DNA of 32,530 bases from Candidatus Angelobacter sp. Gp1-AA117 (GTDB lineage: Bacteria > Acidobacteriota > Terriglobia > Terriglobales > Acidobacteriaceae), in assembly GCA_003223515.1 (NCBI GenBank), contig QHVI01000066.1:1-32530 (forward strand). The letters run 5' to 3'. The notes under the pieces are model-generated. The model saw only the letters and a list, made by a program, of their open reading frames with translations, was not told the DNA's origin and ran no database searches. Shown piece after piece: positions 1 through 32,530 of the stretch. Every line of letters begins with the position of its first letter. Within the stretch, counting starts at the first letter, position 1. A program made the position numbers and the translations under genes.

Positions 1-62
1 TGGGCGATCTGGCGAAAGAGTTCTGATCTTTGCTGCTCCATCTGGGCCAAAGAGTCAGGCAT
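1..62 (-). CDS. N-terminal fragment of a small protein, possibly DUF6788-like
   Basis: This minus-strand gene starts at 62 (ATG) and runs off the left edge, so only 20 residues are visible: MPDSLAQMEQQRSELFRQIA. The start is well supported by a perfect AAGGAGG ribosome binding site at 72-78, about 9 nt upstream. A 30-bp palindrome lies immediately upstream of that site. The Leu/Gln/Arg-rich N-terminus resembles the start of small DUF6788-type proteins, which I recall lying beside transposases in acidobacteria. That family link is from memory of the pattern and rests on only 20 residues. The gene itself is secure; the family is tentative. Confidence 0.55.
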   Translation of the reverse strand, partial: MPDSLAQMEQQRSELFRQIA

Positions 63-76
63 GGTAGTCGGCCTCC

Positions 77-106
77 TTATCTTAGCGTATATAAACGCTA
101 AGATAA
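77..106. promoter_or_regulatory. Perfect 12-bp inverted repeat upstream of the left-edge gene
   Basis: TTATCTTAGCGT (77-88) and ACGCTAAGATAA (95-106) are perfect reverse complements separated by the AT-only hexamer ATATAA. The outer edge touches the ribosome binding site of the minus-strand gene starting at 62. The repeat could be a dimeric repressor operator or an mRNA hairpin that masks the ribosome binding site. The central ATATAA/TTATAT could also serve as a -10 element. A role as a mobile-element end is possible because the downstream gene may be transposase-associated. Confidence 0.6.
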
Positions 107-207
107 AGGCTACAAAAAAAGAAACGAACCACTTCTGACTTCTATGTCGCGCACCCATCGAGTTATAACATCATTGAATTTAGAGTCGGTTAGGTTAGAA
201 TCCGCCT

Positions 208-942
208 ATGTTCCTGGGCAAAACCATTCGCAGGCTGTTTCCATCATTGGCGGAACTGCTGGCGACTGTGCACCACCGGACATACATGGAAGACGGCCTG
301 ATCACCAGGCATACAGCAGATTTTCTGCACGATAAGAAATTCGCCGCGGCTTACGCCAAAGGAAAAGCCACAGGGTCATGGAACGGCTCGAATCCACGCT
401 GGCGTGTCTATACCGCGTGCTGGGCCGCCGCATATGCTGCACAATTGCCCGGCGACTTCGTTGAATGCGGCGTCAATCGCGGCGGGATGGCGTTGACGAT
501 TCTTGAATACCTGAATTTCAATTCGCTAAACAAAAAGTTTTTCCTGCTGGATACTTTCCAGGGCTTTCCCAAGGGAGCACAGCCATCTGAAGCAAACGTC
601 GGACTTTACGAGGATTGCTACGAGGATGCGGTGAAAACCTTTGCTCCATATTCGGGCGTGGTGATCGTGAGAGGTGAAGTGCCGGGGACATTGAGTCAGA
701 TTACATCTGAGCAGATCGCATATCTCTCCATTGACATGAACTGCGCTGAACCGGAGATTGCGGTTCTGCGAGAATTGTGGCCACGGTTGGTAGCAGGCGC
801 AGTCGTCTTACTCGATGACTATGGCTATGGACCTGCTCATTCCGGGCAACAATTGGCATTTGACACTCTATCTCGTGAAATGAAGTTCACAATTCTCACA
901 ACCCCTACAGGACAAGGCATGGTAATTAAAGCCCATATATAG
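208..942 (+). CDS. TylF/MycF-like (macrocin O-methyltransferase family) SAM-dependent methyltransferase
   Basis: This 244-residue protein matches the TylF/MycF O-methyltransferase family, which methylates sugar hydroxyls on macrolides and is also found in glycan and lipopolysaccharide clusters. The SAM-binding glycine-rich motif is DFVECGVNRGG near residues 88-98. An acidic post-motif, LLDTFQGFP, follows near 112. The family's metal/catalytic block (SIDMNCAEPEIAVLRELWPR, then LLDDYG) lies near 174-206. It is cytoplasmic, with no signal peptide. The ATG at 208 has no strong ribosome binding site; a later ATG at 286 is possible. The next gene follows after 42 bp and is a distant relative, so the pair probably acts in one tailoring pathway. 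The substrate cannot be told from sequence. Confidence 0.85.
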   Translation: MFLGKTIRRLFPSLAELLATVHHRTYMEDGLITRHTADFLHDKKFAAAYAKGKATGSWNGSNPRWRVYTACWAAAYAAQLPGDFVECGVNRGGMALTILEYLNFNSLNKKFFLLDTFQGFPKGAQPSEANVGLYEDCYEDAVKTFAPYSGVVIVRGEVPGTLSQITSEQIAYLSIDMNCAEPEIAVLRELWPRLVAGAVVLLDDYGYGPAHSGQQLAFDTLSREMKFTILTTPTGQGMVIKAHI

Positions 943-984
943 GTAAAACCAAATAATTATTATTGATTAACGGAGACCTAAAGA

Positions 985-1671
985 ATGCGGCATATGATTG
1001 CAAGTCGTCTCAATAGTCTTTTGTACAACCCAGATGCTTCGGCTGCAGAACAATATCATATCTGGTTTTATACCACTAAGGTTTGGGAACGAACTAAGTG
1101 GATGAATGTTACGACTTATAAGTCTCCTTCCGACATGTGGAATTATCAGGAAATTCTGAGTTCCCTTAAGCCGGGCTTGATTATTGAGTTTGGGACTGCC
1201 TTTGGCGGTTCAGCTCTTTTTTTTGCAGCGGTAATGCGCCAAATCGGCAATCCCTTTCGTATTCTTTCAGTCGATATACATCCTGGGCGTATCGATAATA
1301 AAACCAAGAGCGATCCGGATATCGAATTACTAACTATGTCATCAGTCGACAGCAGAGTTGCCTCACGAATCTCTTCGTTGAGGACGGAGTTTCAAGGGCC
1401 AGCGTTCGCAATACTTGACAGTGATCATAGCAAGAATCATGTATTGTCTGAATTAAAGATGCTTCGGCCTCTCCTTAATTCAGGTGATTACCTGGTTGTC
1501 GAAGATTCCAATATCAATGGACATCCAGTTAATCCGATGTGGGGCCCGGGACCATTCGAAGCTATCGACGAATATTTTCAGGAGTTTCCCGAGGACTACT
1601 ATCACGACATAGAGCGAGAGAATAAGTTCGGATTTACATGTGCACCTAATGGATTTCTAATCAGGCGCTAA
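985..1671 (+). CDS. CmcI-like (cephalosporin hydroxylase family) SAM-binding protein
   Basis: This 228-residue protein belongs to the CmcI family (named for cephamycin biosynthesis), a Rossmann-fold, methyltransferase-like group common in polysaccharide clusters. The SAM/glycine motif is IIEFGTAFGGSALFF near residues 67-81. The metal-site region reads AILDSDHSKNHVLSEL and then DYLVVEDSNINGHP. The family's C-terminal signature is also present: GPGPFEAIDEYF, then the final FGFTCAPNGFLIRR. The start is supported by GGAG at about 972. Its codons are clearly more AT-rich than the genes from 4900 onward, which suggests acquisition by transfer. It probably forms a unit with the TylF-like gene upstream. 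Family assignment is firm; the reaction is unknown. Confidence 0.85.
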   Translation: MRHMIASRLNSLLYNPDASAAEQYHIWFYTTKVWERTKWMNVTTYKSPSDMWNYQEILSSLKPGLIIEFGTAFGGSALFFAAVMRQIGNPFRILSVDIHPGRIDNKTKSDPDIELLTMSSVDSRVASRISSLRTEFQGPAFAILDSDHSKNHVLSELKMLRPLLNSGDYLVVEDSNINGHPVNPMWGPGPFEAIDEYFQEFPEDYYHDIERENKFGFTCAPNGFLIRR

Positions 1672-1675
1672 TACT

Positions 1676-2779
1676 ATTAACCAACTCAGCAATCCAGAAT
1701 TGAGGCGTAACCTGATCTGTATTCACCCCCAAATTCTTTTCGTACTGTGCTGAACAGATGCTCTTTGATAGATTGAGGGCTAATTCCAAACGGAGCACCG
1801 CCAAGGAATGCCGATGATTGTTCTTTTTCTTGCCTGGGTTGTTTGCCTCGCTATCCATTGGCCAAAGGCAAGGCTATGCGTGCCGAGCCCATCAGGGGAG
1901 ATGTTCAAACCGGACAACTCTGGGTATTCGGGCAATCCAGAGTTGAGCAAGCGCTGCTGGCCGGATCTTCTACGTCTCGGACAAGGTTCCGGGCTGAAGC
2001 TTCGATCAAGAAGTTACCTGAACGAAAGACGAACGGGATTCCAACCGGAGAATTTTTCGTTTCAGGGCTGATCCGACTCAGCGTGAAAGCATCCGGTACA
2101 GAATCCCGTCAAGCGGCTGATTACTAAGGAGAGCAATCCGATAATAAGCGGCTCATACGTATAGGTAGAAATCTGCCAGCAAAAAATATAGGAAGAATGA
2201 TTTATTCAAGTATGCCCAAGTCGCACCCAAATAAAGGGACATCCTGCGCCTGTAAAACTATCTCAAGATTCGCCTGTCACCTGCATTGTGGATTCAGTGC
2301 CGGCGAAATCGGCCGCCGACTGGCCAAAGGATAAAAGTCAAGAAAATTAAGATTCCTGACCTGGGCTGAAATTCGAAAAAATAAACTGGCACCCGAAATG
2401 TGAATGGATAGAATCGAAGCTGGGATCTCGGGAGGGAGAAACAGGCTTGGGCGCTTGTTGTTCCTTCGAGCCAATCCGAGATCCCGTGATGTCGCGCAGG
2501 GCTCATACAGAATTTCCCTTCAATTTCCTCAAGCACAATTTCACAAAAATGTGTAGAACTTTCTCGGAATCCTCTTGACTCTGTCCAAAAAGCTTCGATG
2601 ATTAGAATTTTTAATCTTCGCACCTACTGCTATCGATATAAGCCATTGAAAGTTAAAGGCTATAAATACTGGTTATTTGAATTTTTTAATTTTATCTCAC
2701 AGTTTCGGTGTGATATAGTTCCTCACGATTTACTCTTCCATTGCAGAACTTCTTACCAAATGGATAGGGAAACGAAAAA
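1676..2779. other. 1.1-kb stretch with no convincing gene
   Basis: No recognisable gene was found here. Around 1808-2127 two overlapping plus-strand frames are open. One begins with a hydrophobic, signal-like stretch (MPMIVLFLAWVVCLA). The other carries a moderately protein-like stretch ending KASGTESRQAADY. They could be the two halves of one frameshifted gene, but I recognise neither. A 16-bp near-repeat (GCAATCCAGARTTGAG) occurs at 1689-1704 and 1932-1947. From about 2560 to 2760 the DNA becomes markedly AT-rich and probably holds the promoter of the gene starting at 2780. A TATAGT at 2714-2719 is a possible -10, but without a good -35. Confidence 0.4.
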
Positions 2780-3082
2780 ATGCTCCGCCGGATTGATCAA
2801 ATCGTGCTGATTTTGCTGCTGCTGATGGCCGTACTCTCGCCCTTCATGCAGCTCAGCAGCTTCGATCAATTCCCGGCTGCGGGTGACGATCTCGAGACCC
2901 AGATCATCTGTGGCCTTTGCGGCATCGGCATCCTTCTGGTTCTTGCCCGTATTCTTCAGGTTGTTCAAACCCTCAGCTACACACAGTGTCTGATACCGGC
3001 ACGCACTATCCGATTGTGTGCAACTGATGAGTTTTCCAACGGGCTGGTATCTCCTCATTTGGTCATTCCTCTCAGAATCTGA
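2780..3082 (+). CDS. Small membrane protein, paralogue A of a tandem pair
   Basis: This 100-residue protein has no assignable function. It has a hydrophobic helix near residues 7-22, an extracytoplasmic-looking loop QLSSFDQFPAAGDDLETQ, a second hydrophobic segment near 42-60, and a short C-terminus ending VIPLRI. The next gene (3212-3577) is clearly paralogous: SPxxQLxSFDxFPxxxDDxExQ and the PLRI terminus are shared. The similarity continues past the stop codon (CCTCTSAGAATCTGAT), which shows tandem duplication. The ribosome binding site AGGGA lies about 10 nt before the ATG. The pair precedes an ECF sigma factor gene in the same direction, so a role in membrane sensing or sigma control is conceivable but unproven. 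Confidence 0.65.
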   Translation: MLRRIDQIVLILLLLMAVLSPFMQLSSFDQFPAAGDDLETQIICGLCGIGILLVLARILQVVQTLSYTQCLIPARTIRLCATDEFSNGLVSPHLVIPLRI

Positions 3083-3211
3083 TCTCTTCTCTCCAACTTT
3101 GAAGGAAAGCTGTGCCTTGTCACATGTTTCCCTCCATGTCCCACAGGGGCTGGAGTATCCCCAGCATTCCGGCAAAAAGCACTTTGGGGAAAGTTAACAG
3201 GAGAGCAGATC

Positions 3212-3577
3212 ATGAGGTCCCTACAAAGTTTTTATTCGGCTATTTTTGGCCATGTACAAGAAAACAAAGTACTGCGACTGCGTAAAACCATCTTGTGCCT
3301 GATTTTATTGATGGTGGCAGTTAGCCCGCTGTTGCAACTTAACAGTTTCGATAAATTTCCAGTTGCTACTGACGACATTGAAATCCAGACCATCTACTGT
3401 CTTTTGTCCCTCGGCATGCTGCTGGTGGTAACGGTGGTGCTGACACTGCTTCCGGTTTTGACGCTCTGGAAGCTGCTCGCACCACCGGTGTCCACACCTC
3501 TCTGGTGTTTTCTGGCCACCGATTCTTATGCGGAAGACGAATCTCCGCCCCTGTTCGCAGTGCCTCTGAGAATCTGA
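3212..3577 (+). CDS. Small membrane protein, paralogue B of a tandem pair
   Basis: This 121-residue protein has two predicted membrane helices, near residues 27-42 and 63-91. Between them is the loop QLNSFDKFPVATDDIEIQ, the hallmark shared with the upstream paralogue. An N-terminal extension of about 20 residues is absent from that paralogue. The C-terminus, AVPLRI, matches the other copy's VIPLRI. The start is supported by AGGAG at 3199-3203. It is separated by 129 bp from the first copy and by 144 bp from the sigma factor gene. The conserved acidic and aromatic loop residues are the likely functional part. The function is unknown; co-regulation with the sigma factor is inferred from position only. 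Confidence 0.7.
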   Translation: MRSLQSFYSAIFGHVQENKVLRLRKTILCLILLMVAVSPLLQLNSFDKFPVATDDIEIQTIYCLLSLGMLLVVTVVLTLLPVLTLWKLLAPPVSTPLWCFLATDSYAEDESPPLFAVPLRI

Positions 3578-3721
3578 TTTTTCCTGTTCTGCTTCCCGTG
3601 AACGAGGATGTGCGTCTTGCCCACGCAGATTCATCCATCGTTGACGGTCTCGTCCCCCGGCTGCTGAGAAGGTCAGCCAGACAAGAGCCACGATTTGAAG
3701 TGAACACAAGGAAAAGAGATC

Positions 3722-4483
3722 ATGAAATCCGCACAAGTTTTGAGTATGTCCACCGGGGTGCTTGAGAACCCACCCATCGGTGTATTTGAAAATATAGAGA
3801 GATTCGTTCCCGAAGCTGATGCTGAATGCTCAGGCGGCTGCCAGGGATGCAGCGCATCTGCAAAAGCTACAGGAATAGAAGCAAACACCAATGCAAAGTC
3901 AAATCTAGTCACTCTAGTTCCACTTAATCCGGCTGTGGTGGAGGATGAGTGGCTGGTACAAGAATGCCTGCAGGGAAACCAGCAGGCCTGGGAAAAACTG
4001 ATCGACCGGTACAAACGGTTGATCTATTCAATACCGTTTAAATACGGGGCCACACCGGAAGACGCTGCTGATATTTTCCAAACGGTCTGCATTGAGCTAT
4101 TCAATAGTCTCTCTAAAGTAAGAAACGTTCAGTCACTGCGTTCCTGGCTGATTACTGTAACGATCCACCAATCGCTTCACTGGAAGAGAAAACGCTCCAA
4201 TGCGCTGGAACTCGACGCGATGGAGCCTGAAACCATTGAAGAGATTGCGGTCGCGCCTGAAGTGCTGGAGGCACTCCAGCAGGAGCAGGCGTTGCGCGAG
4301 GCCATCCGGCAGCTTCCACCGCGTTGTGCTGAACTGCTGCGGTTGCTTTTCCTGGAACAACCGCCGCTTCCCTACACGGAGGTGGCACAGCACCTGGGGC
4401 TTGCAACCGGATCGATCGGTTTCATCCGCGGGCGCTGTCTCGATAAGCTGCGGAAAATCCTGGTAGAGCTTGGTTACAGATAA
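3722..4483 (+). CDS. ECF-type RNA polymerase sigma-70 factor with a Cys-rich N-terminal extension
   Basis: This 253-residue protein is a sigma factor of the extracytoplasmic-function class. Region 2 runs from about residue 77 to 150 (ECLQGNQQAWEKLIDRYK, then EDAADIFQTVCIELFNSL, then SWLITVTIHQSL). Region 4 runs from about 195 to 250 (LPPRCAELLRLLF, then YTEVAQHLGLATGSIGFIRG). The first 70 residues are an extension not usual for the class, with a Cys cluster C36-x3-C40-x2-C43 that could bind a metal or sense redox. The ATG at 3722 has a purine-rich AAGGAAAAGAGA upstream. A second ATG at 3746 would still keep the Cys cluster. No anti-sigma gene is recognisable, but the two small membrane proteins upstream occupy the place where one might be. 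Confidence 0.9.
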   Translation: MKSAQVLSMSTGVLENPPIGVFENIERFVPEADAECSGGCQGCSASAKATGIEANTNAKSNLVTLVPLNPAVVEDEWLVQECLQGNQQAWEKLIDRYKRLIYSIPFKYGATPEDAADIFQTVCIELFNSLSKVRNVQSLRSWLITVTIHQSLHWKRKRSNALELDAMEPETIEEIAVAPEVLEALQQEQALREAIRQLPPRCAELLRLLFLEQPPLPYTEVAQHLGLATGSIGFIRGRCLDKLRKILVELGYR

Positions 4484-4487
4484 AAAG

Positions 4488-4553
4488 TTTAGAGCAGGTG
4501 GAAAAAGGTTGGTTTCCGGGGGGTAGTTCATACCTTCACACACCTGCTCTAAA
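4488..4553. repeat. 13-bp inverted repeat, small hairpin element after the sigma gene
   Basis: TTTAGAGCAGGTG (4488-4500) and CACCTGCTCTAAA (4541-4553) are perfect reverse complements with a 40-nt spacer. They begin four bases after the sigma gene's stop codon. A related end, TAGAGCRGTTCT, bounds a second element at 6086-6176, so this may be a family of tiny inverted-repeat elements. As RNA it would fold and could stabilise or end the transcript, but there is no U-run directly after it. Confidence 0.6.
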
Positions 4554-4577
4554 ACCTCTGCTTATCTTTGCGCCGCA

Positions 4578-4786
4578 GCCGAGGGTGGCTAATGTCACTT
4601 ACTTTGCACATTCGAGCATGAATTTAAAAGAATTTTCGCATGGGCGGGCAGCAGCGGGGCAGATTCCTCCGCCCTACTCACGCGCTGAAGAAAACGCGCG
4701 TGAGCTTAACGGGCGTTCGGAATGACATCTCTCATTGGGATACAGCATGGTGTCCCTAAAGTAAGTGGCATTAGCCGAGGGTGGCT
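4578..4786. mobile_element. MITE-like element with 19-bp inverted ends and 13-bp flanking direct repeats
   Basis: GGCTAATGTCACTTACTTT (4587-4605) pairs with AAAGTAAGTGGCATTAGCC (4758-4776) at 18 of 19 positions. The 13-mer GCCGAGGGTGGCT occurs as a direct repeat on both sides (4578-4590 and 4774-4786), as expected if it was duplicated on insertion. No transposase is encoded inside. The interior holds a further inverted repeat (CTCACGCGC..GCGCGTGAG, about 4677-4704). I read it as a non-autonomous miniature element; the exact boundary is ambiguous because inverted and direct repeats overlap by four bases. Confidence 0.6.
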
Positions 4787-4919
4787 GCGCTCCATAAGTT
4801 CTTCCTTTGGTTTGCAGCGCTGCGGCACTATTCGCATTCATCACAGAAACAGAACAGATCACCTGATCGCCCGGTCACCAATCTGCTATAGTGGTTCTCT
4901 CGCGAGAGGAGAGCGTTGC

Positions 4920-5570
4920 ATGCGACGTCCGATATTTGCCGTATTGGTCTTCCTGCTGTTTCTTGTCCCCACCACAGACGCAAAAAAGAAATCAGGTGGC
5001 AGCAAAGGTAAATCAAAGTTTGATTATTACCTGCTGGCACTTTCCTGGGCGCCTACTTACTGCGCCAGCCATCCACAGGACAAATCGAACGAATGCAAAA
5101 CCGGGAACCATGCAACTTTCGTCCTGCATGGTATGTGGCCGCAGGCCAACACCGGCCAGCCGCCCATGAACTGCAAACCTGCCAGCCCGGTTTCCAGTTC
5201 CGTTGCCCGTCACATGCTGCAATACATGCCCAGCCGCAGCCTGATCCAGCATGAATGGGAAAAACACGGGACATGCAGCGGCCTTTCTGCCGCCGATTAC
5301 TTCAAGAACGTTGAAACCGCCTTCAACGCGGTCAAAGTTCCCGATGACTTCAAGAACCTGGATCACACGCAGAAGTTCCCGCTGAAAGACATCGAACAGA
5401 AATTTGCAGATGCCAATGGCGCTCCCGTAGAAGCATTTCGCATCTCCTGCCACGCAGCCGACTTGATCAGCGTAGAGGCTTGCCTGACAAAAGACCTGCA
5501 ATATCAGGCATGCAGCAAAAGCGTGCGCGAATGTCCGGCAGATGAAGTATCGATGGGTCCGCCGAAATGA
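4920..5570 (+). CDS. Secreted RNase T2 family endoribonuclease
   Basis: This 216-residue protein belongs to the RNase T2 family, acid endoribonucleases that cleave single-stranded RNA through a 2',3'-cyclic phosphate. Both catalytic blocks are present: CAS I FVLHGMWPQ with His70, and CAS II HEWEKHGTC with His111, Glu113, Lys115 and His116. Residues 1-21 form a signal peptide ending around TTDA, so it acts in the periplasm or outside the cell. Cysteines at 48, 59, 85 and 119, plus several in the C-terminus, fit the usual disulphides. The ATG at 4920 is preferred over the upstream in-frame 4722 because of GAGAGGAGA just before it and the immediate signal peptide. It stands alone between repeat elements, so its likely role is RNA scavenging. 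Confidence 0.92.
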   Translation: MRRPIFAVLVFLLFLVPTTDAKKKSGGSKGKSKFDYYLLALSWAPTYCASHPQDKSNECKTGNHATFVLHGMWPQANTGQPPMNCKPASPVSSSVARHMLQYMPSRSLIQHEWEKHGTCSGLSAADYFKNVETAFNAVKVPDDFKNLDHTQKFPLKDIEQKFADANGAPVEAFRISCHAADLISVEACLTKDLQYQACSKSVRECPADEVSMGPPK

Positions 5571-6173
5571 AGCCTTTTTTCTTTTGTCCCAATGAGCACC
5601 ATTGCTGTAATGGCCGTCTTTAGCAGTCATTGCGTTTGTGCGAAATCTGCTACGGAATGGCGTTACCGTTTATGACCGTCAGAAATCGATCAGGCAAACT
5701 GAAGCGGAACACGGAACAAACGGTGTTAACTCTTTTGGCTGCAATTAGATCCGGCGTTCCGGTTGCCGTTTCCTGTTCCGGTACAGAAGCGGAACAGTCT
5801 TTCTGACGACCGGATTTGGGAGACACTTCCACAACCCTGCACAAAGATCAGGATTGCAGGTGAAATCAGGCCAACACCGTCAGCGGCCACAAAATGCCTG
5901 TGAGCCGCATGACGGTGTGCCAAGCCCACTCCACCCAAGGCACACGACTGCCGGTTGGCAGGCGGTTTAATCAATATTCAGTTTTCAAAGAGCAGATACA
6001 ACGCGTCACCTAGGTGACCGCTGTAACAGTATTACTATAGAAACTGGAAGTCAAGGGGCAGGAGACCAAAATTCAGGGTCAAATTTAGAGCAGTTCTTCC
6101 AAGGCCCAAAGCAGGGGCCAAAAAGGGCGTAGAGATCAGAGATTTCGATGGGCTATATCAATTCAGAACCGCT
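5571..6173. other. 600-bp intergenic region; possible leftward transcript or gene remnant
   Basis: No firm gene is visible. The direct repeat GAAGCGGAACA occurs at 5701-5711 and 5786-5796. Reading leftward from about 6055 there is TTGACT, a 17-nt spacer, then TACTGT, a fair sigma-70 promoter. After it come a 14-bp palindrome and the string CTCTTTGAAAACTGAATA, which resembles leader sequences seen before rRNA operons. Further left a minus-strand frame reads like a broken lipoprotein signal (MRLTGILWPLTVLA, then in another frame ILIFVQGCGSV). It could be a small RNA locus or a frameshifted lipoprotein remnant; neither can be settled here. Confidence 0.35.
6005..6018. promoter_or_regulatory. Perfect 14-bp palindrome, candidate operator
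   Basis: GTCACCTAGGTGAC is its own reverse complement. It lies just downstream of a putative leftward promoter (TTGACT-N17-TACTGT on the minus strand, about 6028-6056), where a repressor could block initiation. No regulator is adjacent, so the binding protein is unknown. Confidence 0.45.
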
Positions 6174-6176
6174 CTA
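6086..6176. repeat. 12-bp inverted repeat element abutting the MITE at 6174
   Basis: TAGAGCAGTTCT (6086-6097) and AGAACCGCTCTA (6165-6176) are reverse complements with one mismatch, enclosing 67 nt. The ends resemble those of the element at 4488-4553 (TTTAGAGCAG). Its right end overlaps the first bases of the MITE at 6174-6360, so one may have inserted into the other. Confidence 0.45.
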
Positions 6177-6360
6177 GTGCTCTGACCGCATGGAAATAGG
6201 AATCGAGGCATTCCGATGGAATGAGGTGTATTACAGCTATGGCGCCGGCTTCGCCAGCTCTGCTCCTTATCTATTTCTATAACCACAGCTTGCGCTGTGG
6301 GCTAGAAGAATCCCGCCAGCTTCGCTGGCTATACCCCAAATCACACGGTCAGAGCACTAG
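6174..6360. mobile_element. MITE-like element, copy 1 (second copy inverted at 21533-21700)
   Basis: The element has perfect 15-bp terminal inverted repeats, CTAGTGCTCTGACCG (6174-6188) and CGGTCAGAGCACTAG (6346-6360). Inside are compact hairpins: CCACAGC-TTGC-GCTGTGG and GCCAGC-TTC-GCTGGC. The reverse complement of 21533-21700 aligns along the whole length except for a short (about 15-bp) indel near 6215. It codes for no transposase. Its right end overlaps the last codons and TGA stop of the quinone oxidoreductase gene, and its hairpins may serve that gene as a transcription end. Confidence 0.75.
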
Positions 6361-7317
6361 CAGTAACTTCCCAGTAGTCTTACGTCCTTCCAGGTCGCGG
6401 TGGGCCTGCTGGGCCTGTTCGAGCTTGTAGATATGTGCGATGCGCAGCTTCAGCTTGGTTTGCGCAATCATGTTCATGACGTCCGTTGCACGCCATTCCA
6501 GCTCTTCGCGACTGGCAGTGTAGTGGAGAAGAGTGGGGCGGGTGAGGAACAATGACCCTTTTTGAGAAAGTATGATGGGACCAAACGGCGGCACCGCACC
6601 GCTGGCTCCGCCAAACAGCACCAGATATCCACGCGGCCGCAGGACGTTCAGGTCCTTGTCAAACGTGCTCTTGCCGACCCCGTCGTAGACGACATCGACG
6701 CCCTTGCCGCCGGTGAAGCGTTTTGTTTCAGCTTCAAAATCCTGACTGGTGTAAATGATGACCTCATCCGCGCCTGCCTCGCGCGCCAGCCGGGCCTTTT
6801 CTTCCGAGCCAGCCGTGCCGATCACCCGGGCACCGATATTCTTTGCCATCTGCACCAGCAGAAGTCCCACACCTCCGGCTGCGGCGTGAACAAGCACAGT
6901 CTCACCTTTTTTCAGTGGGTAAGTGCTGTAGACCAGATAATGCGCAGTCATGCCCTGCAGCATGGCGGCGGCTGCCTGCTGCTCGCTGATGCCATCAGGG
7001 ATGCGCACCAGCTTTTCTGCAGGCACAGCAGCATATTCAGCATAACTGCCCAGCACATTGCTGTAAGCTACGCGATCTCCGGGCTTCACCGTTTTTACTT
7101 CGCTGCCAACTTCGGTGACAGTTCCCGCGGCCTCCTGGCCGTTAATAAAGGACAGCGGCGCAGGGTAGCGCCCCTCGCGGAAATAGACATCGATAAAGTT
7201 CACGCCTGCGGCGGCAATCTTCACCAGCGCTTCATTTGGCTCGAGTTTGGGAACGGGAATATCAACGAGCGCCAGAACCTCAGGCCCGCCGGTCTTCTGG
7301 ACTTGAATGGCTTTCAT
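6349..7317 (-). CDS. qor: Zinc-independent NAD(P)H:quinone oxidoreductase (MDR superfamily, Qor-like)
   Basis: This 322-residue protein is a quinone oxidoreductase of the medium-chain dehydrogenase/reductase superfamily, reducing quinones or enones with NADPH in the cytoplasm. The GroES-like domain (residues 1-120) has GVNFIDVYFREGRYP and NGQEAAGTV. The nucleotide-binding domain has the family signature LVHAAAGGVGLLLVQMAK near 145-162. The catalytic-zinc Cys and His residues of alcohol dehydrogenases are absent, as expected for this subgroup. The start at 7317 (MKAIQVQKTGGPEV) matches family starts; the frame stays open to 7407, but that extension lies toward a dispersed repeat. The final codons CTA GTG CTC TGA are supplied by the MITE end. 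It is transcribed divergently from the M28 peptidase gene. Confidence 0.9.
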   Translation of the reverse strand: MKAIQVQKTGGPEVLALVDIPVPKLEPNEALVKIAAAGVNFIDVYFREGRYPAPLSFINGQEAAGTVTEVGSEVKTVKPGDRVAYSNVLGSYAEYAAVPAEKLVRIPDGISEQQAAAAMLQGMTAHYLVYSTYPLKKGETVLVHAAAGGVGLLLVQMAKNIGARVIGTAGSEEKARLAREAGADEVIIYTSQDFEAETKRFTGGKGVDVVYDGVGKSTFDKDLNVLRPRGYLVLFGGASGAVPPFGPIILSQKGSLFLTRPTLLHYTASREELEWRATDVMNMIAQTKLKLRIAHIYKLEQAQQAHRDLEGRKTTGKLLLVL

Positions 7318-7385
7318 GATGAAGTCAATGATAAACCTCTCGAACACAGCATAGCGAGACACAACCCCCAAAGCCTCTTTTACCG

Positions 7386-7443
7386 CAGCGTGGCTGACCA
7401 CAACCAAAAACCTTTTACCGCAGAGGACGCAGAGGAAGCAAAA
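7386..7443 (+). repeat. Dispersed repeat family 1 (GACGCAGAG type), copy 1
   Basis: This copy reads CAGCGTGGCTGACCACAACC, then AAAAACCTTTTACCGCAGAGG and ACGCAGAGGAAGC. Related copies lie at 10001-10067, 11704-11770 and, inverted, 32251-32313. The match to the right end of the window continues into AAAAGTAAGTTTATGTGTAT (7441-7460 against 32352-32371 inverted). It lies in the intergenic DNA between divergent genes. Confidence 0.7.
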
Positions 7444-7607
7444 GTAAGTTTATGTGTATCTGATCTGGCACTGTTTCAGTTCCTTAACACTTTTTCGATC
7501 GTCAAAGCTGGATTGGAAGGGGGTAAAAGCAGCATGAAATTCTTCGCAGGAAAACAAGAATTTTGGAGATAGCAATGCAGAGGGCGCAGAGGAATTTGAA
7601 GGCAAAA

Positions 7608-7656
7608 ACCAAAACCTTACCGCTGACACGGATGACACTGATTAACGCAGATTGAT
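7608..7656 (+). repeat. Dispersed repeat family 2 (CCGCTGAT..ACGCAGATT type), copy 1
   Basis: The copy reads CCAAAACCTTACCGCTGAC, ACGGATGACACTGATTAACG, then CAGATT. It shares the phrase ACCTTACCGCTGA with copies at 10091-10133 and 13255-13308 and, in reverse, 31345-31452. It lies 75 bp before the M28 peptidase start and may be part of its leader. Confidence 0.6.
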
Positions 7657-7731
7657 TTTGAATGAGCACACATTCAGCTTTTACCAAGAGTCATTTACAA
7701 TGTGGCGTCCCAGATTTAAGGAGCCTTCCCG

Positions 7732-9993
7732 ATGAAACGTGTGTTCTTCGTGTTGCTGTTGTGTGTCACGATGCTGTTACCGCTGGGTGCGGCCCATGAT
7801 CCTGCCGAGCCGCTCTATGGATTCACGACGGCGACCTCCGGCCCGGAGCGCGACTGGGAGAACAAGTTTCGCGCTATTCCCGACACTAAAATCCTGCGCG
7901 ACACGATGCAGAGGCTCAGCGCGCATCCTCATCACGTCGGCTCGCCTTATGACAAACAGAATGCCGAGTGGATCCTTGCGCAGTTCAAATCGTGGGGCCT
8001 GAATGCCGAAATCGAGACATTTGACGTGCTCTTCCCCACTCCCAAGGAGCGGGTGCTTGAACTCCTTGAGCCGGCGCGCTACACGGCCAAGTTGCAGGAG
8101 CCGGCGGTTCCACAGGACCCAACCTCGAATCAGCAGAGCGAGCAACTGCCCACCTATAATGCCTATTCCATTGATGGCGATGTGACTGCACCGCTGGTCT
8201 ATGTGAATTACGGCCTGCCTAAAGATTACGAGGCACTCGAACGCCTGGGAGTTTCGGTGAAAGGCGCAATCGTCATCGCGCGCTATGGCAATTCCTGGCG
8301 CGGCATCAAGCCCAAAGTTGCAGCCGAGCATGGCGCGATCGGCTGCATCATCTATTCCGATCCAAAGGACGATGGCTATTTCGAAGACGATGTCTTTCCC
8401 GAAGGTCCAATGCGCAACGAGAATGGCGTGCAGCGCGGCAGCGTGCTCGACATGCCGACTTATCCCGGTGATCCGCTCACTCCCGGCGTGGGCGCAAAAG
8501 GAAATGTGAAGCGGCTAACGGTGAAGGAGGCAGCCACGATCACCAAAATTCCCGTCCTGCCTATCTCCTACGGTGATGCCAGGCCGCTGCTGGCCGCGCT
8601 GAAGGGGCGCATCGGGCCACCGGAGTTTCGCGGGGCGCTCGATATTCCCTACCATGTAGGACCGGGACCGGCCAAGGTACACCTCAAGCTGCAATTCAAC
8701 TGGGACATCAAGCCGGTTTATGACGTGATCGTGAAAATCCAGGGGAGCGAATCGCCTGACCAGTGGGTGGTGCGCGGCAATCATCATGATGGCTGGGTCA
8801 ATGGGGCCGAAGATCCCATCTCAGGACAGATTGCATTGCTCGAAGAGGCGCGCGGCCTGGCGCAACTGCTGAAACAAGGATGGAAGCCGAAACGCACCAT
8901 CATCTATTGCGCGTGGGACGGCGAAGAACCCATGCTGCTCGGCTCCACGGAATGGGCTGAGTATCACGCGGAAGAACTGCGGCAGCACGGAGCGATCTAT
9001 ATCAATACTGATGGAAACGGGCGCGGTTTTCTGGAAGTGGAAGGCTCGCATTCCCTGGAAAAATTTGTGAACGGAGTAGCGCGGGACACTACCGACCCGG
9101 AAAAGAACATCCCGGTATGGAAGCGGCGGCAGGCAGAGGTTCTGCTGCGTGGAAAACCGGAAGACAGGAAAGAGGCGCACAGCCGTGCTGATCTGCGTAT
9201 TGGCGCGCTGGGCTCGGGCAGTGATTACACGGCGTTTATTGACCACATCGGCATCGCCTCATTGAATGTAGGCTATGGCGGCGAAGACCAGGGCGGAATC
9301 TATCATTCCATTTATGACGACTTTTATTGGTACACACACTTCTCGGATACCGACTTTGTCTATGGAAGAGCCCTTGCGCAAACGATCGGCGTGATGGTGA
9401 TGCGCTTTGCCGACTCCGACGTGCTGCCCTACGACTTCACCGATTTTGCCGATACCATCCACAAATACTCTGATGAACTCAAGACAATGCTGAAGGACCG
9501 GCAGGAGGAGATACGTGATCGCAACCAGGCGCTGGATGATGGCATGTTCAATGCCATCTCCGACCCGCGCCGCCCCATTGTGCCACCTGCGAAAGAAGCC
9601 GTCCCGCCATTCATCAACTTTGCTCCGCTGGATAACGCCGAAGCCGCGCTGAAGGCCAGCGCCGACCGCTATGCCAGGGCGGTGCAGAAGTTTGGGCGTG
9701 GTAATCCGTCTTCAGCCCAGGCACTGCAGAATCTGAACGCGCAGTTGATGCAAGCCGAGCGGCGGCTTACGAATCAGGATGGCTTGCCGCGACGTCCCTG
9801 GTACAAGCACCTGATCTATGCTCCTGGATTTTATACAGGGTATGACGCCAAGACGCTGCCCGGTATTCGTGAGGGCATCGAAGAGAAGCGATATCAGGAG
9901 GCGGAGAACGAGATCACGCGCGTGGCAAAGGCATTGCAGGATTATGCGGCGGTAATTGACTCGGCGGCTACTGAACTGGAAAGACTTCCGTAG
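7732..9993 (+). CDS. Secreted M28 family zinc exopeptidase (glutamate carboxypeptidase II/PSMA-like)
   Basis: This 753-residue protein has the full architecture of glutamate carboxypeptidase II: a signal peptide (1-21), a PA domain inserted in the peptidase (about 150-290), the M28 peptidase core (330-580) and a transferrin-receptor-like dimerisation domain (640-753, with PWYKHLIYAPGFYTGYDAK). All zinc ligands and the catalytic base can be placed by homology: His351 and Asp361 in NHHDGWVNGAEDP, Glu398/Glu399 in WDGEEPMLLGSTEWAE, Asp427 in YINTDGN and His525 in YHSIYDD. It should remove C-terminal or N-terminal residues from small peptides in the periplasm. AAGGAG lies 8 nt before the ATG. It stands alone, flanked on both sides by dispersed repeats. 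Confidence 0.93.
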   Translation: MKRVFFVLLLCVTMLLPLGAAHDPAEPLYGFTTATSGPERDWENKFRAIPDTKILRDTMQRLSAHPHHVGSPYDKQNAEWILAQFKSWGLNAEIETFDVLFPTPKERVLELLEPARYTAKLQEPAVPQDPTSNQQSEQLPTYNAYSIDGDVTAPLVYVNYGLPKDYEALERLGVSVKGAIVIARYGNSWRGIKPKVAAEHGAIGCIIYSDPKDDGYFEDDVFPEGPMRNENGVQRGSVLDMPTYPGDPLTPGVGAKGNVKRLTVKEAATITKIPVLPISYGDARPLLAALKGRIGPPEFRGALDIPYHVGPGPAKVHLKLQFNWDIKPVYDVIVKIQGSESPDQWVVRGNHHDGWVNGAEDPISGQIALLEEARGLAQLLKQGWKPKRTIIYCAWDGEEPMLLGSTEWAEYHAEELRQHGAIYINTDGNGRGFLEVEGSHSLEKFVNGVARDTTDPEKNIPVWKRRQAEVLLRGKPEDRKEAHSRADLRIGALGSGSDYTAFIDHIGIASLNVGYGGEDQGGIYHSIYDDFYWYTHFSDTDFVYGRALAQTIGVMVMRFADSDVLPYDFTDFADTIHKYSDELKTMLKDRQEEIRDRNQALDDGMFNAISDPRRPIVPPAKEAVPPFINFAPLDNAEAALKASADRYARAVQKFGRGNPSSAQALQNLNAQLMQAERRLTNQDGLPRRPWYKHLIYAPGFYTGYDAKTLPGIREGIEEKRYQEAENEITRVAKALQDYAAVIDSAATELERLP

Positions 9994-10000
9994 GGTTCAC

Positions 10001-10067
10001 CACAGCGTGGCGGAGCCACAACCAAAAACCTTTTAACCGCAGAGGACGCAGAGGACGCAGAGGGCGT
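10001..10067 (+). repeat. Dispersed repeat family 1, copy 2 with triple GACGCAGAG unit
   Basis: This copy starts eight bases after the peptidase stop codon. It reads CACAGCGTGGCGGAGCCACA, then ACCAAAAACCTTTTAACCGC, followed by AGAGGACGC iterated as a 9-bp unit (two exact, one degenerate, GGCGTAGAG). The 9-bp period is clear and probably grows or shrinks by slippage. Confidence 0.7.
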
Positions 10068-10090
10068 AGAGAAATTTGAAGGAAACCCAA

Positions 10091-10133
10091 AGCCTTACCG
10101 CTGATAACGCTGATGAAACTGATTCACGCAGAT
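10091..10133 (+). repeat. Dispersed repeat family 2, copy 2
   Basis: The copy reads AGCCTTACCGCTGATAACGC, TGATGAAACTGATTCACGC, then AGAT. It follows a family 1 copy in the same order and orientation as at 7386-7656, so the two families seem to travel together or to mark the same intergenic sites. Confidence 0.6.
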
Positions 10134-10247
10134 CAATTTCATGAATTCCAGTGCAGAGGAATTCATGGGTACAAGTCCTGAGATCAGGCCGTCATGACAA
10201 GATCAATATGAATTGATTCTATTCAGCAATATCGCGGCAAGAATCTT

Positions 10248-11606
10248 CTAGCACTTCACCACGTGAATCGCTAATCCGCCCTGTGATGTCTCTTTATACC
10301 GGGTCTGCATGTCGAGGCCGGTCTGGTACATCGTCTTGATCACCTCATCCAGCGAGACATGGTGTGAGCCGTCGCCGCGCATGGCCATGCGGGCGGAGTT
10401 GATGGCCTTGACCGCTCCCAGCGCGTTGCGCTCGATGCAGGGAATCTGCACCAGTCCACCCACAGGATCGCAGGTCATACCGAGATGATGCTCCATGCCG
10501 ATCTCGGCGGCGTTTTCGATCTGCTCATTGGTTCCACCCAGAGCAGCAACCAATCCGGCGGCAGCCATGGAGCAGGCAACGCCGACTTCACCCTGGCATC
10601 CGACCTCCGCGCCGGAGATGGAAGCGTTCTCCTTGTAAAGAATGCCGATGGCTCCGGACGTGAGGAAGAAGCGCACAAGACCATCGTGCGTGGCACCCTT
10701 ACAGAATTCCTGGTAGTAATGCAGCACAGCGGGAATAATGCCTGCCGCTCCGTTGGTAGGGGCGGTCACGACCTGGCCGCCTGAAGCGTTCTCTTCATTC
10801 ACAGCGATGGCGAAGACGTTGACCCAGTCCATGATGTCCAGCGGATCGTCTGAGGGTTGCTTGAGCAGCATTTTGTGCAGACGCGCGGCGCGGCGCTGCA
10901 CGTTGAGGCCGCCGGGAAGTTCGCCTTCACCCGCCAGTCCGCGCTGCACGCAGGATTGCATCACCTGCCAGATTCTGCCGATCTGCGACCGAATCTCTTC
11001 TTCTGAGCGCCAGCATTTCTCGTTGGCCAGTACCATCTCCGCGATCGATTTGCCCTGCTCGTTGCCCATACGCAGCAGGTCTTCCCCGTCTTTAAACGGG
11101 AACGGCACTTTCACAGCAGCGGTCTGTTGTGTTTCCGCGCCTTCTTTCACGATGAAGCCGCCGCCAATCGAGTAATAAACCTCCCGCTTGAGTTGGCGTT
11201 GATTGGAATCAAAAACGGTGAAGCGCATACCATTGGAATGCATGGGCAAAACCTGGGTACCGTGAAACAAGAGATCTTGAGCAGGATCGAACCCGATAAA
11301 GTGCTTCCCCAGAAGGGCGATCTTTTTGTTCAAATGGATGCCGGTAATTTCGTTCTCGACCTGGGATGGATCAACTTGGTCGGGCTTGTGTCCGAGCAGA
11401 CCCAGCAGGATGGCACGGTCGGTTCCGTGGCCACGCCCAGTCAATGCCAGCGAACCGTATAACTCAACCTTGAGTGAGAACACCTGGCCTAGAAGATTGC
11501 CGGTCTCGAGTTCCTGCAAAAATGTGCGGGCAGCCCGCATGGGTCCGACGGTGTGAGAGCTGGATGGGCCGATGCCGATCTTAAAAAGGTCAAAAATGCT
11601 GATCAT
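10248..11606 (-). CDS. sdaA: L-serine ammonia-lyase (iron-sulfur dependent L-serine dehydratase, single chain)
   Basis: This 452-residue protein converts L-serine to pyruvate and ammonia using a [4Fe-4S] cluster. Its length matches the single-chain SdaA type (about 455). The beta domain opens with [21 protein letters not shown] and TGRGHGTD. The alpha domain holds [17 protein letters not shown], then [17 protein letters not shown] and [16 protein letters not shown], whose cysteines are the cluster ligands. The start chosen is the ATG at 11606 ([18 protein letters not shown]), which fits the family; the frame is open to 11750, but that extension is repeat-derived. A TACAAT lies about 24 nt upstream, so the mRNA leader may be very short, and no ribosome binding site is visible. 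It is monocistronic and convergent with the peptidase gene. Confidence 0.94.
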
Positions 11607-12066
11607 TGCGTATGTATTTATTGTAACAAGCACGCAGCGATCAGCATTCAGCCCTGAAACATTCATCCACCCGTAATCCTGGGTTAGGACGGAGACATCA
11701 TTTACCACAGCGTGGCGAGCCACCACCAAACGGCAAAACCTTTGCAACACAGAGGAACAGAGTAAGCAGAGGCAATAAGAATCAAAACCTTAACCACGGA
11801 GACACGGAGAACACTGAGACACAGAGAAAAACGATAAGAATTTTGTGGAGGTGATCCGATATTTACCTTCCCGCCGAAGACAAAGTCTCATCCGCAAATA
11901 CCTGAGGAAAAGGGAGGTCACGGAGAAGCGGCAAATTCTTTTCAGGTCGCGAAGAATCTGAAAGATAGCAATGCAGAGGACGCAGAGGTAGCAAGAAAGG
12001 TATGAACTGCGATCTTTGGTTACCTTTGCGTCCTTCGCGCCTTTTGCGGTTAAATAACGCCACTCT
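11607..12066. repeat. Repeat-filled intergenic region between sdaA and the hpnB-like gene
   Basis: No gene is seen. A degenerate family 1 copy lies at 11704-11770 (CCACAGCGTGGCGAGCCACC). A related ACGGAGACACGGAGAACACT tract lies at about 11798-11825. A plus-oriented AATGCAGAGGACGCAGAGG lies at about 11970-11988, and an opposite-oriented CCTTTGCGTCCTTCGCGCC at about 12023-12041. The last two can pair as an imperfect long hairpin just upstream of the glycosyltransferase start. Confidence 0.55.
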
Positions 12067-13212
12067 ATGCTAGCCATTATTGCCGGCATTATCACATTGC
12101 TGATCTGGCTGTGGCTGCTGCTCGCACACGGCGGTTTCTGGCGGGTGCGCAGGTTTATGGCTCTGCCGCGCAACTCTGATCTTGCGGCAAAGATTGCGGT
12201 GATCATTCCAGCCAGAGATGAAGCCGAGGTAGTGGGCCGGTGCATCAGTTCCCTTCTCCGGCAGACGTATCGCGGGCCGGTGCACATCTTCCTGGTTGAT
12301 GATGGCAGCAAGGATGGCACGGCACAGGCCGCGCGGCAAGCAGCGGAGCGGTCAGGAAAAACTTCTGCATTGACTATCATTCAGGGCGCACCTCCGCCTA
12401 GCGGGTGGTCCGGCAAGCTGTGGGCTGCGCAACAGGGAATCCGGCGCGCCAGGGAACTCGGTGCGCGATTTTTTCTGCTGACCGATGCTGATATCGAGCA
12501 TGCTCCTGAAAGCATCTCCACACTGGCTGCGATTGCCGAATCCGGCGGTTACGATCTGGCTTCTTACATGGTGAAGCTGCATTGCATAACTTTTGCCGAA
12601 CGGCTACTGATCCCCGCGTTTGTCTTCTTTTTCTTCAAACTCTATCCAGCATCGTGGATCGCAAATCCACGGCGTAAAACTGCAGGGGCTGCCGGAGGAT
12701 GCATTCTTATCCGGCCACAGGCGCTGGAACGCGCGGGAGGAATTGAAGCGGTTCGCAGCGAGATTATCGATGATTGCGCGCTCGCCAAAGCGGTGAAACA
12801 GAGCGGCGGAAGAGTCTGGCTGGGAGTAACGGAACTGGCCAGCAGCATTCGTCCTTACGGCGCCTTTGCCGGAATCGCGCAGATGATCTCGCGCTCGGCT
12901 TTCAGCCAGCTTCATCATTCAGCTTTCATGCTGCTGCTGGCCATGGCCGGCCTTATTGCAACTTATCTGCTGCCGCCGGTTCTCCTGTTCGCAGGGCATT
13001 CACTGCCGGCCCTTCTTGGCGCTACAGCATGGTTGCTGATGATCATTGCGTACATGCCGATGATCCGGTTTTACCGGCTCACTCCACTGTGGACGTTATT
13101 TCTGCCTGTGGTTGCCATCTTCTATATGGGCGCTACGCTCCACTCGGCCATCAAATACTGGCGGGGACGTGGCGGAGAGTGGAAAGGACGGGTGCAAGAC
13201 CCGGCGCGCTGA
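12067..13212 (+). CDS. hpnB: HpnB-like family 2 glycosyltransferase (hopanoid-associated)
   Basis: This 381-residue protein is a membrane-bound GT-A glycosyltransferase matching the hopene-associated HpnB family. An N-terminal membrane helix (1-20) precedes GGFW. The catalytic domain has IIPARDEAEVVGRCISSLL near 45-63, FLVDDGSKDGT near 76-86 and the DxD-type LTDADIEHAP near 140-149. Family hallmarks follow: AERLLIPAFVFFFFKLYP, AGAAGGCILIRPQALERAGG and SEIIDDCALAKAVKQSGG. Three C-terminal membrane helices lie at 285-355. HpnB genes usually sit in hopanoid clusters, where the enzyme may decorate hopanoids or lipids; here no squalene or hopene gene is nearby, so the assignment rests on sequence. 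The ATG at 12067 has no clear ribosome binding site. Confidence 0.87.
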   Translation: MLAIIAGIITLLIWLWLLLAHGGFWRVRRFMALPRNSDLAAKIAVIIPARDEAEVVGRCISSLLRQTYRGPVHIFLVDDGSKDGTAQAARQAAERSGKTSALTIIQGAPPPSGWSGKLWAAQQGIRRARELGARFFLLTDADIEHAPESISTLAAIAESGGYDLASYMVKLHCITFAERLLIPAFVFFFFKLYPASWIANPRRKTAGAAGGCILIRPQALERAGGIEAVRSEIIDDCALAKAVKQSGGRVWLGVTELASSIRPYGAFAGIAQMISRSAFSQLHHSAFMLLLAMAGLIATYLLPPVLLFAGHSLPALLGATAWLLMIIAYMPMIRFYRLTPLWTLFLPVVAIFYMGATLHSAIKYWRGRGGEWKGRVQDPAR

Positions 13213-13254
13213 TCGGGTCATCCAGTTTATCGGGAAAATCGGGCCATCTGGGAA

Positions 13255-13308
13255 ACCAAAACCTTACCGCTGATTACGCCGATTGCACTGATGAACAACG
13301 CCGATAAA
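13255..13308 (+). repeat. Dispersed repeat family 2, copy 3
   Basis: The copy reads CCAAAACCTTACCGCTGAT, TACGCCGATTGCACTGATG, then AACAACGCCGATAAACC. It lies between the HpnB-like gene and the cytochrome gene. TCGGGTCATC or TCGGGCCATC also recurs nearby (13214, 13239 and 14671). The rest of 13213-13480 is featureless. Confidence 0.5.
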
Positions 13309-13480
13309 CCTTTGTGGAAGTTCAAAATCTGAAGAAAACACAATCTGCGATTGGACTATGGGAGATTCAAATTCATTCGATTACCAGCGGTCCTGTGATC
13401 CGTCTAAGCCGGGGTGAGCGCCTGGCGGCCGTCATTTATAATGGCCCGGTTTGTTCCAAACCTTACTCCGAGGTGTTTCG

Positions 13481-14662
13481 ATGCGTGCTTTTCGCCTGTT
13501 CATCCTGCTGTTGTGCGTGGCCGCGGTTGTGGCCTTTTCACAGACTGGAAGCAATCCGAGTGCTCCTCCATCCGGCGCAAGACCTGCTGATGCGAATGCA
13601 GGCAAGACGACTGACCAGGCATACAAGAATATCCAGGTGCTCAAGGGGTTGCCTGCCGACGAACTCATACCGGCCATGCAGTACTTCAATGCCGCGTTGG
13701 GTGTGGAATGCGGTTACTGCCACGTAGTGCAGCCGACCCGCGCTTTTGAGAAAGACGACAAAGACGAAAAGAAAACTGCGCGCCAGATGATCACCATGAC
13801 CCAGGGAATCAATAAAGACAATTTCAAAGGCGATCTGGAAGTGGGCTGCGCTACTTGCCACGCCGGGCGCACGAATCCTACTTCCGTACCTCCAGTAGGT
13901 GATGAGCACCAGGGCGGCCCGCGCCAGGCAGCAGCCCAGGCACAGGCCAGCCAGCAGGCGCAACCAGCAACGCCGGGCCAGCCGGCAGGCGAGGCCAAGC
14001 CGCAATTGCCCACAGTGCAACAAGTCGAAGACAACTATGAAACTGCAATCGGAGGCAGAGCGGCCATCCAGAAACTTACCTCTGAGGTAGCAACCGGGAC
14101 CGCCACCACCGCTCAGGGCACGATTCAGGTGGAACTCGACCGCAAAGCCCCGAACTTTTTATCCAATACCCTCACCTTCCCCAACGGACGCACCACCGTT
14201 GATGCCACCAATGGCACCGTTGGCTGGAACAAGGCTGAGCGCGTGAATGACTACAACGGATATACATTGCGTACGATTCTGATGACCTCGCGCTTCGACC
14301 GCGATCTTGCGCCCACCACTGCTTTCACCAACTCCCGCGTCACCGGCACTGATACCATCAACGGCCATGATTGTTATGTAGTGCGTGGAACCTTGAAGGA
14401 CCCCGCTTACAGCGAGCGACTGTGGTTTGATAAGCAGACCGGCCTCCTTGTGCGCCGGATAACTTACCAGAAGACGCTCTTCGGCCCCCTGGCGGATACT
14501 GCTGATTACAGCGACTACCGTGACGTGCAGGGAGTGAAGGTGCCGTTTACGGTGATGCGGTCTCGTCCGGGACAGACGTTTACGGTGAAATACGACAAGA
14601 TCACGTTCAATGCACCGGTCGATGATTCGAAGTTCATACATCCGCCGGCAGCAGGACAGTGA
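13481..14662 (+). CDS. Exported dihaem cytochrome c (reaction-centre cytochrome type) fused to a LolA-like domain
   Basis: This 393-residue protein starts with a signal peptide (1-20, ending VAFSQ). Residues 60-135 form a dihaem domain of the photosynthetic reaction-centre cytochrome c type. It contains AMQYFNAALGVECGYCH with haem site C77-x2-C80-H81 and VGCATCH with C123-x2-C126-H127. Met66 and Met103/Met106, in the helices preceding each haem, are candidate axial ligands. A low-complexity Ala/Gln/Pro linker (about 140-177) joins a C-terminal domain (178-393) that looks like the LolA/LppX beta-sheet fold (LWFDKQTGLLVRRITYQ, DYRDVQGVKVPFTV). GAGG lies 8 nt before the ATG at 13481. It likely carries periplasmic electrons. 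No photosynthesis gene is present, and the fusion's purpose is unknown. Confidence 0.85.
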   Translation: MRAFRLFILLLCVAAVVAFSQTGSNPSAPPSGARPADANAGKTTDQAYKNIQVLKGLPADELIPAMQYFNAALGVECGYCHVVQPTRAFEKDDKDEKKTARQMITMTQGINKDNFKGDLEVGCATCHAGRTNPTSVPPVGDEHQGGPRQAAAQAQASQQAQPATPGQPAGEAKPQLPTVQQVEDNYETAIGGRAAIQKLTSEVATGTATTAQGTIQVELDRKAPNFLSNTLTFPNGRTTVDATNGTVGWNKAERVNDYNGYTLRTILMTSRFDRDLAPTTAFTNSRVTGTDTINGHDCYVVRGTLKDPAYSERLWFDKQTGLLVRRITYQKTLFGPLADTADYSDYRDVQGVKVPFTVMRSRPGQTFTVKYDKITFNAPVDDSKFIHPPAAGQ

Positions 14663-14906
14663 AAGAAGAATCGGGTCATCTGAAATCAGCGAGATAAAGT
14701 GGAATTTATGCCGCTGATGAACGCTGAAGATGCTGATCGTAAAAGTGTCACCACGTACCAACACGGCTCATTGGGGAACGGATTGGCCCGGAATTAACAC
14801 TAGGCTGCGGAGCAATGAATCGAAGGGGAATCAGTATCCGGTTTTATTCGGAATTCCATTGATCATCTCAGATCTCACACTCACGCCCGTTCGCAATCAA
14901 GGAATC

Positions 14907-16310
14907 ATGAGAACATTGCTGGTATGGTTGCTAGTCACGCTTGCCATTGCCCTACAGGCTGAAAACGGCTCTTCTCCCAACACCATCGGGAAAACACGTA
15001 CCTACTACATTGCAGCAGAGGATATTCTCTGGGATTTTGCCCCCAGCGGGCGCGATCTGATGTTCAATCGTCCGCTGCCTGCCCTTTATAAGAACACAAA
15101 GTTTCGTAAGACTCATTACGTGGAGTACACAGACGCCACCTTCAAAGTGCGCAAGCCACAACCGGAATGGATGGGGATCTTGGGGCCGGTAATTCGGGCT
15201 GAGGTGGGCGATGCGGTGGTGGTGCATTTCGTGAACCACAGCACCCGTCCTTTGAGCATGCATCCGCACGGCCTGAGATACACCAAAGACAACGAGGGCG
15301 CGCCCTACATCGGACCTGACGGGCGCTCAGTTCCTCCGGTGCTGCCGGGTGACGAATTCACCTACACATGGTTCGCCGATGAAAGCAGCGGGCCGGGCCC
15401 AGGGCAACCCAGTTCTATCCTGTGGCCCTACCACAGCCACGTTGAGGAACCAGTGGAGGTGAATGAGGGACTGATTGGACCGATTATTGTCACGGCCAAA
15501 GGGAAGGCCCGCCCTGATGGCTCACCGCGTGACGTAGACGACGAATTTATCGGGCTGTTCATGGTATTCGATCACCAGCAGGGCAAAGAAGCAGGGATGA
15601 TGCATTCGATCAATGGCTACATTTTCAGCAACCTGCCCGATCTCTCCATGGATTCCGGTAAACATGTGCGCTGGCACTTGTTCGCGATGGGTAATGAGCG
15701 AGATGTACATACCGCTCACTGGCATGGCAAGACCGTTTATACGCCCCAAGAGCGTATGGACGTGGTGAGACTCGCCCCTGCAACCAGTACGACCGTGGAC
15801 ATGGAGGCCGATAATCCCGGCAACTGGATGTTGCAGTGCCATGTGGCCGATCATATGGAAGGCGGAATGATGGCTTTCTTCTCCATCGTCCCGCCGCACG
15901 CAGCGTGCCCGGTAAACCTCAGCGACGGAGAATTCTGGAAAGACCCTTTGAAGGTCCGCTTCTCGGCGAAAAACCAGTCGGGAAAGACCATTAAGAGCAT
16001 CTCCTACACGGCAAATGTCTTTATCAAGCCACAATACTTGATCTCCACGTACGCGTTGTGGCGGTCAGAAAAGAAAGTTCCCTCCGGCGGCGTGAATGCC
16101 TATGAGTTTTCGCGAGAGATGCCTGCGCCCACAGAGCCCCTGGGCTGGGTGGTTTATCCCATTGGGATCGAGTACGAAGATGGCACACGATGGACACCAC
16201 AGATCAACTCTGAATGCTTTCATGTTTTCTGGCGTGACGGAAATACTGCTCAACCAAAAGTCCTTCCTCCTGTTCAGACCACGGGCATCAAGGAAAAGGA
16301 AAAAGATTGA
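14907..16310 (+). CDS. Secreted two-cupredoxin multicopper oxidase, ceruloplasmin/hephaestin-like
   Basis: This 467-residue exported protein (signal peptide 1-18) contains two cupredoxin domains. Cupredoxin 1 has MHPHG (His119, His121) and YHSHVEEP (His176, His178). Cupredoxin 2 has SINGYIFSNLPDLSM, HTAHWHG (His268, His271, His273) and LQCHVADHMEGGM (Cys311, His312, His316, Met321). These are the ligands expected for a type 1 copper and an interdomain trinuclear cluster, except that Gln310 replaces the usual first His of the HCH triad. About 130 extra C-terminal residues follow. The start at 14907 is favoured by AAGGA five bases upstream and the immediate signal peptide. It may oxidise metal ions or phenols; it lies beside the cytochrome gene in the same direction but 244 bp away. 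Confidence 0.88.
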   Translation: MRTLLVWLLVTLAIALQAENGSSPNTIGKTRTYYIAAEDILWDFAPSGRDLMFNRPLPALYKNTKFRKTHYVEYTDATFKVRKPQPEWMGILGPVIRAEVGDAVVVHFVNHSTRPLSMHPHGLRYTKDNEGAPYIGPDGRSVPPVLPGDEFTYTWFADESSGPGPGQPSSILWPYHSHVEEPVEVNEGLIGPIIVTAKGKARPDGSPRDVDDEFIGLFMVFDHQQGKEAGMMHSINGYIFSNLPDLSMDSGKHVRWHLFAMGNERDVHTAHWHGKTVYTPQERMDVVRLAPATSTTVDMEADNPGNWMLQCHVADHMEGGMMAFFSIVPPHAACPVNLSDGEFWKDPLKVRFSAKNQSGKTIKSISYTANVFIKPQYLISTYALWRSEKKVPSGGVNAYEFSREMPAPTEPLGWVVYPIGIEYEDGTRWTPQINSECFHVFWRDGNTAQPKVLPPVQTTGIKEKEKD

Positions 16311-16454
16311 GAGCAGATAGTACCGATAAACCCCTGATTTGACAGGTTCGGTTTGCCTGACACCCTCTGGCCAGAACTGCTGGCCAACTTCTGCTCAGCA
16401 GCGCTCATCCATCCTACCGTCGCTTTAATTGTTGTAAAGGTATAGGGGCCCTGG

Positions 16455-17942
16455 ATGCATCTGTCGCGATTCTTATTTGCTTTACTCCTAAGCTCAATGA
16501 TGTGCCTGCTCTGCGGTTGCGCGCTGTTTGGCGTGCCTGAAACTGCAGGCCCACCCGGAATTCCCGGGCCAACACCAACCCCTACTCCGGTACCGCCTCC
16601 ACCGCCGGGGCCCGGTACACCACCCACGCTGGGGGATATATCCAAAATCAACCACATCGTCTTTATGGCCCAGGAAAACAGGTCTTTTGACCACTACTTC
16701 GGCCATTTGAATGCCTACCGGGCTTTGCAAGGATTAGGCGCTGACGTGGATGGCACTCCTGCGGCAGTTTCCAATCCTGCCGATGACGGGAGTCAGATTG
16801 CGCCCTTCCACCTGCAGACTGTATGCATAGAAAACACCAGCGCCGCGTGGGCCACGAGCCACATCAACTTCAACCGCTTCAGCCTCAGTTCGAATACTCC
16901 TACCATGGACGGATTCGTGGTGGAAGGAGCGGCCGCAGCTAAGGGTCAAGGCAGTTCGGACGTGATAGGCAAGCGGGTGATGGGTTTCTATACACAGGAT
17001 GAACTGCCTTCCTATTATTTCCTGGCTACGCAGTTTGCCACCTCAGACCGGTGGTTTGCTCCTGCGCCCACCGAAACGCAACCCAACCGCATGTATCTGG
17101 TAGCCGCAACCTCGGTCGGACACGCGCACGCGCCAACCAACACCGTAAGCGCTCCCACGATCTTTGATCTGCTGGACCAGAAAGGTGTGTCGTGGAAGAT
17201 TTACTACGTCGATCCCACGATTGATTCAGAGTTGAGTTTCTTCACCGGTTTCATGTCGAAGCACCGGGACAAGTTCTTTCCTATTTCGCAATACATGGTG
17301 GACGTGGCGAATGGCAATCTTCCCTCAGTGGCGTTCATCGATCCGGGATTCCAGGTAGGTTCTGATGAGCATCCTGGAACCGGCAACAATATCCAGAGAG
17401 GCTCGTCTTTCATTGTTTCGCTGGTCAAGGCGCTCATGCAAAGCCCAAGCTGGAAAGACTCCACTTTCATTCTCACCTTTGACGAGCATGGAGGCATGTT
17501 TGATCATGTGGCGTCGCGGGTGAACGGCCAGCCCATTTTCGCGATGACCCAACCCTCGACCGGCCAGCCCGCCACTCTGGGCATGTATTCCGGCGACGCG
17601 GTTTCCCAGGTTGTCCCTAGCCCTGACGGTATTCCTCCCCAGGACTTGTTTACGAGCCCACCCGCCGACCCAGCAGGAGATTTCGACCGCAATGGCTTCC
17701 GCCTGCCATTCATCGTAATCTCCCCCTTCTCCAAGGCGCATTACGTCTCTCATACTCCGGCTGACAATACGTCCATCCTGAAATTTATTGAAGACCGGTT
17801 CGGCTTACCATCGCTCAATAAGCGCGATGCAGCAGGCATTAACTTTGCGGAATTCTTTGAGACAAATAACCCCGCCTGGCTGACTCCGCCAACCGTGCCG
17901 GACCAGCCGACCAATGCACCGTGCACCGACACGCTGCCTTAG
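16455..17942 (+). CDS. Phosphoesterase-family lipoprotein (phospholipase C / AcpA type)
   Basis: This 495-residue protein belongs to the bacterial phospholipase C / acid phosphatase A family, which hydrolyses phosphodiester or phosphomonoester bonds at an alkaline-phosphatase-like active site. Signatures include HIVFMAQENRSFDHYFGHL near residues 70-88 (nucleophile and metal region), ATSHINFN, the PTETQPNRMYL segment, LPSVAFIDPGF, STFILTFDEHGGMFDHV and RLPFIVISPFSKAHYVS. The N-terminus is a lipoprotein signal with the lipobox LCGC (Cys22), followed by a Pro/Thr-rich linker. It is therefore probably membrane-anchored outside the cytoplasm. Substrate may be phospholipid or organic phosphate. It ends at a long convergent hairpin shared with the next gene. 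Confidence 0.92.
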   Translation: MHLSRFLFALLLSSMMCLLCGCALFGVPETAGPPGIPGPTPTPTPVPPPPPGPGTPPTLGDISKINHIVFMAQENRSFDHYFGHLNAYRALQGLGADVDGTPAAVSNPADDGSQIAPFHLQTVCIENTSAAWATSHINFNRFSLSSNTPTMDGFVVEGAAAAKGQGSSDVIGKRVMGFYTQDELPSYYFLATQFATSDRWFAPAPTETQPNRMYLVAATSVGHAHAPTNTVSAPTIFDLLDQKGVSWKIYYVDPTIDSELSFFTGFMSKHRDKFFPISQYMVDVANGNLPSVAFIDPGFQVGSDEHPGTGNNIQRGSSFIVSLVKALMQSPSWKDSTFILTFDEHGGMFDHVASRVNGQPIFAMTQPSTGQPATLGMYSGDAVSQVVPSPDGIPPQDLFTSPPADPAGDFDRNGFRLPFIVISPFSKAHYVSHTPADNTSILKFIEDRFGLPSLNKRDAAGINFAEFFETNNPAWLTPPTVPDQPTNAPCTDTLP

Positions 17943-17972
17943 AACCCCGCTCGTTATAAAGGCAATTGAATT

Positions 17973-18012
17973 CTCAGCCGCAAAGTAGCAACCACGCTAC
18001 TTTGCGGCTGAG
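17973..18012. terminator. 17-bp perfect hairpin between convergent genes
   Basis: CTCAGCCGCAAAGTAGC (17973-17989) pairs perfectly with GCTACTTTGCGGCTGAG (17996-18012) around the loop AACCAC. It lies 30 bp after the phosphoesterase stop codon and contains the stop codon and last codons (RSAAK) of the minus-strand gene. There is no long T-run on either strand, so it may stop polymerase poorly and mainly protect both 3' ends. Confidence 0.7.
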
Positions 18013-18725
18013 CGTTTGGCCGCCACTTTTGCGCTGCCGCGCGCGTGTCCTGCGAAATAAGCACAGAAAGAATTTACAGGACACATCTCGCATTTGGGAT
18101 TGGTACGCTTGCATAACTCCTGGCCGTGCTTCTTGAGAAGTAAGTAGGCCCTCTTGCGTGAGTCGAACGTAGCCTGTGTCTCTGCTTCAATTGCCAGATG
18201 CGCTTCGCGGTAGTTGACCCCGTAATTCTCACGTTCTTTCCCGTGCAGAATGCGCACCAGCACATGCACGCAGTTGGAGGGAACGGCAGCCAACGGCGCC
18301 ATATCAGCAAATAACATGATGCGGTCCGCGCCGGGGTCGGCAATGTTGGGGAACTTCTTGAGAGTTTTGCGGATGTCTTTCAGTGGGCCGGTCAGAGCGG
18401 CGCGCAGGTTCCCGCCAAACTCATTGTCTATCCGCGATGCGATCTCTTTCAACCGCATGGCCCTGAGTTCCGGAACCATGCCTCCCGGTTTCAAAGCCCT
18501 GGCCAGCTTGGGAACAGGCGTTGCCAGAAGTTGCCAGGATGAGGTTCCTACTTCGCGATTCAATGCTTCCCAGCCTCTGGCACATGCGGCATCGCTGGCC
18601 GGATAGCCACAGTGCCACCACACCAGGAAAAGATATGGCTCGACCGGCCAGCACGGCTCCTGGCAACCGTGAAAAGACTCCAGTTTGTCGAGAATTTGAG
18701 GAACAGAGATTGCGGGTTTTGCCAT
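17997..18725 (-). CDS. Endonuclease III-like HhH/[4Fe-4S] protein with degenerate catalytic residues
   Basis: This 242-residue protein has the fold markers of the endonuclease III/MutY family: a helix-hairpin-helix-like segment FPNIADPGADRIMLF (125-139) and a C-terminal four-cysteine cluster C205-x6-C212-x2-C215-x5-C221, exactly the Nth spacing. However, the catalytic Lys of LPGVGRKTAN is not matched (the segment reads IADPGADR). The catalytic Asp of VDTH is also missing (the segment reads PSNCVHVLVR, 149-158). A basic tail rich in Ala, Lys and Ser ends the protein. It may bind DNA without glycosylase activity or use different residues. GGAG precedes the ATG at 18725. It is a single gene converging on the phosphoesterase gene. 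Confidence 0.75.
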   Translation of the reverse strand: MAKPAISVPQILDKLESFHGCQEPCWPVEPYLFLVWWHCGYPASDAACARGWEALNREVGTSSWQLLATPVPKLARALKPGGMVPELRAMRLKEIASRIDNEFGGNLRAALTGPLKDIRKTLKKFPNIADPGADRIMLFADMAPLAAVPSNCVHVLVRILHGKERENYGVNYREAHLAIEAETQATFDSRKRAYLLLKKHGQELCKRTNPKCEMCPVNSFCAYFAGHARGSAKVAAKRSAAK

Positions 18726-18910
18726 TTAAATCTCCGTGAACCAGATCAATGTACACCAGCCACTGCCTTGCAGCAGCTCACATCTTAGCTGCTTCAACAC
18801 GGTTTCAGAGACGCTCAATCGGGGAAACTTGCAGTTCATTAACTGGAAGCACCTGAAGCTCGGCCTTCTGCCTGTTGATTCCTGCAAACGCTTTACTTCG
18901 CTCCTTTATC

Positions 18911-18955
18911 AAGATGGGAAAATGCGTGGACTTGTGGGAACCCCCTTCCCATCTT
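18911..18955 (+). promoter_or_regulatory. Leader with two mutually exclusive hairpins before a small peptide gene
   Basis: AAGATGGGAA (18911-18920) pairs perfectly with TTCCCATCTT (18946-18955). The nearer TGGGAA (18935-18940) can pair instead with TTCCCA (18946-18951) around a CCCCC loop. The two stems compete for the same strand, as in attenuators or riboswitches. The leader ends about 20 nt before a strong AAGGAG. I recognise no known riboswitch class. Confidence 0.4.
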
Positions 18956-18988
18956 CTCTATTACACACAAAAAAAAGGAGCTTAAGAT

Positions 18989-19117
18989 ATGAAACGGTTG
19001 ATCAAGGCCGCTGTTGTAGTATTTCTATTGGGTATTTGTAGCGCGGTGCCGCTGGCCGCGGATGGAGGCAATCCAAGTCCATTGTGCAAACCACCTATCG
19101 TCTGCACACTACGATAG
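18989..19117 (+). CDS. 42-residue exported Cys/Pro-rich peptide
   Basis: The frame begins with ATG at 18989 behind AAAAAAAGGAGC, one of the best ribosome binding sites in the window, with about 8 nt spacing. It encodes MKRLIKAAVVVFLLGICSAV followed by PLAADGGNPSPLCKPPIVC and TLR, then TAG. Residues 1-24 form a classic Sec signal peptide (KR, hydrophobic core, PLAA cleavage site), leaving a mature peptide of about 18 residues with two cysteines. It is too short for usual gene calling. It precedes a 7-TM protein gene by 154 bp in the same direction. It could be a signal peptide-type messenger, a small secreted factor, or a truncated larger protein; no function is known. Confidence 0.6.
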   Translation: MKRLIKAAVVVFLLGICSAVPLAADGGNPSPLCKPPIVCTLR

Positions 19118-19271
19118 GAGAAAGGTGGCTGGAAGACGGACCAGCCACTCCCTCAACAGCACTACTGAAAACTTGCGTATCCGCAGGCCTTGCAGATTGC
19201 TCGAGTCACACCTGCAATATCCATCTTTAGTTGTATGGTGCAGAAATGTGAGTTAATCTGGGGTCGTTTTA

Positions 19272-20018
19272 ATGAATATCTACGGCCTGCTTTTCGGTTT
19301 AATGGTTGCCGCGGTGGTTGTGTGTCTCATCGTTGTTTTGTGGAAGAGACGGCTCCATCGCGAGTTTCCCTTCTTTTTTACCTACCTGATCTCTGTGGTC
19401 CTGGCGACGATTGCGGAGGATGTAGTATTCCATAATCCCTATTTATTTTTCGACGTCTACTGGAGCTTCGAAGGGATTCATGCCGTACTGGCTTTGCTGG
19501 CGTTGTATGAGGTGTTTCGCCGGGTTTTTCTAGTATTTTGCAAGGCTTGGCCGGGCTTTGAGGTAGTTTTTCCGGTGACTGCCGTGGTAATCGTGCTGCT
19601 GGCCGGATGGAATGCGGCGTCACATCCTGCAATACAGGCGGACCCGATTATCGTAGTACTGTTGGCAGTCGGTAAAGTGGTGAGATATCTTCAGGCTGGC
19701 GTTTTTGCTCTTTTCTTTCTTTTAGTATGGATTCTTGGATTGGACTGGGAGGAATACCCATTTGGAATCGTATTGGGCTTCACAATTTCAGCCGTAGGGG
19801 CCTGGCTGGCATATGATGTTCGTTCTGAATATGGAATTAGATTCATCACTTTTGCGAAATACGCAGGTCCTGTCACATACTTGGCTGCTGTTTTAGTGTG
19901 GCTGGCAGCTTTTCGCCGTCCTCAGGCAGCGCCGAAGCAGTGGCTGCTGGGCGTAACGCCGGAACAGATGCTCATGCAAGCGAAACAATATCTGGCACTA
20001 CTGAAGGGAAATAAATAG
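19272..20018 (+). CDS. Seven-helix integral membrane protein of unknown function
   Basis: This 248-residue protein is almost entirely hydrophobic. I count seven helices at roughly residues 5-24, 33-50, 63-87, 97-113, 133-154, 163-183 and 193-212, followed by a short charged tail (QMLMQAKQYLALLKGNK). Conserved-looking polar residues within the membrane region include AEDVVFHNP (47-55) and DVYWSFEGIH (60-69). There is no signal peptide, soluble catalytic domain or recognised family motif. It is followed after 2 bp by the next gene, so both are surely co-translated. A short secreted peptide gene lies just upstream. A sensory or transport role is conceivable; none is shown. The ATG has no obvious ribosome binding site. 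Confidence 0.75.
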   Translation: MNIYGLLFGLMVAAVVVCLIVVLWKRRLHREFPFFFTYLISVVLATIAEDVVFHNPYLFFDVYWSFEGIHAVLALLALYEVFRRVFLVFCKAWPGFEVVFPVTAVVIVLLAGWNAASHPAIQADPIIVVLLAVGKVVRYLQAGVFALFFLLVWILGLDWEEYPFGIVLGFTISAVGAWLAYDVRSEYGIRFITFAKYAGPVTYLAAVLVWLAAFRRPQAAPKQWLLGVTPEQMLMQAKQYLALLKGNK

Positions 20019-20020
20019 GG

Positions 20021-20617
20021 ATGTTAAGCAATCCGATATCAGCAGTGCTTGCTGTCCTGGTCATTCTCGCGGTGGCCGCTATTATGGCGCACCGCTGGGT
20101 TTACGGGATGATCGAGGTCAACGCCTCTGATGTTGTGCCCTTCCTTCGTATTGTTTCGCTGGAGGATATGCGCGATCTCTTTCATCCTGACGCCGATGAA
20201 CTTCATCGCCAGAGTCACTCTTCGCGGGAATTCAGGATGATCCAGTGGAAGCGGGTGCGCCTGGGCCTGCAATACGTGAGCGACCTCGCCTTTAACGCGC
20301 GCATCCTGCAAGCGTGGAGCAGAACCGAGCGGCGGCGCGGGGATCTCTCCCCACAACTGGACAAGATTACATCTGAACTGCTGACCGTATGCATGCAATG
20401 CCGCGCTACATCATTTTTTGTGAGCTTTCATCTCCACATTGCCCTGATCAAGATGGCGCTCCTGCCCTTCCTTGCGCCTCCTGATTTCGGGTGGCTGATG
20501 CGGCATGGCAGCTATGACCTGATCGGCTTCTACGAAAAGATGCGCGCCAAGGCGGGAGAATTTGGCCTCGCCTATGACAACGAACAGTACTACGAAAGAT
20601 TAATGCAAGTGCTGTAG
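20021..20617 (+). CDS. Single-TM-anchored protein of unknown function
   Basis: This 198-residue protein has an N-terminal membrane anchor (7-24, ISAVLAVLVILAVAAIMAH). The remainder is a helical, presumably cytoplasmic domain with DVVPFLRIVSLEDMRDLFHP, a basic patch RMIQWKRVRLGLQYVSDLAFNARILQAWSRTERRR and a Cys pair C123-x2-C126 in TVCMQCRATSFFVSFH. I do not recognise the family. It starts 2 bp after the 7-TM gene's stop, with AGGG overlapping the intergenic bases, so the two form one operon and probably one complex. It converges on the ECF sigma gene 20 bp further on. Confidence 0.7.
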   Translation: MLSNPISAVLAVLVILAVAAIMAHRWVYGMIEVNASDVVPFLRIVSLEDMRDLFHPDADELHRQSHSSREFRMIQWKRVRLGLQYVSDLAFNARILQAWSRTERRRGDLSPQLDKITSELLTVCMQCRATSFFVSFHLHIALIKMALLPFLAPPDFGWLMRHGSYDLIGFYEKMRAKAGEFGLAYDNEQYYERLMQVL

Positions 20618-20637
20618 ATGTGTAGTCAGGAATCCGA

Positions 20638-21324
20638 CTAAGCCGCCACTGACTCAGCGGTGCTGCGCGCCTGTGAGTGCAGCAGGCTGCGCAGCTTCAG
20701 GCGCGCTTTGTGCAATTGCGATTTGCTGTTGCCGATGGAGCAGCCCAGCATCTCCGCAATCTCGTTATGCTCGTAGCCTTCAATATCGTGGAGCACGAAG
20801 ATAATGCGGTATCCGGGGGGAAGCTCTCCCAGCGCATGCTCCAGCGCCAGCCTGTCTACGGCACTGTGAAGAACATCATCTCTGGTGCCAATATCCTTGG
20901 GGGCTGAGTCTTCCTGCTGTGGCTCCAGTGCGGACTCCAGCGAGACTTCTGCCAACCCTTTTTTCCGGAACTGCATGAGCACAATGTTGACCGTAAGGCG
21001 GTGCAGCCAGGTGGAAAAAGCCGATTCGCCGCGGAACGAGGCGATCTTGCGGTAGAGCTGCAGAAATGCTTCCTGGGTAAAATCTTCCGCCTGGGCGTAG
21101 TTGCCGCTCATGCGCAGACACAGCGAGAAGACACGCCTCTTGTGCAATCCATACAGCACTTCGAAGCAACTTACATCGCCGGCTTGCGCTCTCTTGATCA
21201 CCTCCGCCTCGGTCATGCCTTCAAACACTGCAGGTTTTCTCCTGGAAGGCTCTGCACTCTTCGGAGAGGTGGTATTGGATTGCTTGAATTTCAAAACGTT
21301 CTGAGACAACCGAGTTGGCGCCAA
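20638..21324 (-). CDS. ECF-type RNA polymerase sigma factor (RpoE/SigW-like)
   Basis: This 228-residue sigma factor has region 2 at about residues 38-110 ([53 protein letters not shown]). Region 4 lies at about 165-215 ([40 protein letters not shown]). It directs RNA polymerase to stress or envelope promoters. The frame's first possible start is a TTG at 21324 with a weak AAAAGAGAA upstream; an ATG at 21216 ([11 protein letters not shown]) would give a compact 192-residue protein and lose only a basic, Ser-rich tail. No anti-sigma gene follows. The first 200 bp upstream hold nothing I can name, and then a MITE. Confidence 0.92.
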
Positions 21325-21532
21325 AGAGTTCTCTTTTCTGACAGGGTTTTTACGACGAATTACAGTGGCTCGAAAGATAGGATGCTTTCATGATGAAGGG
21401 TGTTGTATCGGAATGTGACCACAAGAATGCGGGAAAGCCACGGGGCAATGTCTGCGAAAAGCCTTTGAACAGCCTTTATGGAGCACAGCCGCCCTGGCCT
21501 GTGCGGAAGGCTGCACCTTTTCTGGTTTTGCT

Positions 21533-21700
21533 CTAGTCCTCTGACCGTGTGATTTTTGGATAGCCAGCGAAGCTGGCGGCATTCTTCTAGCCCACAGCGC
21601 AAGCTGTGGGTAGAAAATAAATAAGGAAGCAGAGCTGGCGAAGCCAGCGCCATAGCTGTAATGCACCTCGATTCCTATTTCCATGCGGTCAGAGCGCTAG
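21533..21700. mobile_element. MITE-like element, copy 2 (inverted relative to 6174-6360)
   Basis: Terminal repeats CTAGTCCTCTGACCG (21533-21547) and CGGTCAGAGCGCTAG (21686-21700) match at 14 of 15 positions. The interior is the reverse complement of the first copy, including the GCCAGCGAAGCTGGC and CCCACAGCGCAAGCTGTGGG hairpins, but lacks about 15 bp. The element lies upstream of the ECF sigma gene. Frames through it that encode 60-100 residues (such as MEIGIEVHYSYGAGF) arise only from the repeat and should not be called genes. Confidence 0.75.
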
Positions 21701-21721
21701 TCCTGATTGAGGAACCCAAAG

Positions 21722-21749
21722 AAAAGGCCGCTCTCGCGAGCGGCCTTTT
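21722..21749. terminator. Strong bidirectional intrinsic terminator after the Crp/Fnr gene
   Basis: AAAAGGCCGCTC (21722-21733) and GAGCGGCCTTTT (21738-21749) form a 12-bp stem with the 4-nt loop TCGC. A GC-rich core next to a T-run on both strands is the classic rho-independent layout. It lies 70 bp past the stop of the minus-strand regulator and isolates it from the MITE and sigma gene. Confidence 0.85.
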
Positions 21750-21818
21750 ACGTCGAATTAAAAAGAACATCTGAGTGCCTTCATTCTACTCATTCCCGAT
21801 TACCAAAGCTAAGAGCCT

Positions 21819-22529
21819 TTACACTGCCAACTGTTCCAGCGCTTCCGGCCGTAATACCGTCAGGCTCGATCCTTTTACAGAGATCACTTTTTCGCGTTGA
21901 AATTCCTGGAAGGTGCGGCTCACGCTCTCGCGTGAGGTTCCGGTCATGCCCGCAATCTCTTCATGAGTCAGGGTGACGATCATGCGGTTGGGGTCGGTCA
22001 TGCGTGACTGGGTGCGTGACTTGGTCCACTCCAGCAGCAGGTTGGCGAGCCTTCCAGCAACCGTGCTGGGAAGAGCCAGCCGGCAGACATCATTGAAGAC
22101 CACCTGGTATTCCTGCAATACGCAGCGGGTGGTTTCCATGGCGGCTTCGGGATACTGATGGATGAATGCCGCAAAATCTTTCACGCGGATGGCCTTCACC
22201 TGGCAATTCTCCAGCGCTTCAGCCGTGACTTCATGATCGTTGCTGTTGAGGGCGGCGCTCAGTCCAAGCACATCGCCGGCGTGGGCGATTCTCACGATCA
22301 CGGTCTTGCCCTCCGCCGATGTTACGGAAAGCTTTACCTGTCCGGTACAAATCGCAAAGACGTACTGCGGATGCTGTCCTTCAATAAAAAGGTTCGCGCC
22401 GCGGGAGTAATCCACTTCCATTCCGAGAGCGTTGAAATCCTCAGACGCTTTTCCGGTCAGATTGCTGAAGGCGCGGTTGCTCTGAGAAGGCTTCGTCAAA
22501 GTATCGGTGCGAGGATTGAATGACGGCAT
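21819..22529 (-). CDS. Crp/Fnr-family transcriptional regulator
   Basis: This 236-residue protein has an N-terminal cyclic-nucleotide-binding-type beta-barrel (about 25-125) with GANLFIEGQHPQYVFAICTGQVKLS. A dimer helix (128-150) and a C-terminal winged helix (155-225) follow. The recognition helix reads GTSRESVSRTFQEF, keeping Arg200, Glu201 and Arg205 at the positions that contact DNA in Crp (SRETVGR). The cAMP pocket's GE and Arg-Ser are replaced (AGDVLGLSAAL, NDHEVTAEA) and no Fnr-type N-terminal Cys cluster exists, so its ligand is unknown. The ATG at 22529 is chosen because AAGGAG lies 9 nt upstream; the frame stays open to 22592. It is divergent from an NtrC-type gene, with Crp-like palindromes between. 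Confidence 0.92.
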   Translation of the reverse strand: MPSFNPRTDTLTKPSQSNRAFSNLTGKASEDFNALGMEVDYSRGANLFIEGQHPQYVFAICTGQVKLSVTSAEGKTVIVRIAHAGDVLGLSAALNSNDHEVTAEALENCQVKAIRVKDFAAFIHQYPEAAMETTRCVLQEYQVVFNDVCRLALPSTVAGRLANLLLEWTKSRTQSRMTDPNRMIVTLTHEEIAGMTGTSRESVSRTFQEFQREKVISVKGSSLTVLRPEALEQLAV

Positions 22530-22632
22530 TTTGAAAATCTCCTTGAGGCTTCTGCTGAGTTTCACCAGTCTCAAATGCAAGCCGCCTGCCATTACGTAAC
22601 TCGTTGGTTCTACAAGCCTGTACCATACCGGC

Positions 22633-22702
22633 TGCGCTTAGAACCCATGCTTCTGCGCCCGGTAGCGCAGGAGTAACGCGCAAAACTGCGCGAAATAGCG
22701 CA
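22633..22702. promoter_or_regulatory. Two TGCGC-N6-GCGCA palindromes plus half-sites, candidate Crp/Fnr operators
   Basis: Full 16-bp sites lie at 22654-22669 (spacer CCGGTA) and 22687-22702 (spacer GAAATA), with centres 33 bp apart, about three helical turns. Half-sites TGCGC (22633-22637) and GCGCA (22678-22682) extend the array. The geometry is that of Crp sites (TGTGA-N6-TCACA), and the two G positions read by the Arg-Glu-Arg recognition helix are kept. Site 2 ends 18 bp before the TATAAT of the response regulator promoter. Confidence 0.6.
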
Positions 22703-22720
22703 ATCTCAATCAAATGTCTT

Positions 22721-22726
22721 TATAAT
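22721..22726 (+). promoter_or_regulatory. TATAAT -10 element of the NtrC-type gene
   Basis: A perfect TATAAT lies about 70 bp before the favoured coding start. The matching -35 position (around 22698-22703, GCGCAA) is not a sigma-70 consensus but is the right half of the second palindrome. That fits an activator-dependent or repressor-covered promoter. Transcription would start near 22733. Confidence 0.5.
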
Positions 22727-22795
22727 CAACAGCATAGTGTTGGCAGTGGACGTGCAATTCTGGCCTGTATGGCCTCCACCCAGCCTTTCATCCGC

Positions 22796-24181
22796 ATGCC
22801 ACTCTACGAGGAGAACGTGAGCATCTCGCTGGTCATCATTGACGATAACCCGCGCAGCCTGGAGTTTGTGGCGGCAGCGTTGGCCCGTGATGGCGTACAA
22901 ATCTTTACGGCAACGCACCCGGAAGAGGGACTGGACCTGGTCTACAGCCACCATCCGCAGATTGTGATGACCGACCTGGTCATGCCCTCGATGAGCGGAC
23001 TGGAAGTGCTGGAGAAAGTGATCGAATTCGATCCGGCCACCGATGTTGTCCTGATGACCGCCCACTACACCACCGATACGGCGGTAGAAGCCATTCGCAA
23101 AGGTGCGGCCGACTACCTGAACAAACCTATCTCCCTGGCAGTGCTGCGCGAACGCGTGGGCCGTTTGATTGACACGGCGCTGCAACGCCAGCAGATTGCG
23201 CGGGTGGACGACGCGCTCGTGCAGAAGGCGCAGTTTGAAGGAATTGTGGGCCGCAGCCCGCAGATGTGGGAGATGTTCTCGCGCATACGCAGGATCGCGC
23301 CCCATTACCGTTCGGTGCTGGTGACTGGCGAAACTGGAACAGGCAAAGACTTGGTAGCGCAGGCGCTGCACCGCTCCAGCCCGGTACGGGGAAAATTTGC
23401 AGTGCTGAATTGCTCGGCGGTAGTGGAGACGCTGTTCGAAAGCGAGCTCTTCGGGCACGTGCGCGGCGCTTTTACCGGCGCCGACCGTGACAAGATCGGC
23501 CTCTTCGAGTTTGCTAACGGAGGCACTCTTTTTCTCGATGAGATTGGAGACATGCCTCTGGCCACCCAGGCCAAACTGCTGCGCGTGCTGCAGAACCAGG
23601 AAGTGCAGCGCGTGGGTTCGCTCAGCCCGCAGAAGATCGATGTACGAGTAGTGGCCGCCACCAACAAAGATTTGCGCCATGCCATTGCCGAAGGGAAATT
23701 CCGGGAAGATCTTTATTACCGGCTCTCGATGGTGGAAATTCATGTTCCTCCGCTGGCGGAGCGCATGGAAGACCTGCCGCTGCTGCTGCGGCATTTCATC
23801 GACAAGTTCAGCCGCCAGTATGGAAAAAAGATTCACGGGCTCACGCAGCGCGCCCAGATACTTTTCTCCCGCCACAACTGGCCCGGCAACGTGCGCGAAC
23901 TGGAAAACGCAGTTGGACACGCCTGCATGATGGCCATCGGCGAGATGATCGACGTGGGTGACCTGCCCGAATCATTGCAGCATCTCTCAACGGCGAAACC
24001 TGCCGAAACGGCAGATATCAGCCGCAACGGCAAAGAAACCTTGTCGCTCGAAGAACATGAAAAGTCCCTGCTGGCTGAAGCGCTCACCCAGGCTGGAGGA
24101 AACCAGTCAAAGGCCGCCCGGGCCTTGCGGATAGGAAGGGACGCCCTACGCTATAAAATGAAAAAGTACGGACTGTTGTGA
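22796..24181 (+). CDS. NtrC-family sigma-54-dependent response regulator
   Basis: This protein of about 461 residues contains an N-terminal receiver domain (LVIIDDNPRSLEFV, phospho-acceptor Asp in IVMTDLVMPSMSG, switch residues MTAHYT, and NKP). The AAA+ domain follows, with Walker A GETGTGKD, the sigma-54-contacting loop GAFTGA, Walker B GTLFLDEIGD and the NWPGNVRELENAV sensor segment. The Fis-type HTH is GNQSKAARALRIGRDALRYK. It activates sigma-54 promoters when phosphorylated. No histidine kinase gene is adjacent. The start is uncertain: ATGs at 22769 and 22796 lack ribosome binding sites, while a GTG at 22817 directly follows GAGGAG and would begin VSISLVIIDD, the most family-like N-terminus. 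Confidence 0.92.
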   Translation: MPLYEENVSISLVIIDDNPRSLEFVAAALARDGVQIFTATHPEEGLDLVYSHHPQIVMTDLVMPSMSGLEVLEKVIEFDPATDVVLMTAHYTTDTAVEAIRKGAADYLNKPISLAVLRERVGRLIDTALQRQQIARVDDALVQKAQFEGIVGRSPQMWEMFSRIRRIAPHYRSVLVTGETGTGKDLVAQALHRSSPVRGKFAVLNCSAVVETLFESELFGHVRGAFTGADRDKIGLFEFANGGTLFLDEIGDMPLATQAKLLRVLQNQEVQRVGSLSPQKIDVRVVAATNKDLRHAIAEGKFREDLYYRLSMVEIHVPPLAERMEDLPLLLRHFIDKFSRQYGKKIHGLTQRAQILFSRHNWPGNVRELENAVGHACMMAIGEMIDVGDLPESLQHLSTAKPAETADISRNGKETLSLEEHEKSLLAEALTQAGGNQSKAARALRIGRDALRYKMKKYGLL

Positions 24182-24225
24182 ATTGCCAAAATTGTCATAA
24201 TTTGTAATTGCCATCGTTGACCCAA

Positions 24226-24260
24226 TTCAATCCGTGTTTATCAGTGTTGATCTGTGGTAA
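24226..24260 (-). repeat. Dispersed repeat family 2 variant at the 3' end of the acyltransferase gene
   Basis: Read on the minus strand it is GTTACCACAGATCAACACTG followed by ATAAACACGGATT, a variant of the CTGAT..ACGCAGATT repeat. It overlaps the acyltransferase gene and supplies its last codons (TTDQH) and TGA stop. Confidence 0.5.
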
Positions 24261-24966
24261 CTGCCTTTTCTGCTCCTGCCGTGCATCTGTCCATCCTCCT
24301 CTGCATTTCCTGATGCAATGATTCCATCTGCTCCCCGGTAGCATCGGCGGGGACTGCGAGCGGACTGCTGATGTAGATGACGGCGCGGGAGAAGGGTTTG
24401 GGGATCATCATCTTGTCCCATGACTTGAGAATCCAGGCACGCTCTACCGCAATGTGAAATCCCACAATCTTGTATCCGGTTTTTTTCGCCAGCAGTACCG
24501 GGCCGGGTTTGGCTACGTACATGGGACCGCGTGGTCCGTCGGCGGTGAACACTGCCGGATGTCCCAAATCCAGTTCTTCACGCATGGCCAACAACGCGCC
24601 TGCGCCGCCCCGTGAACTCGATCCGCGAACCGGACGAAAGCCGAGTTTCCCGGCAATGCGGGAGATGAGCTCGCCATCGAAGCTGCGGCTGATCATGATG
24701 GCAATCTGCATGTTGCGAAAACGCCAGGCCCCGGGAATCACGCAACGGTGCCAGAAGCAGTAGATTCCCGCTGGCGCGTAACGATAGCCATCCGCAGGGA
24801 CATTCTCTTCTGCGACAACTTCAAACTTCAAAGTGGGGCCGATCAACCGGATCAGCAGAACAGCCGTCCAGGAAATCAAGGTGAGCAGGATGCGCTGGCG
24901 CAAAGAAAAACGGCGAGAGCCGGATTGGCTCTCGCCCTGAATTTCAGTTGTTGCAGGCTGGTTCAC
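24241..24966 (-). CDS. DUF374-type lysophospholipid acyltransferase-like membrane protein
   Basis: This 241-residue protein matches the DUF374 branch of the glycerolipid acyltransferase superfamily. An N-terminal membrane helix (26-46) precedes the family block CFWHRCVIPG. The rest of the signature follows: SRSFDGELISRIAGKLGFRP, then VRGSSSRGGAGALLAM, VFTADGPRGPMYVAKPGPVLLA and GFHIAVERAW. The HRC motif replaces the HxxxxD of classical acyltransferases, as is usual in DUF374. It probably acylates a lipid A-like or other membrane lipid. The start is a GTG at 24966, three bases after the ABC permease stop, with no ribosome binding site of its own, so translation is likely coupled. It is the last gene of the c-di-GMP/ABC operon. 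Its C-terminus is repeat-derived. Confidence 0.85.
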   Translation of the reverse strand: MNQPATTEIQGESQSGSRRFSLRQRILLTLISWTAVLLIRLIGPTLKFEVVAEENVPADGYRYAPAGIYCFWHRCVIPGAWRFRNMQIAIMISRSFDGELISRIAGKLGFRPVRGSSSRGGAGALLAMREELDLGHPAVFTADGPRGPMYVAKPGPVLLAKKTGYKIVGFHIAVERAWILKSWDKMMIPKPFSRAVIYISSPLAVPADATGEQMESLHQEMQRRMDRCTAGAEKAVTTDQH

Positions 24967-24969
24967 GGT

Positions 24970-26256
24970 CTACGCGTACTTGATCCACTTCACGATCTCC
25001 GGCAGGTTAGGACGCTTGCCGTACATGAGCACGCCCACGCGGTAGATGCGCGCACACAGGAAAACCAGCACATAGGCAGTGAGCGCCATCAGTCCCATGG
25101 AAAGCCCGATCTGCCACGTTGGCGGCGTCTCAATGCAGATGCGCAGGAACATGATCAGGGGCGCAGTGAAAGGGAAGAGAGAACCCCACACCGCAGTCGG
25201 TCCATTGGGCGATTGAATGATGCTGCCCATCATCACGATAGCCACAATAAGCGGGGCCATAACGATGAACTGAAGCTGCTGCGCTTCCTGATCAGAGTTG
25301 ACCATGGCGCCAATAGCCGCACACAGGGTGCTGTACAGGATGTATCCCAGCAGGAAGAACACCCCAAAAAAGACCAGCAGCTTGATGGAGATAATGGTTT
25401 TCAGGCTGGAGCCTGAGGCCAGGGCGCTATAGGAGGCATAAAGAGCGGCAGTGCCGGCCCAGATGCCCACTTGGGTCAGGCCGACAGCACCTACTCCGAT
25501 AATTTTCCCTGCCATCATCTCCATGGGACGTGCCGAGGCCAGCATGACTTCCATCACCCGCGAAGTTTTCTCTTCGATGATGGCGCGCATTACGTTGATG
25601 CCATACATGAGCACAGTGACATACATGATCATGACCATGCCGAAAGCGGTGAAAAATACCGTGAGGGTATTTCCGCTGCCGGTCGCGTTCTCAGATTCCA
25701 GGTCGACAGGCTTAAAGGTGGTCTCGATGTCACTTTGGTTCAGGCCTTTGCTCAGAAGAAAGCTGTTGCGAACCGTCTGGGTCACGGCGCTCTTCACGTC
25801 GTCCATGGTGCTGAAGCTGGAAATGTCGCGCGTGACAAAGGAGATCTTACGGGCAGCCAGGGCCTCGTCTGTGGCAAAGATAACCCCGGCAAGCTGTTTC
25901 TGCTTTACCTTTTCGGTAAGCGTAGCGCGCCGCGATTGCGAGGTATCCGTGATTACGTCCACGGCGTAATTCACTTTTTCCTGGTTACGCCTGTTCATGC
26001 CGGTGTTGGCGGTCACTTCTTTGGCGCGCTGTTCAGAAGCCTTGTTGAGCTGATTACGGAGCAACTCACCGGTGGCCGTATTCGAAGCCACCACCACGAT
26101 ATGCTTGGTTTCTCCCGAACCGCGCAGCATCAGAAATGTCGGAAGTATCGTAGCGCCTAGCATCAGCACCGGAAGCAGGATGGTCATCACGATAAATGCC
26201 TTGCTCCTGATGCGTTCCAGATATTCGCGCCGGGCAATGATGAACATGTTACGCAT
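24970..26256 (-). CDS. ABC-2 type exporter permease (NatB-like)
   Basis: This 428-residue protein is an ABC-2 family permease. The first helix lies at about residues 20-45 (FIVMTILLPVLMLGATILPTF). A large extracytoplasmic domain of about 150 residues follows, containing VNYAVDVITDTSQSRRATL, and then five or six helices from about 215 to 410. The segment REYLERIRSKAF before helix 1 is the family's N-terminal signature. The ATG at 26256 has AGGAGG five bases upstream and overlaps the ATPase stop by 8 bp. With the ATPase it forms an exporter; NatAB pumps sodium, but many relatives export other molecules, so the substrate is not known. Confidence 0.9.
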   Translation of the reverse strand: MRNMFIIARREYLERIRSKAFIVMTILLPVLMLGATILPTFLMLRGSGETKHIVVVASNTATGELLRNQLNKASEQRAKEVTANTGMNRRNQEKVNYAVDVITDTSQSRRATLTEKVKQKQLAGVIFATDEALAARKISFVTRDISSFSTMDDVKSAVTQTVRNSFLLSKGLNQSDIETTFKPVDLESENATGSGNTLTVFFTAFGMVMIMYVTVLMYGINVMRAIIEEKTSRVMEVMLASARPMEMMAGKIIGVGAVGLTQVGIWAGTAALYASYSALASGSSLKTIISIKLLVFFGVFFLLGYILYSTLCAAIGAMVNSDQEAQQLQFIVMAPLIVAIVMMGSIIQSPNGPTAVWGSLFPFTAPLIMFLRICIETPPTWQIGLSMGLMALTAYVLVFLCARIYRVGVLMYGKRPNLPEIVKWIKYA

Positions 26257-27214
26257 TTCTGCCTCCTGCAACCTGCAGATTGTTTTTCTCCGCCTGCAGC
26301 TTTTCTTCGGAATCCACCTTGTGTTCGCCGACTACATCGATAAAGATTTCTTCGAGCGAAGGTTCCATCAGTTCAAAGCGGTTGATACGGGAATGAGCGG
26401 CTGCCACGCGCAGCAGTTCCTGTGAGTCTGCGCCGGGCGCAAGCTGCACCTCAACGTAGTTGCCATAGTTATTGAATTTGCTGATCAGCGGGCTTCTCTC
26501 CAGAAACGAGATGTCCCCTGCATAATCGATCTGCACGTTGCGTTTCCCGTATCCGGCTTTTACGTCCTTGAGTGTGCCGTGCAGTACGGGCCTGCCATGA
26601 TTGATGAGGCAGAGAGAATCGCACAGTTTTTCCACCTGGTCCATGCGGTGCGTCGAGAACAGGATGGTGCGGCCCTCCTTCTTCAGGTCGAGCAGGACGT
26701 TCTTCAGCATGGTGGCGTTCACAGGATCAAGGCCGAAGAAAGGCTCATCCATGATGATGAAGTCGGGATCATGAAGAAGCGCGGCGATGAACTGGATTTT
26801 CTGCTGCAAGCCTTTGGAGAGTTCTTCTACCTTGCTATTGAGTTTGAAAGAGATATCCAGGCGCTGGCACCACTCGATGGCTTTTTGCTTTGCGTCAGCG
26901 GCGGACATGCCGTGCAGCTCTGCCATCAGGATAAGCTGATCGAGCACCTTCATCTTGCGGTACAGGCCGCGCTCTTCCGGCAGGTAGCCGACTCGATTCA
27001 GGCTCTTGCGTTCAAACGCTTTGCCGAACATCCCAATCGTGCCGGAGTCCGGTGCAGTAATGCCGATCATCATGCGGATGGTGCTGGTCTTCCCGGCGCC
27101 ATTAGGTCCCAGCAGCCCGAATACGGAACCTTTCTCGATCTTGAAGGAGAGATCATCCACGGCGACAAAAGTGCCGTAGGACTTGCGCACCTTCTCCAGT
27201 TCTATTGTGTACAT
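26249..27214 (-). CDS. ABC transporter ATP-binding protein (NatA-like)
   Basis: This 321-residue ATPase has Walker A GPNGAGKTST near residues 36-45, the Q-loop region VGYLPEERGLYRKM, the ABC signature LSKGLQQKI, Walker B FIIMDEPFFGLDP and the H-loop STHRMDQVE. The C-terminal 100 residues form the accessory domain (DUF4162-like) found in NatA-type exporters. The ATG at 27214 has AGGAAG six bases upstream. It overlaps the permease gene by 8 bp and follows the PilZ gene by 39 bp, which places it inside the c-di-GMP operon. Confidence 0.94.
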   Translation of the reverse strand: MYTIELEKVRKSYGTFVAVDDLSFKIEKGSVFGLLGPNGAGKTSTIRMMIGITAPDSGTIGMFGKAFERKSLNRVGYLPEERGLYRKMKVLDQLILMAELHGMSAADAKQKAIEWCQRLDISFKLNSKVEELSKGLQQKIQFIAALLHDPDFIIMDEPFFGLDPVNATMLKNVLLDLKKEGRTILFSTHRMDQVEKLCDSLCLINHGRPVLHGTLKDVKAGYGKRNVQIDYAGDISFLERSPLISKFNNYGNYVEVQLAPGADSQELLRVAAAHSRINRFELMEPSLEEIFIDVVGEHKVDSEEKLQAEKNNLQVAGGRNA

Positions 27215-27253
27215 GCGAACTTCCTGTTGAATGATGGAGTGTGTGCTTCTAGA

Positions 27254-27949
27254 TTACATGATTTCCAGGTATTGATCTATCCAATTACGAACCTGGACAC
27301 GGGTATCATCTGTGGGATCAAAGCGCAGGCCATAGTAACTTTCCGCCGGACGTGCCCAGCAGACGAACGAGCGTAAGGTGATTTTTTTCGCACCCGGAAG
27401 GCAAAAACTGATGCGCACCGCGTCTACCGAGGTGAGCGGGGTCTGGCAGCGCACCGACATGCCGCCGGCGCTTACTTCCATGGTCATGGCGTGGAAGCTG
27501 CGGGCGCCATTGTCGATGGCAACCTCTGTCACCACCGGGATGCGCACATAGCGGCGCAATTCATGCACCACCAGCAGATGGGTAGCGCGGACCACCTTCA
27601 ACACGCTCTGGCGCTCCAGAGGTTCGTCAAGCACGGCATTGATGCCGAAAGAGGAATACCGCAACGCCTCCTGGGTATTACGGGCAATGCCGTAAATCAC
27701 CATGCGGCGGTTGGAAGCTGAATTACGCGCGGTGCTCAAAATCTTTTCTGCCTGCGGATCGTAGAGCCGCAGAAGGCAGGCTTCAAATTTCTGCTTATTG
27801 AAAAGTTCCATCGGGTCGCCGTTCATGCCCGCCACGTGGACATTGAACTGCTTGAAACAATCGTGCAGGAAAGAAATAGCGGCCTGGTCAAGCCCTACTG
27901 CTGCAACCTTCGCAACCACCTTGGAAACAGCGATCCCTGAGTTCCCCAT
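27254..27949 (-). CDS. PilZ-domain c-di-GMP effector with an N-terminal receiver-like domain
   Basis: This 231-residue protein ends with a PilZ domain (about 130-231). It shows the RxxxR motif in RRYVRIP and the second motif EVSAGGMS, where Glu replaces the usual Asp/Asn of DxSxxG. The N-terminal 125 residues look like a degenerate receiver fold (KVAAVGLDQAAISFLHDCF, then RMVIYGIA and GINAVLDEPLERQSVLKVV). They lack the normal phosphorylatable Asp, so the domain probably serves protein contact. It follows the diguanylate cyclase gene by only 9 bp and precedes the ABC transporter genes by 39 bp. It is likely the local receptor for the cyclase's product, possibly controlling the exporter. Confidence 0.85.
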   Translation of the reverse strand: MGNSGIAVSKVVAKVAAVGLDQAAISFLHDCFKQFNVHVAGMNGDPMELFNKQKFEACLLRLYDPQAEKILSTARNSASNRRMVIYGIARNTQEALRYSSFGINAVLDEPLERQSVLKVVRATHLLVVHELRRYVRIPVVTEVAIDNGARSFHAMTMEVSAGGMSVRCQTPLTSVDAVRISFCLPGAKKITLRSFVCWARPAESYYGLRFDPTDDTRVQVRNWIDQYLEIM

Positions 27950-27958
27950 GAATGATAT

Positions 27959-29464
27959 CTACCCCTGTGTAGCGGATGTTTCTTTCTTGAGTGTGGCAGC
28001 CACCACGCGGTTTCTGCCGGAGAGTTTTGCCACATAGAGAGCCGCGTCTGCGGCGGCCACAACTTCATCCCGGCTGTTCCCGTGAATGGGATAATCGGCA
28101 ACTCCACAACTGATGGTGACCGGCCGGGGAACGCCCGGGAAATTATAGATTTCCACCTGGCGGCGCAGCTTTTCAGCCACGGTCAAAGCATTTTCGCCGA
28201 AGGTTTCCGGCACTACCACTGCGAATTCCTCGCCGCCGTAGCGGCACACCATGTCCATCTTGCGAAGCTGGTGTTTAAGAATCGTTGAAACGCCCCGGAG
28301 GACTTCATCGCCCAGCAGGTGTCCGAATTCGTCATTGAGGCGCTTGAAGTGGTCGATATCCATCATAATGACGGACATGCGCCCTCCGAAACGTGAAGCG
28401 CGCTCCAGCTCTTCGAGAATACGCATCTCGAAATAGCGCCGGTTATGGATGCCGGTAAGGCCGTCAACATAAGCGAGCTGCCGGATACGTTCAAAATGGT
28501 TGGCGTTCTGAATGGCAGCAGCGCAGATATCGGCGACTGACTCGAGCGGCTGTATGTCCTCTGACTCAAAAACGTTCTTGCTGGCGCTGTCGAGGGCAAG
28601 GGTACCGAGCTTCTCACCAAAGAAGATCAGCGGGACGCACATTTCCGCCTGGGTCTCCACGAATCCGGCAATGTATCCCTCTACTTTGCTTACATCGTTT
28701 TCAATAATGCTCTTTCCCAGGGCCAGGGCGCGCGCGGCCAGACCGGCGCCGGGAGCAAGCTGCGCTCCCATGGCCACCTTGGGAGTGAGGCGTCCTTCAT
28801 AGGCGCGGACCCGCATGCAATCAGCCTCAGAGAGCAGCACGGCCACATGGTCCACGCGGAACCATTCGAGGATCAGGCGGCAGACCACGGTCAAAAGCTC
28901 GTCAAGATCGGTAACCGCCGTCGTCTGTCGGGCAACGGCATTGATGGCTTCAAGCTGCTCGGCCCGGCGGCGCTCCAACTGGTAAAGGCGGGCATTCTCC
29001 AGGGCTATGGAGGCCTGGGTGGAGAACAGTGTAAGCAGGTCAATCATGCCCGAATCAAAGTAGTCGAGTTGGTCACTCTGGAAATCGAGTACGCCGACCA
29101 CCTCATCCCGCACCATAAGTGGTATTGCTACTTCTGATTTGGTCTCCTGCACCCGGTTGATGTAGCGTTGGTCCTTGCTGACGTCCGGGGCATACACTGG
29201 CCGCTTCAGCTTGGCCGCCGCTCCGATAATGCCCTGGCCCAGGGGGATGCGGTAGCCTATGTTCTCTTCGCTGCGTCCAAACTGTTTACGGACATAGACT
29301 TCCTGCTTGTCCTTATCCATAAGCAAAACTGTGCCGTTGTGGAGCTGAAAGTAGTCGCGAATGATGGAGAGGATCTCGTTCAGCACTCCATCCAGATCGA
29401 AAGTGGAGAGGACCGCCTGGCTGGCGTCATACAAAACGGCAATTTTCTGGATTGACTCTAACAA
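27959..29464 (-). CDS. GAF-GAF-GGDEF diguanylate cyclase
   Basis: This 501-residue protein has two GAF sensor domains (about 18-165 and 185-325) and a C-terminal GGDEF domain (335-495). The active site is intact: DGLTGIHNRRYF, MMDIDHFKRLNDEFGH and the GGEEF signature in CRYGGEEFAVV. An RxxD inhibitory site (RKMD) lies five residues before GGEEF, so product feedback is expected. There is no signal peptide or membrane helix; it is cytosolic. The start is a TTG at 29464 (reading LLESIQKIAVLYDASQAV as a family-like beginning) preceded by GGAGA about 7 nt upstream. It is the first gene of a five-gene minus-strand operon. GAF ligands cannot be inferred. Confidence 0.94.
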   Translation of the reverse strand: MLESIQKIAVLYDASQAVLSTFDLDGVLNEILSIIRDYFQLHNGTVLLMDKDKQEVYVRKQFGRSEENIGYRIPLGQGIIGAAAKLKRPVYAPDVSKDQRYINRVQETKSEVAIPLMVRDEVVGVLDFQSDQLDYFDSGMIDLLTLFSTQASIALENARLYQLERRRAEQLEAINAVARQTTAVTDLDELLTVVCRLILEWFRVDHVAVLLSEADCMRVRAYEGRLTPKVAMGAQLAPGAGLAARALALGKSIIENDVSKVEGYIAGFVETQAEMCVPLIFFGEKLGTLALDSASKNVFESEDIQPLESVADICAAAIQNANHFERIRQLAYVDGLTGIHNRRYFEMRILEELERASRFGGRMSVIMMDIDHFKRLNDEFGHLLGDEVLRGVSTILKHQLRKMDMVCRYGGEEFAVVVPETFGENALTVAEKLRRQVEIYNFPGVPRPVTISCGVADYPIHGNSRDEVVAAADAALYVAKLSGRNRVVAATLKKETSATQG

Positions 29465-29695
29465 GAATCGGTCTCCACTTCGAAATACAAGCTGGCCTGG
29501 CTAGCTCCCGGCGAGGAAAGAAAGTTTCTGCCGGTGGGGGAAGAGCACACTGAATAAGTATATGTTAACTCTATGGTTTCCAGTGCCGGATTTTCCGGGC
29601 GAACCGGCCAAAAACCAAAGATTTTTCTGCTGAGAAGCCATTCTAAGGGGTTAAACCGATGGTTGCAGTGGAAATCCGGGAAGGCCGGCTCATTC

Positions 29696-31273
29696 CTATC
29701 GCTTCAGCAGGTCTAGCGGTTCACGAATGTCTGTAACACGGAAGTACCGGGCCAGGCCGGGATGCTTCCGCGCCACCTCCTCATACATGGAATAAGCCAC
29801 CTTCCGGTACGAAAAGTGCCCCGCCTGGGTGCTGCGAAGTTCTGAGATATAAAGGGCTTCGGCGAAATCCATCTTGAAAAGCGTGCGCTTGCGCAACCCC
29901 ATCGGCAGGACGTAGAGACCGGCATGAGGATCGGCAGCGGAGGCAAGCTGGTCATGCGCAGCCAGGGCCCGCTGCATGGCTGACTGGTAGCGATTCTGCA
30001 ATCCCGCGGAAGTTATGTCTTCAGGGGTGTCATACCCATGGACTGAGGTAAACCCTTGCTCGATCTGGGTGCAGCGGCGGTGGCGGTGCATATCGCGGAA
30101 GCCTCCGATATCCATGAGGATGTCAAAGCGGAAGCGCTGCCCGGAGTGCCAGGCCCGCAAAAGCTCATCATAGCGGCCGCGATGACGCGCCCCCGAATCG
30201 ATGATCTCTTCGCGCTGGGCGGCGCTCAGCGATTGCACACGTTCGCGCACCTGGCGATACGAGTAATGGCAGGCGGAATAAAGTAGCGTGGTAGCGATCT
30301 CGACTTCCAGCGGCTCCTCGTCCAGTAGATCGACCAGCGGGGCCTTCTCAATTGCCGCTCCTGCCATCATTTGTTGAGCGGCCTGCTCCAGTTCTCTGCG
30401 CGTCTGGATTTCATACTCGCTCAGGTTGGCATACTTGACCAGCGTAGGCGCAACCTTTACCGGGCGCAGAAGCTGCTGTTCGGCTTTTACTCCCAGGGAC
30501 TCACTCATAGCCCTGATCTCGTCCACCAGCCCCTGCACAGCCTCTGATTGGGCATTGAAGGCCGGCTCGCGGGCTGCTTCTTTCAGCAACTCGCCCAGCT
30601 TGCGTACCTCGTTGTAAGGACTGGAGAGCAGGCGCGCAATCTGAGTCTCCAGGGTGCGGGCATTGACGATTTGCCCCAGTGAAGTATTGGTGGCCAACGG
30701 AAGAAGATAACGGGAGTTGTCGAAGGCGCGGGCGCGCAGGGTGCGCGTGTAGGCGTCCTCAGGCATATCTTCCGGACGCGGCGCCTGCCCCATGTAGTAG
30801 CGCAGCATCTCCTGGGTCAGCGCATCGTATTCGCTAAAAAGAAAGTCGATGGTTTCGGTATAGCGCTTGCGCAACGGCTCATCTGCACCGAAATCAGGAA
30901 TGTAGTAGCCGCTCTTTTTGAAATTTTGATAGCGGGTGGAGCGCTCCTGGCCGTCCCAGCGCTGCTCGTCTACCAGCACAATGGCCGCCAATATGGAGAG
31001 CTTTTCAATGGCAAAGGCGATGTGCGCGAGGTCGGCAATGGAACGGTGGCCGTACTGGAAATAAAAAGTGTTGAGAAACTGCTCGGCCCGCTGCTCGCTG
31101 ATCTCCTTGAGAGACTCCTTCATGGAGAGCGCCGACCGCGAATACTTGGCCATGGCATAGGCCTGCACCTCAGGATCGACGCCATGTACCGCAAACACGT
31201 TGACCTGCGGAGTCGCGCTGGTTCCATTTTTGTCCGACGCTGAAGCGGTCCTGGTAACGGTGGAATCGGGCAT
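29696..31273 (-). CDS. thyX: Long two-domain ThyX-like flavin-dependent thymidylate synthase
   Basis: This 525-residue protein contains two ThyX-type halves, about twice the usual 220-250 residues. The N-terminal half has FYFQYGHRSIADLAHIAFAI (His76) and RWDGQERSTRY (105-115), which resembles the end of the ThyX motif (E-x-S-x-R-Y), followed by RYLLPLATNTSLGQIVNART. The C-terminal half has GFRDMHRHRRCTQIEQGFT (RHR at 397-399), which resembles the start of the motif, and later ELRSTQAGHFSYR. The canonical RHRxxSxNxxSxRY thus appears split between halves. Long ThyX forms are known from chlamydiae. It would make dTMP from dUMP using FAD and methylenetetrahydrofolate, if active. The ATG at 31273 lacks a ribosome binding site. 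It is monocistronic. Confidence 0.85.
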   Translation of the reverse strand: MPDSTVTRTASASDKNGTSATPQVNVFAVHGVDPEVQAYAMAKYSRSALSMKESLKEISEQRAEQFLNTFYFQYGHRSIADLAHIAFAIEKLSILAAIVLVDEQRWDGQERSTRYQNFKKSGYYIPDFGADEPLRKRYTETIDFLFSEYDALTQEMLRYYMGQAPRPEDMPEDAYTRTLRARAFDNSRYLLPLATNTSLGQIVNARTLETQIARLLSSPYNEVRKLGELLKEAAREPAFNAQSEAVQGLVDEIRAMSESLGVKAEQQLLRPVKVAPTLVKYANLSEYEIQTRRELEQAAQQMMAGAAIEKAPLVDLLDEEPLEVEIATTLLYSACHYSYRQVRERVQSLSAAQREEIIDSGARHRGRYDELLRAWHSGQRFRFDILMDIGGFRDMHRHRRCTQIEQGFTSVHGYDTPEDITSAGLQNRYQSAMQRALAAHDQLASAADPHAGLYVLPMGLRKRTLFKMDFAEALYISELRSTQAGHFSYRKVAYSMYEEVARKHPGLARYFRVTDIREPLDLLKR

Positions 31274-31344
31274 GTGGGTAAGAGGATTTTAGACTATTTG
31301 CCGGTTCAGCAGTTGACGGATATTAAGTTGAGTGTGCCTTTCTC

Positions 31345-31452
31345 CCGTGCTTTTATCGATCAGTGTATCTGTGTGAATCTGTGGTGAAGCTCTTGGGTTT
31401 ATCAGCGTAAAATCAGTTCGATCAGCGTCATCAGCGGTAAGGTTTTGGTTTT
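31345..31452 (-). repeat. Dispersed repeat family 2, inverted compound copy
   Basis: The tract reads CGATCAGTGTATCTGTGTGA, then ATCTGTGGTGAAGC, then TTTATCAGCGTAAAATCAG, TTCGATCAGCGTCATCAGCG and GTAAGGTTTTGG. It is the reverse complement of the CCAAAACCTTACCGCTGATG..CTGATAAAC type seen at 7608, 10091 and 13255. It fills most of the gap between the thyX promoter and the DUF2071 gene. Confidence 0.6.
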
Positions 31453-31484
31453 TATCTCTGTGCGAAGGTTACAATTTCCAGTCC

Positions 31485-32225
31485 ATGCATCCTCTGCTGC
31501 TCCACACCGATCACCGGCCCATCGCACTGCCGCGCAGTCCCTGGATCATGGTGCAGAACTGGAATGACCTGCTGTTTGCGCACTGGGAGGTTCCAGTAGA
31601 GACGCTGCGCAGGCTGGTTCCCTCTCAACTGGAACTGGACCTCTTCAACGGCAAAGCCTATGTGGCGGTCACGCCGTTCTGGATCGACGGCCTGCGGCCC
31701 CGGTACCTGCCTCCCATGCCGGTGATCAGCCAATTCCTTGAACTGAATGTCCGCACCTACGTGCGTTACAAGGGCATTCCCGGCGTCTACTTCTTCAGCC
31801 TGGATGCAGCCAATCTTTCTGCTGTATGGGGAGCACGCATGAGCTACGGGCTGCCTTACAAACATGCCTCCATGTCGATCGGAAATTCAGGAGAGAAGTT
31901 CGATTACAGCAGCAGGCGGCTGCATGAGCCCAAACCGGCTGAGTTTTCAGGACGCTACTGGCCCATTTCAGCTCCTCGTCAGCGCGAGAAGAACTCGCTG
32001 GAGTTTTTTCTGACCGAACGTTATTGCCTGTATGCAGTTCGCGGAGGCGCGGTGTTTCGGGCTTATATTCATCATCTCCCCTGGCCCCTGCAGGAGGCTG
32101 ACGCAGAAATCCAGACCAATACCATGGCCAAAGCTGCAGGCATCGATCTGCCCAGCGTGAAACCGTTGCTGCATTTCTCGAAGTTCATCAAGGTGCTGGT
32201 CTGGTGGCCCGAGAAAGCCAGCTAA
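31485..32225 (+). CDS. DUF2071 (YqjF-like) family protein
   Basis: This 246-residue protein matches the DUF2071/YqjF family. Characteristic segments are PWIMVQNWNDLLFAHWEVP, LRRLVPSQLELDLFNGKAYV, ELNVRTYVRYKGIPGVYFFS, WGARMSYGLPYKHASM and FFLTERYCLYAV, in the usual order and over the usual length. The fold is related to acetoacetate decarboxylase-like proteins, but the reaction is not established for the family. No signal peptide or membrane helix is seen. GAAGG lies about 20 nt before the ATG. It is transcribed away from thyX and is flanked on both sides by dispersed repeats. Confidence 0.88.
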   Translation: MHPLLLHTDHRPIALPRSPWIMVQNWNDLLFAHWEVPVETLRRLVPSQLELDLFNGKAYVAVTPFWIDGLRPRYLPPMPVISQFLELNVRTYVRYKGIPGVYFFSLDAANLSAVWGARMSYGLPYKHASMSIGNSGEKFDYSSRRLHEPKPAEFSGRYWPISAPRQREKNSLEFFLTERYCLYAVRGGAVFRAYIHHLPWPLQEADAEIQTNTMAKAAGIDLPSVKPLLHFSKFIKVLVWWPEKAS

Positions 32226-32250
32226 GAAATGGGTAAATGATTTTGTTACT

Positions 32251-32400
32251 TTGCTTCCTCTGCGTCCTTTGCGTCTTCTGCGGTAAAAGGTTTTTGGTTG
32301 TGGCTCGCCACGCGCGTGCGGTACATAGGGAGCAACACACCGCCAAATTCAATACACATAAACTTACTTTTGCTTCCTCTGCGTCCTTTGCGTCCTCTGC
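32251..32400 (-). repeat. Dispersed repeat family 1, inverted double copy
   Basis: Two inverted blocks lie here. The first, at 32251-32313, reads CTTCCTCTGCGTCCTTTGCG, TCTTCTGCGGTAAAAGG, then TTTTTGGTTGTGGCTCGCCA. The second, at 32352-32400, reads ATACACATAAACTTACTTTT, GCTTCCTCTGCGTCCTTTGC, then GTCCTCTGCC. Together they are the reverse complement of 7386-7460, interrupted by about 38 bp. This is the best-preserved relationship in the family. Confidence 0.65.
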
Positions 32401-32411
32401 CCTGAAAATCC

Positions 32412-32530
32412 CTATGCCGCCATGGGTGTCGTGAGTACCTTCAGACCGAGTTCCTCTAAGCGCTTCGTATGAAAACGTATCAGATGCTGGGAGCGGATTT
32501 GATCCAAGAATTTTGCACCCAAGTCCACGT
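32412..32530 (-). CDS. C-terminal end of a probable transposase, cut by the window edge
   Basis: A minus-strand frame enters from the right edge and stops at TAG (32412-32414). The 38 visible complete codons read VDLGAKFLDQIRSQHLIRFH followed by TKRLEELGLKVLTTPMAA. The RxxHLIRFHTKRLEELGLKV ending resembles the C-terminus of insertion-sequence transposases common in acidobacteria; I judge this by pattern only. Nothing in the visible part shows a catalytic residue. Repeats begin directly after its stop codon. Confidence 0.4.
   Translation of the reverse strand, partial: VDLGAKFLDQIRSQHLIRFHTKRLEELGLKVLTTPMAA

Follow-up and report, generated by a model that had tools for sequence, protein, structure and literature searches.

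Divergent regulator genes and the palindrome array between them

The window, that is, the whole stretch of 32,530 nucleotides analysed here, carries a Crp/Fnr-family regulator gene (hereafter crp) on the reverse strand (21819..22529), whose product has a cNMP-binding domain and a Crp HTH (Pfam PF00027, PF13545 and PF00325), and, divergently on the forward strand, the gene of an NtrC-type response regulator or bacterial enhancer-binding protein (22796..24181; PF00072, PF00158 and PF02954). The palindrome array described by the first-pass annotation lies between these two genes, and all of its reported parts were located. Palindrome 1 (TGCGCCCGGTAGCGCA, 22654-22669) and palindrome 2 (TGCGCGAAATAGCGCA, 22687-22702, which reads TGCGCTATTTCGCGCA in the direction of crp) are 16-bp elements without strand and exact matches to TGCGC-N6-GCGCA, with a centre spacing of 33 bp. 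Two further half-sites, read from the sequence, are an outlying TGCGC on the forward strand (22633-22637) and an extra GCGCA on the reverse strand between both palindromes (22678-22682), so that the entire array spans 70 bp (22633-22702). The core of palindrome 2 fits the family of sites described below, and that of palindrome 1 is without the AT-rich type of this family. Two exact palindromes in the window compare with 0.11 expected, and none of 100 shuffles reached two.

The listed crp ORF begins at ATG 22592, and a second ATG at 22529-22527 is preceded by AAGGAG at 22544-22539. Because same-genus relatives (L002-L006, n=5) match the listed ORF only from residue 21-42 onward and AAGGAG lies upstream, the crp start was corrected to ATG 22529, which is most likely the true start as judged from sequence; in more distant relatives the alignment begins at residue 8-42. 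The apparent first 21 residues of the ORF (22529-22592) are probably promoter and leader DNA, and automatic annotation would place the crp start too early. Hidden beneath the apparent ATG, and overlooked by the first-pass annotation, is a predicted sigma-54 promoter of crp with the -24/-12 signature GG-N10-GC (TGGCAGGCGGCTTGCATT, 22591-22574, reverse strand), which agrees with 12 of the 14 positions of a consensus that we compiled ourselves. Transcription of crp is expected to start near 22565. The palindromes begin 78 bp (palindrome 1) and 111 bp (palindrome 2) above the -24 element, and their centres lie at about -96 and about -129 from the predicted start, within the roughly 80-150 bp considered for upstream sites. 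A distance of 78-111 bp above the -24 element is the usual place of an enhancer for a sigma-54 activator. The genome itself encodes rpoN, with one PF04552 match (E 1.4e-58). Against the NCBIfam CRP equivalog NF008732 the crp product scored 75.6 bits, below the cut-off of 266, and it is not classed as a cAMP-CRP orthologue by this measure. Most Crp/Fnr relatives outside the genus of the window carry an N-terminal CxxC, often with a third Cys (e.g., CLDCPLRGKHAFC); carriers are, for example, L010, L016, L019, L023-L028 and L044-L047, and the motif is absent in the window protein and in L002-L006, which possibly reflects a lost metal or Fe-S site in this genus.

The NtrC-type protein combines a receiver, an AAA+ domain with GAFTGA and a Fis-type HTH (GRDALRYKMKK), the features looked for in an activator. 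Its gene start needs correction from TTG 22604, most likely to ATG 22796 or GTG 22817. With 407.9 bits against the NCBIfam ntrC equivalog TIGR01818 (cut-off 558.6) the protein is not classed as NtrC proper, and it remained under the NCBIfam AtoC cut-off as well. The TATAAT noted by the first-pass annotation was found 18 bp past the last half-site (22721-22726, forward strand) and may be the sigma-70 -10 element of this gene, as read from the sequence; TATAAT or TAGAAT stands 17-20 bp past the array in the window, L002, L003 and L004, and neither was found at this distance past the palindrome in L005 and L006. A weaker sigma-54-like element toward the NtrC-type gene (TGGCAGTGGACGTGCAA, 22741-22757, forward strand) is suggestive only, and so is the case for its being real in the genus: such an element, 54-55 bp from the palindrome, occurs in four of seven loci, with scores of 8 in L032 and 9 in L031 (both by eye), 9 in L159 and 11 in L033 (identical with L175), and was not found in L034-L036. 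No Pfam match to a histidine kinase was obtained among the 30 window ORFs of at least 100 aa that were scanned, out of 64 listed. In one genome of genus g34 (G097), the regulator gene has as neighbours a lone receiver and a histidine kinase for which four to five PAS matches were obtained.

Conservation of the array with and without the regulator gene

Comparative loci were drawn from a family-wide search of 200 genomes with the Crp protein as query (L001-L030) and a search with the regulator (L031-L060), of which L044-L047 add crp loci. The regulator was counted as present when a match reached E 1e-120 or better, which applied to 46 of the 200 genomes. An order-wide search of 397 genomes, 39 of them with a match, added L159 and L164-L174; L160-L163, having no crp in the fetched stretch, stand outside the 30-locus count given below. 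A separate related-locus search with the Crp protein as query returned no match. The divergent pair falls inside the fetched stretch in L001-L006, L023 and L028; the g34 loci are L010, L016, L019 and L024-L026, with the regulator elsewhere in those genomes. Contig edges truncate L011, about 350 bp above the anchor, and L040, 88 bp short of the regulator gene.

Among 34 crp loci, the palindrome TGCG-N8-CGCA lies upstream in 17, all of which have a sigma-54 element directed at crp (scores 9-14), and L044 combines an element of 13 with relaxed sites. The palindrome is absent from up to 450 bp upstream in the remaining 16, and not one of these 16 genomes is among the 46 that bear the regulator. 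Within a matching 140 bp, a sigma-54 score of at least 9 was reached by 17 of 17 array loci vs none of 16 non-array loci, shuffled controls of the same comparison reaching it in 8.1% and 4.6%. Contrary to this separation, three non-array loci (L014, L029 and L030) have GG-N10-GC elements of 9-10 farther up, at -323 to -400. When all crp loci from regulator-bearing genomes were taken together, the window included, a crp-directed GG-N10-GC element of 9-14 out of 14 was present in 30 of 30, with palindromes 67-138 bp above it, strict (TGCG-N8-CGCA) in 23 and relaxed in 7. The relaxed seven all belong to genus g64 and follow TGSGY-N6-RCSCA, five of them at 100 and 79 bp, L171 at 100 and L174 at 79. 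In the orthologous intergenic regions, where the first-pass annotation had suggested a search for TGCGC-N6-GCGCA, the palindromes are thus conserved at the crp loci of genomes that bear the regulator, and the array is linked to sigma-54 promoters and to the presence of this regulator. Loci of g64 and g9 (L044, L165, L168-L171 and L173) have a site at a constant 99-100 bp above the -24 element and, in most of them, another at 78-79 bp, a spacing of 21 bp, or two helical turns, vs 33 bp in the window.

Genus g34 separates the two genes. Of the seven genomes in the first sample, six have no crp in the stretch fetched around the regulator: the genes lie on the same contig, 1.4-8.4 kb apart, in four (G195, G033, G097 and G129) and on different contigs in two (G181 and G167, the contig of G167 stopping 88 bp short of the regulator). 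None of these six genomes has a strict palindrome in front of the regulator gene, and the g34 crp regions retain the array together with the sigma-54 element, a GTGA-N6-TCAC box also being present in five of the six listed (L010 is without). The array therefore serves crp rather than the regulator gene in these genomes, an arrangement that by itself fits either protein as its reader.

Six of the seven g34 genomes fetched also have, close to the regulator, an OsmC-UspA gene pair preceded by a strict palindrome and a sigma-54 element, Pfam matches having been obtained for one pair. All seven g34 OsmC orthologues have a sigma-54 element of 10-13 at -44 to -47; the strict palindrome accompanies six of them, and the seventh (G181) has TGGGTCATTTCACGCA. 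None of 11 OsmC paralogues has a sigma-54 element above 8. Two of these paralogues, L133 and L142, carry TGCG-N8-CGCA, by chance or otherwise. The osmC-usp genes could also be targets of Crp, so that the osmC arrays alone do not decide against this protein. Taken as targets, crp and osmC-usp together would point to a stress or redox response.

Candidate readers of the palindromes

Base counts were made on 27 strict sites chosen by rule. Their commonest bases give TGCGCCATATGGCGCA, with A at position 7 in 26 of the 27. On the side of the proteins, the recognition helix of Crp is of one type, (S/T)RE(T/S)(V/I)(T/S)R, whether or not the locus has the array, and the HTH motif IGRDALRYK is invariant in 18 of 18 regulators (L031-L048). 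This motif is replaced in the next 12 homologues (L049-L060, 51-57% identical), and in none of these 12 does the strict palindrome occur within 400 bp ahead of the homologue's gene, the stretch examined there; the comparison is weakened by the g34 genomes, in which the DNA before the regulator is mostly without the palindrome too. Contrary to the invariance of the motif, DAFRYK stands in its place at the paired locus L164. When named genomes were scanned for DALRYK[MI]K, 80 of 110 relatives were kept, and 24 of these 80 helix-bearing loci contained 37 pairs of a site and a sigma-54 element of at least 10, vs no pair in the same DNA when reversed; the 37 pairs are not independent, several of the 24 loci being genomes already sampled. 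Two of the 24 extend the array beyond crp and osmC: in L183, from Bryobacterales, two sites lie between reading frames, and in L184 two sites and an 11/14 element precede a PAS protein, both without a Crp match or an OsmC-type target in the locus. The other 56 of the 80 loci have no such pair near the gene, many of their regulators being 60-70% identical, and the helix and a nearby array are therefore not strictly coupled.

That the palindromes arose by chance in GC-rich DNA, or form a structural element without a cognate protein, might be considered in view of the richness of such DNA in TGCGC and of the 22 exact places in the own genome. This explanation has next to no probability left: among 20,000 dinucleotide shuffles of the intergenic 206 bp (22593-22798), 50 contained at least one exact palindrome and none contained two, and the core and spacing are kept over seven genera, a conservation that already contradicts it. 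As the binding protein the first-pass annotation had named the Crp/Fnr regulator, which would bind TGCGC-N6-GCGCA with a shifted specificity and control through it both itself and the response regulator. The Crp-cAMP operator is TGTGA-N6-TCACA, with which the array sites have both G positions and the N6 between half-sites in common; the 16-bp geometry, an array that precedes crp at every one of the 30 paired loci and persists at crp once the genes separate in g34, and a window crp without a GTGA-N6-TCAC box all speak for Crp. Against it, all 16 crp homologues that share the helix type but come from genomes without an orthologue of the NtrC-type gene lack the palindrome, a canonical GTGA box stands apart from the array in 12 of the 30 paired loci, and the arrays and sigma-54 elements of L183 and L184 stand in loci without a Crp match. 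Moreover, Crp-type proteins are not known to act as sigma-54 activators. Hence, the part of the earlier claim that stands is that the palindromes are conserved and very likely control crp and probably the divergent gene; Crp as the binder is improbable, the array accompanying another protein and being found with sigma-54 promoters outside the crp loci as well.

The best account of these observations is that the TGCGC palindromes are the enhancer (UAS) of the adjacent NtrC-type regulator and drive sigma-54 transcription of the Crp/Fnr gene, a reading that we regard as highly probable on the strength of the sequence comparisons, with a confidence tempered by the many helix-bearing loci without a nearby pair; the missing AT-rich core of palindrome 1 also speaks against it. 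A role for Crp may be added to this reading rather than set against it. With the NtrC-type protein using the array, a Crp box between the array and the sigma-54 promoter would in relatives mediate feedback, as suggested by the GTGA-N6-TCAC box that 12 of 30 loci have at a distance of 27-46 bp above the -24 element (L016 has another). The box is absent in the window and occurs in one of seven loci of its genus (L002), and we give this extension a little less than an even chance as a whole; feedback by Crp in some relatives is likely.

The course proposed below is inferred with respect to phosphorylation, DNA binding, looping and the sense of autoregulation. The phosphorylated NtrC-type protein would bind the palindromes as dimers through its Fis-type HTH, and the bound dimers would build the AAA+ ring; by looping of the DNA, the activator would then open the sigma-54 RNA polymerase waiting at 22591-22574, and the Crp/Fnr gene would be expressed. 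Autocontrol of the NtrC-type gene is probable because the array lies beside the regulator's own promoter in the window, and it might operate by repression of the TATAAT promoter, by activation from the weaker sigma-54 element, or by both.

Relation to known systems and scans for further targets

At glnA, paired NtrC sites lie about three helical turns apart. According to PMC8743547, the E. coli NtrC box is TGCACCAnnnTGGTGCA, and the array sites resemble it in the TGC...GCA ends and the CCA/TGG inner arms. They differ from this box in being 16 bp instead of 17 bp long, with a middle shorter by 1 bp, and in position 4, where the A of the box is replaced by G (TGCGCCAWWTGGCGCA vs TGCACCAnnnTGGTGCA). 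Both systems place a palindrome upstream of a -24/-12 promoter with an NtrC-class reader, which is predicted in our case. Unlike glnA, the target here is a Crp/Fnr gene, plus osmC-usp in a sister genus, and the regulator falls below the NtrC and AtoC cut-offs of NCBIfam. An NtrC-class enhancer with a sigma-54 promoter is already known, and what differs is the variant box and the Crp/Fnr target.

By analogy, the overall pattern is best read as a cascade similar to FixLJ-FixK of rhizobia, in which a two-component response regulator activates a gene of the Crp/Fnr family, as we propose here. Contrary to FixJ, the response regulator here is of the NtrC class, and no kinase match accompanied it in the window ORFs scanned; FixJ is not known to be a sigma-54 activator. 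According to PMC9104804, FixK2 is induced by FixLJ and auto-repressed, so that autoregulation of the Crp/Fnr-family gene would be a further likeness. A more far-reaching version remains tentative and, taken in full, rather unlikely: one enhancer would serve two back-to-back sigma-54 promoters, of crp and of the activator gene, in many relatives Crp/Fnr would feed back at a canonical box inside the loop, and the outcome of a two-component signal would be a stress response through Crp/Fnr and OsmC-UspA that limits itself, in effect an acidobacterial counterpart of the FixLJ-FixK cascade with sigma-54 as its basis.

The literature searched, consulted mostly as listings, contained no description of such an enhancer with a Crp/Fnr target; the items naming Acidobacteria held nothing on the topic, and the site string gave no match. 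The strings TGCG and CGCA are absent from the main text of PMC3333781, which carries little weight as its motif figures lie outside the check, and the consulted part of PMC12316311 is without an Acidobacteri-, crp or OsmC term and names UspA once, in Planctomycetia. For an acidobacterial NtrC-type regulator, the analysis proposes where it binds, which type of promoter it serves and which genes it targets, and the locus offers a ready test case of a two-component sigma-54 system placed above a Crp/Fnr regulator. It also illustrates how a palindrome near a Crp gene may be ascribed to the wrong protein.

The scan of the whole genome for the 16-bp pattern, proposed by the first-pass annotation as a way to a regulon, yielded 22 exact places in 6.48 Mb vs 10 for the backwards pattern, and no second target in the own genome emerged from it. 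Of the other 20 palindromes, 19 lie in stop-free frames of at least 84 aa and one in a frame of 57 aa, a weak sign of coding DNA. Their best sigma-54-like score within 154 bp was 11/14, at one site in a 242-aa frame, and the rest reached at most 9. These 20 palindromes, three matches to TGCG-N8-CGCA plus a sigma-54 element (C123, C148 and C37) and seven candidates with an AT-rich core were considered as further targets in the own genome and none was convincing. Nine AT-core matches fetched from sister genomes had a best nearby sigma-54 score of 10 (L153). A pattern scan of 18 genomes gave 65 matches vs 20 for the backwards control at gaps of 50-80 and 49 vs 19 at gaps of 81-111, so that about a third of the matches are attributable to chance; those examined were the matches at crp and osmC, those of the own genome and those on three contigs of sister species.

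These three contigs (L098-L100; G134:C62, G106:C26 and G170:C4) match TGGC-N8-TGC and have no sigma-54 element of at least 10 nearby. They share, in three species of the genus, a recurring stretch with TGCGC...CACGCA, TTCTGACACAC and GATAATA, which in L100 lies directly past a short reading frame of receiver-like appearance. By eye, several short inverted repeats (e.g., CCCACAGCGCAAGCTGTGGG) are recognisable at 21560-21750 of the window, together with a strong hairpin resembling a terminator (AAAAGGCCGCTCTCGCGAGCGGCCTTTT) past the crp gene.
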